Source: Candidatus Nitrospira nitrosa
GTDB taxonomy: Bacteria > Nitrospirota > Nitrospiria > Nitrospirales > Nitrospiraceae
Assembly (NCBI RefSeq): GCF_001458735.1
Contig: NZ_CZQA01000009.1
Location: forward strand, 124,001-188,000
Reading direction: 5' to 3'
Length of the DNA: 64,000 nucleotides
Shown here one piece after another: positions 1 to 64,000 of this stretch (positions are counted from its first letter, which is position 1; every line of letters begins with the position of its first letter). The position numbers and the translations under genes were made by a program. The notes under the pieces are model-generated. The model was not told the DNA's origin. It ran no database searches and saw only the letters and a list, made by a program, of their open reading frames with translations.

Positions 1-1097
1 CAGCGATCCGGTCGGCCCGCTGCCACATGCAGCCAACCCAGCGTACGTTCAATGACTTGTGCGGGACCGCGAAGTGCAAAGAGGACGAGAAGTGTGCTGG
101 CACCGACCCATTTATTGCCCAACAGCAACACGATCAGATCCTGACCGATTACGGCCAAAATGACGAATGCCAGTGTGGCGAAAAACGTCAAGGACGAGAG
201 TGCCGTTGCCCAAGCTCGTCTCAGCTCCTCCACATTGTCTCTCAACCTGCTGAGAGTTGCGACGGCAACGGAATGCAGTGGAAGGGTCACGACAGTCAGA
301 GCATTCTCATATACCGTCGCGGCGTTATGATACAAACCCAGTTCTCGTGCTCCGACTGTATAACCAAGACCGACGCGGTCCGCCGCTTTCGCCAAATAGT
401 CCGTGGTTGTGAACCCGGTAATGTTGAGGCCGAACTTCACCGTCTCTTTGACTCCCTTTGAGAGCACCGGCCATCCAGGAAGCCACCGACAGGTGGACCA
501 GATCAGGATGAGCATCACGCAAGCGGTGACGAGCGGCCGAAGAACGAGTGCCCAATAGCCACTGCCGGAGAGGCCCATTCCGATCGCTACGGCTGCCCCA
601 AGAATGTTGGCTGCCACTTCGATCAACGCGACCTTTTGAAACATCAACTGTCTGCGAAGTAATGCCGCATGCTGACAAGAGAGCGCGGTGATAACAAACG
701 TCAGGCCCCAGAACTGAGCAATTCTTATCAATCGTTCTTCGTGATAGAACTCGCCGATCAGCGGAGCTGCAGCTAGTACCACAGCGGTAAACAAGGCGCC
801 TAGTCCCGTCGTCAACCAGAACAAGGTGCTCAATTCTTCCTGGGTAATCTGAGGTCTTTGTACCGCAGCATCCCTTGTTCCCAGGTCCATCAATACATTG
901 GCGAATCCCGTCAGAGCGGATACCATCGCAACGAGTCCAAAATCTTCTGGTACGAGAAGACGAGCCAAACATATCGTGGTTCCTATCTGCACGGCCGTGT
1001 TCGTAGCCTGTGCCAGGATGGAAATTGCCCCACTGTGTAATGATTTCTTGGAAAACTCGCTCTTCTCCAGCTTCTCTTCCTGTAGGTGCGCCGACAA
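1..1097 (-). CDS. Wzx-type polysaccharide flippase (partial, C-terminus beyond window)
   Basis: An open minus-strand frame continues off the left edge, about 366 residues visible. It is strongly hydrophobic with many predicted membrane segments. The N-terminal stretch containing LARLLVPEDFGLVAM is typical of the Wzx/MOP oligosaccharide flippase family, which moves lipid-linked sugar repeat units across the inner membrane. No ATG fits: a TGA lies in frame just upstream of an AGT-ATC run. I chose a TTG at 1097, which has GAGG about six bases upstream; a TTG at 1103 is also possible. It is the last visible gene of the exopolysaccharide cluster, which fits export of the repeat unit made by its neighbours. 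The family is clear; the exact start is uncertain. Confidence 0.85.
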   Translation of the reverse strand, partial: MSAHLQEEKLEKSEFSKKSLHSGAISILAQATNTAVQIGTTICLARLLVPEDFGLVAMVSALTGFANVLMDLGTRDAAVQRPQITQEELSTLFWLTTGLGALFTAVVLAAAPLIGEFYHEERLIRIAQFWGLTFVITALSCQHAALLRRQLMFQKVALIEVAANILGAAVAIGMGLSGSGYWALVLRPLVTACVMLILIWSTCRWLPGWPVLSKGVKETVKFGLNITGFTTTDYLAKAADRVGLGYTVGARELGLYHNAATVYENALTVVTLPLHSVAVATLSRLRDNVEELRRAWATALSSLTFFATLAFVILAVIGQDLIVLLLGNKWVGASTLLVLFALRGPAQVIERTLGWLHVAAGRPDR

Positions 1098-1204
1098 ATC
1101 CAACCTCGCGGGGGAGATACTTTCTCCGCGTCATGAGTACCGTGACTGAACCGACAAAAGCGGGACTACACACCCGCCAACATCAAGATGTATCGTTGAA
1201 AGAC

Positions 1205-2311
1205 TTAGGTGTTGCTTCCGTTACAGTCGTGAGTGGAGTGACAGCTCAATGCTCCGGTCGACCTGGCTGTGGGTACCTGAGTTGGTTCCCGTTCGAGCCA
1301 GATCTCCCGCCACCATGAATAAATACTCCTTGGGCAGTACATTCTGCAGTCGCTATATCGCGATCCGCACCACACGTCTTCAAGAATGACGGCCGGAGTT
1401 TTCATGTTAATCAGCATTCCTGTTTTTTCATCAACAAATCGGGACAGTCGTGTTTTAACACGGTACATCCCATCGCAAAACGGAACCATATCCCTGTCCC
1501 ACATCAACCCTCGATTTCTGGCATCCGTATCCAATGTCGCCAGGATCTCCTTGTAGGACTTCACCCGAACCAGTTCACCTGGTTGGAGATTTAGGATCTT
1601 GGTTGGAGTGGGTTGACCGGCCTGAATGGTTCCGGATCTTCGAGGCCATGGGATGCCCCCCCACAACTTCTGCACAACGTCATAGAGCCAGCTAAGGAGT
1701 GGGCCAAGACCGATTCCGGCCTGCACAAGGCTTGCATACGTTGCAAAGAGTCCTCCTCGTAACATCTGCAGAAGATCAACATTTCCCGACCGATAGTCTT
1801 CTATATACTGTCTTGTGTCCCACCAGGGTAATGCCTCGCCGTAATATGGAACTTGGGTGGCTTGACACTGGTACCTGATTGCGGTGTCTGCATCCATCAA
1901 ATCTTTTCGGGTCCCCCTCCAGACATTCTCTTCGGTGCAGTCTCCATGCTCGCAATTTCCATGTGTTTTGCCGGCTATAGTGGAGTTTCGGGAAGTCGCC
2001 GAATGGTTCTCTTCTACAGGCTTTAACCACGCAGTCTTCCAAAAGATCAGACAAGCCGCTTGACAACCTCCGTACGCTTCTCCATCACAACGCAACTCAA
2101 GGTGAATGGCATCAGTCACGCGAAGACTTCTGATAGGATTCACCGTGTCACATGTCTTGTGGGCACTCTTGTACACCTTGAACCGTTTTCCGCAATATTT
2201 GAACATTTGGGGCATAAAGGGCACGTGCTCGAGTTGTCCCTGGCTGTCTAGAGTCCCCAAGATTTCTTCCTTGCTTCTGACCTCGACCCAATCTCCGGCT
2301 TTCAATCGCAT
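1205..2311 (-). CDS. Hypothetical protein with an internal duplication, in polysaccharide cluster
   Basis: The 368-residue protein contains the same module twice. Residues 1-100 begin with a GDWVEVRSKEEILGTLD block, and residues about 240-345 with a GELVRVKSYKEILATLD block. Each is followed by a PF-x-M/D-M segment, a K/R-rich strand and conserved cysteines (YCG, RCDGxxxGGCQxxC in copy 1; WCGSRYSDCRMYCPR in copy 2). Both end in an aromatic W-R/K-x-x-WL element. A linker of about 100 residues separates them and holds a hydrophobic segment near residues 185-210. I recall similar proteins of unknown function beside polysaccharide genes in other bacteria. No catalytic function can be assigned. The paired cysteines suggest metal binding or disulfides, as inference only. 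Confidence 0.75.
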   Translation of the reverse strand: MRLKAGDWVEVRSKEEILGTLDSQGQLEHVPFMPQMFKYCGKRFKVYKSAHKTCDTVNPIRSLRVTDAIHLELRCDGEAYGGCQAACLIFWKTAWLKPVEENHSATSRNSTIAGKTHGNCEHGDCTEENVWRGTRKDLMDADTAIRYQCQATQVPYYGEALPWWDTRQYIEDYRSGNVDLLQMLRGGLFATYASLVQAGIGLGPLLSWLYDVVQKLWGGIPWPRRSGTIQAGQPTPTKILNLQPGELVRVKSYKEILATLDTDARNRGLMWDRDMVPFCDGMYRVKTRLSRFVDEKTGMLINMKTPAVILEDVWCGSRYSDCRMYCPRSIYSWWREIWLEREPTQVPTARSTGALSCHSTHDCNGSNT

Positions 2312-2370
2312 CGCCTATTTGTCCCTTGATGGATTTATGAAACAGTTCTAGACCTGCGGCGCTTCCTCCC

Positions 2371-3591
2371 TCACCTTGAAGATCTTCCTGGGTGAGAGGA
2401 AATCACACTCGCCAGCTCTGGCATAGGGAGGGAACATTGCTTCGACCAATAACGACCCCTGACGGCTTGGAGCTGTGCCTGACGATCGTTGAGGCGCGGT
2501 GATACAGAGAGACCGGCAAGTTCAAGTATCGTCTGCCACCGATAGAGCCAGTCATGGCGACTCACCGAATGGAAGACGTTTCGGGCGCTAATCTCATGCT
2601 GTAATCGTGGGTTCGCCAGAAGCTCACGGATGATGTCGGCAATGTCTGATCCATCTGTCCGCACTGAAACCACGGCTTGCGGCCAATCAAATAGAGCATG
2701 AAATGTGTCACCCTCGGGAGCCTGACCCAGCAATACAGCACCAGCTGCCGCTCCTTCGTAATAGCGCATCCCCACTTCCATCTGGCCCTTTGTTTCGTGA
2801 AAATCGAGGATTTTCCCGGGGGCGACCATGAAAAATTTGCTGCGCTTGAGCATGTTGGCAAACATTGTGCGATGTTGCGCGACATCCTGCATAATGAGGT
2901 TGCCGCCTTCGGTGAATGTGTCGTGTAGATAAAACAGCCCATCCTCTTTGGCCAGTTCCAATAAACCAGAATGGATCTTCGGCAATCGTTTCCCAACGCT
3001 CAGCACATCGATCACCCTGTCTGGAAACGGCGTAAATCGGAGGGTATCAACCGCGCGAGGCACAACGTGACAGGGACGATCCAAGAGACGGGTGAGTGCG
3101 TCAGCCGTGCTTTTGTAGGGGACGAGAATGTGATCAAAGTGATTCAGCGCGTTGAGCCAATAGCGAGAAGCAGGGAGATCTGCCGTATAGACTTCATCAA
3201 GCCAGCAGACCGCAGTTCGGCATCGATCTCTCCATCCCTGCACAGCGTTGAGATACAGTAGTTCGTACCACTGCTGGCAAAGGACGACGAGCAAGTCATA
3301 ATCTTGGCGGAGCGTAACGGGCTGCAGCCCCGGGTTGACATAGATCAGCTGTCTTGAAATATCTCGCCACAGAAACTGCCGAAGCCACTTCTCCCGGCCT
3401 GGCCACGACGCACTGGCTTCGAGGCATAACAGATCTACGTCATCGATTTCGGTGAAGACATCTTGAGCTTCAAACAAGCCTCCGCGAAACGCGGGCGAAG
3501 AAAACCGTCGCCAAGTCGGCATCAAGACGCGCGTCGTCAAACCGGTGCTTGTCGACTGTTCCTTATGTTCTCTCCCCTCTGCGGACTTCAT
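2371..3591 (-). CDS. Glycosyltransferase, family 1-like (GT-B)
   Basis: This 406-residue protein has a weak N-terminal domain and a C-terminal nucleotide-sugar-binding domain of the Glyco_trans_1_2 type. The segment EGAAAGAVLLGQAPEGDTF near residue 280 is the usual conserved Glu/Gly-rich signature of retaining GT-B enzymes, and FDWPQAVVSV follows as in this family. It probably adds a sugar to the growing repeat unit on the cytoplasmic face. It is the only clear glycosyltransferase in the visible part of the cluster, so others must lie beyond the left edge or elsewhere. The start at 3591 gives a low-complexity N-terminus; a Met at residue 24 (MPTWRRFSS) is an alternative. About 230 bases separate it from the LmbE gene upstream. 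Confidence 0.8.
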   Translation of the reverse strand: MKSAEGREHKEQSTSTGLTTRVLMPTWRRFSSPAFRGGLFEAQDVFTEIDDVDLLCLEASASWPGREKWLRQFLWRDISRQLIYVNPGLQPVTLRQDYDLLVVLCQQWYELLYLNAVQGWRDRCRTAVCWLDEVYTADLPASRYWLNALNHFDHILVPYKSTADALTRLLDRPCHVVPRAVDTLRFTPFPDRVIDVLSVGKRLPKIHSGLLELAKEDGLFYLHDTFTEGGNLIMQDVAQHRTMFANMLKRSKFFMVAPGKILDFHETKGQMEVGMRYYEGAAAGAVLLGQAPEGDTFHALFDWPQAVVSVRTDGSDIADIIRELLANPRLQHEISARNVFHSVSRHDWLYRWQTILELAGLSVSPRLNDRQAQLQAVRGRYWSKQCSLPMPELASVISSHPGRSSR

Positions 3592-3820
3592 TCGTCTGAC
3601 CCTATGCTGTCTTTAGTGCCGTCTATCTTCCCGGTTCAACTAGGAAACGACTGGAGCGCATCTTTATGTGGCTCGATTGTCCTGAACCCGCTTTGCAAAC
3701 GGTTTGGGCTATGTGTTTGATTGAAGCCGTGCATTTGTATTTTTAGGTCGATCGAGTGGAGGTCGCTTCAAGAGGGAAGGGGTGATCTAGAATAACCGTA
3801 CCGACCTAGTTGTCTTGGCA

Positions 3821-4495
3821 TCAGCCGGCTAAAATCACTTTCCTGGCGTAGAAAGCCTCAGCATGTTTTTCAGACGAGTTAGCTTCGACCCCACGTAGGC
3901 GCATCAGCGAGAAAAACGTGTCCTCAGAAAACCAAGGCCGAATCTGTTGGGTAGCGAATACGCGCATGAGCACCGCAACTTTCTCCTGCGCATAGTTGGT
4001 CGTCAGTGGAACGTAGAAATTTGGCCGACCCAAATCCCCATCGTACTTGGGAACTTCATATTCCAGAATCTGGTGTTTTCGAAAAGTGTTCCAGGTTAGC
4101 TCACTGATAATGCGATGGTCTTGATGTAAGTCCTCGCGATAGTGTGTGAAAATCAGATCCGGAGAAACGGTTGCTTTTAAATCCTCAAAGCATTTCTTGA
4201 TGGTTTCGCCGTGATAAGGAAAAAAACTTTCTTTATATGTTTTTGTGATAATACGAATGGTGCCTGCATTGTGGAGCAGAGTACGGGCGCTCTTCAGTGC
4301 TTCCTGCTTTCGTGGTCCGCGCGCACTGAAGACGACCCACACCACCGTGCTCTCAGGATGATCTTGCAGCAGTCTCAGCAGCGTGCCTCCACAGCCAATC
4401 TCAATATCGTCGGAATGAGCGCCGAGACATAGCACCGTCAGTTGCTTATGACGGATCTTGATCAAACCGAGAGATGACTTAGCTTGGGATTTCAC
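3821..4495 (-). CDS. PIG-L/LmbE family N-deacetylase
   Basis: This 224-residue LmbE-like protein has the zinc-binding signature AHSDDIEIGCGG (H-x-D-D) near residue 27 and the second metal motif HYREDLHQDH near residue 118. PIG-L/LmbE enzymes remove N-acetyl groups from sugars such as GlcNAc, so it probably deacetylates an amino sugar in the polymer or its precursor. Its start is three bases after the stop of the nucleotidyltransferase gene, so the two are probably co-translated. The substrate cannot be told from sequence. Confidence 0.88.
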   Translation of the reverse strand: MKSQAKSSLGLIKIRHKQLTVLCLGAHSDDIEIGCGGTLLRLLQDHPESTVVWVVFSARGPRKQEALKSARTLLHNAGTIRIITKTYKESFFPYHGETIKKCFEDLKATVSPDLIFTHYREDLHQDHRIISELTWNTFRKHQILEYEVPKYDGDLGRPNFYVPLTTNYAQEKVAVLMRVFATQQIRPWFSEDTFFSLMRLRGVEANSSEKHAEAFYARKVILAG

Positions 4496-4498
4496 CGG

Positions 4499-5326
4499 TC
4501 ACCTAGTTGTACGCTGACATTCCAACTCTTGCTCTTGCAAGCGGTGTTGGGGATGTTTCCACAGTTCCCAGGGCGCTTCTCCACGCGCATACATCTCATC
4601 CAGGCGTTGTTTGTCCTTGAACGTATCCATACACTCCCAATATCCATCGTGCCGATAGCCGATCAGTTGGTTCTCCTTGATGAGTCGTTGGAATGGCTCA
4701 ACGACGAGTTCTTCTCCAGGCTGGATGTAGCGGAAGATATCCTTCTTAAAAATGAAGTAGCCGCCGTTTACCTTCATGGTGCCGCGGTTCATGCACTCAA
4801 TCTTGTCCACGTGATCATCGTGCCTCAACGAGATGACATGATAGCTGAGTGGTGGAGTGATACAGATGCAACTGGCTATCTTGTCGTGGGCGCGGAAATG
4901 CTCAATATAGGATGCGAGTGGTAAGTCCGTGAGGCCGTCGCTGTAGTTGGCAAGAAACATGTCCTCGCCTTCCAGATACTTTTCCACGGCCTTTAAGCGC
5001 TGCCCGATGTTCGAAATGACTCCGGTATCGGCAAAAGTAATATTCCAGTCTTGTATGTCTGAACTGACCAAATCGACATGCCTACCGCCTTGCGAAAGCG
5101 TAAAATCGTTCGACTGGCATTCATCGTACTGCAAGAAGTAGCGTTTCACGACATCCGCCCCGTGTCCCAGGCAAAGAATGAAGTCCTTATGTCCGAAGTA
5201 TGCGTAGTACTTCATCACGTGCCACATGATGGGACGATACCCGATTGGAACCATCGGCTTAGGAATGGATTCTGAATATTCCCGTAGCCGCATACCCAAG
5301 CCTCCGCAAAACAATACAACTTTCAT
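4499..5326 (-). CDS. Sugar-1-phosphate nucleotidyltransferase, RfbF-like
   Basis: This 275-residue nucleotidyltransferase starts with KVVLFCGGLGMRLREYSESIPKPMVPIG, the G-x-G-x-R...PK-P motif that binds nucleotide and sugar phosphate. The closest fit is the glucose-1-phosphate cytidylyltransferase (RfbF) group, judged by YYAYFGHKDFILCLGHGAD and the C-terminal GYWECMDTFKDKQRL. It would activate a sugar as an NDP-sugar. The start at 5326 was chosen because GAGG lies six bases upstream and the catalytic motif begins at once; a longer frame reaches 5452 but overlaps the upstream gene and adds no conserved sequence. No CDP-glucose 4,6-dehydratase is recognisable nearby, so cytidylyl specificity is not certain. 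Confidence 0.85.
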   Translation of the reverse strand: MKVVLFCGGLGMRLREYSESIPKPMVPIGYRPIMWHVMKYYAYFGHKDFILCLGHGADVVKRYFLQYDECQSNDFTLSQGGRHVDLVSSDIQDWNITFADTGVISNIGQRLKAVEKYLEGEDMFLANYSDGLTDLPLASYIEHFRAHDKIASCICITPPLSYHVISLRHDDHVDKIECMNRGTMKVNGGYFIFKKDIFRYIQPGEELVVEPFQRLIKENQLIGYRHDGYWECMDTFKDKQRLDEMYARGEAPWELWKHPQHRLQEQELECQRTTR

Positions 5327-5373
5327 GTGTGCCTCACGTGTGGGATAACCAGGTGTCAGAGGTTGGCCATGCC

Positions 5374-6681
5374 TCACCCCAAGCGGTCCAGTACTTTTTG
5401 CGCGGCATGTTCTCCGCTCATGAAGGATTCGTCCGTCCAGATATACGCCCAATCACCGTAGCGCCCACAGTATGCGATTCCCATGTCGTCTAAGTAGCCA
5501 TGAATGAGCTTGAGTGCGGGTGCACGTTCCAAATCGAAAATGACATTCCCGTAAGGCACAAGCATCGAATGTTTGAAGAGAATGGTGTCTTCCTCTCGAA
5601 GGATCCCACAGCGTTTCAGGTCATTGATCACCGGTTCAATACACGCATCCGGTGTTCGATCGAGCGGACGATATTTGGCAGAATAGTAACACTCCGCTTG
5701 AAGACTTCCGCACCCTGGCGGTACGTTATGTCGTGACTGTAAATGTGGAGTGCTTAATCGAGTGAAGAAATAGTCACGGTCATAGAAGTAGGTCCAATGA
5801 GCATCGATGAGATCTGCTCGATCGACTCCTATGCTTACGATGACAACCGTGCTGCAAGAGAGCTTGTGAGACGCTTCAAGCACGTCGGTAGGTACACCGG
5901 CGATCATCCTGATCAAATCAGGAAGTGGCACGGATGAGACCAGATGGTCGTAGGACGCGACCTTTCCATTCTTGAACCGAAGTTCTTTTCTGGCGGGATG
6001 AATCTCCAGCAACTCATGATCCGTTTGAAGATCTGCCTGCTTCAAGAACATCTGAAGATACGAGACAAAGCCTCCGTGTGACGGATAGCGAAATTGGTCG
6101 ATGTAATGGACGTCAGGGGTTGACGGTGAGAGGGCGCCACGCAACACTTCTTCGATGTTGGCCCGATACAAACGCGGGCCGACCCAGTCGGTACTCATAT
6201 TGTCAGCCGTTGTCGTGTGATACTTGACCGTGTACTCCATGGGAAACGTTTCGGCGAATGTCTTGCCAAAACTTGCATGAAGCCAGTCTCGATAGTTCTT
6301 AATTTCGCCGTACTCATGGTGCTGCGCGTGGATAAAATCCTTCAAGATGTTGATGGTCAGGTCCTGTGGAAGTCCGTAGAGATTGCACTGAGCTGGGTGC
6401 TTAATCCAATGTCCTTTCCAATGATTATTGACTTTGGTGCGCAGCCGCTCAAATTTCTGATCCACGCTGTCTGCCAGCAGTTTCTGCATTCGTTCGACTT
6501 TGGTGAAGGACACATGGGGGCCCTCATCTATCGTAAAGCCGTTCTCGAATGCGTAGGACGCCGTATGTCCACCATAGTGTGAACGTTTTTCATAGATCGT
6601 CGCACGATGGCCTTCACTATGGAACCGATGCGCTGCACCGAAACCGGCCATCCCGGATCCGAGAATCGCAATATTCTCCAC
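5374..6681 (-). CDS. FAD-dependent amine-oxidase/UDP-galactopyranose-mutase-like protein
   Basis: This 435-residue flavoprotein starts with a dinucleotide-binding motif, AILGSGMAGFGAAHRFHSEGH, with YEKRSHYGGHTAS just after, the GG doublet seen in amine oxidases and UGM-like enzymes. The C-terminal IAYCGRYGDWAYIWTDESF contains the conserved FAD-contacting region. UGM-like proteins convert pyranose to furanose NDP-sugars; others are general oxidoreductases. Among sugar-nucleotide genes a mutase or sugar oxidase role is plausible. It sits between the RfbF-like and epimerase genes on the same strand. Confidence 0.75.
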   Translation of the reverse strand: MENIAILGSGMAGFGAAHRFHSEGHRATIYEKRSHYGGHTASYAFENGFTIDEGPHVSFTKVERMQKLLADSVDQKFERLRTKVNNHWKGHWIKHPAQCNLYGLPQDLTINILKDFIHAQHHEYGEIKNYRDWLHASFGKTFAETFPMEYTVKYHTTTADNMSTDWVGPRLYRANIEEVLRGALSPSTPDVHYIDQFRYPSHGGFVSYLQMFLKQADLQTDHELLEIHPARKELRFKNGKVASYDHLVSSVPLPDLIRMIAGVPTDVLEASHKLSCSTVVIVSIGVDRADLIDAHWTYFYDRDYFFTRLSTPHLQSRHNVPPGCGSLQAECYYSAKYRPLDRTPDACIEPVINDLKRCGILREEDTILFKHSMLVPYGNVIFDLERAPALKLIHGYLDDMGIAYCGRYGDWAYIWTDESFMSGEHAAQKVLDRLG

Positions 6682-6692
6682 GATTGCTCCTC

Positions 6693-7625
6693 TTAGTTAC
6701 CCTGCGCCTGCCGTTCACGCCACCACTCGATGGTATGCGCGAGGCCTGCTTCCATGGAATATTGAGGTTGCCACTGTATTGCAGTGGTCAGGCGTTCGAT
6801 GTCTGCTACCACCATCGGCGCATCGTTCGCCCGACTTGGGATGGCACCGAGTCGAATCAAATCTTCTCGGCCCAGCGTGCGACCGATCGTGACAATCATG
6901 TCGCGTAACGGCACCGCTGTTCCAGAGCCGACATTAATCGGACCCTCGATCGTGCTATCGAGTACTGCCACAATGGCATCCGCAACATCCTGCACATGCA
7001 GATAATCCCGAATCTGCCTTCCATGCGAACAGCGGGCTTCTCGGCCTTGCAACACCGAGCGAATCACGGACGACACGAGCCGATCGGGATGTTCATTCGG
7101 CCCATAGAGGAAGAATATACGTGGCCACGCATAGCTCAGCCCATGCGTTCGACATAGTGCCTGTGCCATCAGATCCAGCGCATGTTTGCACGCGCCATAG
7201 GTCGTATTGGGAACAGTCGGTGTTCTCGTCTCATGGCAGTATCCATAACTCCAGTCATATTCATAACTGGACCCTGGCATCACAATGCGCTTCCCTCCTT
7301 CCCGCTGAAAGGACTTCAATAATTCCATGCTGGAACGGACCCAATCGAAATTCAATTCAGACGAAATCAGTTTTCCAGGGACGACATACCAAGCTGAATG
7401 GAGCAGATGTGTGGGTTGCACGTTCTCTAAGAGGCGTGCGCTGCAGGCATTGTCAAAGAGGTCAGCCTGATGCCAGATGACGGGCGTATCGGAGGCAGGC
7501 GCGGGTTTGGAAGACACGGCGTGCACCTCGTACCCCCGTTGAAGCAAGGGACGTACGGTGTGAGAACCGATGAATCCGGTCGCTCCTGTCACCAAGACTC
7601 GTTTCTGACTTGCCAATTCACCCAT
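6693..7625 (-). CDS. NAD-dependent epimerase/dehydratase (extended SDR)
   Basis: This 310-residue extended short-chain dehydrogenase has the NAD-binding motif VTGATGFIGSH at residues 12-22 and the catalytic Tyr-x-x-x-Lys as YGACK near residue 143. The family acts on nucleotide sugars as epimerases, dehydratases or reductases; the product cannot be fixed from the motifs. The gene overlaps the downstream end of the RmlC-like gene by eight bases, indicating translational coupling. With the RfbF-like and RmlC-like neighbours it may supply a deoxy or epimerised sugar. Confidence 0.85.
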   Translation of the reverse strand: MGELASQKRVLVTGATGFIGSHTVRPLLQRGYEVHAVSSKPAPASDTPVIWHQADLFDNACSARLLENVQPTHLLHSAWYVVPGKLISSELNFDWVRSSMELLKSFQREGGKRIVMPGSSYEYDWSYGYCHETRTPTVPNTTYGACKHALDLMAQALCRTHGLSYAWPRIFFLYGPNEHPDRLVSSVIRSVLQGREARCSHGRQIRDYLHVQDVADAIVAVLDSTIEGPINVGSGTAVPLRDMIVTIGRTLGREDLIRLGAIPSRANDAPMVVADIERLTTAIQWQPQYSMEAGLAHTIEWWRERQAQGN

Positions 7626-8169
7626 GTGCCTTGTGTGCCTCCTTTTGGTAATCAGCCCAGCTTTGATCTCCGCTGGAGACCGTGCTCACCGGTAAAGGCC
7701 ATATAATGCCAAAGGCGGGATCGTTGAATCTCACGCCTGTGGCCGATTCCTTGGCATAAAATTGTGAGGTCTGATAGACAAGGTCGGTCTCATCCTCCAA
7801 CGTTTGGTACCCATGTGCGAATCCTTCCGGCACATACAGCATACGAGCGTTCTCGGCCGTCAGCTCAGCCCCGATCCACTGTCCGTGGGTCGGAGATCCT
7901 TCACGCAGGTCAATGATAACGTCATACAGTGACCCTCTTGAGCAGTAGACAAGTTTGACCTCGCTGTTTGGATCGATCTGGAAATGCATGCCACGCACTG
8001 TGCCTTTTTTTGTATTGTGGCCGATATTGACTTGAACAACGGCTGGGTTCAGCCCATGTCGCGCAAATTCCTTGGTACACCAACGGCGTGAGAAAAACCC
8101 GCGCTCATCAGCGATTCTGTCTAGATCGATGAGGTAGGCGCCTTTGAGCTTGGTTTCGTGAAAGATCAT
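7618..8169 (-). CDS. dTDP-4-dehydrorhamnose 3,5-epimerase-like protein (RmlC family)
   Basis: This 183-residue cupin-fold protein of normal RmlC length keeps the signature parts: ERGFFSR near residue 22, VRGMHFQ near residue 58 with the catalytic His, and GFAHGYQTLED near residue 118. RmlC enzymes epimerise C3 and C5 of 4-keto sugar nucleotides. No rmlA, rmlB or rmlD partner is evident here, so the substrate may be a different 4-keto sugar. Its start overlaps the stop of the UDP-sugar dehydrogenase gene in an ATGA junction. Confidence 0.85.
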   Translation of the reverse strand: MIFHETKLKGAYLIDLDRIADERGFFSRRWCTKEFARHGLNPAVVQVNIGHNTKKGTVRGMHFQIDPNSEVKLVYCSRGSLYDVIIDLREGSPTHGQWIGAELTAENARMLYVPEGFAHGYQTLEDETDLVYQTSQFYAKESATGVRFNDPAFGIIWPLPVSTVSSGDQSWADYQKEAHKAHG

Positions 8170-9512
8170 GTTGTCTCCAATCCAATTCCTGCGTATCCTG
8201 GAATTGATGCTTTACTCAGCAGACGGCGTCCATCGACAAACAGAGGCCGTGGGGTGAGATGCTTGAGCAGATCCGGAACCTTGAGAAATTCCTCCCATCG
8301 GGTGACCAGCACAACCGCATCGGCTTGTGTCAATCCTTCAGCCAGTGTCTGGCTTAGTTCGAGTTCCTGAGGAGAAAACAGCTTGCGAGCCTCATCTGCG
8401 GCGACCGGATCATAACCTTTTACTCTCGCCCCTTCTCGCAACAACGCTCGTATGATCGGAATGGCAGGAGATTCCCGCATATCATTCGTGTCAGGTCGAA
8501 ATGACAGACCGAGGATGCTGATACGGACACCATGCAAGGAAGGAAACTGCTTCTTGAGAATACGAATGACCTGTTGCGGCTGCCGCTCATTAATCGTGAG
8601 CACGGCGTTCAGCAGATCCATCGGCACGTGATGCTTCTGTCCATGGGCCGCAAGCGCTTTCACGTCTTTGGGGAAACAACTGCCTCCAAATCCACACCCG
8701 GCGGCAAGAAATGATGAAACCGGCGGCTGAATACGTGTGTGATCGGGCAATTGAACGCTTAAATAGCGACTAACATGCACACCATGCATCACATCAACCA
8801 CATCGACATCTTTGATGGCAGCACAGAGATTGGCAATCTCATTGGAGAATGAGATGCAGGTTGCCAATAAGCTATTGGCCGCGTACTTGATCATTTCAGC
8901 CGTTTTGTTGTTGGTACGTAGCACTTCCACATCAGGGAACCCTTGGTACAAGGCGGCCTGCCGTTCAATCGTTCGTTGGTCTATGCCCCCCAGGACAATG
9001 CGGTCCGGATACATGAATTCGTTGACCGCCTCACCTTCTGTAAGAAACTCCGGGTTCATGCCCACTCCGAAGTCAGCACCAGCTTTTTTCCCGGACGCTT
9101 GCTCAAGAATCGGTAAGACCACGTCATCTGTTGTCCCTGGAACGACTGTGCTCTTCACGAGCACCACATGGTAGCCAGGTTTGGCCTTCAAGGCATAGCC
9201 AAGTTGCTTGGACACATTCTTGATGTATGTCAGGTCGATTTCATTTCCGTCGAAAGGTGTCCCTACGGCTATCATCGACAGGTCAGTCTGTTGAACGGCA
9301 TCGGCCAGATCAGTTGTGGCGCGCAGCCTGTCTCCGGCATGGCGTTTCAGTAAATCATCAAGGCCCCGTTCATAGATTGGGGCAGTTCCATTGTTGATCA
9401 AGTCAACCTTGTCCTGATCGATATCGACACACAGCACATGGTGGCCTTTTTCCGCGAAACAAGCCCCTGTCACAATTCCAACATAGCCCGTTCCGATGAT
9501 TGAGATCTTCAT
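8166..9512 (-). CDS. ugd: UDP-glucose/GDP-mannose dehydrogenase family, probable UDP-glucose 6-dehydrogenase
   Basis: This 448-residue enzyme begins KISIIGTGYVGIVTGACFAEKGH, the N-terminal NAD-binding signature. The catalytic cysteine lies in GFGGSCFPKDVKAL near residue 260. LNPEFL is replaced by MNPEFLTEGEA near residue 152. The enzyme oxidises UDP-glucose to UDP-glucuronate with two NAD+. The next gene in transcription order upstream encodes a UDP-glucuronate decarboxylase-like protein, so the pair probably makes UDP-xylose or a related sugar. Confidence 0.93.
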   Translation of the reverse strand: MKISIIGTGYVGIVTGACFAEKGHHVLCVDIDQDKVDLINNGTAPIYERGLDDLLKRHAGDRLRATTDLADAVQQTDLSMIAVGTPFDGNEIDLTYIKNVSKQLGYALKAKPGYHVVLVKSTVVPGTTDDVVLPILEQASGKKAGADFGVGMNPEFLTEGEAVNEFMYPDRIVLGGIDQRTIERQAALYQGFPDVEVLRTNNKTAEMIKYAANSLLATCISFSNEIANLCAAIKDVDVVDVMHGVHVSRYLSVQLPDHTRIQPPVSSFLAAGCGFGGSCFPKDVKALAAHGQKHHVPMDLLNAVLTINERQPQQVIRILKKQFPSLHGVRISILGLSFRPDTNDMRESPAIPIIRALLREGARVKGYDPVAADEARKLFSPQELELSQTLAEGLTQADAVVLVTRWEEFLKVPDLLKHLTPRPLFVDGRRLLSKASIPGYAGIGLETT

Positions 9513-9535
9513 GCCAATTTCTCCCGGATCTTCAA

Positions 9536-10648
9536 CTAGGCATCCTGTGCATCAGGATTGCCTTGATACCAGATGAGTGACCGTTTCAAGCCTTCGTCGA
9601 GAGCGACACTGGGGTGATAGCCTAGATGGTTACGCGCTTTGGTGATGACGGGACAGCGTCGATTTGGGTTATCGATAAGATAGCTCGCATCTTCACTTGC
9701 CCGACGAATGACTCTTCCCTTGTACCCGAAAAGATCTTTGGCAAACGCCGTCAACTTTTCTGCTAACTCACCCATTGAAATTTCAGGTGTTTCGACACCG
9801 ATGTTGTACGCTTCACCGTGATGTCCTTTGACAAGAGCCTTGTAGTACCCGGTCACGGCATCCGACGAATAACAAAATGTTCGTTTTGGTGATCCATCTG
9901 AGAGCATTACAATGTCTCGATCACTCATAATGTCCCGCGCAAAGTCAGGAATGACACGACGATCACTAATCTTCAGGCCAGGACCGTAGTTGTTGAATGG
10001 TCTTGCGACCTTCACAGGGATTCCATACTGATGTGCAAAATTGACGCACAATGTTTCACCATACCGCTTTGCCTCGTCATAGCAGGCACGCGGGCCGGTA
10101 CATGACACGAACCCACGATAGGTTTCCGGGGTCGGAATATTGTCCGGCGTCGGATCTCCATAAATTTCACTGCTTGAAAAAAATAGGAACCCTTCGACTG
10201 GGGTCTTCGTGGATTGTTGATTGCGGGCGTACTCGAGCAACATGCGCAGGCCGTTGACGTTCGCATCCATGGTCCCGATAGGATCTCGTTTATAGTATGT
10301 CGGCGATGCGATCGAGGCTGCATGGATGACAAACTGAATATCACCCACATTGGCCGGAAGCGGACTACGAATATCGTGCCGTACCAGCAACAGATTGCGA
10401 TCCTTTTCCAACTCCGAAAGCCACCCAGGCATACCTCGACTAAAGTTATCGAATACCACGACTTGGATTGGAGACTCGCCCAGATCGTTATGGGCGTTCC
10501 AGTGCAGCACGGCCTGAACAAAGTAATGTCCAAGGAAACCGGCTCCACCCGTAATCAAGATGCGCTTTCCTGAGAGTGCCGTGAACTCTTCCTTCAGGTC
10601 TCTACACATCCGATCAAGATCACCCTGTACGACGTCATTGGAATTCAT
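9536..10648 (-). CDS. UDP-glucuronate decarboxylase-like epimerase (extended SDR)
   Basis: This 370-residue extended SDR has the NAD motif ITGGAGFLGHYF near residue 32. SSSEIYGDP followed by CYDEAKRYGETL near residue 200 holds the Tyr-x-x-x-Lys pair in the context typical of UDP-glucuronate decarboxylases (UXS), which make UDP-xylose. The C-terminal VIRRASEDASYLIDNPNRRCPVITKAR region also fits nucleotide-sugar decarboxylases. It is somewhat longer than most bacterial UXS, with an extra N-terminal stretch of about 25 residues. GAGG lies about nine bases before the ATG. A related 4,6-dehydratase function remains possible. Confidence 0.8.
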   Translation of the reverse strand: MNSNDVVQGDLDRMCRDLKEEFTALSGKRILITGGAGFLGHYFVQAVLHWNAHNDLGESPIQVVVFDNFSRGMPGWLSELEKDRNLLLVRHDIRSPLPANVGDIQFVIHAASIASPTYYKRDPIGTMDANVNGLRMLLEYARNQQSTKTPVEGFLFFSSSEIYGDPTPDNIPTPETYRGFVSCTGPRACYDEAKRYGETLCVNFAHQYGIPVKVARPFNNYGPGLKISDRRVIPDFARDIMSDRDIVMLSDGSPKRTFCYSSDAVTGYYKALVKGHHGEAYNIGVETPEISMGELAEKLTAFAKDLFGYKGRVIRRASEDASYLIDNPNRRCPVITKARNHLGYHPSVALDEGLKRSLIWYQGNPDAQDA

Positions 10649-10798
10649 CTTGACGATCCTCTTCCTTGTTAACCAAGTGTGAAATAGTCATCGCGTTCAT
10701 AGGAGGCCAAACTGCGGAGCATTACCTGGTTGGTCTCACCACTTCAATGTGAGTGCTCAGGTAGGAAGCAATCTAAACGTCGTTGGATATGTCGAGGG

Positions 10799-12007
10799 TC
10801 AATTCGCGGAGGACGCTTCGACCGAGAGGGCACGCAACACCTCGGACACCACCCTGTCTTGTTGGATGGTGGTGAGTCCAGGGAACATCGGAAGCGACAG
10901 AATATGTCCCACTGACCGCTCGGTGACCGGAAAGTCGCCGACTCGAAACCCGAGTTCTTTGTACGCTTTTGTGAGGTGCAGTGCGACAGGATAATGAATC
11001 CCTGTCCCGATACCAACGTCGTTCAGATTTTGTTGGAGTCGCGCACGGTCGTCAACCTGCACAACATAGAGATGATAGACCGACCGTGCCCAGCTTGGCT
11101 GATGTGGTAACGTGACGAGCCCCTCAGCTCCTGCGAACAACTTGGCGTATCGCTCTGCCGCTTGACGGCGTTGTTCGTTCCATGTTGCAAGATGTTTTAG
11201 TTTGACCTGCAGGAATCCTGCCTGGATCGCATCAAGCCGACCATTATAGCCTTCGATGTCATGGAAGTACTTTTTGGATTGTCCGTGGTCCCGCAAGAGT
11301 CGGCAAGTATGGGTGAGCTGTTCATCATTGGTCGTCATTGCTCCGGCCTCACCGCAGGCTCCCAGATTCTTGCCAGGATAAAAGCTGAATGCAGCGGCAT
11401 GTCCCATTGACCCGGCCTTGCACCAGCGATTCTCCTTCTGTGAAAAGTACTCCGCTCCCTGTGCTTGGCAGGCATCCTCAACCACTTTGAGGTTGTACTG
11501 GGTCGCCAACTCAAGAATGGGGTCCATGTCAGCCATCTGGCCATAGAGATGGACTGGAACAATGGCCGTGATCGGTCTGCCGGTTGCATTGTGTGAGACT
11601 TGTCGTGTCTTTGGATTCCACCTGCATTTGCGTTCCAGATACTCGCGCAATTGCTCAGGATCCATGGTGTAGGTTTTCGAATCGACATCGACGAAATCTG
11701 GACGGGCGCCTGCTTGAGAGATGGCTTCGGTCGTGGCAATAAATGTATTAGGAACGGTAATGACGATGTCTCCGGACTTCACACCGGCCGCGATGAGGGC
11801 GAACCGAAGGGCGTCAGTGCCACTTCCCAGGCCAACACAGAATCTTGCCTCGCAGAATCTGGCAAACTCTTCTTCAAAGCCTTGCACCATCGGACCGCCA
11901 ATAAACCCAGCGCTCTTGAGAGCGGTTTTCAGTACGTCAACCAGCTCGTCCTGTAACTGACGATGAACTGAGACCAGATCCAAAAACGGGATGTTTTCGT
12001 TACTCAT
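10799..12007 (-). CDS. DegT/DnrJ/EryC1/StrS family PLP-dependent sugar aminotransferase
   Basis: This 402-residue type I aminotransferase-fold protein has the substrate/PLP segment VGLGSGTDALRFAL near residue 58 and the PLP-binding lysine in FSFYPGKNLGACGEAGA near residue 205. Members transaminate keto sugars on nucleotide carriers to make amino sugars. The start overlaps the stop of the upstream acyltransferase gene in an ATGA junction, suggesting that the new amino group is N-acylated by that partner. Confidence 0.92.
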   Translation of the reverse strand: MSNENIPFLDLVSVHRQLQDELVDVLKTALKSAGFIGGPMVQGFEEEFARFCEARFCVGLGSGTDALRFALIAAGVKSGDIVITVPNTFIATTEAISQAGARPDFVDVDSKTYTMDPEQLREYLERKCRWNPKTRQVSHNATGRPITAIVPVHLYGQMADMDPILELATQYNLKVVEDACQAQGAEYFSQKENRWCKAGSMGHAAAFSFYPGKNLGACGEAGAMTTNDEQLTHTCRLLRDHGQSKKYFHDIEGYNGRLDAIQAGFLQVKLKHLATWNEQRRQAAERYAKLFAGAEGLVTLPHQPSWARSVYHLYVVQVDDRARLQQNLNDVGIGTGIHYPVALHLTKAYKELGFRVGDFPVTERSVGHILSLPMFPGLTTIQQDRVVSEVLRALSVEASSAN

Positions 12008-12609
12008 TGCTGCCCCCTTGATTCAAAATATCGCATTACCCTACCTGGATTCCCTGATACGACGGCATGGGCCGGCACGTCTTTCGTCACGACTGCACCG
12101 GCTCCGATGAGCGCATATTCTCCGATCACCACGTTGGCAAGAATCGTCACTCCTGACCCGATCGATGCTCCCCGTTTCACCAGCGTTGTTTCGACTCTCC
12201 AATCGGCTTCAGTCTGGAGAGCCCCGTTGGTGGTGGCGCGAGGAAACATATCATTGACGAATGTGACGTTGTGTCCGATAAAGACCTCGTCTTCAATCGT
12301 CACCCCCTCGCAAATGAACGTATGGCTCGATATCTTGCATCGTTTCCCGACTTTGGCGTTTTTTTGAATCTCCACAAATGCTCCGATTTTGGTGTCGTCG
12401 CCCACTTCACACCCATAAAGATTGATGAATTTTGAGAATTTCACATTCTTCCCAAGCCTGACATCTGGTGCAATGCAGGTAAACGCGTTAGAGGCTGTCG
12501 TACTCGTCTTCGAATCCTCAGTCGAACTCGGCATAGACGGCTCTACCGTACCGTCCTGCACAGTATCAAGGTCAGCACAGACGAGTAAGCGTTTCGGTGC
12601 ATGTTCCAT
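12004..12609 (-). CDS. Left-handed beta-helix acyltransferase (WbbJ/WlbB-like)
   Basis: This 201-residue protein has repeated hexapeptide patterns ([LIV]-G-x-x-x-x) throughout, such as VGDDTKIGAFVEIQKNAKVG and GVTILANVVIGEYALIGAGA, ending with PAHAVVSGNPGRVMRY, typical of sugar N- or O-acetyltransferases. Adjacent to a DegT aminotransferase it most likely acetylates the amino sugar, as WlbB/WbpD-type enzymes do. The ATG at 12609 has AAGGA about eight bases upstream; a longer frame to 12642 starts at a GTG without support. Confidence 0.88.
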   Translation of the reverse strand: MEHAPKRLLVCADLDTVQDGTVEPSMPSSTEDSKTSTTASNAFTCIAPDVRLGKNVKFSKFINLYGCEVGDDTKIGAFVEIQKNAKVGKRCKISSHTFICEGVTIEDEVFIGHNVTFVNDMFPRATTNGALQTEADWRVETTLVKRGASIGSGVTILANVVIGEYALIGAGAVVTKDVPAHAVVSGNPGRVMRYFESRGQQ

Positions 12610-12747
12610 AGAGTTCGTCCTTATGATGCTGCCACCTGCCACAAGCCAACTATGGTGAGCAGATGTACGAGATGTCGTGATAGCAACCGAGAAATTAGGA
12701 CTGTGGCAAGAAATGAGGCGAACTGTGCTGACGATTCGTACGCCCTA

Positions 12748-15084
12748 CTACTTCACTTTCTCAATTAAACGCTCCGAGGCATAGGGCATGGCATACCCGT
12801 ATATATGGTGAGCCATGCTCTGCGCATCGACTCTGTTAAGAATCACTTGCTGACGCGTCGCCAAGCTCAACATTGTGAAAGCTTTTCGCACAAGATTCCG
12901 TGGCGTAGATCCTGCCCGGATCACCCACACAATCTCGTCGGCTAGACTCGCCAAGATACCTACGCTTGCGCTGGATAAGACCGGTGGCGTATTCAGGAAG
13001 ATATACTGAAATTGTTCCCGCAGTGTCGGCAAAATCGATTTCAACTGTTGGATTCTCCAAAGCTCATTATATTCACCTGTCAGTCCCCCAGCCGCCAAGA
13101 TTGAGCATGCTGACTCATCGATCACTGATAAACAGTTCTCGAGTGACGTCTGACCATCCAAGAGCTCCGTCAATCCTGCTCGAGCTGGAATCCTGGCATA
13201 GTGATGAAGAGCCGGCCGTTGAAAGTCACAATCGATCAGCAGAGTCCTTTTTCCAAGATCTCGTGCCATCGTATAGCCAAGATTGACCACCGTCGTCGTT
13301 TTCCCTTCGCCCATGAGCGCACTGGCGATTTCTACCACCGTAGAATGGCGTCCTTCACTCGAGAGCGCCAGTTTGGTTGCCGCCATTCGATATTGTTCGG
13401 CAGCAATTGAACGGGGTTGCCACTTGGTCACTAGGCTTAGGTTTTCCGATGTGAGCGCATGTCGACTACCGTTTGGTTTGCTTGTCGCTAAGGCATGGGG
13501 GCTGTCTTTCGTAGCAGGAAGACCAATTTGTGACGGTATCTTGATCTGAGGGCTTACGGTTAGGAATTCAGGTATGCTTGCCAACACCTGGATGCCGGGT
13601 AAGAGTTCCACTTCTTCTCTTCGCTTAAACGTTGGATTCAATTGATCGATTCCTAGCGCTAGGGCAATGCCGAGACCACCTCCTCCTATGAAGCCAAATA
13701 TCATGATCGCCAATCGATTGGGTTTCTCGGCTTTTTGAGGAAGATTAGCTGGGTCCATGACACGAATCTGTTCACCTTGCTGACGTTTCTCAAGATTTTC
13801 AGCTACGCGAGCGTTCAAGCGTTTATCCAGCAAGGCTTGGTAGTTCTTCTGCATGTTGTCGTAGTCGCGGACCAGAATCATTAATTGCTGTTCATGCGAC
13901 GGTGTTCGCTCGACTCTGTTCTCTAATTCTCTCATGTCTCGCTTGATTCGGGCTTCCTTTGCCTTGAGATTCGTGATGTCCAGTCTGACCTCGTCCATTT
14001 GAGACGCAAGCTTCTGCGCTGATGAGTCAACTACTCTTCCCACTTCCACGTGGCGATCCAGTGGGGATTCTTTGGACTGCACAAAGTGTCTGTTCTCTGC
14101 AATACGGCTTTGGAGTTCTGCGATCTCTTCTTTGAGAGCGGCGACATCCGGGTAGGTGTCCTTGTACATCGCCATCAATGTCGCCAGCTGCTTTTGCAAC
14201 TCACTCAAGCGAACGATCAGTGGATCTTGAACCGACTGACTTCTCACAGAAGGCATCAGTGGGCTGGACGCACGGTCTTTCATTTCATACTGCTCATATT
14301 GCGTCAGCGTCTTTTCAAAAAGGCTCTGTCGCGCAGTGAGGCTGTGGATGGTCTCAGTGGTTGTGTTGAGTTCTGTCTGTAGTCGATCTAATGTCCTGAG
14401 GTTCGCCTCCTTCTGCTCTGGAAGCTCAGTGACATAGCGCGTCTTGAATTCGCTGATGGCACGTTCCTTCACCTCCAAGAGCCGTTGTGCATCCTGCAAC
14501 TCTTGCTCTAGAAAGGATGAGACGCTCGTCACAAGCTGCTCACGAACTCTGGAGTTTTCCTCAACAAATAATGCAGCGAGTTTTTCCGTCACCTTCATGG
14601 CCGTCATGGGATCTTCGTGGGCGAATGAAATAGAGATGGCTTCGACACTCTTGCCCCAGGTGCTGGGGGTGCCAACGGTCTCTACCTTAATCATTCTACG
14701 CAAGGTCTCAATCGCTGACTCAATCCCTTCGCGCCGGATTTGTGCCTCATAGGGTTTGTACTCTTCTAGAATGCGACTAAGAAATGTCCGACTCAGTACT
14801 TGCTGCTGAATGGTCGTGAGCCGCTGTTCAATATTGGCTCCTCCGATGCCCTTGACGTAGTCTTCAGGGATCTTCTGATTTTCGATCAAGATCAGGGTGC
14901 TGGAGCGATAACTTTTTGGCAGGGCAACACACAAAAAGGCAGCAATGCCGACCCCTGCCACAAGCGAGCCCAGCACGACCCATTTCCGACGGATGATGTT
15001 ACGCCAATATCCTTGGATCAGCACCGGCAAAGGATCTGACGGTGGGTCGTAAAGAGGAGAAAGCTCGATGTCGCTCGTAGTCAT
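12748..15084 (-). CDS. Polysaccharide co-polymerase/BY-kinase fusion (Wzc/GumC type)
   Basis: This 778-residue inner-membrane protein has a Wzz domain with a transmembrane segment near residues 38-55, a long periplasmic coiled coil (about 190-430), a second membrane segment near 455-475 and a cytoplasmic CpsD/CapB-like kinase domain. Walker A is MGEGKTT at 591-597 and Walker A' is LLIDCDF near 616-621. The Walker B-like segment is FLNTPP, with Asn698 where the family normally has Asp. The C-terminal tail has few tyrosines (762, 764, 768) compared with the tyrosine cluster of E. coli Wzc. It should control chain length with the Wza-type exporter encoded two genes upstream. Kinase activity is doubtful. 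Confidence 0.92.
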   Translation of the reverse strand: MTTSDIELSPLYDPPSDPLPVLIQGYWRNIIRRKWVVLGSLVAGVGIAAFLCVALPKSYRSSTLILIENQKIPEDYVKGIGGANIEQRLTTIQQQVLSRTFLSRILEEYKPYEAQIRREGIESAIETLRRMIKVETVGTPSTWGKSVEAISISFAHEDPMTAMKVTEKLAALFVEENSRVREQLVTSVSSFLEQELQDAQRLLEVKERAISEFKTRYVTELPEQKEANLRTLDRLQTELNTTTETIHSLTARQSLFEKTLTQYEQYEMKDRASSPLMPSVRSQSVQDPLIVRLSELQKQLATLMAMYKDTYPDVAALKEEIAELQSRIAENRHFVQSKESPLDRHVEVGRVVDSSAQKLASQMDEVRLDITNLKAKEARIKRDMRELENRVERTPSHEQQLMILVRDYDNMQKNYQALLDKRLNARVAENLEKRQQGEQIRVMDPANLPQKAEKPNRLAIMIFGFIGGGGLGIALALGIDQLNPTFKRREEVELLPGIQVLASIPEFLTVSPQIKIPSQIGLPATKDSPHALATSKPNGSRHALTSENLSLVTKWQPRSIAAEQYRMAATKLALSSEGRHSTVVEIASALMGEGKTTTVVNLGYTMARDLGKRTLLIDCDFQRPALHHYARIPARAGLTELLDGQTSLENCLSVIDESACSILAAGGLTGEYNELWRIQQLKSILPTLREQFQYIFLNTPPVLSSASVGILASLADEIVWVIRAGSTPRNLVRKAFTMLSLATRQQVILNRVDAQSMAHHIYGYAMPYASERLIEKVK

Positions 15085-15098
15085 ATCTTCTTCACTAC

Positions 15099-16463
15099 TT
15101 AGTAGAATGCCTTCGCGAGTGCGAGTTGTCCCACGTGTCTGTCGAAAGCAAAATGGACTCCTCTGAATACATTATCAACATTCTGGTAACTGTAGGTTAG
15201 CGTGAGAAACGTGTCCTGGGTCACGCGGTAGAGCACCCCCCCCGTTCCCCCCACAGTCGTCCAGGAGAGGCTGCTTCCAGAATTAGACCCGTACTCGTTG
15301 GCAACGCTAAAGTTCCCCCCAAACAGAACGATCACATCGTCAATCGGGGTACTCTGAGTGATATTACACGATACCATGTGATTGAGTAGTGCCACGCTTT
15401 GGAACTGAAACGATGGGGCTATGCCGGTTCGATATGCGAGGGTTAGCGATGTTGTCGGGTTCTTCCAGAGAATGGCGAGACTGCCGATTGGTGCGATCAC
15501 TGGGGAGAAGGGCACCCCATTCAACTCACCTGACAGGAGCTGCACGCCACCAGTGGTATCAACGCTCACGGTAGGGGAAAACTTGTGAGTCCACCCCAAG
15601 ATACCGCCTCGCGCGCTAAACGAGCCCAGTCGACCTTGGTCAAATTCATTCGCAGTAAAATCCACTCTCAAAGCGTCGTACAGAGAGACCTGCGTTAGGA
15701 GACCGGCAGTGTAGGTGGAAACGTTTTGGCTGATCAGGCTCGTGGCCTGCTGAACCTCCGATGCTCCATAATGGATAAAGCTATTTGTGAAGCTTCCAGT
15801 CAATTTGATCTTTCCGGTGAGCGGAAGCTCGAGAACAGTGTTGACGCTGTTGGAACTTGTATTGGCACGGGTTGCCTGGAAGCCTGCGACGAAAGGGTTT
15901 GCCTGTATGCCTGATTGGTCGCCCAGAAGAAACGCTGGGGGCTGGGGACTATAAAAATACGTATCGGATACGGTGAGCCTCGCCCCTGGTCTCCATCGGC
16001 TTAAGAGATTGCTCAGGTCCAGCGTCGCACCGGCGTTGGCTCCCACATAACTGAGTCCTGTATTGATCGCGTAATACCCACCGACTGCTCCCACAACAGC
16101 ATTTAACTTCACCAGATTTTCTTGAGAGGTATATAATGCTCTCACTTGCGGCACGATTGTCGTGACGAAATCCTCCGGCGTCAGACCACGAAGCTGGCTC
16201 TTTGGTGCAAAAAATACATTACTGTCGTATCGCTCAGAAACTTGAATCGACGGAACCAGACGTAACCCATCACCGGTCCGCCTTAAACTGGGATCGGTCG
16301 CCCCGCCGAACGCTGTTCCTGGAATAATCGGCATTCCTCCACCCATCCCACCACCAGTTGCTCCACCGATTTCACCTATCTGCGCGTGACTGAGCGAGGA
16401 CCACCCCACACCTATCCCAAGGATGAGGCCTGCGATATGCACACGAAACCATCTTTTGCTCAC
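15099..16463 (-). CDS. Outer-membrane beta-barrel protein of the exopolysaccharide locus
   Basis: This 454-residue protein has a signal peptide (about residues 1-27, ending SLSHA-Q), a Gly/Met-rich linker, and then alternating hydrophobic/polar strands with aromatic ends, finishing in a terminal Phe-Tyr. This is the pattern of outer-membrane barrels found beside exosortase-type polysaccharide operons. It directly abuts the Wza-type gene. It may form or assist the outer-membrane passage for polymer. No specific family function can be assigned. Confidence 0.75.
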   Translation of the reverse strand: MSKRWFRVHIAGLILGIGVGWSSLSHAQIGEIGGATGGGMGGGMPIIPGTAFGGATDPSLRRTGDGLRLVPSIQVSERYDSNVFFAPKSQLRGLTPEDFVTTIVPQVRALYTSQENLVKLNAVVGAVGGYYAINTGLSYVGANAGATLDLSNLLSRWRPGARLTVSDTYFYSPQPPAFLLGDQSGIQANPFVAGFQATRANTSSNSVNTVLELPLTGKIKLTGSFTNSFIHYGASEVQQATSLISQNVSTYTAGLLTQVSLYDALRVDFTANEFDQGRLGSFSARGGILGWTHKFSPTVSVDTTGGVQLLSGELNGVPFSPVIAPIGSLAILWKNPTTSLTLAYRTGIAPSFQFQSVALLNHMVSCNITQSTPIDDVIVLFGGNFSVANEYGSNSGSSLSWTTVGGTGGVLYRVTQDTFLTLTYSYQNVDNVFRGVHFAFDRHVGQLALAKAFY

Positions 16464-17135
16464 CTAGGGCACCACGATGACGTCGCCGCTTAGGAGTATG
16501 AAGTTTCCTGGTACAGCGACGCCTTTGACAATGTCGTCATACCGTACCGGAATTTCGATCTGGTGCTTCTCTTCATGCCCTACCGCCCCGGTGCTCACAT
16601 TCCGTAGTACCTTGATCTTGTTCTTGTTTGCAAAGGGTGCGAAGCCGCCCCCCAATGCAACGCCCTGCATGACATTGGCATACGATTTCAGCGGGTACTT
16701 CCCGGGCTTCAAAACTTCTCCCAAGACATAAATGAAGTAGCTGTTCACTTCTTTGACTTGAACCGTGACGATCGGTGATGACACGTATTCTGTGAGTCGC
16801 TCGCTGATGCGCTTGGCCAACATATTTGCCGTCAGGCCGGCAGCCGGCACGTCCCCAATAAGCGGCAGGGTGATCGTGCCATCTGGACGAATCGCCACCT
16901 CACCTGAGAGGTCGGGACTCTTCCAGACCGTCACTTTGAGTATGTCTTCTGGTCCAAGGAAGAAGTCAGATGGTTCGGTCAGGTGGACTTTATAATCCTC
17001 CCGTTTTTCTGCACATGCGATCACGCCAACCGCTATGGTAATGACAAGTATCACATCACGTAAGGCGCAGAGCCTCTGCATATTCCTGGCAATGGCCACC
17101 ATGTTTTGTCCTTGCGCTCTGATGTTTAGGTGCAT
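16464..17135 (-). CDS. Wza-type polysaccharide export lipoprotein
   Basis: This 223-residue protein has a lipoprotein signal with lipobox V-I-A-C near residue 41, then a Poly_export domain (YKVHLTEPSDFFLGPEDILKVTVWKSPDLSGEVAIRPDG split over residues 48-90) and a SLBB-like domain (YFIYVLGEVLKPGKYPL near 135). These proteins form or seed the outer-membrane exit pore. It is shorter than E. coli Wza, as is usual for one-SLBB exporters. A Met at residue 19 (start 17081) would give a more standard signal peptide; the true start is uncertain. Confidence 0.9.
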   Translation of the reverse strand: MHLNIRAQGQNMVAIARNMQRLCALRDVILVITIAVGVIACAEKREDYKVHLTEPSDFFLGPEDILKVTVWKSPDLSGEVAIRPDGTITLPLIGDVPAAGLTANMLAKRISERLTEYVSSPIVTVQVKEVNSYFIYVLGEVLKPGKYPLKSYANVMQGVALGGGFAPFANKNKIKVLRNVSTGAVGHEEKHQIEIPVRYDDIVKGVAVPGNFILLSGDVIVVP

Positions 17136-17164
17136 CGCTCGGCTACCAAAAAGATCAGGGTAAC

Positions 17165-17179
17165 CATCAGTGACTGATG
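17165..17179. repeat. Perfect short inverted repeat upstream of the Wza-type gene
   Basis: CATCAGT-G-ACTGATG is a 7-bp perfect dyad about 30 bases upstream of the Wza-type start on the minus strand, within the 233-base gap after the antiterminator gene. It could be an operator or a small RNA hairpin. No known binding protein can be named. Confidence 0.3.
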
Positions 17180-17368
17180 CGGGCTCAGGACTTGAAGGTC
17201 AAGTCAAAGGTCCGGATGAGAGAGATTTTCAGAGGTATCTCACAAATCAACCAGTGTTCTATTTCGTTCGTGCTGGGCCCGCGACCCTTCCCGTAACACT
17301 GGTTTGGCCCACTACGTTCGTGACATCAGCGCCATGAATATGTGTAAACGGGATTCAGGCTGGAAGAT

Positions 17369-17926
17369 TTACTGCAAGGAGACAACCTCATCAGCCTCGA
17401 TGTGGACTAGAGCGGCCTGCTGAATGAGGTGGGCACGGATGACAATGGCATGGTGATTGGATCTCCGCACGAGTTGCCCACGAAGTCCGGTCAGCGGACC
17501 TCGTATCACTTCAACCCAAGAGCCTTCTACCAAGTAATCGCAAGGTTCGATCATACGGTTGACGGAACAGATCTGCTGAATTGCAGCAATTTCTTCTGCC
17601 GGAATCGGTTCAGGTTTCGGGGTGCCGACGATGCGGATCACGCCCGGTGTTCGAAGAACGGCAAGGCTGTTGTCCAACACGAGCCTCGCAAAGCAATAGC
17701 CGGCAAAGAGCGGGAGATTCATCCACACCTTGCGGTCGGACCACTGGCGGCATTGTTTACCCAATGGAAGTAAGGGTTCGAGTCCTACTGCCAACAGCCG
17801 ATCTCGTACCAGCTTCTCGTGGCGAAAATGTGTCTGGACAGCGTACCATTCACCTGGAGTTGTCAGTGCATGTGACTGGCCTTGCTCTAGTATAATTTCT
17901 TGATCTTGCCCTAGAAGTATTCCCAT
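17369..17926 (-). CDS. NusG-like specialised antiterminator (RfaH/LoaP type)
   Basis: This 185-residue NusG paralogue has an NGN domain (WYAVQTHFRHEKLVRDRL near residue 28; FAGYCFARL near 75; RIVGTPKPEPIP near 95) and a C-terminal KOW region (EGSWVEVIRGPLTGLRGQL near 132). It is at the head of the exopolysaccharide cluster, the usual place for RfaH/LoaP/UpxY-type proteins that let RNA polymerase read through long operons. A general NusG would sit with secE and rplK, which are absent here. No ops-type recruitment element was recognised. Confidence 0.88.
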   Translation of the reverse strand: MGILLGQDQEIILEQGQSHALTTPGEWYAVQTHFRHEKLVRDRLLAVGLEPLLPLGKQCRQWSDRKVWMNLPLFAGYCFARLVLDNSLAVLRTPGVIRIVGTPKPEPIPAEEIAAIQQICSVNRMIEPCDYLVEGSWVEVIRGPLTGLRGQLVRRSNHHAIVIRAHLIQQAALVHIEADEVVSLQ

Positions 17927-18632
17927 GTTTGGTCCTATGAATAGGGTTTCCTTTTATGGTGCAGACACGAGATACAGCTTCGCCACGCAAGTCACAATCC
18001 CACTCCATCCAGAGCCATTCAGCAGTACTATATAGTGAGGTCATATGGAAGGATGATATAGTCCAAAAGATGGTGTTCTGCCTTGTCTTAAGCAAGAAGA
18101 ATAGGAATGACCCCCTACTTCCGAGGGGTGCCTATTCTTGGCGTGTTCTGTTTTATAAAATTTTTCTCTACAGGGTTGAGAAGAGAGGCTGGCAGCTTGT
18201 ACATCGGGCTGAGTTCGCCTAGCTTGTTTCCTCAACCAGTGCGTGAATTCAAAATTAGCGACGAGCTGATCTAGGGGTAGGTCAAAGCAAACAGATCACC
18301 GATTAGTTCTGAAATAAGTTGCTGTGTGAGTGTGTCAAGCCTCTCCATTACACCTTGGAGATAACTGGTATTTTAATGGTAACGTGTCTATAAGTAAGTA
18401 TAAATAGCTGTCATCACTCGCGTATCTCGTCACGAAACTTGTTCTCAAGGGTTGTTCTGTGAATGCAGATATTTGTTTGAGGTGTAGGCACGGGGGGCTC
18501 ATGTCTGGACCATCTCGAGCCAGAGCCGTGGGGCTGTTCAGAACGATAAACGAAGCATAAAGGCGGACTCTTTCTGGTTCTATGGAATGAAAGCGAGACA
18601 GATACCCTACCTATGAGGGGGGGATGGGCCTT
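17927..18632. other. Gene-poor leader region upstream of the exopolysaccharide operon
   Basis: About 700 bases without a convincing gene. The part next to the antiterminator gene is AT-rich and contains a 10-base palindrome ACTATATAGT at 18027-18036 and an AT-rich stretch near 18380-18420. The operon promoter is presumably here, but no hexamer pair stands out. Its length suggests a complex promoter or an untranslated leader. Confidence 0.4.
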
Positions 18633-18926
18633 TCAGAGGGGGGATCCGCCAGGGTTGGACAGTGGCTGACCAACTCTCAATGCTTCATGGCTGTTCAATA
18701 AGACCGCAACGATTGAAGGGGCGAGCCGGACACGACCTCTGCAGTGCGCGAGAATGCCGTTGGCGGTTTTGTCAATCAGTCTGCGAGAAACAGCTTCGCC
18801 AATACCCATCTGAAATGGAACTGGATGCGATGTGAAGCCTCGACTGCTTCCTCCAGGTGTTTTTAAAACCGACATGAAGTCCCTCTGTTCCGTCGACGAA
18901 GAGGTAAGCTCACGATTCTGTCTCAT
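18633..18926 (-). CDS. Doubtful small ORF, unknown function
   Basis: A 97-codon minus-strand frame sits between the leader region and a divergent secreted-protein gene. The product is basic and Ser/Gly/Pro-rich at both ends, with one hydrophobic stretch (LAPSIVAVLLN). I recognise no domain, signal peptide or convincing ribosome site. It may be a real small gene or chance; listed because nothing else explains the interval. Confidence 0.25.
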   Translation of the reverse strand: MRQNRELTSSSTEQRDFMSVLKTPGGSSRGFTSHPVPFQMGIGEAVSRRLIDKTANGILAHCRGRVRLAPSIVAVLLNSHEALRVGQPLSNPGGSPL

Positions 18927-18938
18927 GATTGTTCAACG

Positions 18939-19421
18939 ATGTTGAACCACACGCGATCCAAGATCCGATGCCGGTGGACAGAGGTAGAACAATGGCTTAC
19001 GCCCAGGTGTTGGTTTAAATTCTTGCTTGCCGCTACATTCCTGATGCTCATTGACAGCCCCGTCCAGGCTGAGTGGGTGGTCCTCGGGAATTGGTATCAG
19101 TCCCACCCGTTGCAGGTTGTGTATGTCGACCCCAGTACGATCCGTCGAGATGGAAACGTCGTCACATTCTCGGCCCTGATCGATTGGAAAACGATGCAGG
19201 GAGGACGAACCCCTACCCGCTTCTACTCCACCACACTCACCAAGCAAGTCGATTGTATGGGGAAACTTCTTAGAACGATCTCTTCCACGGACTATTACGG
19301 GCATATGGGAACCGGTGAGGTAATAAGTACTGGCAAACACGCGAGAGGAGATCTGTGGGTGCCTGTTGAAGCAGGAACGACCAACCAAGGGTTATGGGAA
19401 ACAGTGTGTAGGAAAGAATAA
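18939..19421 (+). CDS. Secreted surface-adhesin E-like protein
   Basis: The 160-residue product has a membrane/signal segment (FKFLLAATFLMLIDSPVQA, about residues 27-45) followed by a mature domain starting EWVVLGNW with YVDPSTIRRDGNVV, a pattern of short periplasmic or surface proteins related to surface-adhesin protein E. Two cysteines remain in the mature part, which could form a disulfide. The gene is monocistronic and convergent with mtnA. The N-terminal 25 residues before the hydrophobic segment are long for a signal peptide, so the start may be further in. Confidence 0.7.
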   Translation: MLNHTRSKIRCRWTEVEQWLTPRCWFKFLLAATFLMLIDSPVQAEWVVLGNWYQSHPLQVVYVDPSTIRRDGNVVTFSALIDWKTMQGGRTPTRFYSTTLTKQVDCMGKLLRTISSTDYYGHMGTGEVISTGKHARGDLWVPVEAGTTNQGLWETVCRKE

Positions 19422-19430
19422 AAACCATGT

Positions 19431-19458
19431 GCAGCGAGGATAATTGCATGCTCGCTGC
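19431..19458. terminator. Hairpin between convergent genes
   Basis: GCAGCGAG and CTCGCTGC form an 8-bp perfect stem with a 12-base loop in the short gap between the adhesin-like gene and mtnA, which converge. Its position suggests a bidirectional transcription end, though no clear U-run follows on either strand. Confidence 0.45.
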
Positions 19459-19469
19459 CACAGCCGTAG

Positions 19470-20501
19470 TCAGCTTAGAAAGTGACTTTTGATTTCCTGA
19501 GGCTTAAACACGCCTCGCTCGGTAATGATGCCTGTAATGAGCTCGGCAGGCGTGACATCAAAGGCTGGATTGTAGACGGCTACATCTTTGGGAGCGACGG
19601 GATGGCTACCGTGGATGGTTGTAACTTCAAGCGGATTTCGCTGTTCGATGGGAATGTCTTCCCCGGTTTTCGTCTTGAGATCAATGGTCGAGTAGGGAGC
19701 CGCGACATAGAAGGGAATGTTGTGAGCCCTGGCTAGGACTGCCACTGAGTACGTACCTATTTTGTTGGCGACGTCCCCATTGGCTGCAATGCGATCCGCT
19801 CCGACGACGCAGAGTTGAATCCTCCCCTGTTTCATGAGAGACCCGGCCATATTGTCTGTAATCAGTGTGACAGGGATATGATCTTGCATGAGCTCCCAAG
19901 CTGTGAGGCGAGCTCCTTGAAGGACTGGGCGAGTCTCATCTGCGATCACCTGGATTTTCTTCCCCTGCTCCCATGCCGCGCGAATGACGCCCAGCGCTGT
20001 TCCATACCCTGCCGTCGCGAGCGACCCTGCATTACAGTGCGTGAGGATCGTCTGCCCGTCTTGGATGAGTCCTGCTCCATGACGCCCCATGGTTTTGCAC
20101 AAGGCAATATCTTCTTCCAGTATTGCTTGCGATTCTGAGATGAGCACCTGTTTGATTGTTGAGACCGACTGTCCTTGCAAAGACTCCAGCTTTCTCCTCA
20201 TACGGTCAATCGCCCAAAAGAGATTGACCGCAGTCGGTCTGGTCGCTGCCAGTTCATCACAAATGGCGCCCACGGCTTGTGCAAAGGATGGGTAATCCGT
20301 TGTGGCGATCGCCTGTGCCCCTAAGGCCACCCCCATGGCTGCAGTCACTCCGATGGCGGGCGCCCCGCGAACTTTTAAGGTTCGAATGGCATCGGCGACT
20401 GTTTTATAGTCATTGCAGTCAATGAACTCAACCGTCTCGGGAAGCCGACTTTGGTCCAAGAGACGGACGCCCTCATTTTTCCATTCAACTGTTGGAACCA
20501 T
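19470..20501 (-). CDS. mtnA: Methylthioribose-1-phosphate isomerase
   Basis: This 343-residue protein of normal MtnA length has [14 protein letters not shown] near residue 45, the catalytic cysteine in [21 protein letters not shown] near residue 155 and the catalytic aspartate in [21 protein letters not shown] near residue 235. It converts 5-methylthioribose-1-phosphate to methylthioribulose-1-phosphate in methionine salvage. No other salvage gene is adjacent; it lies about 100 bases downstream of comEC on the same strand. Confidence 0.95.
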
Positions 20502-20598
20502 GACGTTATCTTGTAGCGAGAATGGGATCGAAGTGCAAGCCCTCTTTCATAGGACTGTCGCCACAACAGTCCAAGCCAATCTGCCATGTGGCCTTTAA

Positions 20599-23106
20599 TT
20601 ATCCGATCTGAGCGAATAACCGTCGCCAGTTCTGTATCTCACAACGCCAGGGGCAGGTGAACACATCGATGGGTTGGATCATGAGTTCACGCATACTGGT
20701 TACCGTGAGGTCACTGCTTGATACCTGACCTTGTACCCAGACGGCTCCATCATGATCGGTGCGATAGACCCTCGTCGCCTGTTCTTCATATGTCTTGATC
20801 ACAGCGGGAGCAGGATGTCCATAGGGATTGGTCGCCCCGACAGAAATAATGGCATATTGAGGATGAAGCTGCCGAATCCATTTTTGGTCCAACGAGCTCC
20901 GCGCCCCATGGTGCGGCACCTTCAGGACCGTGACAGGCTCGTGTCCGCTCTCCGGCAACTGGCGTAACCCGCCGATCTCAATATCAGCGGCAAAGAGAAT
21001 TGAACTGGCGCCACAGTCCAATCGAGATACGACCGAGCGGTTGTTCAATTCAGTCCCTGTATGAAACGAAGTGGACACGGCTGGTTCCACATCTTGCTGT
21101 GGATTGAGAATCATCAGCCGACAAGGACCTCCGTTCAGGACATTCTGTCCTTGCATGGCCGCTCGCTTCGGAATGCCATTCGACTGAATGGCTGAGGTCA
21201 GGTCTGTGACGAACTGTTCCGGTCGCTCCACACCTTGGTCCCAGAACTGTCCTACAGACAAATGGTGGAAGATCCAGATCAACCCGCCCACATGGTCCAT
21301 TTGTTGATGCGTGCCAATGACATGGTCGATATGCGCTATGCCTCTGTTCCATAGAAATGGCGCGACCACGCTTCGTCCCATGTCGAATCGATCGTGACGT
21401 CCTCCTCCGTCGATCAACACCGTTTGTCCATCCGGGAGTTCAAGGAAAGCACTATCCCCCTGTCCCACATCCAGAAAAGTCACACGCCAGTGATCGCCGT
21501 CGCTGCGATGGCCCAGAGGCCACACCCACCATACGATCAGTGCAAGCGCTAAACCGGTTCCTGCCAGTCGCCATCGTTTTGAGACCATCGGCATACTTGC
21601 GGCAAAGGCGCCTGCATAGAACAGTATCATAGTTGGAATGGATGGCGCGGCAATAGGCCATTGAGCTCCTTGAATCGTGGCGAACCAGTGAACACCTTCG
21701 ACCAACCACGTGAACGCAGAATCCAATCCTGATCCCCAGACCAACACGTCGGCACCGGTCAGTATGGTCCAGATCGCCAGAGAGAGTCCAAAGGGAACCA
21801 GAATGAAGCCGGTTAAGGGGATGGCTGCAAGATTCGTGAGTATGCCAAGCCACGGTACTTGATTGAAATAGAATGCGACGACAGGGAACGTGGTGATGGT
21901 GAGGACTGCGCTGAAGATCAGAGCCTTGACGCCATGGCTGGTGGCACGAGAAATCCATCCATACTCATTTCGGGTGAACTCCTGGTCCGATGAGGCGATG
22001 AGGCCGATCATCTGAATCATCACGAATACCGAGAGAAATGAAAGCTGAAAGGAAATGTCAAAGATAGCATGGGGATCATGCCCCACAATCAGAAGCAAGG
22101 CGACGGCCATGGAATGGTTCAGATGCCGATCGTGACCAAACCAAACAGCCACCATCCCCATCGTAATCATGACAAGCGATCGGACGGTAGCTAATTCGGC
22201 CCCAGCAAGCAGCGTGTAGAGTGCGACAGCGGGCCAGCTGAACAGTATCGCCAGTTGTGAAATGGTCAGGCGTCTGGTGATGGTGAGTAATGACATGGTC
22301 GGTATCCGTACAATCAAGAATCGCACGACCCAATAAACGACCGCAGCAACCAGCCCAAGATGTGATCCGGAAATCGACAATAAGTGAACCGTGCCTGTAG
22401 CCATGAACCAATCTTGAAGCTCTTGCTCAAGATAGCCGCGTTCACCAATGATCATGCCAAGCACCAGTCCCAGTGCCGGTTGCCGAACGCTACGGATCGC
22501 AGCCTCTCGGATCCTGGTTCGCCAATGATCGATCTGATTCCATCCACGCCATCGAAGACTTACGGCTCCTGACTCCAGCAAGGTGACGGCCTGAGCTCCC
22601 ACAATGGTCCCGACCAGAGTGATTCCTTGATGTTCAAGATAGGTGGCATAGTCGAATCCACCAGGATTCAACCCTCCTCGGGGAGTATGGTAACGACCGT
22701 GGACAGCCACGCGGTCACCATGATGCAAGGTGAATTCTGGATTGCGCCATACCAGGCGTAGTCGCATGGTTCCATCATCTGTCTGCAGTACAAGTGTCTG
22801 ACGACTAGCGCCATGCTGAACCGGGACGATCACGCGACCCGTCACAACAGTCTCCTCAACACTGAGGACCTCTGGCGATGGGTGATGAGACGGGGGCTTG
22901 GTGGTGATGGACCAATAGATGAGTCCAGACAGGACGCCGAGGTAGAGAGCGAGTGCGGATCCTGTCGTCAGATAGCCGGTTCGCTCGAGCAGTGTAAGTG
23001 CGACGGCTATCGTCAGGAGGGCAGTGAGAACCGAGAGGGGGAAAAACGGAACCTGTGCCCCACACAGAAGTCCGATGAGAACGGCAACGGTAAGGGATGG
23101 AAGCAT
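20599..23106 (-). CDS. comEC: ComEC/Rec2 family DNA-uptake channel
   Basis: This 835-residue membrane protein has an N-terminal hydrophobic region, a soluble OB-like part (about 80-180), the Competence domain with many membrane segments (about 210-520), and a C-terminal metallo-beta-lactamase domain with LDVGQGDSAFLELPDG near 545 and the H-x-x-x-D-H motif in THQQMDHVGG near 605. ComEC carries single-stranded DNA across the inner membrane during transformation, with the C-terminal domain proposed to degrade the other strand. All three domains are present. It follows glmM by 27 bases. Confidence 0.93.
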   Translation of the reverse strand: MLPSLTVAVLIGLLCGAQVPFFPLSVLTALLTIAVALTLLERTGYLTTGSALALYLGVLSGLIYWSITTKPPSHHPSPEVLSVEETVVTGRVIVPVQHGASRQTLVLQTDDGTMRLRLVWRNPEFTLHHGDRVAVHGRYHTPRGGLNPGGFDYATYLEHQGITLVGTIVGAQAVTLLESGAVSLRWRGWNQIDHWRTRIREAAIRSVRQPALGLVLGMIIGERGYLEQELQDWFMATGTVHLLSISGSHLGLVAAVVYWVVRFLIVRIPTMSLLTITRRLTISQLAILFSWPAVALYTLLAGAELATVRSLVMITMGMVAVWFGHDRHLNHSMAVALLLIVGHDPHAIFDISFQLSFLSVFVMIQMIGLIASSDQEFTRNEYGWISRATSHGVKALIFSAVLTITTFPVVAFYFNQVPWLGILTNLAAIPLTGFILVPFGLSLAIWTILTGADVLVWGSGLDSAFTWLVEGVHWFATIQGAQWPIAAPSIPTMILFYAGAFAASMPMVSKRWRLAGTGLALALIVWWVWPLGHRSDGDHWRVTFLDVGQGDSAFLELPDGQTVLIDGGGRHDRFDMGRSVVAPFLWNRGIAHIDHVIGTHQQMDHVGGLIWIFHHLSVGQFWDQGVERPEQFVTDLTSAIQSNGIPKRAAMQGQNVLNGGPCRLMILNPQQDVEPAVSTSFHTGTELNNRSVVSRLDCGASSILFAADIEIGGLRQLPESGHEPVTVLKVPHHGARSSLDQKWIRQLHPQYAIISVGATNPYGHPAPAVIKTYEEQATRVYRTDHDGAVWVQGQVSSSDLTVTSMRELMIQPIDVFTCPWRCEIQNWRRLFAQIG

Positions 23107-23133
23107 GAGCGTTCCTCATGCAGGTTGGAACGC

Positions 23134-24486
23134 TCAGCCGATATGGGCTTGTACTACTCGTGCGAGATCGTCAGCGACTTCCTTGACAACCGACGCGTGC
23201 TCGCCTTCGACCATGATTCGCAACAACGGTTCGGTGCCGGAGTAACGGATGAGCACACGACCGCTTCCATTGAGACGGCGGTTGTTGTCTTGAATAGCCT
23301 GCTCAATTTCAGGAATCGATTCTAACACCGGCTTCTGTTTGACGCGGATGTTGAGCAGGATCTGCGGCACTGCGGTCATTGCCTTAGCCAGTTCAGACAA
23401 TGGCTTGTTGCTGCGTTTCATCAATGACAAGATTTGCAGGGCTGAAATCAGCCCATCTCCGGTCGTGTTGTGGTCGAGAAAGATGAAATGTCCCGACTGC
23501 TCTCCGCCGAAGTTATAGCCCTCCGCCAACATACGTTCGAGGAGGTATCGATCCCCGACCGGCGTACGAATCAGTTTGATCCCGGCCTTGGCCATCGACA
23601 ATTCCAGACCGAAATTACTCATGACGGTACCAACCAACGTACGGTTGGCCAGAAGACCCTGGTGGTGGAGGTCGAGGCTGAGCGCCGCCATCACATGGTC
23701 TCCGTCGATCACGGTTCCTTGTTCGCACACAAAAATAGCTCGGTCTGCATCTCCGTCCAGCGCGATTCCCAGATCGGCCTTCTGCAGTCGGACGGTCTCT
23801 TGCAAGAGTTCGGGGTGGACAGCCCCACATCCCTTATTGATATTCATGCCGTCGGGTTTGTTCCCGATCACCTCAACGGTCGCGCCCAATTCTCTTAAGA
23901 CGGTGGGAGCAACTTTGTATCCTGCCCCATTGGCACAGTCCACGACCAGCTTGATCCCCTGGAAATCCAATTCCCTCGGCAGTGACCGTTTGGCAAATTC
24001 AATGTATCGCCCGTCAGCATCGTCGATCCGATAGGCTTTCCCAATCAGGTCGGCAGTCGGTCTCAGGTGATTGATCTCATCGGAGACAATGAGCTCTTCA
24101 ATACGGGCCTCGACCTCGTCGGGAAGTTTGAACCCATCACCTGAGAAAAACTTAATGCCGTTATCCTGATAGGGATTGTGCGATGCAGAAATGACGACGC
24201 CCGCATCAGCACGTAGACTCCTAGTCAAGAAGGCAATAGCCGGTGTGGGCATCGGCCCTACCAAGAGGACATCGACGCCCATGGAGCAGATGCCTGCCGT
24301 GAGAGCAGATTCCAGCATATACCCAGAAATTCTCGTGTCCTTGCCGATGACGATCTGATGACGTCCCGCTCGTCGCATAAAAATATGGGCGGCGGCTCGC
24401 CCCAGCTGCATGGCGGTCTCACTCGTCATTGGATCAAGATTCGCGACGCCACGCACACCATCTGTTCCAAATAATCTACGCATCAT
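23134..24486 (-). CDS. glmM: Phosphoglucosamine mutase
   Basis: The protein of about 450 residues begins [14 protein letters not shown]. It has the phosphoserine loop in [18 protein letters not shown] near residue 100, metal-binding DGDADRA near 240 and the phosphate-binding [15 protein letters not shown] near 415. It interconverts glucosamine-6-P and glucosamine-1-P for UDP-GlcNAc and peptidoglycan synthesis. A Met-Met pair at 24486/24483 follows a GAGAGGGG stretch; a start at 24498 is also open. The gene overlaps the end of folP by about ten bases, the common folP-glmM pairing. Confidence 0.95.
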
Positions 24487-25375
24487 TCCCCTCTCCATGC
24501 GATGACCAACTGCGGCTTGCTGCTGCGGCCATCTTCACAACATCCATCATCATGGCGACATCATGCACACGAATAATCCGAGCGCCCCGGTCCACGGCTA
24601 ATGCAATGGCAGCTGCCGTCCCCCATTCCCGATGTTCAACCGATTTGTCGATGATTGTTCCGATAAACGCCTTCCGTGACAGCCCGACCAGCAGCGGGCG
24701 ATTCAGGGTCAACAACGATGATAACCTTCGAAGGAGTTCGAGATTATGAAACATCAGCTTACCAAAACCAAATCCTGGATCAAGCACGATATTCGTTCGT
24801 GCGATCCCAGCACGGATGGCATCCTGAACCCGCGCGTCCAGAAATTGTATCACCTCGCCGACTACATCCGCGTAGCTCGGTGCGAGCTGCATGGTTTGAG
24901 GCGTGCCTTGTATATGCATGAGAACGACGGCGGCGCCTGACCGTGCAACCACTGAGGCCATGGCCGGATCCTGTGTCATCGCACTCACATCATTAATGAT
25001 TGAGGCCCCATACTCTAAGGCGCATTGAGCGACTCGCGATTTTGTGGTGTCGACGGATATCGGAATGGATATCCGGCGGGCCAGTTCCTCAACGACTGGT
25101 AGTACACGGTCTAGTTCGTCCTGCTCACTGATGAATTGGGACCCGGGTCTGGTCGATTCCCCGCCGATATCGATCAGATCGGCGCCTTGTCCGACGAGTT
25201 CCATTGCGTGCGCAATAGCTCGGTCAGGTTTGAGATAGTGTCCACCATCGTAAAACGAATCAGCCGTAATGTTGACGACGCCCATGATGAGAGGACGAGT
25301 CCGGCAATCAATCTTTTGACCTTTCGCAAAAAACCACTGTTCGGAGGAAGCTGGGTGTCCTGACATCTCTTGCAT
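24476..25375 (-). CDS. folP: Dihydropteroate synthase
   Basis: The protein of about 300 residues has [15 protein letters not shown] (pterin/phosphate loop), [12 protein letters not shown], and a late GLSRKAFIG and VHDVAMM, all in usual order. It joins 4-aminobenzoate to dihydropterin pyrophosphate in folate synthesis. The frame is open to a GTG at 25435, but the extra 20 residues are not family-like; ATGs at 25375 and 25366 are better candidates, neither with a strong ribosome site. It lies downstream of ftsH. Confidence 0.93.
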
Positions 25376-25472
25376 CGAGACCGTGACCAAGTATGACCCT
25401 AACCATGCCCGTGGTCCGAATGAAGGTATCCTCACCGGAGCAGAAGCTTAGCATCTATGTGTTGGCAAGACC

Positions 25473-25502
25473 ATCACGGCTCCCCAAGAGGAGAGCCGTG
25501 AT
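25473..25502. terminator. Hairpin between ftsH and folP
   Basis: ATCACGGCTC and GAGCCGTGAT form a 10-bp perfect stem with a 10-base loop, just after the ftsH stop. There is no clear U-run, so it may be an attenuating or RNA-protecting hairpin rather than a full intrinsic terminator. Confidence 0.55.
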
Positions 25503-25511
25503 ACGAATAGA

Positions 25512-27323
25512 TTAGGCTGGAACAGTTTGAGAGGAAGACTGCAATAAAATTTGATCGATTTCTTGGCCGTCCAGTACTTCTTTTTCAAGCAAGGCCTCTG
25601 CTAAGGCCTTGAGACCGGACATCTGTTCAGTCAGTACACGGCGCGCACGTTCATAGTTATCCGTGACGAAACGTTTGATCTCAAGATCAATTTCGAGTGC
25701 GACTTGATCGCTGACATCTCGTTTGGTTGCGAAGTCCCGTCCAAGAAATACGGAGTCTTCCTTCTGCCCAAATGTCAACGGCCCTAACTTTTCACTCATA
25801 CCCCATTCACAAACCATCTTACGTGCCAGATCGGTAGCACGTTCCAGATCGTTGCCTGCTCCAGTGGTGACATGCTGAAAGACAAGCTCCTCGGCCACAC
25901 GTCCACCCATGAGAATCGCCAGCGTATTATAGAGAAACTCCTTGGAATAATTATGCCGGTCGTCGGTCGGCAATTGCATGGTCACACCGAGCGCACGGCC
26001 TCTCGGGATAATCGTGACTTTATGAACCGGATCGGTGCCAGGGAGGAGCTTGGCCATCAAGGCATGGCCGGCTTCATGATAGGCCGTAATACGCTTTTCC
26101 TCATCGGTGAGAATCATGCTCTTCCGTTCCGCACCCATCATGACTTTGTCTTTCGCCATCTCGAAGTCGATGTTCTCGACTTCTTTTTTATTTTGACGGG
26201 CGGCCCACAAGGCGGCCTCATTCACAAGGTTTTCAAGGTCTGCACCGGAAAACCCTGGAGTTCCCCGAGCAATCTTTTCCAACTCGACGTTCCCGGAGAT
26301 GGGAACCTTTTTGGTATGGACTTTCAGGATTTCAGAACGGCCTTTGAGATCCGGACGATTCACGACAACCTGGCGATCGAAACGCCCGGGTCGCAGCAAG
26401 GCAGGATCAAGCACATCGGGACGATTGGTGGCTGCAACCAAGATGACTCCCTCAGTCGTATCAAATCCGTCCATTTCAACGAGTAATTGATTGAGCGTTT
26501 GCTCCCGCTCATCATGTCCCCCGCCAAGACCCGCGCCACGCAGACGACCGACAGCATCAATCTCATCGATGAAAATAATGCAGGGGGCGTGTTTTTTCCC
26601 TTGCTCAAAGAGGTCACGTACGCGTGAAGCCCCTACGCCGACAAACATCTCAACGAAATCTGATCCACTGATGCTGAAGAACGGCACACCAGCTTCTCCG
26701 GCGATCGCTTTGGCCAGGAGAGTCTTGCCAGTTCCTGGAGGGCCAACGACCAACACCCCTTTAGGAATACGCCCCCCAAGTTTCTGAAACTTTCTGGGAT
26801 CCTTCAGGAATTCGATAATCTCAAGGACTTCTTCTTTGGCCTCATCGACGCCGGCCACATCGGAAAATGTGATTTTTTTTCGTTCTTCCGTCAGCATCCG
26901 TGCCCGACTCTTACCAAACGAAAGTGCTTTATTTCCCCCGATCTGCATCTGCCGCATGAGAAAAAACCAGAGACCGAGGAATAGAATAAACGGTCCCCAT
27001 GTGACGAGAAATGTGATGTACCAGGGACTCTCGTCAGGCGGTTTGACCTCGATCTGCACCTCTCTCTCCCGAAGCACCTTTACAAAATCGGGATAGTCGG
27101 CCGAATAGGTGCGGATGCGAGTTTTGTCTTTTAACACTCCACTGATGTGGTTGCCCTTGATGATGACTTTTTCAAAATCACCTTTATCGAGCTTCGACAT
27201 AAAGTCGCTGAAGATAACTTCTTCTTCCGGCGCATGCGTCGGAACACTGAATAAGTTGAATAGGAGAATCATGAACAAGCCGACGACGACCCAGAAAAGC
27301 AGGTTCTTGACCCGGGAATTCAT
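25512..27323 (-). CDS. ftsH: ATP-dependent zinc metalloprotease FtsH
   Basis: This 603-residue protein has two N-terminal membrane segments (about 7-26 and 103-123) flanking a small periplasmic domain. The AAA+ module has Walker A GPPGTGKT at 194-201 and Walker [12 protein letters not shown]. The zinc site HEAGH is near 416 in the C-terminal M41 protease. FtsH degrades unassembled membrane proteins and some regulators. Length and order are standard. AAGGAG lies just upstream of the ATG and a promoter is proposed at 27376-27405. Confidence 0.97.
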
Positions 27324-27375
27324 CCAGTTCTCCTTGGCGATAACGTTGGATGGAAAGTGATTAGGAATTGAAGTG

Positions 27376-27405
27376 ATGTTAACACAGGCTTCCGCATATT
27401 GACAA
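27376..27405 (-). promoter_or_regulatory. Candidate sigma-70 type promoter for ftsH
   Basis: On the minus strand TTGTCA (27400-27405) is followed after 18 bases by TAACAT (27376-27381), four to five of six matches each to -35 and -10. It is about 50 bases before the ftsH start. Confidence 0.45.
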
Positions 27406-27633
27406 CAGCTCGTGAGAAAATGCTAGCCCGTACTTTTCATGACGGCTCGTGCCCCTTCGGCGATCTCGGAGTCAACCCTGAGCCATGTCGCGTGGCCGAG
27501 GGACGAAACCGCAAAGACGCATTGAGAGACAGGCACGCATGACCTCGATAGCCTAGCTGCAGCGAGCCCGTGGCCAGGTTTGTCGCAGCGGTGTATGGAC
27601 AGGTGTGGAAGAAGCGCTCATGACTACTGCGGG
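27406..27633. other. Non-coding gap between hpt and ftsH
   Basis: Together with the ftsH promoter region about 310 bases lie between the two genes. No open frame with coding character was seen. Beyond the ftsH promoter I see no clear terminator or known RNA. Confidence 0.4.
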
Positions 27634-28176
27634 CTAGGCGTCTTGCTCACTCGATTGATCGAGCACCGCGAGATAGGGAAGGTTACGATACTTCTGTTGA
27701 TAATCGAGACCGTATCCAATGACATACTGATCAGGAATTTTGAAGCCGATGTATTGAACGTGTACATCAACGACACGACGCTCCGGTTTACTTAATAATG
27801 TACAGACATTGATGCTTTTCGGTTTGCGCCTCGCCAAGGCCTTCATGAGATATTGAACCGTCAATCCAGAATCGACAATGTCCTCAACAAGGAGCACGTC
27901 TTTGTTCTTAATCTGTTCGGTCAACTCGGTCACCAGCTTCACTTTCCCCGATGTCTTGGCTCCTGTCCCGTAACTCGTCACCACGATGAAATCAACTCGC
28001 ACGGGAATTCGAATGGCTCGAGCCAGGTCGGCAAAGAACGCATACGCTCCCTTTAAGACACCGACCAGCACCAGGTCCTTGCCGGCATAGTCGGTACTGA
28101 TCTGCCGTCCTAACTCGCGGATCCGATTCCGCATCTGTTCCTGGGTGATAATCGGGCGTCCAAACATGCGTTCCAT
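27634..28176 (-). CDS. hpt: Hypoxanthine phosphoribosyltransferase
   Basis: This 180-residue protein has the PRPP-binding motif VLLVEDIVDSGLTVQYL near residue 105 and VGVLKGAYAFFADLARAI near 45, both typical of HPRTs. It salvages hypoxanthine and guanine to IMP and GMP. I chose the ATG at 28176, one base beyond the tilS stop; a longer frame runs into tilS without conserved sequence. tilS-hpt-ftsH is a widespread gene order. Confidence 0.94.
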   Translation of the reverse strand: MERMFGRPIITQEQMRNRIRELGRQISTDYAGKDLVLVGVLKGAYAFFADLARAIRIPVRVDFIVVTSYGTGAKTSGKVKLVTELTEQIKNKDVLLVEDIVDSGLTVQYLMKALARRKPKSINVCTLLSKPERRVVDVHVQYIGFKIPDQYVIGYGLDYQQKYRNLPYLAVLDQSSEQDA

Positions 28177-28177
28177 C

Positions 28178-29620
28178 TCAGTCGGTTCCTTCTGTGAGAG
28201 GTGGAGGATGTACTGTGATAAGCAGGCAGCGTGCTGTTGAGGACGTCGGCACCCAGCGTTCATCTTGCCGATACCCAACGACCAAGAGAATGCCCTCGGG
28301 CGCTACGACCAGAGGGATACGATCTCGCCGTGCCATCGGAATCTTCAAATCCATAAAAAAGTCCTGCAGTTTTTTCGACTGTCCACCCATGCCACGAGGA
28401 CAAAAACGATCGCCCGGCAACCAGCTTCGGATGGTCAGCGAGTGAGTGACTCGATCGGCATCCACCAGGATCCGTTCCTGCCCCGGTACGGGTTCTCTCC
28501 CATCGTGCTTCTGCAGTTGTACCTGAAGTCGTTGTCCTGTTCCAGACCATATCAGTTCTCCAGGAACCGGGAAGGAAGCGCGAGGCACGTCATCATCCCA
28601 GGGCCGTCTCTCACACTCATGCCCTACCGAAAATGGAAGAAAGCGGAGCGCATGCGGCGTGACGACAATACGCCCGGCCTTCATGTCCAGTCGAGAGACC
28701 AACTTTGGGGTTGATACGAGACGCAGTACTCGCTCGATTCTATGAAGGCTGGGGGGACGCTGTTGAGGGTCACAGCGGCGAAGCAGCAGTCGAAGGCAGC
28801 GCCGTTGCAGAGGCAGCGGAAGGTCTACCAGAGTCCGTCGATCGAGAGTCCACTCTCCTGTTGAGTCCCACTTCACGGCAGCAGTCGTGCGGGCAGCAAC
28901 TTCTTGATCCAGCTGCTGATCATCGGCCCGGCAGAGGTCGGCGAGTCTGCAGAGGACCTTGATGCTTGAGGGAACCAACTGTGCGAGCAGTGGAATGACT
29001 TCTCGTCTGATTCGGTTTCGGAGGTAGAGCGGTTTAGCATTGCTCGAATCTTCCCGATAGGATAGACCGGTCGTACGCAGGTATGTCAGGATCTCCTTCC
29101 GACTGGTCTCGTACAACGGTCGGACAACCGCATCGTCCCGAACTGCCGGCATGCCGGAAAGACCAGTCAATCCTGCCCCTCGAAGCATCCATAGTAAGAC
29201 GGTCTCGGCTTGGTCATCTGCCGTGTGGCCAACAGCGATGCGGTCGGCTCCGCACAGCGTTCTGATCTCCTGCATCAGACGATATCGAATGTCACGAGCT
29301 TCCGCTTGTACAGAGACGGTACGACGGCGAGATTGAATCTGTGCCCTGCGCACATGGAGGGGAATGGCTAGCCCGTGGCACAACGTTTCCACAAACCGCT
29401 GATCTTCCTCGGATTCATCGCCCCGCAATCCATAGTTGCAATGGATGGCCGTCAGAGTCAGTGTCCAACGAGACCGGAGTCGATGCAGGAGCGACAACAA
29501 CGCGACAGAGTCCGGTCCGCCAGAGACGGCGACCAATAGATGCTGCCCTGGTTGAAAGAGCTGTCGAGATCGAACGGTTCGAACGACGTGATGCAAGAGA
29601 GGAGGCCAAGCCGTCCTGTT
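28178..29620 (-). CDS. tilS: tRNA(Ile)-lysidine synthase
   Basis: The 480-residue protein has the ATP pyrophosphatase P-loop SGGPDS about 30 residues from the start, followed by HCNYGLRGDESEED and GHTADDQAETVL, all hallmarks of TilS. Lower-conservation substrate-binding and C-terminal domains follow (PRGMGGQSKKLQDFFMDLKIP near 430). It changes the wobble C of tRNA-Ile(CAU) to lysidine so that it reads AUA. The frame extends to a TTG at 29665 overlapping ribF, but the ATG at 29620 gives the usual spacing to the P-loop. Confidence 0.95.
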   Translation of the reverse strand, partial: NRTAWPPLLHHVVRTVRSRQLFQPGQHLLVAVSGGPDSVALLSLLHRLRSRWTLTLTAIHCNYGLRGDESEEDQRFVETLCHGLAIPLHVRRAQIQSRRRTVSVQAEARDIRYRLMQEIRTLCGADRIAVGHTADDQAETVLLWMLRGAGLTGLSGMPAVRDDAVVRPLYETSRKEILTYLRTTGLSYREDSSNAKPLYLRNRIRREVIPLLAQLVPSSIKVLCRLADLCRADDQQLDQEVAARTTAAVKWDSTGEWTLDRRTLVDLPLPLQRRCLRLLLRRCDPQQRPPSLHRIERVLRLVSTPKLVSRLDMKAGRIVVTPHALRFLPFSVGHECERRPWDDDVPRASFPVPGELIWSGTGQRLQVQLQKHDGREPVPGQERILVDADRVTHSLTIRSWLPGDRFCPRGMGGQSKKLQDFFMDLKIPMARRDRIPLVVAPEGILLVVGYRQDERWVPTSSTARCLLITVHPPPLTEGTD

Positions 29621-29654
29621 CATGGGGTTGGCTGAGGCTGGTTCAAAGAACCCA

Positions 29655-30599
29655 TCACGTGCCAAATGTGTCGTGATAGCGGCGGAGGGCGCCTCTCGCT
29701 GATTCCCTGTCGATTGCGATTTGTCGACTCAAGGCTTCTTCACCAGTGAATTGTGCGTCGCCGCGGAGATGATCAATCAATTCGACCTTGATCACGTGCC
29801 CATAGAGGTCATATTGGCCATCGAGGATGGAGACTTCCAATCCTCGTACTCCTCCATGAAAGGTCGGCTTGTTCCCGATATAGGTGACAGAATCATGTCG
29901 ATCTGTACCCACGGTCGTGATCGAGGCATAAATTCCATCAGCCGGGGTAACGCGGTCCGGAGGAAGCGGCAGATTGGCGGTCGGACATCCTAATGTTCGT
30001 CCCCTGCCCTCCCCGTGAGCAACGATCCCGCTCAGCGCATAGGGTCGGCCCAGCAACTCGGTCGCTTGAGCAACCTGTCCTGCCATGATGAGCTGTCTGA
30101 TTCGTGTTGAGCTGACGACTCCTTCATTGAAGGTCACGGGAGCTGTGGGATGAACGATGAAGCCAAATTGATCGCCAAGCCGTCCGAGATCCTCAATCTT
30201 GCCGGCTCGCTTGTGGCCAAACGCAAAATGTTGCCCGACGAATAGTTCTTTGAGTCCCAGTCCTTTGGACAGCACCTGTCCCGCAAATTGCTCGGGAGTC
30301 AGTGACGCGAACGCCGGACTGAATTCCACGAGCACCACCTCATCGATACCTGCCTGCTCGAAGCGAGCGAGCTTTTCATCCTCGTCAGTCAGAAATCGAA
30401 AGTCGGCTTGAGGCGCCAGAATTTTCACCGGATGGGGATCGAAGGTGAGCACAACCGAGGTTCCGTCCTTCTTGCGTGCCGCCTCGATCACTCGCTGTAA
30501 CAACGTCTGGTGACCACGATGATGCCCGTCAAAGTTCCCGATGGTGCCCACGGGATAGGGTCGCCGGTTCTGGCCAGAATATCCGCGGGTCACTTTCAT
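29655..30599 (-). CDS. ribF: Bifunctional riboflavin kinase/FAD synthetase
   Basis: This 314-residue protein has an N-terminal FMN adenylyltransferase domain with [17 protein letters not shown] near 17-33 (nucleotidyltransferase H-x-x-H) and SSTRIRQLI near 160. The C-terminal riboflavin kinase domain has [15 protein letters not shown] near 193 and DGIYAS near 222. It makes FMN and then FAD. It overlaps the hemB stop in an ATGA junction. Confidence 0.96.
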
Positions 30600-31576
30600 T
30601 GTGGTGAACGAAGCAACTGAGCGGCGTCTTTGGCAAAGTAGGTCAGAATCAGGTCGGCCCCTGCCCGCTTGATGGCCAACAGCGATTCCATCATCGCACG
30701 CGACTCATCGAGCCAGCCTGCCTGTGCCGCAGCCTTGATCATGCTGTACTCCCCGCTGACTTGATAGGCCGCCAAGGGAAGAAGGATGCGGCGACGAGCA
30801 GTCGCAATGATATCGAGGTACGGTAATGCCGGCTTCACCATGATGATGTCGGCCCCTTCCTTGATATCGAGGTCGATTTCGCGCAACGCTTCCCGCGCGT
30901 TGGCCGGGTCCATTTGATAGGATTGCCGGTCGCCGAAGTGAGGCATGGAGTGGGCTGCGTCCCGAAATGGTGCGTAGAAGCAGGACGAAAACTTGGCGGC
31001 GTATGCCATGATGGGCAGATCGGCGAATCCGGCTCGATCCAGCTCCCTCCGAATCGCGGCCACACGTCCGTCCATCATATCGGACGGTGCCACCATGTCG
31101 GCTCCTGCCTCGGCGTGGGTGAGGGCCATAGCCGTCAGGCAGTCAAGCGTTTCATCGTTGAGGATCTTTCCGTCCCGGACGATGCCGCAATGGCCGTGGC
31201 TGGTATATTCATCGATACACACATCCGTAATCACCATCAAATCAGGCACCTGCTGTTTGACGGCCTTGACCGCCCGCTGCACGATACCGTTTGGGTCTAA
31301 ACCCGAACTGCCGCGTTCATCCTTGGACGCTGGGATGCCGAATAAAATGATAGCTGGAATCCCGAATGTGCGAAGCTCGGCCGCCTCTTTGACAAGCAGA
31401 TCGATGGACAGTCTGTATTGCCCAGGCATCGACCCGATGGCTTCACGACGATCATGCCCTTCGATCACGAACAGTGGAGCGATAAAATCCGCCGGCGAGA
31501 GATGTGTCTCTCGCACCATCCGGCGTAACGGTTCCTGCTGTCTGAGTCGACGAAGGCGATGGATTGGAAAGCCCAT
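30596..31576 (-). CDS. hemB: Delta-aminolevulinic acid dehydratase (porphobilinogen synthase)
   Basis: This 326-residue protein has [16 protein letters not shown] near 118 (metal region), the two active-site lysines in [18 protein letters not shown] near 195 and [11 protein letters not shown] near 248, and [13 protein letters not shown] near 272. It condenses two 5-aminolevulinates to porphobilinogen. It is part of a haem-biosynthesis run with hemA, hemC and cobA-hemD just upstream. Confidence 0.97.
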
Positions 31577-31711
31577 AGCAAGGGTCCTTATTTCTGTAGA
31601 CGATCAGCCAAGAAGGCCATTTGATCTGGGACCCAGATCATTTCCATCAGCTGACCGTCCCTTGTTACACCTGCACAACGATGAGTCAAAAAACCCCACA
31701 GCAAGAGACCT
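31577..31711. repeat. Short degenerate copy of the 3' end of the CBS gene between CBS and hemB
   Basis: The gap before hemB reads tatttctgtagacgatcagc..aagaaggcc, and similar words (tatttccgtgggagattggtcagaaagacca, then agctgaccgtccc against aactggccgtcac) occur at the 3' end of the CBS gene at 31712-31790. This suggests a partial tandem duplication of the CBS gene tail, now decayed. Recognised by eye only. Confidence 0.35.
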
Positions 31712-32104
31712 CTATTTCCGTGGGAGATTGGTCAGAAAGACCACAAGATCTCGGACCGAGATGACTCCGACCAACTGGCCGTCACGTGTCACCCCCAAAT
31801 GACGAAGGTGTGACTGTGCCATGAGATCATTGGCATCCAGCAACGTCTTGTTTTCTTCAATTGTCACGATGGGAGCCGACATGATTTGTTCAACCGTGGT
31901 TTTTGTCGCCTCAGCCCCGGCTGCAACGACACGGCGCATCATGTCCGTGTCCGTGATGATGCCGATGATCTCACGGTCGTTCGTCACGAATAAACTGCCG
32001 ATCCCGCGATCGCGCATGATCCGGGCCGCTGTCTGGGAATCAGTATCGCGTGGCACAGTCACAAACTTGTCTCGGGGAATCATGAATGACTTCACAGGAA
32101 CCAT
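31712..32104 (-). CDS. CBS-domain pair protein
   Basis: This 130-residue protein consists of two CBS repeats: residues about 10-65 with DRGIGSLFVTNDREIIGIITDTDMMRRV and 75-128 with HLRHLGVTRDGQLVGVISVRDLV, each with the usual G-x-[IL]-T/S-x-x-D signature that binds adenosyl ligands. The start at 32104 is set by a strong GGAGGGAG eight bases upstream. It lies between cobA-hemD and hemB and may sense energy state; function is not known. Confidence 0.88.
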   Translation of the reverse strand: MVPVKSFMIPRDKFVTVPRDTDSQTAARIMRDRGIGSLFVTNDREIIGIITDTDMMRRVVAAGAEATKTTVEQIMSAPIVTIEENKTLLDANDLMAQSHLRHLGVTRDGQLVGVISVRDLVVFLTNLPRK

Positions 32105-32158
32105 AGTACGCTCCCTCCTTACAGTATAGGACTGGCCCATAAGGCATGGGCCGTTAGG

Positions 32159-33727
32159 TTACTGCACAACACCCGCAGCACACGGCTCGCGGCTCTCATA
32201 ATGGTGGGCGATGGCATCCACCAATGCAGGAATGGTATTTTCCCTCGGCATGATTGACACCGTCAGGCCGAATTCCTCTGCGGTCTTGGCTGTGATTGGT
32301 CCGATGCAGGCAATGGTCACAGACCGCAAGAGCGGACGCACAGCTTCCATCCCCCCTAGCATAGCAACAAAGTTTCGAACCGTGGAAGAACTTGTGAAAG
32401 TGACGACATCAAGGCGATGGTCTCGGAGTTCCTGCCACCAGCCCTCCGCATTCAGGTCTGGGATCACCGTTCGGTACACTGACATCACGTCAACGTGAGC
32501 CCCACGGGCACGAAGCTCATTCGGCAAGATCTCCCGCGCCACTTCGGCTCGAGGAATCAGGATACGAGAGTTTCGGATCTCCTGCTGGTTCAGTGCGGCT
32601 AAGACTCCCTCTGCTTGATACTCAGCCGGAACCAGATCGGCTCGAACGCCGAACCGCTCCAACTCTTGAGCGGTCCTTGGTCCGATGCAGCATAGCCGTC
32701 GGCCTGCAATACAACGTGCATCCAGTCCCTTTGCCCAGAGCCGCGTCATGAAACGGTCAACTCCGTTCACGCTGGTGAAGATGATCCAATTATATGTGTC
32801 GATCTGGGAAATGGCCTGATCTACCGCGGTCCAATCAAGAGGGGGAACGATGCTGATTGTCGGACCCTCGACCGGGTCAGCCCCATAACCGGCGAGGAGC
32901 GCGGCCAGCTCATGCGCCTGCTCTTTGGCTCGTGTCATCAGTACACGTTTGCCGAACAGCGGACGTCGCTCGAACCAGTTGAGCGTTGACCTGAGTCGAA
33001 CAACCTCACCCACAACGATCACGGTAGGGGGTTCCATACCGATGGCCTGAGCCTTTGACACGATGTCCGACAATGTCCCTACCAACGTCTGTTGACAGGC
33101 CCTGGTTCCCCAGCGGGTAATCGCGACTGGTGTGGAGGGAGACAACCCTTCTTGCATGAGCTGGGCCGTGATCGTGGAGAGATGTTTCATGCCCATCAGA
33201 AAGACGAGTGTCCCACGGGTTGCCGCGAGTCGTGGCCAGTCCAACGAGGTCGCAGCTTTGGTGGGATCTTCATGTCCAGTGACGATCGTCACGGTGGAGG
33301 CCAAAGTCCGGTGGGTAATGGGAATTCCCGCATAAGCCGGTACCGCGACAGCGGCAGAGACACCGGGGACCACTTCAAAGGCGATTCCAGCAGTGGCGAG
33401 TGCCTCTGCTTCCTCGCCACCACGACCAAACACAAATGGATCTCCGCCTTTTAGGCGCACCACCACGTTCCCAGCTTGTGCACGCTCGATCAGCAGCTGA
33501 TTGATGGACGCTTGTTCCGGGTATTTCCCCGTTCCGCGTCGTCCGACATACAGGCGTTCTGCATGCTCCGGAGCATGGGCAAGCAGGGCAGGATTGGCGA
33601 GGTAGTCGTAGAGGACGACATCTGCCTGCTCAAGACAGTCTCGGCCACGAAGCGTCAAGAGACCCGGATCCCCGGGGCCGGCTCCAACGAGATAGACCTT
33701 TCCTGTGCGTTGCTCCGTTCTACTCAT
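32159..33727 (-). CDS. Fused uroporphyrinogen-III C-methyltransferase/uroporphyrinogen-III synthase
   Basis: This 522-residue fusion has an N-terminal SUMT domain (about 1-255) with VYLVGAGPGDPGLLTLRG, VVRLKGGDPFVFGRGGEE and VPGVSAAVAVPAYAGIPITHR, and a C-terminal HemD domain (about 262-510) with VLMTRAKEQAHELAALL and FTSVNGVDRF. HemD closes hydroxymethylbilane to uroporphyrinogen III; SUMT methylates it to precorrin-2 for siroheme or cobalamin. cobA-hemD fusions are known in several phyla. It overlaps hemC by four bases. A separate precorrin-2 dehydrogenase-like gene lies at 61254-61922. Confidence 0.95.
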   Translation of the reverse strand: MSRTEQRTGKVYLVGAGPGDPGLLTLRGRDCLEQADVVLYDYLANPALLAHAPEHAERLYVGRRGTGKYPEQASINQLLIERAQAGNVVVRLKGGDPFVFGRGGEEAEALATAGIAFEVVPGVSAAVAVPAYAGIPITHRTLASTVTIVTGHEDPTKAATSLDWPRLAATRGTLVFLMGMKHLSTITAQLMQEGLSPSTPVAITRWGTRACQQTLVGTLSDIVSKAQAIGMEPPTVIVVGEVVRLRSTLNWFERRPLFGKRVLMTRAKEQAHELAALLAGYGADPVEGPTISIVPPLDWTAVDQAISQIDTYNWIIFTSVNGVDRFMTRLWAKGLDARCIAGRRLCCIGPRTAQELERFGVRADLVPAEYQAEGVLAALNQQEIRNSRILIPRAEVAREILPNELRARGAHVDVMSVYRTVIPDLNAEGWWQELRDHRLDVVTFTSSSTVRNFVAMLGGMEAVRPLLRSVTIACIGPITAKTAEEFGLTVSIMPRENTIPALVDAIAHHYESREPCAAGVVQ

Positions 33728-34671
33728 GCCGATCCGTAAATCTCGCGAAGAATCTTGTCTCCTCCTCTGCTCAACAGCCGTTCAGCTAACTGTACACCAA
33801 GAGCATGGGCTTGCTGACCTGGGCCTGCAATCTGATCACGAATGATAGTTTTCCCGTCGATGCTCGCTACGAGTCCTTCTAAAACCACCCGGTCACCGGA
33901 CAAGGTAGCATGCGCGGCAATCGGCACCTGACAGCCCCCCTCTAGCCGTTGCAAAAATGCACGTTCTGCTGTGACCGTCGTCTGGGTGTCTTGGTGGTTG
34001 AGCCGTAACAGGATTGCGCGGACAAACTCGTCGTTGGCTCGGCCTTCAATACCCAGCGCGCCTTGCCCAATGGCAGGAAGACTGAGGACGGGAGAAAGAT
34101 ATTCGGTGATGGTCTCAGCCCAAGCCAACCGGTGCAACCCCGCTGCGGCCAGGACAATCGCGTCGAACTGGCCTTCCTTGAGCTTTCGCAGTCTGGTATC
34201 AAGATTTCCGCGCAGCATGGTGATCGTGAGGTCTGGTCTGGCCTGTAACAGTTGCGCCTGACGGCGAAGACTGGCCGTCCCGATAGTTGCGTTCACGGGA
34301 AGTTCCTGGAACGAACAGCCGGTTCGGCTGATGAAGGCATCGCGGGCATCCTCTCGTGGAGGAATGCAGAGGATATCGAGCCCTGTCGGCAGTTGCGCAG
34401 GCACGTCTTTCATACTGTGAACGGCAAAATCAATATCACCGGCAAGTAAGGCATCTTCAATCTCTTTGACGAAGAGCCCTTTCCCTCCGATTTTGGCCAG
34501 CGGGACGTCAACGATCTTGTCTCCTGACGTCTGAATCTTTTTAAGCGTGACACGAACCTCGGGTGCAACCTCGTGGACTTTTGATTGAAACCATTCACTC
34601 TGACAGAGCGCCAACTTACTCCCCCTTGTCCCAAGTACCAGAGTTGAGCGTTGACCGTTCGGTGTCGACAC
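33724..34671 (-). CDS. hemC: Hydroxymethylbilane synthase (porphobilinogen deaminase)
   Basis: This 315-residue protein has LVLGTRGSKLALCQS at the start, VHSMKDVPAQLP near 85, RRQAQLL near 130 and the dipyrromethane-cofactor cysteine in LEGGCQVPIAAHA near 242. It polymerises four porphobilinogens. A frame to 34875 overlaps hemA; a GTG at 34671 preceded by AAGGA gives the family-normal N-terminus and was preferred. Confidence 0.95.
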   Translation of the reverse strand: MSTPNGQRSTLVLGTRGSKLALCQSEWFQSKVHEVAPEVRVTLKKIQTSGDKIVDVPLAKIGGKGLFVKEIEDALLAGDIDFAVHSMKDVPAQLPTGLDILCIPPREDARDAFISRTGCSFQELPVNATIGTASLRRQAQLLQARPDLTITMLRGNLDTRLRKLKEGQFDAIVLAAAGLHRLAWAETITEYLSPVLSLPAIGQGALGIEGRANDEFVRAILLRLNHQDTQTTVTAERAFLQRLEGGCQVPIAAHATLSGDRVVLEGLVASIDGKTIIRDQIAGPGQQAHALGVQLAERLLSRGGDKILREIYGSA

Positions 34672-34699
34672 AGGGTGATCCTTTCTCTGTACCTTTAGG

Positions 34700-36091
34700 C
34701 TAGCGGGCTCGTTTGGGAACGGAGGGTTCCGGGGTCGACACGTTGGCTTCCGATTGCCGGCGACTGTCCGTGAGGTAACGAGATGACCCGGTATAGGGCT
34801 CCGTCTGTTGAGTAGACGGAGCTGGTTGATCGAGGGCATAGAATTGCCGGGCTGCCTCGACGAACGCCGGCCCACTCGACGAATTCACCTCGCTCTTCAA
34901 CGTCACCATTGTCCGATGTATCAATTTATTGACGATCGATGAGGCGAGACCCTCGACGAGTTCACGATCCTGTGCGGAGAGGTGTCCCAATCGTCCCAGC
35001 ACTTTCTCGACCTCCGCCCGCTTAATGTCTTCTACTCGGTTGCGAAGCGCCACGATGGTCGGCGTGACTTCCAACGATTTCATCCAGTCGAGGATCATCG
35101 TCACTTCTTCAATCACCATGCGCTCGGCTTTCTCAGCCTCTTGCACCCGTTCGGCGCGGTTCTGCTCAACTCGATGCTTGAGATCGTCGATATCAAAGAG
35201 GAACGCGTTGTCGACGTGGCGAACTGCGGGGTCGATATTTCTCGGCACGGAAATATCGATCAGGAACATCGGACGATTCATTCGTTCCTGGACGGCTCGA
35301 TGCACATCTTCAGCCCCGATCAGGTAATGGGCCGCGCCGGTAGACACCAACACGATGTCGGCCGAGGCCATGTCATCCTTGAACTGATCGAACGGGACGG
35401 CTGTCCCTCCAAACATCTCGGCGAGATCAACTGCGTGTTGCGGAGTCCTGGTGGTGATCCGCACATGCCCTACGCCATTCGCGATCAAATGTTTCGCCGC
35501 CAGCTTGGCCATTTCACCGGCCCCGACCAGCAACACCGTTTTTTCGTGCAAATTCGAAAAGATTTTCTTTGCAAGCTCAACGGCGGCATAACTCACGGAG
35601 ACTGCCATCTCGGCAATCTTGGTCTCGGTGCGCACGCGTTTGGCCACGGAGATCGCCTTCTTCACCACTTTATTCATGATCACACCGGTGGTTTTGTGTG
35701 CCAGTGCGACCTCGAAGGCGTCTTTCAGTTGTCCCAAGATTTGAGACTCACCGATGATCATGGAGTCCAAACTGGACGCCACGCGAAACAGGTGGGCAAT
35801 CGCTCGATCCCCGGTATGCCAATATAAATGTGGAGTCAATTGTTCGGACGACAGCGAGAGATGGGTGTCGGCCAGAAATTCCTGGATGCGGCCATACCCG
35901 GTATCGATGTCATCAACCACGGAGTAGACTTCGACTCGGTTGCAGGTCGACAGTAAAATCCCTTCCTTCACACCCGGATAAGAACAGAGACGAATAAGCG
36001 CTTCGCCTAGACGGCTTTCGGGAACGGCCAGACGCTCTCGGATTTCTACAGGAGCCGTCTTATGGCTCAAACCTACGACGATCAGATGCAT
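34700..36091 (-). CDS. hemA: Glutamyl-tRNA reductase
   Basis: This 463-residue protein has GLSHKTAPVEIRERLAV near residue 7, the catalytic cysteine in LLSTCNRVEVYSVV near 50, ESQILGQLKDAFEVA near 115 and the NADPH-binding VLLVGAGEMAKLAAKHL near 188. It is the first committed step of C5-pathway haem synthesis. The C-terminal tail after about residue 425 is extended and polar. It is followed by hemC 28 bases later. Confidence 0.97.
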   Translation of the reverse strand: MHLIVVGLSHKTAPVEIRERLAVPESRLGEALIRLCSYPGVKEGILLSTCNRVEVYSVVDDIDTGYGRIQEFLADTHLSLSSEQLTPHLYWHTGDRAIAHLFRVASSLDSMIIGESQILGQLKDAFEVALAHKTTGVIMNKVVKKAISVAKRVRTETKIAEMAVSVSYAAVELAKKIFSNLHEKTVLLVGAGEMAKLAAKHLIANGVGHVRITTRTPQHAVDLAEMFGGTAVPFDQFKDDMASADIVLVSTGAAHYLIGAEDVHRAVQERMNRPMFLIDISVPRNIDPAVRHVDNAFLFDIDDLKHRVEQNRAERVQEAEKAERMVIEEVTMILDWMKSLEVTPTIVALRNRVEDIKRAEVEKVLGRLGHLSAQDRELVEGLASSIVNKLIHRTMVTLKSEVNSSSGPAFVEAARQFYALDQPAPSTQQTEPYTGSSRYLTDSRRQSEANVSTPEPSVPKRAR

Positions 36092-36111
36092 GACACGACC
36101 ACTTTCATAGA

Positions 36112-36915
36112 CTACGACAAGGCGTTATGCCCTTTGAGCAATACGCCGACCAATGTCAGGATGACACAGGCAAACCCGACGACTGTGAGATAGGCCGCCC
36201 GCTTGGCTCTCCAGCCGATGGTCAGTCTTCCCAGGAGCACGACGAAATAAAAGAGCCAGGTCACGAGAGCCCATGTTTGCTCTGGATTCCAGCTGACGTA
36301 CGACCCGCGAGCGAGCTCGGCTGAGATGGCACCTGTCACGATTCCCAACGTCAGCAATGGGAACCCCAAGACGATCGATTGCTGATTCAGGTGATCGAGA
36401 AAATCGAGTGCCGGCAGCTTGCTATAGAGTACGTTGAATTGTTTCGACTTGAGGAGCCGATCTTGAATGAGATACATCACTCCCGCGACAAATGCGACGG
36501 CGAATCCTACCGTGCCCAGCATGCTGAGGGTGACATGAAACCACAAGGTTTTGAAGACGGGTTGAAGCGTCGGCTCGCTTTCCGGCAGGGCTGCCGCCGA
36601 GATGAGCGAGACAATTGCCAAGGGAACCATGAAGGATCCCAGCACATGAATGCGATGACGGAATTCAACGATGAGCAGCACCAGGATGATCATCCAGGAG
36701 AAAAACGACAAGGCATCTGAAAAACTTGGTGGAGCGGAAGATGACGCTCCCGTCATTCTCATGATAAGGGTGATCGTATGGAACGCGAAGCCGGCCGCAG
36801 TGATGCCCAGCGACACGTTAGAAAGGGCTTCAGAACGTCGTAGCGAGTAAGACAGAAACGACACGGTGGCCGCGATGTACAGGATGAGGGCGATCATGAA
36901 ACAGACGGCTGCCAT
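36112..36915 (-). CDS. CcsA/HemX-like cytochrome c assembly membrane protein
   Basis: This 267-residue protein has about eight membrane segments and the tryptophan-rich signature WNPEQTWALVTWLFYF near residue 205 found in CcsA/CcmC haem-handling proteins. HemX-like relatives are often encoded upstream of hemA, as here, where it precedes hemA by 20 bases. It could take part in cytochrome c maturation or in controlling HemA; sequence alone does not decide. Confidence 0.85.
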   Translation of the reverse strand: MAAVCFMIALILYIAATVSFLSYSLRRSEALSNVSLGITAAGFAFHTITLIMRMTGASSSAPPSFSDALSFFSWMIILVLLIVEFRHRIHVLGSFMVPLAIVSLISAAALPESEPTLQPVFKTLWFHVTLSMLGTVGFAVAFVAGVMYLIQDRLLKSKQFNVLYSKLPALDFLDHLNQQSIVLGFPLLTLGIVTGAISAELARGSYVSWNPEQTWALVTWLFYFVVLLGRLTIGWRAKRAAYLTVVGFACVILTLVGVLLKGHNALS

Positions 36916-36977
36916 TGGGAATGTCCCCGCTGAATCTCCGGCGCAACGTTCGAACAGGTTGAAAGGAAATTATATCG

Positions 36978-37718
36978 GTGCCGCCTAAACAGAGTCAAGA
37001 AAACGCTGGCCAGTCAATGGCTTCGGCTACCTCACCGGACGAAAGCGGGTCGCTGTATGTGGTGGCCGTCCCCATCGGACATCCTGATGATCTGAGCCTG
37101 CGGGCACAGGCGATTCTGAAGTCTGTTGATCTCGTGGCCTCCGAAGATCCGAAGATGACACAGCAACTACTCACGCATCATCGGATTTCAGCAACGGTGA
37201 CCAGTTATGGCCCGGTGAATGTGAGGGAAAAGGTCGCGGTACTTCTCCAGCGGCTACGGCAAGGAGCCAGGATCGCCATTGTGGCTGATACGGGCTCTCC
37301 CCTGATCGTAGATCCCGGTGTACTGCTCGTAGCCGGAGCACATGCTCAGGGCACTCGGATCATCGCGATCCCAGGACCTTCGGCCGCCATCGCTGCGCTG
37401 ACGGTTGCCGGTTTCCCTTGCGAGGCGTTCTATGTTCTGGGGCAGCTACCGAGTACCGGCCCACATCTCTCTCGACGCGTGGCTGATGCAGTGGAAAGAG
37501 AGGTCCCAACCATTGCCTATGGCACCCAGATCACAGCCACACGTGCACTCAGCACCCTTGTTCGGCTCGCACCGAGACGGCTGATTGTAGCGGCCTGCAA
37601 CCTGACCAAACCGAATGAGGTGATTCTTCGTGGGACCGCGCGTCAGGTAAGCCGACAACTATGCGGGGTACAAAGAGAAGACATTACGATTGTTGTGTCT
37701 GGTGGGAAACGACGGTAG
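36978..37718 (+). CDS. RsmI-like tetrapyrrole-methylase-fold rRNA methyltransferase, short
   Basis: This 246-residue SAM-dependent methylase of the RsmI type has VAVPIGHPDDLSLRAQAIL near residue 29, VASEDPKMTQQLL near 50, ADTGSPLIVDPG near 105 and IPGPSAAIAALTVAGFP near 130. RsmI 2'-O-methylates C1402 of 16S rRNA. Two canonical motifs are altered (PIGH for PIGN; DTGSP for DAGTP) and the C-terminal helical domain seen in many RsmI proteins (about 280 residues) is missing, so the exact substrate is uncertain. The GTG start is supported by AAGGA about 12 bases upstream. It is divergent from the CcsA-like gene. Confidence 0.75.
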   Translation: MPPKQSQENAGQSMASATSPDESGSLYVVAVPIGHPDDLSLRAQAILKSVDLVASEDPKMTQQLLTHHRISATVTSYGPVNVREKVAVLLQRLRQGARIAIVADTGSPLIVDPGVLLVAGAHAQGTRIIAIPGPSAAIAALTVAGFPCEAFYVLGQLPSTGPHLSRRVADAVEREVPTIAYGTQITATRALSTLVRLAPRRLIVAACNLTKPNEVILRGTARQVSRQLCGVQREDITIVVSGGKRR

Positions 37719-37782
37719 ACGGGACGACGACCTCACGGAATCTAATGATGAAGAAGGATGCTTTCGGGCTGTTCAACACCAC

Positions 37783-38067
37783 TCAGTCACTATCCTCCCG
37801 TCGAATCAATACTCGATAGGCTTGATCCACACGTTCTTGGCCCAGGACCGTGTGGCCTTCATTTGCCACACTGCGCGGGACATTCCGAATGGGGTCACCA
37901 TCATCCAGGAGGACAGACAGGACCTCTCCCTCTTTCATGGTCTCAAGCTTGAGCTTCGTCTTCACGAAGTTATAAGGACAAATCACTCCACGAAGATCCA
38001 GCTCAGAGGTGGGGGTAGCGGTAGCAGCCGACTTCTCTTGTTCACTCATGGTCACAGACTCATTCAT
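37783..38067 (-). CDS. TusA-like sulfur-carrier protein
   Basis: The protein of about 94 residues has ELDLRGVICPYNFVKTKLKLETM, the TusA signature with the sulfur-carrying cysteine in CP-x-x, followed by EVLSVLLDDGDPIRNVPRSVANEGH. TusA-like proteins relay persulfide sulfur to acceptors. An N-terminal Ser/Thr/Ala-rich tail precedes the domain. The start is uncertain among ATGs at 38112, 38067 and 38049. Confidence 0.85.
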   Translation of the reverse strand: MNESVTMSEQEKSAATATPTSELDLRGVICPYNFVKTKLKLETMKEGEVLSVLLDDGDPIRNVPRSVANEGHTVLGQERVDQAYRVLIRREDSD

Positions 38068-38142
38068 CATGAAAACAGACTGCGCTAGCCAGCTCGTCGA
38101 TACCAGGACCATGTGAGCAAGCAGTGCCTAGTTGGAATTTTT

Positions 38143-38172
38143 AAAAAAAAGGGGGCAGCACAAGCTGCCCCC
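38143..38172 (-). terminator. Intrinsic terminator of the secreted-protein gene
   Basis: On the minus strand a 9-bp perfect GC-rich stem (GGGGGCAGC / GCTGCCCCC, loop of four) is followed by eight U. It lies about 30 bases after the stop at 38201. Confidence 0.9.
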
Positions 38173-38200
38173 AATCACAAAGCTCAGATTCCAAAACGTC

Positions 38201-38977
38201 TCAATTGAAGCCTTTGATCAAATTTGGCTTCGACGTGTCCGCACCGTAATCAGACTTATTAGGAATCTTTGTTTCCGGTGCGACGGTTTGATAGCCCCAG
38301 CCTGGCTGAGGTTCACAGTTCCAACAGGGAGCAGCACCGGTAAATTCACCGATTGTGGTATCGATAGTCCCTGTGATCTTACCTGGCAACACGGATCCTG
38401 CCACTCCACCCGTGGTGCTCCCACTACTTGTTTCGATAGCGCGCTCAGTTGACGGATTCGGACGTTGCCCCAACCCCCCAAATCCGGCGAGCCGTTCATT
38501 GCCACGCAGTAAATAGACTTCTCGAACGATCTTGCGCCCAACCCCATATTGCTGATTAGGAGTGACCGCTTCAATGACTTGGAGAGAAATGTCATCTCCA
38601 CTGTTCAACACTTTAATCTGGTCCAGGCTGGTTCTTTCATCAAAATAGACGGTCATGGAACTCATGGCTCCAGTCCCCGCACGGCCTTCATCATGAGAGC
38701 TCCCACCTGTTTCTAAAAGCATTTTGCTGGCTGGAAAATCAATAGCCAACACACGACCGTAGATCGTCTCAGGAAGAGAAAGTCGGTCGAGGAACGCATT
38801 GCGATCAAAGGCCTGAACGCGATTCGAGTTACCAGACACGTCTCCTACCCCTGTCCCCACGCCCATAGCAGATCCCCCGGATGATTGCTGAAGTCGCTCT
38901 TGTGCCACTGCAACATTCATCGCGCCCATAGAGCCGACACAAAGTAGGGCGGCTCCCAGTGCCAACACGTTACGCAT
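38201..38977 (-). CDS. Secreted protein of unknown function, CWNC-containing
   Basis: The 258-residue product has a clear signal peptide (RNVLALGAALLCVGSMGAM... ending near AVAQ, about residue 25), a Ser/Gly-rich segment, a compact middle domain (about 55-165) with a possible OB-like beta pattern (YGRVLAIDFPASKMLLE, MTVYFDERTSLDQIKVL), and a low-complexity tail with a C-W-N-C motif. No known family is recognised. The start is fixed by AAGGAGG six bases before the ATG. The gene is single with its own terminator. Confidence 0.8.
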   Translation of the reverse strand: MRNVLALGAALLCVGSMGAMNVAVAQERLQQSSGGSAMGVGTGVGDVSGNSNRVQAFDRNAFLDRLSLPETIYGRVLAIDFPASKMLLETGGSSHDEGRAGTGAMSSMTVYFDERTSLDQIKVLNSGDDISLQVIEAVTPNQQYGVGRKIVREVYLLRGNERLAGFGGLGQRPNPSTERAIETSSGSTTGGVAGSVLPGKITGTIDTTIGEFTGAAPCWNCEPQPGWGYQTVAPETKIPNKSDYGADTSKPNLIKGFN

Positions 38978-39266
38978 GTGCTGCCTCCTTAGAAAATAAG
39001 TGGACGGGTCGTCCTTAGAGTAAGAACTCACACCGTGATTATTGAAGCTGTTCAGTCGGTTCCACGTTGACTGTTTCAGAATTGAAGGAGTCACTCTGTA
39101 CGTCCTTGAGAAATATGACAGAAACTAGGCTAATAGTGCGACGCTGTCAAGAGGGTACTTGATGTTGGGTGACGGCCCCCCCCCACGTTCTCAGTGATTC
39201 GTTTGTCACGAAATCGGGTGAGAGCCGCACATCACAACAACGAACTCGGCTTTTCTGCTTTATAAA

Positions 39267-39353
39267 TGGTGCCCAGAGGGAGGGTCGAACTCCCACTCTC
39301 TTGCGAGAACCGGATTTTGAGTCCGGCGCGTCTGCCAGTTCCGCCATCCGGGC
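39267..39353 (-). tRNA. tRNA-Leu(CAA)
   Basis: The minus strand folds as an 87-base class II tRNA with the 3' CCA encoded: acceptor GCCCGGA / TCTGGGC, anticodon stem CCGGA / TCCGG around a CAA anticodon, a long variable arm (TTCTCGCAAGAGA) and GTTCGACC in the T loop. The long variable arm and CAA anticodon identify leucine. Confidence 0.97.
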
Positions 39354-39689
39354 GTACCCACACTCACTGCATCATCAAGCGGATCTGTTTTTAACATGCC
39401 ACCGTTCAAGGGTCAATCGGCAACTCTCTCCCCTCCTCACACTATCACGTTCTTGAAACAGATTTCAGGCCATGATCCCATTCAATCTCTTCATCATCAT
39501 AATAATAGGCCTCGTGGCATCTCCCCAACCTGTTTGTTTCAATCTGGTGTGATGCAGAAACCTGATCTAGCCATCCGTTTCACCATGAGCCAGAGAGATA
39601 GTGTCTATTTGACGATTCGACAATCTGCGGTACGGTTGTCAGCGACAGTAGGTACGTCGCATTCGTGGAATAGATCGCGAGAATCAGTC

Positions 39690-40259
39690 ATGACCAAGGA
39701 AGAATTGGATCCCGGGAAGATATTCCTTTTGCGCGATTTTCTGTCCAACGACGAATGTGCCGCACTGATCCGACGGAGCGAAGGGCTGACGTACGAGGTG
39801 GGAACGGTCGGTGGTATGGTGGCCGAGGGAATCAGAAACAATGAGCGCGTCTTAGTTGACGACACACCGTTGGCCGACGCCTTGTTTCGCCGGGCCGTGC
39901 ACTGCCTTCCCCAGGTAGTCGACCATCGCCGCTTGGTCCGGTTCAACGAACGGTGGCGGTTTTACCGTTATCGCCCAGGACAAACCTTCCGACCCCATCG
40001 GGACGGCTCATACATGACGCTGGAGACTTACGAAAAGAGCGAGGTGACGTTCCTGATCTACCTGAACGACAACCTGACGGGTGGAGAAACACGGTTCTTT
40101 GAAGATATGGACCAGGTCGCGCGACGATCTCCCTATCTGACCGTGACCCCGACGACCGGAGCGGCACTGGTCTTTCTGCACGCGATTTGGCATGAGGGAG
40201 CGGTGGTGGAGAGTGGAGAGAAATATGTACTGCGCACCGATGTGATGTACAAGCTCTAG
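39690..40259 (+). CDS. 2-oxoglutarate/Fe(II) oxygenase, prolyl-4-hydroxylase-like
   Basis: The 189-residue protein begins near MTKEELDPGKIFLL. It has the Fe(II) ligands H-x-D in RPHRDGSYM near residue 108 and the distal His in HAIWHEGAVVESGEKYVLRTD near 170, with the 2-oxoglutarate-binding arginine. LIYLNDNLTGGETRFF is characteristic of P4Hc-domain enzymes. They hydroxylate proline or other side chains. The frame extends upstream to 39396 but that part is not conserved in character. Substrate unknown. Confidence 0.82.
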   Translation: MTKEELDPGKIFLLRDFLSNDECAALIRRSEGLTYEVGTVGGMVAEGIRNNERVLVDDTPLADALFRRAVHCLPQVVDHRRLVRFNERWRFYRYRPGQTFRPHRDGSYMTLETYEKSEVTFLIYLNDNLTGGETRFFEDMDQVARRSPYLTVTPTTGAALVFLHAIWHEGAVVESGEKYVLRTDVMYKL

Positions 40260-40487
40260 AATGCCTAGATAGCCGAGCGATGGCTGCTCTCCTCCTCATC
40301 GATGGTCGTCCTTCTTACACCTCGACAGACTCCCTAACCTTCTCATAGGATCCGATAAAGAGAGCTGCCCTCAATACATCACATCACGGTCAAAAACTCA
40401 TTTTCAGATCCAGATCCCATATCTCGTGCCTTCGAGATGCAAGGACGCACACTTCGAAGTCGTCCCCTTGTGACTACTGACATTTCT
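40260..40487. other. Non-coding stretch before the MITE-like repeat
   Basis: About 230 bases with no coding frame. No terminator with a U-run was seen after the oxygenase gene. Together with the repeat and riboswitch leader it makes a 600-base non-coding gap. Confidence 0.4.
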
Positions 40488-40622
40488 AACAGTCTGCTGA
40501 AAAACTTAACCTGTGTGCTTCGAGAAGCTTAGTACGAACGGGAAACCCTCATAGTTTCAATGCTCTTCTCGCTCATCCTGAGGCTCTCGAAGGATGAGTA
40601 GAGGGTTTTTCAGCAGGCTGCT
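40488..40622. repeat. MITE-like element with terminal inverted repeats
   Basis: A 135-base segment is bounded by near-perfect 18-base inverted ends: AACAGTCTGCTGAAAAAC at 40488-40505 and GTTTTTCAGCAGGCTGCT at 40605-40622 (two mismatches). Inside is a smaller dyad (CTCATCCTGAG..CTCTCGAAGGATGAG). No coding capacity. The size and ends match non-autonomous miniature transposable elements common in environmental bacteria. It ends 31 bases before the -35 of the guanidine riboswitch promoter. Confidence 0.8.
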
Positions 40623-40652
40623 ACAGTGGATTGATGGACTCAAGACGCAACC

Positions 40653-40681
40653 TTGACATTAGTAGGACAAGGGAATAGTCT
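40653..40681 (+). promoter_or_regulatory. Promoter of the guanidine-utilisation operon
   Basis: A perfect TTGACA (40653-40658) is followed after exactly 17 bases by TAGTCT (40676-40681), putting a transcription start near 40688, just upstream of the riboswitch. The -10 matches only three of six positions. Confidence 0.6.
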
Positions 40682-40703
40682 CCGAAAACAATGTTCCAAA
40701 AGG

Positions 40704-40806
40704 AAAACTAGGGTTCCGGCTTCCTTCCTTATCGGATGGAGCGACTGGTCCAAGAGTTTTCGGCCTCGCTAACGAGGCTCCACGGAGGGATAAAAGCCCG
40801 GGAGAT
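40704..40806 (+). promoter_or_regulatory. Guanidine-I riboswitch (ykkC RNA, subtype 1)
   Basis: The three conserved blocks of ykkC RNA occur in order: ACTAGGGTTCCG at 40708-40719, ACTGGTCCAAGAG at 40743-40755, and ACGGAGGGATAAAAGCCCGG followed by GAGA at 40782-40805. The middle region can form GCCTCG-CTAA-CGAGGC (40763-40778) as a hairpin. Subtype 1 senses guanidinium and turns on exporters, carboxylases or hydrolases. Here the downstream genes are a permease and a guanidinase-like ureohydrolase, which fits guanidine better than the ppGpp or PRPP variants. A terminator-like hairpin follows at once. Confidence 0.93.
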
Positions 40807-40831
40807 CATGTACGCAGGTACGTGGCCTTTT
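40807..40831 (+). terminator. Expression-platform terminator of the riboswitch
   Basis: CATGTAC-GCAG-GTACGTG (40807-40824) forms a 7-bp stem with one G-U pair, followed by GCC and four U at 40828-40831. It begins directly after the conserved 3' part of the aptamer. It would terminate without ligand and be disfavoured when the aptamer is ligand-stabilised. The stem is short, so strength is uncertain. Confidence 0.55.
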
Positions 40832-40863
40832 GGGAATCACACCCTTCACGAGGAGGCTTCGTT

Positions 40864-40941
40864 ATGCAACTTCATCCCAACTTCCATTCCGTAACGGATC
40901 AGTCAGACCTGCTGCCGAGCCGTGGCAGTTTGTCATGGTAA
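40864..40941 (+). CDS. Possible leader peptide upstream of the permease
   Basis: A 25-codon frame has the best ribosome-binding site in the leader: GAGGAGG at 40850-40856, seven bases before its ATG. Its TAA overlaps the permease start in an ATGGTAA arrangement (permease ATG at 40935, stop 40939-40941). The permease frame itself has no start codon positioned for this site. The peptide (begins MQLHPNFHSV, ends GSLSW) matches nothing I know; its likely role is translational coupling. Confidence 0.5.
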   Translation: MQLHPNFHSVTDQSDLLPSRGSLSW

Positions 40942-42401
40942 ATCACGAAATTCCGGATAACGATTCTTCTGCGACGGCGACCAGTACCTCCGAGACGCTT
41001 CAGCGCAGTCTGACGCTCTGGAACAGTTTGACCATCGGCTTCGCCACGGTCTCACCAGTGGCAGGGCTTTATGCCATCATCGGCGTACAGACAGTTGTAA
41101 CGGGGGGCGGTTGGTTTCCCGCACTGGCACTCTGCTTGGTGATGCAGTTGTTGGTCGCCACGGTGTATGCGGAGTTGTCCTCGCAAATTCCTATCGCAGG
41201 AGGTGCCTACAAATGGGCACGACAGCTCGGAGGCACCATCACCGGCACCTATGCCGGAGCCATCTACGTCAGTTCCACGATCGCCATGCTCACCACGACC
41301 GCCTATACCGGCGGGGTCTGGCTGGCGATTTTCTTCGGATCGGGAGGCGGAACAACAGGTGTGTCTCTGGTCATCTGGGGCGCGGTGTTCCTGTTGGTCT
41401 GCACCATCCTCAACCTCATCCACGTCTCGGTCTTCAAGTTCCTCATCTCCCTAGGCGTCTATGCGGAAATCATCGGTTCATTCGGCGTCGCACTCTTGCT
41501 GTTCTTCTTTTTCCGGCAGCACGACTTTTCCGAACTGTACGCCCATCTGGGGACAGGAACGGCTCCAAGTCAGACCGCGGCGTTTCTGGCTGCGCTTGCC
41601 ATTTCCGGTTGGGCCTTCATCGGGTTCGATGCCTGCTCGACCATTGCCGAAGAAACGCACGAACCGAAACGGATGGTGCCACGGGCGATCTTTCTCTCGC
41701 TCTGTATGGTGGGGAGCGTCGTGCTCTTCAACTCTGCCGCCCTGACCCTCAGCTTCAACCGTGAGACGTTACAGCAGACAAGTGCGGTATCCGATCCTGT
41801 CACGCCAGTGATCGTCGCCAACTTTGGAGCGTGGGCGGAGACGCCTTTTCTGGCGATCGTCATGATCGCATTCCTGGCCTGCGGATCTTCGATGGTGCAG
41901 TACACCTCCAGGATTGTGTTCTCCATGGCGCGCGAAGGGAGTATGCCGGCCGTCCTCAGTCGGGTCACCTCAGCCGGAGCTCCGCATAATGCCGTGCTGT
42001 CCACGGTTCTCCTGGCCACGCTGGGATTGCTCTTCGGACTGAATGATGAAGCGGTCGCCACGGTCTTGGCATTTGGGACCGGCGGGTTGTACGCCATGTT
42101 TGCGATGACGACCGGCGTGGGACTCTACACCCGCGTCACAGGACGCTGGGATCCCTCATTGGGCGAATTGAAACTGGGTACATGGGGATTACTGATCAAT
42201 ATCGCCGCGTTCCTCTGGTCGCTGTTTGAATTCCTGAACATCGCCTGGCCACGTCCCTATGCCACCTCGCCCAATGCCCCTTGGTGGCAACTCTGGGCGG
42301 TCCCGCTCGTCCTGGGCAGCATACTCACAGTGACGACGCTCTATATCTTTATTGGTAGGAACGAGGCATCAGCCCATCCAGAAAAGGCCAAGCCCGGGTA
42401 A
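40935..42401 (+). CDS. APC-family amino acid/polyamine-type permease, probable guanidine importer
   Basis: This 488-residue protein has about twelve membrane segments and the APC signatures GFATVSPVAGLYAIIG near residue 25, AELSSQIPIAGGAYKWARQL near 75 and GFDACSTIAEETHEPKRMVPRAI near 230. APC permeases import amino acids or cations. Being directly downstream of a guanidine riboswitch and before a guanidinase-like gene, it most likely takes up guanidinium; this is inference. The frame opens further upstream but the ATG at 40935 gives a normal N-terminus coupled to the leader ORF. Confidence 0.9.
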   Translation: MVNHEIPDNDSSATATSTSETLQRSLTLWNSLTIGFATVSPVAGLYAIIGVQTVVTGGGWFPALALCLVMQLLVATVYAELSSQIPIAGGAYKWARQLGGTITGTYAGAIYVSSTIAMLTTTAYTGGVWLAIFFGSGGGTTGVSLVIWGAVFLLVCTILNLIHVSVFKFLISLGVYAEIIGSFGVALLLFFFFRQHDFSELYAHLGTGTAPSQTAAFLAALAISGWAFIGFDACSTIAEETHEPKRMVPRAIFLSLCMVGSVVLFNSAALTLSFNRETLQQTSAVSDPVTPVIVANFGAWAETPFLAIVMIAFLACGSSMVQYTSRIVFSMAREGSMPAVLSRVTSAGAPHNAVLSTVLLATLGLLFGLNDEAVATVLAFGTGGLYAMFAMTTGVGLYTRVTGRWDPSLGELKLGTWGLLINIAAFLWSLFEFLNIAWPRPYATSPNAPWWQLWAVPLVLGSILTVTTLYIFIGRNEASAHPEKAKPG

Positions 42402-42491
42402 GAATGACGGAAGGCACTGTATCCAGACCTGTGTTGTAAGGAACGATTCACAGAGAGTCAGAATCTATTGATCCGATAGAAAGGAGCATTC

Positions 42492-43640
42492 ATGGCAAAG
42501 AAGAAAACGTATCAAGGCAAGGTTCCTCTCCATGACAACTACGGGCCGGAGGCGAAGTTCGCCGTGGAAGCGGAGGCACTGCTGCCGACCACGAAATATG
42601 AAGAAGAAGTCGCCCGAGGTCTTGAATTAGGCCTGCCCGGGGCTGATTCCATCAAAGATCGCCGCATTCCCACTTTCAGTCGCGGAGAGCTTCCCCACTT
42701 TGCCGGCATCAATACCTTCACCAAAGCGCCCTATGTCGAGGATGTCCGCAAGTGCGGGGGCTACGATGTCGCCATTCTTGGAGCGCCGTTCGACGGTGGA
42801 ACCACCTATCGGGCAGGCACCCGATTCGGCCCCCAAGGCATCCGCAAAATCTCGGCCTTATACGGTACCTATAGCTTCGAGCTTGGGGTGGATCTCCGGG
42901 AGTCGATCTCCATGTGCGATCTCGGCGATGTGTTTACCATTCCCGGCAATATCGAGAAGACCTTCGACCAAGTCAGTAAGGGCGTGGGGCATGTCTATGC
43001 CAGTGGGGCCTTTCCCGTAGTGTTGGGTGGAGACCATTCTCTGGGATTCGCGACCGTGCGAGGCGTGGCGCAGAATATGGGCGGCAAGAAACTCGGTATC
43101 CTTCACTTCGATCGGCACGTCGATACCCAGGAGACCGATCTCGACGAGCGGATGCACACCACCCCCTGGTTTCATGCGACGAATATTCCCAACGTGCCGG
43201 CGAAGAATCTCGTCCAGATCGGCATCGGCGGCTGGCAAGCGCCACGGCCCGGCGTGAAGTCCGGCCGTGAACGTCAAACGAGCATCATGACCGTGACCGA
43301 CTGTGTGGAAATGGGCATCGAGAATGCCGCAAAGCAGGCCCTCGAAGTCGCGTTTAATGGTGTTGATGCGGTGTGGTTGAGTTTCGATGTCGATTGCTTG
43401 GACGCCGCCTTTGTGCCCGGCACCGGTTGGCCGGAGCCGGGCGGCTTTCTCCCGCGTGAAGTGTTGAAGTTTCTCCAGATCATCGCCGACACGAAACCCC
43501 TGGCGGGGATGGAAATCGTGGAATGCTCCCCGCCTTACGACGCGGCAGAGATTACGAGCCTCATGGCCACCAGGGTGATTTGTGATGTCTTGGCTTGCCA
43601 AGTGCGATCAGGCCATCTGGCTAATCGCAAGAAGCGTTAA
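42492..43640 (+). CDS. gdmH: Ureohydrolase family, probable Ni-dependent guanidine hydrolase
   Basis: This 382-residue arginase/agmatinase-fold protein has a long N-terminal extension of about 85 residues. The metal ligands are present: His182 in GGDHS, Asp207, His209 and Asp211 in HFDRHVD, Asp299 and Asp301 in SFDVDCLD. HFDRHVD has Arg where agmatinases usually have Ala. The segment PGTGWPEPGG puts Trp at residue 313, where I recall a conserved Trp distinguishing guanidine hydrolases. Hydrolysis of guanidine gives ammonium and urea. The riboswitch upstream supports this over agmatinase. AAGGAG lies six bases before the ATG. The HypA/HypB-like nickel chaperones known to serve GdmH are not in the window. 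Confidence 0.88.
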   Translation: MAKKKTYQGKVPLHDNYGPEAKFAVEAEALLPTTKYEEEVARGLELGLPGADSIKDRRIPTFSRGELPHFAGINTFTKAPYVEDVRKCGGYDVAILGAPFDGGTTYRAGTRFGPQGIRKISALYGTYSFELGVDLRESISMCDLGDVFTIPGNIEKTFDQVSKGVGHVYASGAFPVVLGGDHSLGFATVRGVAQNMGGKKLGILHFDRHVDTQETDLDERMHTTPWFHATNIPNVPAKNLVQIGIGGWQAPRPGVKSGRERQTSIMTVTDCVEMGIENAAKQALEVAFNGVDAVWLSFDVDCLDAAFVPGTGWPEPGGFLPREVLKFLQIIADTKPLAGMEIVECSPPYDAAEITSLMATRVICDVLACQVRSGHLANRKKR

Positions 43641-43674
43641 GAAATACCGAATCGTTGGATGGGCAAAGATGGAG

Positions 43675-43708
43675 ATTGACGGGCCTGCATCCCTGCAGGC
43701 CCGTCAAT
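43675..43708. terminator. Strong hairpin after gdmH
   Basis: A perfect 15-bp stem with a four-base loop (ATTGACGGGCCTGCA / TGCAGGCCCGTCAAT) starts 35 bases after the gdmH stop. It lacks a U-run but its position and stability suggest a transcript end or RNA-stabilising structure. Confidence 0.65.
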
Positions 43709-43757
43709 GATGTCTCAGTGAGGAGATAAAGGCATCCGCCCCTAAAGTATCGAATCA

Positions 43758-43906
43758 GTGGACCAGTTTTACCCCGTGCTGGTTGTTGGGTGGACTCTCA
43801 ATATGGAAATGTATTTTTACGCCATGTTCACCGTAGCGATCGCCATCAATCGCAAGCTGGCCCCAATCCTTGTCGTACTGACGATCAAGAGAGGGCTTCG
43901 GAAATT
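43758..43906 (+). pseudogene. Acyltransferase-3 gene fragment
   Basis: The frame from 43758 encodes [19 protein letters not shown] followed by a hydrophobic run with a KLAP turn, closely matching the central region of acyltransferase-3 (OafA-type) membrane proteins (GWTLNYEMFFY). There is an in-frame stop just upstream and the IS begins just downstream, so only about 45 codons remain. It is debris of a larger gene. Confidence 0.7.
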
Positions 43907-43978
43907 CGGACAGTGTGATAAGTGGGAGCCTGGCTTCACCAACGCCACCGGAAGGTGGCGACACAAAGGAGCGAGGCA

Positions 43979-44278
43979 ATGAAACGCACGAGACGGAATC
44001 ACGGAGCCACCTTTAAAGCACAGGTGGCGTTGGCCGCGGTCAAAGGGGATAAGACCCTGGCCGAATTGGCCGAGCAATTCAGCGTCCACCCCACCCAGAT
44101 CACAGAATGGAAACAGCAGTTGCTGGCGCGAGCCTCGGACGTATTTGGTGGGACGAAACCATCAGCGGAGGCTCCGGATCTCAAGACCCTGCACGCGAAG
44201 ATCGGGCAACTGACCTTGGAGAATGATTTTTTAGAAGGCGCGCTCACCAAGGCCGGCTTGCTGAGCGCAAAGCGATGA
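43979..44278 (+). CDS. IS3-family transposase OrfA (HTH protein)
   Basis: This 99-residue protein begins with a helix-turn-helix typical of IS3 OrfA ([26 protein letters not shown] then [16 protein letters not shown]), followed by a leucine-zipper-like helix ([19 protein letters not shown]). It binds the IS ends. It overlaps orfB by four bases (ATGA), so OrfB is made by reinitiation or frameshifting. Confidence 0.92.
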
Positions 44279-45105
44279 TCGATCGCACGCATCCCTTGCC
44301 GGTTGTGCGGCAATGCCAACTCCTGCAGCTGGCCCGCTCGACCGCCTATTACCAGCTGACGCCGACCTCCGAGACGACGCTGGCGTTGATGCGGCGGATT
44401 GACGAGCTGCATCTGAACTATCCCTTTGCCGGGGCTCGGATGCTGCGCGATCTGTTACAGCAGGAGGGCCATGCCATTGGGCGACGCCAGGTGGTCACCC
44501 TCATGCGCAGGATGGGGATTGAGGCGCTGTATCGGAAACCGCATCTGAGTCGGCGGCATCCGGCCCACACCATCTACCCGTATCTCCTCCGTGATCTCAC
44601 GATCTGTCGTCCCAATCATGTCTGGGCGGCCGATATCACCTATATTCCGATGCGACGCGGCTTCGTGTATCTCTTCGCTATCTTGGACTGGGCCAGTCGC
44701 CGAGTGTTGGCTTGGCGGCTCTCCAATACGTTGACCACGGACTTCTGTCTCGACGCCGTGCGAGAGGCGATCACGCAGCATGGCTGCCCCGAGATCTTCA
44801 ACACGGATCAAGGGTGCCAGTTCACCAGCCAGGAGTTCACGGGACTCTTGAAAGACCACGGCATTCAGATCAGCATGGACGGCAAAGGCTGCTGGCGGGA
44901 TAACGTCTTCGTGGAACGGTTGTGGAGAAGCCTGAAATATGAGGAGGTCTATTTGCACGCGTATGACACGGTCAGCACTGCCTATCAGGGGCTGGAGCGC
45001 TATCTGCTGTTCTACAACCAGACCCGACCGCATCAGGCGCTTGATGGCCAGACGCCCGACCAGGTCTATTATGACAATCTGACCACACGACGGACTGCCG
45101 CGTAG
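44275..45105 (+). CDS. IS3-family transposase OrfB (DDE integrase)
   Basis: This 276-residue protein has an HTH_21 region (FAGARMLRDLLQQEGHAIGRRQVVTLMRRMGI split around 47-82) and the rve integrase core with the DDE triad in VWAADITYIP, FNTDQGCQFTS and DNVFVERLWRSLKYEEVY. It catalyses transposition. The length is normal and there is no stop. Confidence 0.95.
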   Translation: MIDRTHPLPVVRQCQLLQLARSTAYYQLTPTSETTLALMRRIDELHLNYPFAGARMLRDLLQQEGHAIGRRQVVTLMRRMGIEALYRKPHLSRRHPAHTIYPYLLRDLTICRPNHVWAADITYIPMRRGFVYLFAILDWASRRVLAWRLSNTLTTDFCLDAVREAITQHGCPEIFNTDQGCQFTSQEFTGLLKDHGIQISMDGKGCWRDNVFVERLWRSLKYEEVYLHAYDTVSTAYQGLERYLLFYNQTRPHQALDGQTPDQVYYDNLTTRRTAA

Positions 45106-45148
45106 TCAGCAATCCGCCAGGCGCCACTTATGAACTGGTAAAAACTGT

Positions 45149-45257
45149 CCAACCAACCGGAGCCACCTCTCTCGAGATCCGCGTCATCGGTCACGGCTTG
45201 CGCCTCCTGATCCCGTCCTGTGGCATACACCATTACAAAGTGGAACTGAACACCTAA
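45149..45257 (+). pseudogene. C-terminal gene remnant right of the IS
   Basis: A plus-strand frame runs from the IS edge to a double stop (TAA TAG at 45255-45260) and encodes about 35 residues including GATSLEIRVIGHGLRLLIPS. This looks like the tail of a real protein cut off by the IS. It does not resemble acyltransferase-3, so it may not match the left-hand remnant. Family not recognised. Confidence 0.35.
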
Positions 45258-45294
45258 TAGAACGTGTTAACATCGAGCCAGTGAGTTTTTAGCC

Positions 45295-46410
45295 ATGAAA
45301 CAATTGTTTTTTGTAAAGAAGGGCAAGTTGGAATGGAGAGATGTTGCATTGCCCCAACTGACGCATGCTCACGAGGCATTGGTAAGACCATTTGCCGTCG
45401 CCAAATGCGATCTCGATGATTTGTACCTTTTCGACCACATAGTCCCCAAACTTACAATCGGTAAGTTCTTCGGTATCGTTGATCCCTTGTTTAACCAGTA
45501 TTTCGGGAAGATGATCTCCGGACCTTTCGCCTTTGGTCATGAATGTGTAGCGGAAGTCCTGGAAGTAGGCGATCATGTCACACACGTGAAAGCAGGAGAT
45601 GTGGTCTCCGTTCCTTTTCAGCTGTCTTGCGGATCTTGTATGAATTGTGCAAACGGCATAACAAGTTCCTGCCAGCGCTTTCCTAAGTTGTCAACCTATG
45701 GCTTAGGGTTACATCTGCAATTCGGAGGCGCCATGTCGGATGTCATCAAAGTACCCTATGCAGACGCGATGTTGTTGAACATCCCTGCTCACATTGATCC
45801 AGTTCACCTCGCCAGTCTGAGCGACAATGTGCCGGATGCCTACAGAGCCATCGTTCCCTATTTGGAAAAGGACGCCAATCAATCGGTGCTCATCATCGGA
45901 GGAAGGCCGAGGAGCATCGGCTTGTATTGCATACTCCTGGCGAAAGCCATGGGTGCCAGGGAAATTGCATACGTGGATGAGATCAATGATGATCTGGCAT
46001 TGGCAAAGACTATAGGCGCTGATACGTGTCATGCTTCCGTGACAGAAGTGAAAGATAGATATGACATCGTGGTAGAAGCGACCTCCAGCGGTAAAGGATT
46101 GAACGTTGCGCTGAGCAGTGTGAAGAACTATGGTGTCTGTACAAGCGTTGGCATTTATCCCAAGAAATTTGCACTACCATTGGTAGACATGTACATCACC
46201 GGCATTACGCATAAAACAGGCTTAGCCAATGCAAGAACGGATGCGGAAAAAGTGTTAAACCTGATCCGGACCAATAAACTCGATCTCAGTCAGGTGACAA
46301 CAAAACTGGACACCTGGAATAATGCCGTCGATGCGTTCTTAAGTAAAACCTCGAAAGTGATCGTCACGCGCGACCGATTGTTTGACGATTCTGTTGCAAC
46401 GTGCGTGTGA
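45295..46410 (+). CDS. Zinc-dependent alcohol dehydrogenase family (MDR)
   Basis: This 371-residue medium-chain dehydrogenase has the catalytic zinc region FGHECVAEVLEVGDHV near residue 81 and a structural zinc cluster LSCGSCMNCANGITSSC near 105. The nucleotide-binding loop is VLIIGGRPRSIGLYC near 200, with an unusual GGRPRSIG in place of GxGxxG. It probably oxidises an alcohol or polyol with NAD(P). The gene appears less GC-rich than its neighbours and lies between an IS and transposon debris, so transfer is likely. No strong ribosome site is visible. Confidence 0.87.
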   Translation: MKQLFFVKKGKLEWRDVALPQLTHAHEALVRPFAVAKCDLDDLYLFDHIVPKLTIGKFFGIVDPLFNQYFGKMISGPFAFGHECVAEVLEVGDHVTHVKAGDVVSVPFQLSCGSCMNCANGITSSCQRFPKLSTYGLGLHLQFGGAMSDVIKVPYADAMLLNIPAHIDPVHLASLSDNVPDAYRAIVPYLEKDANQSVLIIGGRPRSIGLYCILLAKAMGAREIAYVDEINDDLALAKTIGADTCHASVTEVKDRYDIVVEATSSGKGLNVALSSVKNYGVCTSVGIYPKKFALPLVDMYITGITHKTGLANARTDAEKVLNLIRTNKLDLSQVTTKLDTWNNAVDAFLSKTSKVIVTRDRLFDDSVATCV

Positions 46411-46521
46411 AGAGAACAGTCTCCTCACTCAGCACTGCGCCCACACCCCCTGTGTCAGAATAGTTGTCGCGTCACTCAGGGGAATTCTTAGAAACCACCA
46501 GGAGACGAAACGAGGACCTGG

Positions 46522-46593
46522 ATGAAGTATTCAGTGGAACGCAAAGACGAGGTGCTGAAGAAGATGTTGCCGCCGCACAGGGAAATGCAATAG
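46522..46593 (+). pseudogene. Transposase OrfA fragment
   Basis: A 23-codon frame starting MKYSVERKDEVLKKMLPPHR resembles the N-terminus of IS3-type OrfA proteins and then meets a TAG. The remaining transposase is absent or scrambled. This is decayed mobile-element sequence. Confidence 0.55.
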
Positions 46594-47198
46594 GGTCGGA
46601 TACCTTTGCTATCAGGCTGTCGACAAAGTCTACCAGCGGCGCTCTCGCCTTACTCAGAAGCTCAACGTACGGCAGAGAGTACGACTCGCCCATTCGTTCG
46701 CTGCGGCCTTGCTGGAAGGCCTTTCCGAATTGCCTGCGCGGTATTCTCCAGACGTTCGTGACCTCAGGCAGGGCTCGCTTCCCGAGCTCGTTCTTGGGTT
46801 TGTCAAGACACTGCTGACCGTCTCGCGCCTCAAAATCGCTGACTTTTTGGTGCGGGATCTTGCACCGTGCACTGTGCGGGAATCCAGATTCCAGCTTTGC
46901 CGGTCACCTTCCCCAGTAGCCGTTCTATTTTCCACTCTTACCTGACGCGTGATGAGTTGATAAGGTGTCTTGTCTCTACCCTGCTCGCGTCAACCGACGC
47001 TTTCCTGATCCATCAGTCGGCCTCGCGATGCGCACTACTTTATGCACATGCAATCGGGCAAGGCCGGAAATGAACCTTGTCTGGTTTTATCAGACTCCAT
47101 TTCTACAGTTGGGGTGTTCTTACGGTTTAGGGGAGGTTGACCATTGGACAACGTGAGAAGAAGCCTCGCTCATCTTTTCTTCATCTAAACATCTCTGC
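46594..47198. other. Unassigned intergenic region with decayed ORFs
   Basis: About 600 bases between transposase debris and the YggX-like gene. One frame ending at 46945 reads KVYQRRSRLTQKLNVRQR... and LPELVLGFVKTLLTVSRLKIADFLVRDL without a good start; it is possibly the remains of a protein. Nothing else is recognised. Confidence 0.35.
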
Positions 47199-47266
47199 TA
47201 GAATAGCGCCACCTTACATGAGAGATTATTTACCGGATACGGTACGAATAAAGGAGCGTTCTTGAT

Positions 47267-47548
47267 ATGGCTGAAGTTGCGTGTGTGACATGCGGGCAAA
47301 CGGGTGAAGCCATCACGGCCAATTTGTTTCTGGGTAAACTTGAATCAGAAATCAAAAGCAAGGTCTGCGTCGAGTGCTGGAAAAAGTGGGAAGGCATGCG
47401 CGTGATGGTCATCAATGAGTATCAAGTCAATCTGGGCGATGAGAGCGGCCGCGAGCTGGTGCGCAAACAGATGAAGGCGTTCTTGAAGCTCGGCGAGGCG
47501 GTTGATTCCTCAAAGGTCGCGGAGAACTATCGGCCGGCTAGTAGCTGA
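47267..47548 (+). CDS. YggX-like Fe(II)-trafficking/oxidative damage protein with CxxC pairs
   Basis: This 93-residue protein resembles YggX along FLGKLESEIKSKV...WKKWEGMRVMVINEYQVNL and the C-terminal helix. YggX helps protect iron-sulfur proteins from oxidative damage. This version has two CxxC motifs (C6-C9, C34-C37) that E. coli YggX lacks, suggesting a zinc or iron site. A possible -10 TAGAAT lies at 47199-47204 and GGAGCG precedes the ATG. Single gene. Confidence 0.8.
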   Translation: MAEVACVTCGQTGEAITANLFLGKLESEIKSKVCVECWKKWEGMRVMVINEYQVNLGDESGRELVRKQMKAFLKLGEAVDSSKVAENYRPASS

Positions 47549-47692
47549 CGGTCACGTTCTGTCCTTGGTTGCGTAGGAACCAGACTCAGCTTTTCCCCTG
47601 CGTTGTCGCCGACTTCGTTGACACGGCCATTCTGAAAGTGGTACGGTGCAGAGTCATGTGCTTTGTTCCGTTTCATTCAATAAGGGATACTG

Positions 47693-48148
47693 ATGATTAC
47701 GCAGATGCAGGTCAAGGGGTTGATGTTCGACCCCTACAACAATGCGTATATCGTCATTCTGCGGGACGATGATCAAGTTGAGATGCTCCCTATCTGGGTC
47801 GGTAAAGCGGAAGCCAGTTCAATCAGTTTGGCGCTCGAAAAAGTGGCTCCACCCCGCCCGATGACCCACGACTTCATGAAATCTTATTTGGATGCGTTTG
47901 ATGCCAAAGTGATTAGCGTGGTCATCACTGATCTGAACGAGAATACCTACTTCGCCAAGATCCATCTGATGTACGGTGACTCCGAGTATGCCGTGGATTC
48001 GCGCCCGAGTGATGCCATTGCGCTTGCGCTACGCACCGAGGCGCCGATTTTTGCGAGTGAGTCGGTGATTCGCAAGCAAAGTTCCGAAGAGCTCGGCCAG
48101 TGGTTGGAAAATCTGAAGCCGGAAGATTTCGGTAAGCTCGATTCCTGA
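47693..48148 (+). CDS. Bifunctional nuclease (BFN, DUF151) family protein, copy 1
   Basis: This 151-residue protein of the BFN family has LPIWVGKAEASSISLALE near residue 32, RPMTHDFMKSYLDAFDAKVISVVITDL near 52 and the signature DSRPSDAIALALRTEAPIF near 102. Family members have reported DNase/RNase activity and a role in stress or wound response. The gene is followed after 17 bases by a second member. Confidence 0.9.
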   Translation: MITQMQVKGLMFDPYNNAYIVILRDDDQVEMLPIWVGKAEASSISLALEKVAPPRPMTHDFMKSYLDAFDAKVISVVITDLNENTYFAKIHLMYGDSEYAVDSRPSDAIALALRTEAPIFASESVIRKQSSEELGQWLENLKPEDFGKLDS

Positions 48149-48165
48149 GCGAGGTCGATCTGATA

Positions 48166-48654
48166 ATGGACGGTGGCTCACCACAAGGATCTGGCCCTTT
48201 GATTCAGCTTCTGGTTGATCGTGTGGTCGAGGACCCTGCGACGGATACGAGGATCGTGGTGTTGGCTCGAAAGGACGGCGACCTCGAGCACTTTATGGTG
48301 TGGGTCGGAGCATCGGAGGGTGAAGCGATTAAGCGCGCCTTGGATACGTCGGTCACTGCACGGCCGATGAGCCATGATCTGATCAAGAGTTGCGGCGAGC
48401 ATCTTGGGATTACCACTGCACGTGTGGTCCTGACCGACGTGAAGAGTAGTACGTACTATGCGACGGTCTTCCTTGAAAACAAGGGAGTGACTCGTACGCT
48501 TGATGCGCGTCCCAGCGATGCCATTGCCTTGGCCCTTCGCTGTCAGGCCCCAATCTATGTTACGCCGGATGTCTGGCAGCGGCGAAGCGGGCAACAGTTG
48601 GACGCATGGCTATCGAAGTTGGAAACGAAGAATATCGGTGCACAGGAAGTTTAA
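48166..48654 (+). CDS. Bifunctional nuclease (BFN, DUF151) family protein, copy 2
   Basis: This 162-residue protein is related to the preceding gene: FMVWVGASEGEAIKRALD, RPMSHDLIKSCGEHLGITTARVVLTDV and LDARPSDAIALALRCQAPIY occupy matching positions. The two probably arose by tandem duplication and then diverged. It is followed 42 bases later by rplM on the same strand. Confidence 0.9.
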   Translation: MDGGSPQGSGPLIQLLVDRVVEDPATDTRIVVLARKDGDLEHFMVWVGASEGEAIKRALDTSVTARPMSHDLIKSCGEHLGITTARVVLTDVKSSTYYATVFLENKGVTRTLDARPSDAIALALRCQAPIYVTPDVWQRRSGQQLDAWLSKLETKNIGAQEV

Positions 48655-48696
48655 GTCCTTTAACGTCGGCTGGAAGAGCCGCAGTGGAGAAAGAAG

Positions 48697-49128
48697 ATGA
48701 TGACGACGTACTTTGAGAATCCGGTTCATGTGAAGGAAACCTGGCATCTGGTGGATGCCGACGGCAAGACTCTTGGGCGTTTGGCTGCGAGAGTCGCCGG
48801 TGTCCTGCGTGGAAAGCATCGTCCGACGTTCACCCCGAACGTGGACATCGGCGACCATGTCGTCATCATCAATGCGGAGAAGATTCACTTGACCGGCGGA
48901 AAGCTTGACAAGAAGCTCTATCATCGTCATACCGGTTATCCGGGTGGCTTGAAAACCGCTTCGGCCAAACATGTCTTCCAAAAGGATCCGGCACAGCTCT
49001 TGATCACCGCGATTGAAGGGATGCTCCCGAAGACACCGCTCGGCAACGGTATGGCCAAGAAACTTCGTGTTTACGCGGGGCCGAACCACCCTCATCAGGC
49101 GCAACAACCGCAACCGATTTCGCTCTAA
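48697..49128 (+). CDS. rplM: 50S ribosomal protein L13
   Basis: This 143-residue protein is typical L13: WHLVDADGKTLGRLAARVAGVLRGKH near residue 13, IINAEKIHLTGGKLDKK and YHRHTGYPGGLK, with MLPKTPLGNGMAKKLRVYAGPNHPH near the end. GGAGAAAG lies just upstream of the ATG. It forms the usual pair with rpsI. Confidence 0.98.
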   Translation: MMTTYFENPVHVKETWHLVDADGKTLGRLAARVAGVLRGKHRPTFTPNVDIGDHVVIINAEKIHLTGGKLDKKLYHRHTGYPGGLKTASAKHVFQKDPAQLLITAIEGMLPKTPLGNGMAKKLRVYAGPNHPHQAQQPQPISL

Positions 49129-49164
49129 CGAGCGCATGACCCCAACGAGAAGGAGATCAGTCGC

Positions 49165-49557
49165 ATGGCAGCAGTGACACAGTACGCAACGGGACGAAGA
49201 AAGTGTGCGGTGGCGCGAGCCTGGGTCACAGGGACCGCAGGTGAGATTACCGTGAACGAGAAGCCGTTGGAACAAGCGTTTCCGCGGTTAACCCTTCGGC
49301 AGATCATTCAGCTCCCGCTCGAAATGGCAGGGCTGATGGGAAAATATTCGATCAGCGCAACCGTCTACGGCGGTGGCCCAACGGGACAAGCAGGCGCGCT
49401 GCGCCATGCGATCGCACGGGCACTCGTAGCTATGACACCGTCAACCCGTACTCCCTTGAAAAAGGAAGGGCTGCTCACCCGTGACTCACGAGTGAAGGAA
49501 CGAAAGAAGTACGGACAAAAGGGCGCACGCAAGCGATTCCAGTACTCCAAGCGCTAA
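49165..49557 (+). CDS. rpsI: 30S ribosomal protein S9
   Basis: This 130-residue protein begins with YATGRRKCAVARAWVTGTAG and ends GLLTRDSRVKERKKYGQKGA followed by RKRFQYSKR, the standard S9 tail that reaches the P-site tRNA. GAAGGAG precedes the ATG. A strong terminator follows. Confidence 0.98.
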   Translation: MAAVTQYATGRRKCAVARAWVTGTAGEITVNEKPLEQAFPRLTLRQIIQLPLEMAGLMGKYSISATVYGGGPTGQAGALRHAIARALVAMTPSTRTPLKKEGLLTRDSRVKERKKYGQKGARKRFQYSKR

Positions 49558-49580
49558 ACGCAGGAGGCACCGATACACGA

Positions 49581-49608
49581 AAGGGAAGGCCTCGGCCTTC
49601 CCTTTTTT
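49581..49608 (+). terminator. Intrinsic terminator after rpsI
   Basis: AAGGGAAGGCC / GGCCTTCCCTT forms an 11-bp perfect stem with a tiny loop followed by a T-run to 49608. It is 25 bases after the rpsI stop, closing the rplM-rpsI unit. Confidence 0.93.
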
Positions 49609-49669
49609 ATGTCGTTGAGCTGGGTTCTCCATCCGAGGAATCAAGGCTGATGATCAGCGTAGAGGTTGG

Positions 49670-50722
49670 ATGATGGGAAAGAATGTACGAGTCGCTATTG
49701 CGGGAGCAAGTGGGTATGCCGGTGCGGAATTGGTGCGTCTGGCTTCGGCTCACCCCTATTTCACGATTACCGCGGTGACCTCTGAAAAGTCTGCGGGGCA
49801 ATCGGTGGCGTCCGTGTTCCCCAGTCTCAAAGGGATCGTGGAGCATCGGTTCGAAGCGCTGGCACCGGAAGCGTTGGCGGACCGCGCAGATGCGATTTTT
49901 CTCGCTCTTCCGCATACCAAGTCACAGGATCCGGTCGCCATTTGCATCAAGGCCGGCAAGTTGGTCGTGGACCTCAGTGCTGATTATCGTCTGAAGGATG
50001 TGGGCGCGTATGAACGATGGTATCAGACCACGCATGCCTACCCACAGCTCCTCAAGGACGCGGTCTACGGGCTACCTGAACTCCACAGGCGCGACATTGC
50101 ACAAGCAAAACTCGTCGCATCACCGGGATGTTATCCTACTGCTGCGATTCTTCAACTGGCGCCGCTTTTCGCCAAGGGATTGGTGCAGCCGGAGACGATC
50201 GTCATCGACGCCAAGTCCGGGGTGTCGGGAGCAGGACGAAGTCCGGCCCTCCCCTATCATTTCCCTGAGGCGCACGAATCGCTCGAACCCTATAAGATTG
50301 GGCAACATCGTCATACACCTGAAATCGAGCAGGAACTCTCGGGTTTGCAGCAAGTCGGCCCGGTGACCGTGACATTCACCCCACACCTTGTCCCGATGAA
50401 TCGGGGGATTTTGAGCACGGCCTATTGCAGACTGACTCACGCGATGCCCCTAGCGGAGCTCCGAGACTTGTACCGAGAGTTCTACAAAGGTGAACGATTC
50501 GTTCGATTGTACGAGGATATCGTGCCGAACCCACGCTACATCAAGGGAACAAACTACTGTGATATCGCGGTGCACGCGGATGCACGGGCGGGATGGGTCG
50601 TGACTGTGGCAGCCGTCGACAATCTTGTCAAAGGAGCCGCGGGGCAAGCCATTCAAGCGATGAATCTCATGCTGGGTCTTCCGGAAGAGACCGGCCTGAC
50701 TGCCCCCGGTAGCTATCCGTAA
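49670..50722 (+). CDS. argC: N-acetyl-gamma-glutamyl-phosphate reductase
   Basis: This 350-residue protein has the NADP-binding VAIAGASGYAGAELVRL near residue 8, the catalytic cysteine in VASPGCYPTAAILQLAP near 147, and HRHTPEIEQEL near 205. It reduces N-acetylglutamyl phosphate to the semialdehyde in arginine synthesis. It is followed by argJ 57 bases later. Start at one of two adjacent ATGs. Confidence 0.96.
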   Translation: MMGKNVRVAIAGASGYAGAELVRLASAHPYFTITAVTSEKSAGQSVASVFPSLKGIVEHRFEALAPEALADRADAIFLALPHTKSQDPVAICIKAGKLVVDLSADYRLKDVGAYERWYQTTHAYPQLLKDAVYGLPELHRRDIAQAKLVASPGCYPTAAILQLAPLFAKGLVQPETIVIDAKSGVSGAGRSPALPYHFPEAHESLEPYKIGQHRHTPEIEQELSGLQQVGPVTVTFTPHLVPMNRGILSTAYCRLTHAMPLAELRDLYREFYKGERFVRLYEDIVPNPRYIKGTNYCDIAVHADARAGWVVTVAAVDNLVKGAAGQAIQAMNLMLGLPEETGLTAPGSYP

Positions 50723-50779
50723 GCCTCTCATTGCTGACAATCCCAGTCTCGACTGGTCACCCTCACGGAGCCTCGCTCT

Positions 50780-51985
50780 ATGAAAGCAAAACAGACCGGC
50801 ATTACCGCCCCGCAAGGATTTCAAGCCGCGGGTATTCATTGTGGGATTAAGAAACCCGGACTCCTCGATCTGGCGCTGTGCGTTTCTGATGTGAGCGGAC
50901 CGATCGCCGGAGTCTTCACGAAGAATCGTGTGGCTGCCGCTCCAGTGCTGCTCGATCGTCGCCATCTGCGTCAGCATTGCGGGCGCGCGATCGTCGTGAA
51001 CAGCGGGAACGCCAACGCCTGCACGGGAGCCCAAGGATTGGTCTCAGCCACATCGATGGCGAGGACGGTTGCTCAACAGCTCTCGATCCCTCTTCATCAA
51101 GTCTTTGTCGGATCGACCGGCGTGATCGGACGCACACTCCCTATTGACCGTATCACGACAGCGATCCCCACATTGTGTTCGCGTCTCAGTGTAACGGGTG
51201 GTGGTCAAGCCGCTCGGGCCATCATGACGACCGACTTACGGCCCAAGACCGTCTCGGTTCAAGCAAGGATCGGTGGTCGCGTGATCACGATCGGCGGGAT
51301 GGCCAAAGGGTCAGGCATGATCCATCCCGATATGGCCACGATGCTCGCATATTTCACGACCGATGCAGATATCACCCCCCCTGCGCTGCAACAGGCCTTG
51401 AAGGCCGCAGTCGACCAGTCATTCAACTGCATCACCGTGGATGGGGACACCAGTACGAACGATACCGTCCTGTGTTTGGCAAACGGCCTTGCAAGGAATC
51501 GGGTCATCGAACCACAGAGCCGTGCCTCTCGCGATTTTGAGCGCCTCCTGACCGAGGCGGCACAGACCTTGGCCTTACTCATCTGCCGTGATGGAGAAGG
51601 GGTGACCAAGATCGTCAAGGTACTGGTTGAAGGGGCCAAGACGCGCGCTGCCGCGAAACGCGTTGCGGCAACCGTGGCCACGTCCAATCTGGTGAAAACC
51701 GCTCTCTTTGGAGAGGATGCCAATTGGGGAAGAGTCATGGCGGCCATCGGACGATCAGGCGTTCCGATCAATCCGGCTAAAGTGACCGTCAGGTTCGACG
51801 ACATACGGATGGTCACACAGGGTATCGGAATGGGGCTCGAGGCCGAGCGCAAGATCGCACAGGTCTTCAAGCGGAAAGAGTTTACCATTGCGGTCCATCT
51901 TGGCCTCGGTACGGCATGTGCCCATATGTGGACCACGGATCTGTCGTACGATTATGTCCGCATCAATGCGAGCTATCGATCTTAG
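50780..51985 (+). CDS. argJ: Bifunctional ornithine acetyltransferase/N-acetylglutamate synthase
   Basis: This 401-residue protein has GVFTKNRVAAAPV near residue 47, NSGNANACTGAQG near 75 and the self-cleavage region KGSGMIHPDMATMLAYFTTDA near 178, where Thr of ATML becomes the nucleophile of the beta chain. It recycles acetyl groups from acetylornithine to glutamate. Together with argC it points to the cyclic arginine pathway. Confidence 0.96.
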   Translation: MKAKQTGITAPQGFQAAGIHCGIKKPGLLDLALCVSDVSGPIAGVFTKNRVAAAPVLLDRRHLRQHCGRAIVVNSGNANACTGAQGLVSATSMARTVAQQLSIPLHQVFVGSTGVIGRTLPIDRITTAIPTLCSRLSVTGGGQAARAIMTTDLRPKTVSVQARIGGRVITIGGMAKGSGMIHPDMATMLAYFTTDADITPPALQQALKAAVDQSFNCITVDGDTSTNDTVLCLANGLARNRVIEPQSRASRDFERLLTEAAQTLALLICRDGEGVTKIVKVLVEGAKTRAAAKRVAATVATSNLVKTALFGEDANWGRVMAAIGRSGVPINPAKVTVRFDDIRMVTQGIGMGLEAERKIAQVFKRKEFTIAVHLGLGTACAHMWTTDLSYDYVRINASYRS

Positions 51986-52195
51986 CCTGTGAAGACCGTT
52001 TGTCGCTTGAAACCTCGCTGTGACTATGGTAGCGTCGCCGATCGATATCTGACAGGGGTCGCGTTCACAGAAAGAGAACCGGCCGATTATTCAACTCAAT
52101 AACAGCGCGTTGTTCGCTGTATGGCTTGAGAATAAGGGAAGCGATTCCCTCGCCCGTTTAGCGGGCGCTCTGCAAGCCTGGAGGAAGGTGAAGGC
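51986..52195 (+). promoter_or_regulatory. Leader of the rpsB operon
   Basis: About 210 bases with no ORF precede rpsB. The segment GCGTTGTTCGC and the stem CCCGTTTAGCGGG near 52150-52166 can fold. Ribosomal protein S2 leaders are often autoregulated, but no family can be named here. A strong GGAGGAAGGTG lies before the ATG. Confidence 0.35.
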
Positions 52196-52972
52196 ATGGG
52201 GGTAGTGGCAATCAAGGAATTGTTGGAAGCCGGTGTGCACTTCGGACATCAAACCAATCGCTGGAATCCCAAGATGAAGAAATTTCTCTTTGGTGAACGC
52301 AGCGGTATTTATATCATCGACTTACAGCAGACCCTCACGCGAATGGAACAAGCCTATGCCTTCGTTCGAGATCTCGTTGCAGGCGGCGATTCCATCCTCT
52401 TCGTCGGGACCAAACGGCAAGCTGCAGAAATCCTTGAAGAAGAAGCAAAACGAGCCAACATGTATTTCGTCAACCAACGGTGGTTGGGGGGGATGTTGAC
52501 CAATTTCCAGACCATTCGCCGTAGTATCGATAAAATGAAGAAAATGGAAACGACCTTGCTCAACCCAAGCGAGCATGGCCTGAAAAAGAAAGAAATCCTT
52601 CTTATGCAGAAGGATATCGCCAAACTCCAAAAGTATTTGTCCGGCATTAAGAACATGCGCAGCCTTCCGGGAGCCGTCTTCGTCCTCGATACGAGGATCG
52701 AAAAGATCGCGGTTCAAGAAGCGACGCGTCTTGATATTCCGGTCATTGCGATTTTGGACAGTAACTGCGACCCGGATCACATCACCTATCCCATCCCTGG
52801 AAATGACGATGCGATCCGTTCCATCAAGCTGATCACGTCAAAAATTGCCGATGCCTGCATCGAAGGCGCCCATGTGAAAGCACAACGCGAAGAGGCTGAG
52901 TTCCAAGCAACGCCAGCCTCTTCCGGAGAGAAGAAACCGGTTGTGCGTTCTGAAGGCGTCGCAATATCCTAA
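52196..52972 (+). CDS. rpsB: 30S ribosomal protein S2
   Basis: This 258-residue protein has the S2 signatures [20 protein letters not shown] near residue 6, [21 protein letters not shown] near 65, [16 protein letters not shown] near 92 and DNCDPD-like [18 protein letters not shown] near 188. Followed by tsf as in most bacteria. Confidence 0.98.
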
Positions 52973-53036
52973 GCCTCGTGCAGAGCAGTTCATCAATGCG
53001 TTTATTTCAAACTTTCGTGTGAAGGAAGAATGAATC

Positions 53037-53633
53037 ATGGCAGGATCCAGTCAGTTAGTGAAAGAACTTCGTGAAAAAACAGGGGCCGGCATTCTTGATT
53101 GTCAGAAAGCTCTTACCGAAAACGATAATGATGTTGAGAAAGCCATTGACTATTTGCGGCAGAAAGGCTTGGCCGCCGCCGCGAAGAAAGCAGGGCGAGA
53201 GACGAATCAAGGTCTCATTCATTCGTATATCCATATGGGGGGAAAGATCGGCGTCTTGATCGAAGTGAACTGCGAAACGGATTTTGTGGCTCGCAATGAA
53301 GAGTTCAAGGCCTTTGTCAATGATCTGGCCCTGCAGATTGCCGCGGCAAAACCCACCTTTGTGAAGCGCGAGGATGTTCCCGCCGACATGGCTGAGAAAG
53401 AAAAAGTGATCTACGAAGGCCAGGCAAAGGAAATGGGCAAGCCACCGGCCGCGTGGCCCAAGATTGTTGAAGGAAAATTGGAAAAGTTCTATCAGGAGAA
53501 TTGCCTGATGGAGCAGTCCTTCATCAAGGATCCGGCTGTGACCGTCAAGGATTTACTTGCCCAAAAGATTTCGAAGATCGGTGAAAACATGAACATACGC
53601 CGATTCACCCGTTATCAGTTGGGCGAGGTATGA
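53037..53633 (+). CDS. tsf: Elongation factor Ts
   Basis: This 198-residue EF-Ts is of the short kind found outside gamma-proteobacteria. It has [23 protein letters not shown]... at the N-terminus and [15 protein letters not shown] near residue 77. It exchanges GDP on EF-Tu. It overlaps pyrH by four bases (ATGA). Confidence 0.98.
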
Positions 53634-54355
53634 GCTCTGCCAAATACCGCCGCCTCCTTCTGAAAGTCAGTGGGGAGATGTTGGCCGGTGAGCAGGGTTA
53701 CGGCATCCAACCCTCCATTCTGGAAACTCTTGCCGCAGAGATCGCCTCGGTCGTGGCCCTTGATGTTCAGGTGGCCCTTGTCATAGGAGGCGGCAATATC
53801 TTTCGAGGGATCGCCGCGAGTGCAACGGGTATGGAACGGGCGTCAGCTGATTATATGGGGATGCTGGCGACCGTACTCAACGCCTTGGCGCTTCAAAATG
53901 CATTGGAACGCATCGGAGTTATTACCCGAGTTCAATCTGCTATCGAAATGCGCCAACTAGCGGAAGGTTACATACGGCGGCGGGCCATTCGCCACCTCGA
54001 AAAAAACCGGGTGGTTATTTTTGCCGGTGGTACCGGAAATCCTTACTTCTCAACGGATACGGCGGCTGTTCTCCGAGCCATGGAAATCAGTGCGCAGGTC
54101 ATTATGAAGGGCACAAAGGTCGACGGGATTTATGATGCAGATCCGGTCAGCCACCCCACGGCAAAGAAGTATGACGAGATTTCCTTTCTCTCTATTTTGA
54201 ATCAGAGTCTCAAAGTGATGGACTCGACGGCCATCAGTTTGTGTATGGATAATAAGCTGCCGCTCGTTGTCTTCAATCTCAAGGTTCCCGGTAACTTCAA
54301 ACGAGTGGCTTTGGGTGAGCCGATCGGGACCTCTGTCACGATCGGTACTCGCTGA
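53630..54355 (+). CDS. pyrH: UMP kinase
   Basis: This 241-residue amino-acid-kinase-fold protein has [11 protein letters not shown] near residue 7, [10 protein letters not shown] near 50, [20 protein letters not shown] near 75 and [19 protein letters not shown] near 130. It phosphorylates UMP to UDP. It is in the conserved rpsB-tsf-pyrH-frr order. Confidence 0.98.
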
Positions 54356-54374
54356 TCCCATTACGAGGTGTGTC

Positions 54375-54938
54375 ATGTCCAACGCTGCCCCGGTTCGTCA
54401 GGCCTTCGTCTCACATATGGATCAATCACTCGAGCATTTACGGAAGGATCTCTCCGGTCTGCGAACTGGGCGAGCGTCCGTCGCGCTGCTCGATGGGATT
54501 CGTGTCGATTACTATGGCACCATGACCCCGCTCAAACAGATTGCCAGTGTCTCGACCCCGGAAGCTCGATTGATTACCATCCAGCCTTGGGAGCCCCAAC
54601 TGATCAAAGAGATTGAGAAAGGCATCGCGAATGCCGGCCTAGGTGTGACGCCATCCAATGACGGCAAGATCATTCGAGTTCCGCTTCCTCCGTTGACCGA
54701 AGAGCGGCGCAAAGAATTGACGAAGATCTGCAAGAAACATGGTGAAGACGCGAAAGTGCAGCTCCGTGGATTCCGAAGAGAAGCGAACGAAGAGTTGAAG
54801 AAACTCCAGAAAGATGCGAAGCTCACCGAGGATGAATTACGAAAGGCTGAACAAGAGACCCAGAAACTCATCGAACAGTATGGACAAAAAGTCGATGATA
54901 TCATCAAGAAAAAGGAACAGGAAATCATGGAAGTGTAG
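54375..54938 (+). CDS. frr: Ribosome recycling factor
   Basis: The 187-residue protein has HLRKDLSGLRTGRASVALLDGI near residue 24 and two long helices, including TEERRKELTKICKKHGEDAKVQLR and the charged C-terminal coil ending EQEIMEV. It splits ribosomes after termination. The start is the ATG at 54375 with GAGGTG just upstream; the longer frame overlaps pyrH. Confidence 0.98.
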   Translation: MSNAAPVRQAFVSHMDQSLEHLRKDLSGLRTGRASVALLDGIRVDYYGTMTPLKQIASVSTPEARLITIQPWEPQLIKEIEKGIANAGLGVTPSNDGKIIRVPLPPLTEERRKELTKICKKHGEDAKVQLRGFRREANEELKKLQKDAKLTEDELRKAEQETQKLIEQYGQKVDDIIKKKEQEIMEV

Positions 54939-54969
54939 GGTGGCTTCCTCCTGACCCTCCTTTCCTTCC

Positions 54970-56106
54970 ATGTCGAGCACCTCGAATTTTCACCCAACCT
55001 TCGCGACGGTTGACCTAGCAGCCCTCAGCCATAATCTCTCACAGATACGAAAGTGTCTTCCTCCTGGCTGTACCGTCATGCCTGTGATTAAGGCCAATGC
55101 CTATGGGCATGGCGCCATCGAGACCGCACAGGCGCTTATTCGGCAGAACCTGGATCATCTTGCTGTCTTTTCAATCGATGAGGCGATTGCACTGCGTCAG
55201 GCTGGAATCGCGGTGTCGATCGTTGTGCTTGGACCATTCGTCCCTCAGCAGATTGAGGACATCATTGTCCATCGGCTTACTCCGGTTGTGAGCGATCGGT
55301 CTCTACTTGAGGCGATGGCCGACGTGACTCATGCGCGACCAACTCCCTACCCGATTCATCTGAAAGTCGAGACCGGTATGAATCGGCTCGGTCTGACGCA
55401 GGATGATCTTGAGACTTTATTCAAAAAGCACATGTTTCCTCCTTCGTTGCATCTCGAAGGACTCATGTCACACCTGGCCGATAGTGACGGTGATGCGCAA
55501 GATATCACTGAGGCACAAATCGCCCGATTCAACCAGGCCCTGAACGTTGCCCGTGGCGAAGGATATGAGGTTCCTCTGGTTCACTTGTCGAATAGCGCGA
55601 GTATCATCCGATTTCCCTCGGCTCACTATACGATGGTCCGTCCCGGTATCATGCTGTACGGCTACCACACGCTTCCACGTACGATACTGGTGCCTGATTT
55701 GTGGCCTGTGCTCTCGCTCACGACCTGTATCGCGCAACTCCGTCTTATTCGGCCCGGTGACCGTGTGAGTTATAACGGAACCTTCATTGCACAAAAATCC
55801 ACACGCATTGCCGTGCTTCCGATCGGGTATGCTGATGGGTTAAGCCGGCGTCTCTCGAATCGAGGGGTTGTCCTCATTCGAGGACAGCGCGTTCCGATCG
55901 TTGGACTGGTATGTATGGATATGGTGATGGTAGACATCACCAACGTTCCTGATGCGGCGGTTGGTGATGAGGTCGTTGTTATCGGGCAGCAAGGAGGAGA
56001 GACGATTACAGCCAAGGATATTGCCGAGTGGACGGAAACGATCCCGTACGAAGTCCTCTGCGCGATCCATCCAAGAGTTCCAAGACGCTATCGGCACTCT
56101 TCATGA
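54970..56106 (+). CDS. alr: Alanine racemase
   Basis: This 378-residue protein has the PLP lysine in VMPVIKANAYGHGAIETA near residue 40, HLKVETGMNRLGL near 135, GLMSHLADSD near 165, MVRPGIMLYGYHTLP near 223 and the catalytic Tyr in RVSYNGTFIAQKSTRIAVLPIGYADG near 265. It makes D-alanine for peptidoglycan. Confidence 0.96.
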   Translation: MSSTSNFHPTFATVDLAALSHNLSQIRKCLPPGCTVMPVIKANAYGHGAIETAQALIRQNLDHLAVFSIDEAIALRQAGIAVSIVVLGPFVPQQIEDIIVHRLTPVVSDRSLLEAMADVTHARPTPYPIHLKVETGMNRLGLTQDDLETLFKKHMFPPSLHLEGLMSHLADSDGDAQDITEAQIARFNQALNVARGEGYEVPLVHLSNSASIIRFPSAHYTMVRPGIMLYGYHTLPRTILVPDLWPVLSLTTCIAQLRLIRPGDRVSYNGTFIAQKSTRIAVLPIGYADGLSRRLSNRGVVLIRGQRVPIVGLVCMDMVMVDITNVPDAAVGDEVVVIGQQGGETITAKDIAEWTETIPYEVLCAIHPRVPRRYRHSS

Positions 56107-56182
56107 GCAGGGACCGCTCTCAAGAGAGCGATGGTTCGTTGTCAGAAGAAACGGATCATCGGATCCAACCATGCCCCGATGT

Positions 56183-57568
56183 TTAAAAACTCACCCGGAT
56201 AGACAGACCTCCAGCGTGCAGAATGGTATCGTAGCGCCCATTGACCGGCGCACGAACTCCTGAAACCCCTGAAATGGTCCGTGGCTCGTAGAGAAAGGCT
56301 TGATAGAACAGATCCAATCCGACAAGTTTTGGCTTGACCGGTCCTACTCCAAGGCCTCCGCATGGTATGAGGCCTAGAAATGAGCCGTTCTCCCGACAGA
56401 TCAATCCAATCCCGCTTGAAATGACATGCAGGTCGGCAGATGGGACCCCAGGATTGAAGGTGAGATCCGGCACTTGCGTTTGCTGATTGGTATACCCACC
56501 TCGCACTGAAACTTCCCATCCTGGCAGCCGCTCAAGTTGGAGCCATCTGTACTCCGTTCCAACCAAAATGGTGTATGTGCTTTTCCAATTTTGCGGCTGT
56601 GGAATCGTGAATCCATTTGCGAGATGGATATCGAGACTTCTGACGGATTTCCAGCCGACATAGTCCACGTTCAACTCCACTTTCCACTCGCGTTCTGGAT
56701 TCCGGATCGGCCATAGCGCAATACCACCCGTGATGACCTGGGGTAACACCAAGGTGGTCGTTGCGTCTTGGATCTTGGCGCCATTGGCTGAAAAAGCCCC
56801 ATCCAAGTGGAGGGTGGCCTGGCTTCTGTAGACCACGGCAAGATTTGCGATGGGCTGTCCTGCGCCGTTCCGAATCGCGGTATACAGTCCCCCGACATTG
56901 AATCCGGGTGCTGTGCCCTTGCCGTTGAACTCAAGCTTGCCTCCGGCCGGCACCAACCCACCGGGAGAAATCGACTGCAGTTCAGCATGTCCCTCTCCGA
57001 AAAAACCAGCGAAGGTATAGATGTCGGCTCCCGCGCCGATTGAGAAATCCTGAGTGACCTGATAGGCAATCGTGGGCTTGATATCAAACAACGGCAGCGC
57101 CGTAAATGTGGTGATCGTTCGAAGAGGGCTGTTGTCCGGCCATCGCATCACCGACCCAAATGGTGTGGTGATTCCGATCCCGACTGTCACGTTCCCAAGC
57201 GAGGAAAGCCCCAGGTCTTGGAGATTTGCAGTAAGGTAGCCATGACCAGGACCAGGCCATGCAACGGTGCCATCATGGTCGCCGGTAGTGGTGACTCCGG
57301 TCGGACTACGAAAGTCGGTGGCCCCTCCCACCAGACTCAGCCCGCCCATCAATTGAATTCCCCGTAATTGTGTCATCCCGGCTGGGTTGTAATGAAGCGC
57401 TGAAGGATTGTCGGCTTGCGCGGCAAATGCGTTACCCATCCCGGAAGCAGCAGCCCCCTGCCCATAGACGCGGGGAACCTGGGCCGAGACCGGTGCCGTG
57501 ATGCCGACGAGGATCGTGAGCGCGAGGAGCATCAGCCCCCATTTCATACTGCTCTGACCATCATACAC
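56183..57568 (-). CDS. FadL/OmpP1/TodX-type outer-membrane transport protein
   Basis: This 461-residue protein has a signal peptide (KWGLMLLALTILVGITAPVSA, then QVPRVYG) and the FadL-type N-terminus GAAASGMGNAFAAQADNPSALHYNPAGMTQL with its conserved NPAG. Amphipathic strands continue to a terminal F at VSF. These barrels take up long-chain fatty acids or aromatic hydrocarbons. The GTG at 57568 has AAGGAGGG nine bases upstream; an ATG at 57547 is the alternative. It is convergent with alr. Confidence 0.9.
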   Translation of the reverse strand: MYDGQSSMKWGLMLLALTILVGITAPVSAQVPRVYGQGAAASGMGNAFAAQADNPSALHYNPAGMTQLRGIQLMGGLSLVGGATDFRSPTGVTTTGDHDGTVAWPGPGHGYLTANLQDLGLSSLGNVTVGIGITTPFGSVMRWPDNSPLRTITTFTALPLFDIKPTIAYQVTQDFSIGAGADIYTFAGFFGEGHAELQSISPGGLVPAGGKLEFNGKGTAPGFNVGGLYTAIRNGAGQPIANLAVVYRSQATLHLDGAFSANGAKIQDATTTLVLPQVITGGIALWPIRNPEREWKVELNVDYVGWKSVRSLDIHLANGFTIPQPQNWKSTYTILVGTEYRWLQLERLPGWEVSVRGGYTNQQTQVPDLTFNPGVPSADLHVISSGIGLICRENGSFLGLIPCGGLGVGPVKPKLVGLDLFYQAFLYEPRTISGVSGVRAPVNGRYDTILHAGGLSIRVSF

Positions 57569-57633
57569 AGTCGGTAGCCCTCCTTCCTCTAATCAATACG
57601 GTCCGATACTGCTTCGGCTTGTCCACCGTTGCC

Positions 57634-60495
57634 TCAGGCATGACCGAACCACCGATCCATCGTTTCTTGGAGTTGATGAGTATCGAATGGTTTGAGCACA
57701 TAGGCTTGCGCCCCTAACCCAATAGCCTTCATAGCGAGTTCTTGAGACCCTGACGCCGTAATCATGAGAATCGGAAGGCGTTGGTTCGTCATACGCACCC
57801 GCCTTAAGACTTCCAGGCCATCGATTTGACCGATCCCGATATCGAGAATCATCCCATCGAACTCTTGTGAGTGGAGTAAGGACAAGGCCTGTCGGCCATC
57901 GAGGGCAGAGGAAGGAAGGTACCCGCCGGCTTTCAATCGATCATGCAGCAATTGCTGAATATCTGGATCATCATCGACCACAAGGATATGTCGATCGGTC
58001 GTTTGCGGATCAGGGCGATGCGGTGTGGTCGCTGAATGGATCGGAATGGTAAAGGACAATTCCGCTCCACCCTCCGGACGGTTGCGTGCCGACACCTCCC
58101 CTCCTTGAAGTTCAACCAATGTCTTGACGATAGATAATCCCAGGCCTAACCCTTTTGGACCAGTGCGATGACCTTGTTGAATTCGGAAGAACGGATCAAA
58201 AATCTTATCGAGGCATTCCGGAGGAATGCCCGGCCCGGTATCGCGAACCAGCACGGTGGCCGTTCGGTGGTTCGGCATTGCGCAGATCACGGTGATCGTT
58301 CCACCCGAAGGCGTGAATTTGATGGCATTTTGGACCAGATTCACGACAGTCTGAATCAGCCGATCTCGATCCGCCCACACGACGACCTTGGTGTCGGCGC
58401 TGTAGAACTCCAGGGCCTGTTGCTTCGCGTGTGCCAAGGGCCTGAGTTGTTCCAGCACATCAGCGAGGCAGGGTTCAAGTTCCACATCGGCGGGATGCAC
58501 CTCTAACCGTCCGGTCTCGATCCTCGTACGATCAAGAAGATCTTCGATCATGCGGACGAGGCGGTCTGAGTTCTCCGACATCCGTACAAGATAGCGCTGT
58601 TGTTTTTCATTCAGGGGCCCAGTCAGTCCATCCAATAAATTTTGAATGAATCCCTTGATCGAGGTCAGCGGAGTTCTCAGTTCATGGGACACGTGTGAGA
58701 GGAATTGAGCCCGCAACCGATCGGCTTGCTCAAGCGCCTCTGTACGTTCCTTAACTTTGACCTCTAATCCTTCATTCCACTCTTCAATTTGTTGGTAAGC
58801 GGACGCGTTGTCGAGCGCGATGGACACCTGACCGGCGACCGTCGTCATCAATTCCAGATCGTCTTCCGTGACGGTTTGATTATGAGAGCGATCAACGGTC
58901 AACATTCCCCAGATGCGGTCCTTCGCCTTGATGGGAACGACGACCAGCGCTTTGGTCTTGCTCAACTCGGCCAAGCGTTGATTGAGAGGATGGAGCCGAT
59001 GCCGAATCAGCTCGATGTCTTTCACGAGCAATGGTTGGCCTCGGAGAACCACGGTTCCTTCAGGACTATCCGGATCAGTAATTGGAATCCGGCAGGATTG
59101 GGCGAATGTTTCCACCTCCGCCGGCCCACCGATGAGTCGAATATGCTGGACAGTCTGATCACCCGGATCAAACATAGAAACCATGGCACTATTGTAATTG
59201 AGCTCATGTGTCAGAGCCTCTAAGACCTGATGGAGCAAGGTATCTCGCTCAAATGTCGAGCCGAAAGACAGTCCTGCTCGATGAAGTGCCGTCAGCTGAG
59301 CCACTTTTCGGCGCAGCTCCACCCGCATCTGTTCTTGCTCCAAATAGGCTTCGCGCAATTCTTCATGACGCGACTCGACAAACGCAATTTGCTCCTGAAT
59401 CAGTGCTTCGCGCCGTTCGCTCTCTCGCAGCAGCCGTCGATTGACCAAGATGCCGATGACGAGGCTTGGACATAGTCCGACTAACAGGACTTCGCCAAGG
59501 CTGACCATCGGATTGACAATGCCCACCCCTGCCATGAGGACAAGCCCCACCAGGCCTCCCCAGAGAAACCATGTGAAATGTTGCTGAGCAGGCGTTCGGG
59601 GTTCAACTTGCAGGGAGGCTGTTGCTAAGAGGCCAGCTTGCGCGTTGTCTGTGTTGGAGAACGCCTTCTGGTTCGGCAGGAGCGGTCGCGCTTGTTCTAA
59701 GAGGGCTGTTGTACGCCAGAAGCGTTTGCCGTACCCACGTTCTTCCTGCCATCGAATGGTCCACTGGCACCAGGCATCGTCATTTCCGATACAGGAAGTT
59801 TCAATCGTCTCTGGTTGAGAGAGACCATGAATTCGACTGGCCATCGCGATCATGATGCCCTGCGCAGACTGGCACACAAGACACGCACAACGTCTCCGAT
59901 ACGGACCAAATTGACGAAGCGTTCGATCCGTAAACCGCATTGCCACCACGGCAGTGGTGCTTGTGACCTCTACCACTCGGAATTCGGCGGAACCAGAGGT
60001 GAATTTGTTCCCAAAGTAGGGAAACATGGTGAAGATCTGCGAGATCGAGAAGGGGCGAGTCAGCGCAAGCATGATGGGAGAGATCTTTTCCGCCCCGGCC
60101 TTGAAGGCGAAGCGCGGGTCGCCGGAGATGCGCTCGCAGAACTCGTAGAGATAGCTGGTAAATTCGTATGAATAACTATTCCAGGGATTTTTTAAGAACT
60201 CAGGCGTCACATGATAGACAGGGTCTTTGATACGATCATTCAATAGTTGGCATAACTCCTCCACGGCCTCTTTTCCCGCCAACTCTCCCCGCTGGGATGT
60301 GATCAATTTCTCCAAGAAGACCGTGACAGCCCTAATGCTGACTCCGCTGAGATCCCTGATCGTCTGCCCCTGCTCATCCAGACCGAATGGACGAAACACC
60401 ATGGCGCTCTGTTCAAGAATGGTTCGATCTTTGGGAAACAGGTCAATTGTGGGCAGGGATTTGGATTCGACGTGGTCCAGCGTACTGCTTATCAT
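57634..60495 (-). CDS. Hybrid sensor histidine kinase/response regulator
   Basis: The 953-residue protein has an N-terminal sensory part resembling V4R/heme-NO-type domains (about 20-260, with a Cys-rich stretch RRRCACLVCQSAQG), two membrane segments (about 305-350), a coiled coil, a GAF domain (about 400-560), HisKA with the phospho-His in FLSHVSHELRTPLTSIKGF near 600, HATPase with DTGPGIPPECL and GLGLGLSIVK near 775, and a C-terminal REC domain with the phospho-Asp in FDGMILDIGIGQIDGLEVL near 885. It senses an unknown signal and passes phosphate internally. No partner regulator is adjacent. Confidence 0.92.
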   Translation of the reverse strand: MISSTLDHVESKSLPTIDLFPKDRTILEQSAMVFRPFGLDEQGQTIRDLSGVSIRAVTVFLEKLITSQRGELAGKEAVEELCQLLNDRIKDPVYHVTPEFLKNPWNSYSYEFTSYLYEFCERISGDPRFAFKAGAEKISPIMLALTRPFSISQIFTMFPYFGNKFTSGSAEFRVVEVTSTTAVVAMRFTDRTLRQFGPYRRRCACLVCQSAQGIMIAMASRIHGLSQPETIETSCIGNDDAWCQWTIRWQEERGYGKRFWRTTALLEQARPLLPNQKAFSNTDNAQAGLLATASLQVEPRTPAQQHFTWFLWGGLVGLVLMAGVGIVNPMVSLGEVLLVGLCPSLVIGILVNRRLLRESERREALIQEQIAFVESRHEELREAYLEQEQMRVELRRKVAQLTALHRAGLSFGSTFERDTLLHQVLEALTHELNYNSAMVSMFDPGDQTVQHIRLIGGPAEVETFAQSCRIPITDPDSPEGTVVLRGQPLLVKDIELIRHRLHPLNQRLAELSKTKALVVVPIKAKDRIWGMLTVDRSHNQTVTEDDLELMTTVAGQVSIALDNASAYQQIEEWNEGLEVKVKERTEALEQADRLRAQFLSHVSHELRTPLTSIKGFIQNLLDGLTGPLNEKQQRYLVRMSENSDRLVRMIEDLLDRTRIETGRLEVHPADVELEPCLADVLEQLRPLAHAKQQALEFYSADTKVVVWADRDRLIQTVVNLVQNAIKFTPSGGTITVICAMPNHRTATVLVRDTGPGIPPECLDKIFDPFFRIQQGHRTGPKGLGLGLSIVKTLVELQGGEVSARNRPEGGAELSFTIPIHSATTPHRPDPQTTDRHILVVDDDPDIQQLLHDRLKAGGYLPSSALDGRQALSLLHSQEFDGMILDIGIGQIDGLEVLRRVRMTNQRLPILMITASGSQELAMKAIGLGAQAYVLKPFDTHQLQETMDRWFGHA

Positions 60496-60935
60496 GGTGT
60501 CATCCTCTCCAGGACAGAGACCCCACCCTGCAGCTTGGCGTTCGTTCCGGTTGGAAGCGCATGAACAGGAATCGCCTCGTCAAAAGTGGCACGCTAGTCA
60601 CAAGACCAATTAATCAGCTGGTTACACCTGGGTAGTGTTCGGGTTTCTTCATCAACGATGTTGATGAACACACCGACGTCTTTTATCCACAATCTGCTAC
60701 GACGAGCAGGTCACTGGCGTGACTGACAGGACAATTTTCCTACCGGAATAGCACGTATGACCTGGCGAGTATATCGACGCCCCCTACGCTTTGCAATACG
60801 AAGGGTACTCCCCTCGCGTCAGTAGGACAATACCGGTCAAAAGATGGGACACTCAGGGGGACAATTAGTTGAGTAAGGGACGGGGTCCTCGTGTACCCCC
60901 CCTCCGATCAGGCGAGCGATGGAGAGTAGGATCGT
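60496..60935. other. Non-coding region with possible mobile-element remnant
   Basis: About 440 bases between the sensor kinase and the thiamine-binding gene. The words ACAGGACAAT...TACCGG (about 60727) and GTAGGACAATACCGG (about 60821) are repeated, followed by GGGACACTCAGGGGGACAATTAG, which looks like an IS end. No transposase remains. The sensor-kinase promoter should be near 60500-60650. Confidence 0.35.
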
Positions 60936-61250
60936 CTACTGTCTGATCGACCGCTTAAGTTTTTTTTCGACACTCGCGACTTTGCTCTTGAGACGGCCGG
61001 AATGCCCTTTTCGGTAATCGACCTTGATTGTGCAGGAAATACGGTTGCAATCCTTCTTCATCCGTTTATAGCATTGCTGTACCACCGAAAAGACTTGTTC
61101 CCAGTCCCCTTCTAAGACCGTCCCCATGGGGTTTAATCGATAGGCGACTCCGCTCTTATCGATGATGTCCAGGGATCGGGCGACATACTTCCCGACGCTT
61201 TCACCTTTACCTAACGGCGACATACTGAACTCCAGCAATACCATCGTCAC
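60936..61250 (-). CDS. Thiamine-binding protein, MTH1187/YkoF-like (UPF0045)
   Basis: This 104-residue protein has the family pattern LLEFSMSPLGKGESVGKYVARSLDII near residue 5 and YRLNPMGTVLEGDWEQVFSVVQQC near 37. Members are ferredoxin-like folds that bind thiamine. It sits three bases downstream of the siroheme-synthase-like gene, so they are co-transcribed; the functional link is unclear. The C-terminus is lysine-rich. Confidence 0.88.
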   Translation of the reverse strand: MTMVLLEFSMSPLGKGESVGKYVARSLDIIDKSGVAYRLNPMGTVLEGDWEQVFSVVQQCYKRMKKDCNRISCTIKVDYRKGHSGRLKSKVASVEKKLKRSIRQ

Positions 61251-61253
61251 TCC

Positions 61254-61922
61254 TTATTGTGATTTGGCGCTGGTGCCAGAGGGCACACTCGCCACGGTTT
61301 CTGCCCGTCGTTCGGTCCACACGGTCGGATACCGCACTTTCCCGAGAAAGCGAAACCCGTCCAGGGCTTCCCGAAGTAGTGCCCGTCGTTTTTCGGCATC
61401 CGGCTCATTCGCTTTGGCCTGTTCTCGTAGCTGTCCCAGCCACTCGACGAATTCCACAAATTCAGCATCAAGGATCCGTTCCAGATCCTCCTTCATGAAT
61501 CCAGAAAGGGCCGGCGCAATACCGCTTGAGCTAATCGCCACCCGAACATGTCCTGCCGCCACTACCGCCGGCATCGTGACGCTACTGGCTTCCGGATAGT
61601 CGACCGACCAGAGCAACACCCTCTTTTCTCGGGCTTTTGCAACCAGCATCTGTGCGAAATCCCGGTCGCCTCGAATGGTGTTCAGGATAAGAATCACATG
61701 CTCCAAATCCGTCTCACGGAAATGACGTCCCCGATGGATGATCTTCCCGGAGGCCGCCAACTGGCGGAGCGGTTCATTCAGTGTCGGGCTGAGTACCGTA
61801 ACCCGTGCACCGGATGCCAGCAGACGTTCGGACTTTTCCGAGGCCTCCTCATCACCACCAATAACCAGAACCGGCCAACCTTTGACATCCAAGACCAAGG
61901 GAAAACCAGGATTGGCAATCAT
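61254..61922 (-). CDS. Precorrin-2 dehydrogenase/sirohydrochlorin ferrochelatase-like (CysG N-terminal domain)
   Basis: This 222-residue CysG-N/Met8-type protein has FPLVLDVKGWPVLVIGGDEEASEKSERLL near residue 7 (variant NAD-binding Rossmann) and VAISSSGIAPALSGFMKEDLERIL near 130. It oxidises precorrin-2 and inserts iron to give siroheme for nitrite and sulfite reductases, completing the path from the cobA-hemD fusion at 32-34 kb. It lacks the SUMT half found in E. coli CysG. Confidence 0.92.
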   Translation of the reverse strand: MIANPGFPLVLDVKGWPVLVIGGDEEASEKSERLLASGARVTVLSPTLNEPLRQLAASGKIIHRGRHFRETDLEHVILILNTIRGDRDFAQMLVAKAREKRVLLWSVDYPEASSVTMPAVVAAGHVRVAISSSGIAPALSGFMKEDLERILDAEFVEFVEWLGQLREQAKANEPDAEKRRALLREALDGFRFLGKVRYPTVWTERRAETVASVPSGTSAKSQ

Positions 61923-62143
61923 TCTTCAAACTCCCCTCAGAATCAAAAATCCTAGTATCTGAGAAGAGACGGCTCTCATGCAAGTGGAATTCACAGCCCC
62001 TATTCTCCTCTTTTTGGGTGGAACGTGGCTATAATATCGGAAGGTCAGAGTGTGGCACGAATGAGGTGGGAATATTCCTAAAGCCGGCGATGATTGTTCG
62101 TGAGTGGACGGGACCGGGTAGTTCTTCTGCGATGAATGAGGCG

Positions 62144-62689
62144 TTACGTCCCGGCTGGATCTGCATCCAACTCCAGGTTCCAATAGAGATAGTCACGCCA
62201 ACTTTCCGGTGTATTTCTGATGCCAATGGTGATGGTAATGACGGGATTCCAGCGAGGCTTCACCGGTTTCTTTTTCAACTTCATCCCAGCCTCCTCAGGC
62301 GTGCGCCCGCTTTTCCGGTTATTGCATCGCCAACAAGCCGTCACGATATTTTCCCAGGTCTTTTTCCCGCCTTTGGCAATGGGAACCACATGATCAAACG
62401 TCAGTTCTTCCGTTCGAAACTTATGGTAACAATACTGACAACAGTATCCGTCGCGCGTAAAAATATTGATGCGGGAGAACTTGACGGCCCGATGGCTGTC
62501 CTTCAATCGCACCAGTTTCAGTAGCCGCATGACTGAGGGAAGTTTGATCGACAAAGAAATTCCATGAATTTCACGATCGTAGACCTCCAGCACTTCGACT
62601 TTCCCTTGCCAGAGGAGTGCGATCGCTTTTTGCCAATGTACAACCCGTAGGGGTTCGAACGTGGAATTGAGCAGGAGGGTCATTTCCAT
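62144..62689 (-). CDS. HNH endonuclease family protein
   Basis: This 181-residue protein has an N-terminal VLEVYDREIHGISLSIKLPSV region and an HNH domain with two zinc-type C-x-x-C pairs (CCQYC and CWRCN) around FDHVVPIAKGGKKTWENIV, where HV and the N..K are the HNH residues. This architecture is widespread as a stand-alone chromosomal gene and its physiological role is unknown; no phage or restriction genes are adjacent. Confidence 0.88.
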   Translation of the reverse strand: MEMTLLLNSTFEPLRVVHWQKAIALLWQGKVEVLEVYDREIHGISLSIKLPSVMRLLKLVRLKDSHRAVKFSRINIFTRDGYCCQYCYHKFRTEELTFDHVVPIAKGGKKTWENIVTACWRCNNRKSGRTPEEAGMKLKKKPVKPRWNPVITITIGIRNTPESWRDYLYWNLELDADPAGT

Positions 62690-62847
62690 GCAGCAACCTC
62701 ATCTTCACTCGAGCTCCCGAATTTGGGAAAGGCTCGTCTGATGGGCCCAGCTACATCACAGGTGTTTCTATGCCATAAGGTTGCAATGAAATCAAGTAAG
62801 GACGCTCCTATTGCGGCGTCCCGTCGATGAAGGAGAAGTCATTTCCC

Positions 62848-63183
62848 ATGAGTGAATACATAACCGTTGCGTCCGTCTCCGAGATTCCCGCCGGCACGGG
62901 ACGGACTGTGGAAGTCGGGGGAGTCTGGGTCGCCGTGTTTAATCTGAATGGGACATTCTATGCGATTGATAACGCCTGTCCACACGCTGGTGGTCCACTC
63001 GGTGAAGGCAAACTCTGCGACACGAACGTCGAGTGTCCTTGGCACGGGTGGAAATTTAACGTCGTGACCGGAGAGCGCGTCGGCAACCCGAACTTTCAGG
63101 TCGCTCGTTGTGATGTACGTGTCGTCGACGATCGGATCGAAATCAGACTTCCACCAGAGTTGCAGTTTCCTCCATCGAATTGA
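62848..63183 (+). CDS. Rieske [2Fe-2S] ferredoxin-like protein (NirD type)
   Basis: This 111-residue single-domain Rieske protein has the cluster ligands in CPHAGGPLGEG near residue 41 and CPWHGWKFN near 61. Such proteins serve as small electron carriers or as the small subunit of nitrite reductases or oxygenases. The start at 62848 is about 12 bases downstream of AAGGAG; a frame from 62827 lacks an upstream site. No oxygenase is adjacent. Confidence 0.92.
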   Translation: MSEYITVASVSEIPAGTGRTVEVGGVWVAVFNLNGTFYAIDNACPHAGGPLGEGKLCDTNVECPWHGWKFNVVTGERVGNPNFQVARCDVRVVDDRIEIRLPPELQFPPSN

Positions 63184-63592
63184 TTCCGTTGATGGGTGCT
63201 CCAACTCTCAGTCCTGAGAAATACGGCCCCCTGGCCTTCGCCAGCTAGTCATGCGACTTCCGCTAATAGCCATAAACTCTACTAACATCAATATGTTAAT
63301 AGGGTCCAGCCATGGAGAGAAATGAACGTGAAGAACCGGACGATCAGTCAAAAAGTGAGCGCGCACACGCTCTTGCAGATTCTGACAACTTTCCTTTAGT
63401 CTGTACGAGGCCATTCTGCTTGTACCTCTGGTTCAGCAGACTGTGGCACCAATAATACAGAACAGACCTAAACCGTAACCACGGCGACGCTCACACGGCT
63501 GATCAATAATAACGTTTATCATCTTCAGTAAGATCTTCGTGTAGAGAGACCGTGAATACTTACGGTTCGAGTCCATCAACAATGCGCTCGTG
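63184..63592. other. Non-coding region upstream of the iron-permease gene
   Basis: About 400 bases with no good frame. An AT-rich imperfect dyad GATCAATAATAACGTTTATCATC (63501-63523) about 70 bases before the next gene weakly resembles a Fur box. No clear promoter hexamers. Confidence 0.35.
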
Positions 63593-64000
63593 ATGCAACC
63601 CTTTCGTTTCACTGCAGTTCTCTATTGCTTGGCTATCATGCTACTGGTAGCGCCTCCCCAAGGTATCGCACGGGCAGAAGTGAGTGACGGCGACAAGGCA
63701 CAAGCCATCGTCCACGTGCTCGACTATGTCGGCGTCGACTACCCTGAGTCCGTGCAGAACGGTCAAGTGATCAAACAGGAAGAGTATGCAGAGCAACGCG
63801 ACTTTGCGGCCCAAGCCCTCACACTCCTCGGCCAGTTATCTCCTGTGTCTGAGCAAGAGGTGTTAGTGCAGCAGGCACGTGAGCTGTTGGCCCACATCGA
63901 GGCGAAGGCGTCAGGAACCGTGATTTCTACTCTTGCGAATCAGCTGCTCGTTCGCGTCATCGAAGCATGGAAGCTGAGCGTGGCGCCGCGTCAAGCTCCA
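63593..64000 (+). CDS. FTR1-family iron permease, N-terminal part (partial)
   Basis: The visible 136 residues have a signal peptide (FTAVLYCLAIMLLVAPPQGIARA) then a helical periplasmic domain, DKAQAIVHVLDYVGVDYPESV followed by QNGQVIKQEEYAEQRDFAAQ. This pattern is typical of the N-terminal domain of cytochrome c/FTR1-type iron permeases (L-D-Y-V-x-x-DYPE-x-V). The membrane FTR1 part with its REGLE motif would be beyond the right edge. The ribosome site is weak. It likely imports iron. Confidence 0.75.
   Translation, partial: MQPFRFTAVLYCLAIMLLVAPPQGIARAEVSDGDKAQAIVHVLDYVGVDYPESVQNGQVIKQEEYAEQRDFAAQALTLLGQLSPVSEQEVLVQQARELLAHIEAKASGTVISTLANQLLVRVIEAWKLSVAPRQAP

Follow-up and report, generated by a model that had tools for sequence, protein, structure and literature searches.

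The DNA analyzed here, a stretch of 64,000 nt referred to as the window, contains a guanidine-I riboswitch followed by a short leader ORF, a permease gene, and an arginase-family gene, all on the forward strand. The features that matter for the arguments below are:

40697..40806, + strand: guanidine-I riboswitch aptamer (RF00442; cmscan 87.7 bits, gathering score 63, E = 2.4e-14)
40770..40781, + strand: UAACGAGGCUCC, the candidate anti-start strand, made up of the aptamer P2 loop and 3' strand (complementarity to the leader Shine-Dalgarno and start, compensatory changes, folding)
40784..40789, + strand: P3 5' strand GGAGGG, partner of CCCUUC at 40842-40847 in the predicted ligand-free fold (minimum free energy, RNAalifold)
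40797..40834, + strand: predicted anti-aptamer hairpin CCCGGGAG-A-UCAUGUAC / GUACGUGG-C-CUUUUGGG (minimum free energy), mutually exclusive with P3
40850..40856, + strand: leader Shine-Dalgarno GAGGAGG (from the sequence; −11.3 kcal/mol with the 16S tail)
40852..40866, + strand: conserved start region GGAGGCUUCGUUAUG, proposed target of the P2 strand (near-invariant columns)
40864..40941, + strand: leader ORF of 25 codons (MQLHPNFHSVTDQSDLLPSRGSLSW) plus TAA (from the sequence; architecture conserved)
40906..40934, + strand: predicted hairpin adjoining the permease ATG (−13.4 kcal/mol in the window)
40935..42401, + strand: APC-superfamily permease, predicted guanidine importer (AA_permease_2, E = 4.4e-35; comammox locus as described in PMC11410670)
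42492..43640, + strand: arginase-family enzyme, probable guanidinase (Arginase Pfam, E = 2e-75)

In sequence and structure alike, the aptamer clears the RF00442 gathering threshold, with guanidine binding itself being predicted. The arginase-family gene at 42492..43640 is probably a guanidinase, a name given by position, as in the operon described in PMC11410670. The window belongs to a 4.42-Mb Nitrospira-related genome whose named relatives are mostly metagenome-assembled genomes labeled Nitrospira sp. This genome has two ammonia-monooxygenase (PF02461) genes and is therefore probably that of a complete ammonia oxidizer.

The leader ATG (40864-40866) follows GAGGAGG (40850-40856) after a gap of 7 nt, and the leader stop codon, TAA (40939-40941), overlaps the permease ATG (40935-40937) within the shared stretch ATGGTAA. 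A first-pass annotation of the window had described exactly this arrangement, and direct reading confirms it. The same annotation held that the leader has the only strong ribosome site; this is true of the window genome, with predicted pairing to the 16S tail (taken as a 9-mer) of −11.3 kcal/mol for the leader site versus −4.0 kcal/mol for the permease site. Its claim that the permease lacks a good site holds for the window genome and fails for most relatives, where a GAGG-type site (about −7.7 kcal/mol with the 16S tail) appears to be buried in a hairpin. A permease start upstream in the same frame, which would have spoken against coupling, was also looked for: the permease frame is open upstream as far as a TTG at 40830, with no in-frame ATG, GTG, or TTG in the window from after that codon up to 40935.

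Comparison with other loci shows how general the arrangement is. Of the 175 genomes in the window's family, 49 carry RF00442, as do 101 of 125 in the family that contains Nitrosospira sp. Nsp11, the Nitrosomonadaceae. A total of 237 loci were fetched, from which 15 without the riboswitch motif, 1 that was too short, and 62 duplicate stretches were excluded. The 161 distinct riboswitch entries that were kept comprise 84 with a leader, 67 in which the riboswitch-proximal start is in frame with the permease, and 10 without a permease match. Final counts accept only ATG or GTG as leader starts (TTG is excluded), and one entry (L165) was retained although its chosen leader start has no ribosome site. 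Three weak riboswitch matches (G007:C16, G027, and G571:C269) fall below the family cut-off. In two entries (L024 and L090), the permease match is split into two pieces in different frames near codon 118, reflecting a broken gene or an assembly error.

There are 48 distinct riboswitch-permease loci in Nitrospira: 39 with a leader, 8 with an in-frame leader-permease fusion, and 1 without a leader start. The leaders are 23–30 codons long, and in all 39 the stop codon overlaps the permease start, ending at ATG +4, +7, +10, or +11. Four of these leaders have a frame shifted by an indel, and their stop codons still overlap the permease start. The fusions consist of a group of seven plus one further locus (L039), where the permease ATG has become ATC; this looks like a separate fusion event because of that change. 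At the single locus without a leader start (L022, G007:C42), riboswitch and permease are present, and the leader ribosome site and ATG are missing.

Could the overlap in the window have arisen by chance? In dinucleotide-preserving shuffles of the 71-nt window spacer, the leader stop overlaps the ATG anyway in 61% of cases, meaning that the window locus alone is no evidence and the relatives carry the argument. Among the ammonia oxidizers of the Betaproteobacteria, the permease itself occupies the riboswitch-proximal start in 58 entries and a leader does so in 45. Within each kind, most entries place this start about equally far from the aptamer. These leaders vary from 14 to 123 codons. Their stop codon overlaps the permease ATG in 17 of 45 and lies between −20 and +15 of the ATG in 28 of 45, versus 5.9 expected from dinucleotide shuffles; in the other 17 it is further away, as far as −95. 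One Nitrosomonas communis-like group has leaders of 63–90 codons with stops 29–95 nt ahead of the permease, and no hairpin there. Spacers were also clustered at 65% identity, with representatives chosen at random 300 times (an earlier version chose one by name). Among the resulting 17 clusters, the leader stop is within −20 to +15 nt in 13–17, versus 3.3 expected (largest P = 3e-10). The first-pass annotation had proposed that homologous loci lacking the ORF would refute coupling. Such loci do occur (the 58 direct starts in ammonia oxidizers, and 9 of 48 fused or leaderless loci in Nitrospira), and they point to a single conserved, riboswitch-controlled start at which a leader has been inserted or fused; they do not count against coupling where a leader exists.

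What is selected in the leader? The leader frame is open in 39/39 Nitrospira loci, and the other two frames are open in 12 and 31. For the 27 leaders of equal length, 6.6 stop-creating events would be expected in the leader frame, and no leader has a stop; for frames 1 and 2 of the same leaders, 6.5 and 4.7 events are expected, and stops are found in 21/27 and 3/27. The ratio of synonymous changes to expectation is 1.11 for the leader versus 3.12 for the permease core, indicating no protein-level conservation of the peptide. Permease codons 1–20 are unconstrained like the leader (0.98). Judged by these comparisons, what is kept in the leader is its start, its open frame, and the position of its stop, and it appears to be translation of the leader that matters rather than the peptide product.

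A further predicted element lies at the other end of the leader. In Nitrospira, a predicted hairpin ends at the permease ATG and encloses the GAGG-type permease site (mean −13.4 kcal/mol; mean z −1.53, with z below zero in 36/39). In the window, the arms of the hairpin (40906-40934) differ from those of its relatives, and the −13.4 kcal/mol is kept. Covariation of the hairpin is weak: in the relatives' register, 90.3% of cells are paired, and three pairs have changed on both sides. In the ammonia oxidizers, the predicted hairpin is seen at overlapping starts (z −0.60) and is missing from the others (z about 0.1; P = 0.008, uncorrected for kinship).

How might the riboswitch control the leader? 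In unconstrained folding, the P3 3' strand pairs with CUUUUGGG, the P3 5' strand pairs with CCCUUC, and the P2 loop and 3' strand pair with GGAGGCUUCGUUAUG. The last of these pairings would cover the leader's ribosome site as well as its start codon. When possible partners of the P2 14-mer within 300 nt are ranked, the start region falls in the top 2% for 131 of 150 entries (38/39, 8/9, 35/45, and 50/57 by group). This complementarity is found in 0 of 29 loci from other Pseudomonadota; these come from 30 loci taken from a longer list of matches, the thirtieth (L250) being the center genome, which had already been counted. At one of the loci in those other Pseudomonadota (L242), a 26-codon ORF lies 3' of the riboswitch, with its stop ~40 nt ahead of the ATG of the next gene. 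The idea of P2-start pairing was both conceived and tested on one set of sequences; the slid registers described below and the other Pseudomonadota serve as controls.

On a permease tree, 14 compensatory events map to the seven pairs that surround the start codon, versus 0–4 in six slid registers; the tree has 148 tips, with 2 of the 150 loci left out as too short. There were 53 breaking events as well, and some of the 14 compensatory events fall in an aberrant group (L133 and L202-L209) in which homology of the start is uncertain. Examples of compensation between P2 and the start include CAUAGC-GCUAUG (L021), CAUGGC-GCCAUG (L050), and CACGAC-GUCGUG (L096, where the start is GTG). When columns are shuffled, the number of paired cells beats all 2000 shuffles, but the same does not hold for double-changed pairs (477) or for pair types (616). 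The anti-aptamer hairpin is paired in 97.8% of cells over 39 sequences, with almost no double changes. Enforcing P2 and P3 together raises the unpaired probability of the start region from 0.16 to 0.44. An increase is seen at 36 of the 38 leader loci folded in Nitrospira (1 of the 39 has too little upstream sequence). Enforcing P3 alone does not free the leader site, and accessibility fell in 25/39 Nitrospira loci. P2 is a plain hairpin, and freeing of the leader site requires that it be enforced besides P3. Prediction and covariation suggest that the riboswitch acts on the start of the upstream ORF. The novel element here is the complementarity of the aptamer P2 loop and 3' strand to the leader's ribosome site and start codon, accompanied by compensatory changes.

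Guanidine-I riboswitches are usually transcriptional, according to accounts in PMC12186494 and PMC12508155, and the former, a review, describes an ON switch. The usual terminator platform, which is typical of the class rather than defining, is not seen in the window: a simple consensus scan from aptamer to permease found no convincing U-tract terminator after the aptamer. The two terminator-like matches are the leader-site and permease-start hairpins, with tails CTTCGTTATG and TTTGTCATGG. An intrinsic terminator was rejected as the expression platform since the scan gave only those two hairpins.

Taking together the observed anatomy, its conservation, the way the P2 strand covaries with the start, and the predicted folds, we put a probability of roughly 70% on a model in which the guanidine-I riboswitch controls translation of the short leader, and the leader passes the signal on to the permease. 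Without guanidine, the P3 and P2 strands would be engaged by three segments that follow one another downstream. In the outermost of these helices, the P2 loop and 3' strand would bind GGAGGCUUCGUUAUG and so hide the leader's ribosome site and start codon. Guanidine would stabilize P2 and P3, freeing the leader start. Ribosomes translating the leader would then open the hairpin around the permease start and terminate on it, and the same or the next ribosome would initiate the permease. The permease would therefore depend on translation of the leader, and the leader peptide would be disposable. The comparative evidence is best read as translational coupling, as the first-pass annotation proposed, and supports it well. 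That annotation also cast the leader as a second layer of control under the riboswitch; a role in control stands, but independence probably does not, since the P2 strand covaries with the leader start and the leader is probably a relay. A broader generalization, held less firmly and still with better than even confidence, is that in nitrifiers of two phyla the P2 loop and 3' strand serve as an anti-start strand acting on one fixed start, unlike the usual transcriptional type. This start would be filled by the permease, by a leader-fused permease, or by a disposable leader of 14–123 codons selected only for carrying ribosomes to the permease start.

There are several other ways to account for the leader. 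Its translation could protect the extended 5' stretch of the mRNA against Rho or RNases (polarity), with the permease initiating on its own. This is unlikely, although it would suit the Nitrosomonas communis-like leaders, with their 63–90 codons, stops 29–95 nt before the permease, and lack of a hairpin, as well as the rise in permease transcripts with guanidine reported for sludge (PMC11410670). A transcript rise would also be expected from transcriptional control or from coupled mRNA stability. Shielding leaves unexplained why the stop overlap persists across leaders of 23–123 codons and after frame changes, and why a hairpin is present at overlapping starts; moreover, the window spacer is a mere 71 nt. 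Slightly less probable still is that the permease initiates independently and the leader is a by-product of a riboswitch-controlled start followed by a stop-poor spacer. Given the start, overlap in the window is indeed likely by chance (0.61), and the relatives have a permease site of about −7.7 kcal/mol. Independent initiation is at odds with the spacer-cluster test (13–17 of 17 near the ATG versus 3.3 expected), with a permease site that is buried in predicted folds and weak in the window, and with the observation that leader identity is lost mostly through in-frame fusion to the permease.

The remaining explanations are all far less probable. A short leader preceding a nutrient gene is reminiscent of attenuators, in which the leader is an arrest or sensing peptide; however, there is no run of one residue, lengths range from 14 to 123 codons, and there is no terminator. 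This very improbable candidate was rejected since there is no constraint at the amino-acid level (synonymous changes at 1.11 of expected). Equally improbable is ribosomal frameshifting that fuses leader and permease into one protein. Eight Nitrospira loci are true in-frame fusions, the permease frame is open throughout the spacer in 31/39, and a minor frameshift fusion is described at the M. tuberculosis ppe2 overlap (PMC11260477), but four leaders are in another frame, such that the required shift would differ, and reinitiation fits the overlap with no need for frameshifting. The permease could also start upstream in its own frame, which is open back to 40830, and the in-frame fusions indicate that an N-terminal extension is tolerated. 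This is the least probable explanation of all: past the TTG at 40830, the window offers no in-frame ATG, GTG, or TTG before 40935. The synonymous test is uninformative on this point because permease codons 1–20 are as unconstrained as the leader (0.98).

Control by a riboswitch through a translated upstream ORF is a known principle; here it would involve a different riboswitch class and be conserved across two phyla. The nearest precedent is the B12 riboswitch of M. tuberculosis ppe2 with its upstream ORF, uPPE2. As outlined in PMC11260477, this translational riboswitch precedes a main gene that lacks a Shine-Dalgarno sequence and depends on uPPE2 translation by termination-reinitiation, as demonstrated experimentally. 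In both systems, the riboswitch leads into an upstream ORF with a stop codon that overlaps the main gene's start. The ppe2 system responds to B12, is an OFF switch, has an AUGA overlap, and has been shown experimentally in one organism, whereas the case described here rests on sequence and involves guanidine-I, a predicted ON switch, ATGGTAA-type overlaps, two phyla, and an aptamer strand that covaries with the leader start. Termination-reinitiation at overlapping genes, as presented in PMC6728339, is alike in its stop-start overlap and in tying downstream translation to upstream translation; there it is a general feature of operons, with no riboswitch, and the abstract names ATGA or TGATG overlaps. 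The SAM-II riboswitch of S. meliloti metA (PMC9373788) similarly controls a Shine-Dalgarno sequence, with the main protein starting 74 nt downstream, but this is an OFF switch with an in-frame AUG2, and the abstract mentions no separate leader with an overlapping stop. The guanidine-I riboswitch of comammox organisms and ammonia oxidizers in PMC11410670 is the same riboswitch, heading the same permease and guanidinase operon. The main text of that paper does not contain the terms "leader," "open reading frame," "Shine," "start codon," or "terminator," and its passages on the operon mention neither a leader ORF nor a ribosome site nor an expression platform. A search of titles and abstracts confined to the open-access literature likewise found no leader ORF at a guanidine-I riboswitch.

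If correct, the proposed relay from riboswitch to leader to permease would account for induction of guanidine use in comammox Nitrospira and in ammonia-oxidizing bacteria, and would add a second example, broad in phylogeny, of riboswitch control via a translated upstream ORF. The natural variants (direct start, fusion, short leader, and long leader) make the mechanism testable by leader swaps. A word of caution also follows for annotation: the codon at which a riboswitch acts may not be the start of the annotated gene.

The surroundings of these riboswitches have features of their own. In the window, IS3-type transposase genes (43922-45102) lie directly 3' of the probable guanidinase gene, and an inverted repeat (40487-40623) 5' of the riboswitch, with arms of 19 nt (89%) separated by 99 nt, may be a small mobile element. 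Elsewhere, guanidine-I riboswitches occur in divergent pairs, a few hundred bases from one another (G444:C70, G445:C17, G446:C9, G447:C139, and G461:C15).
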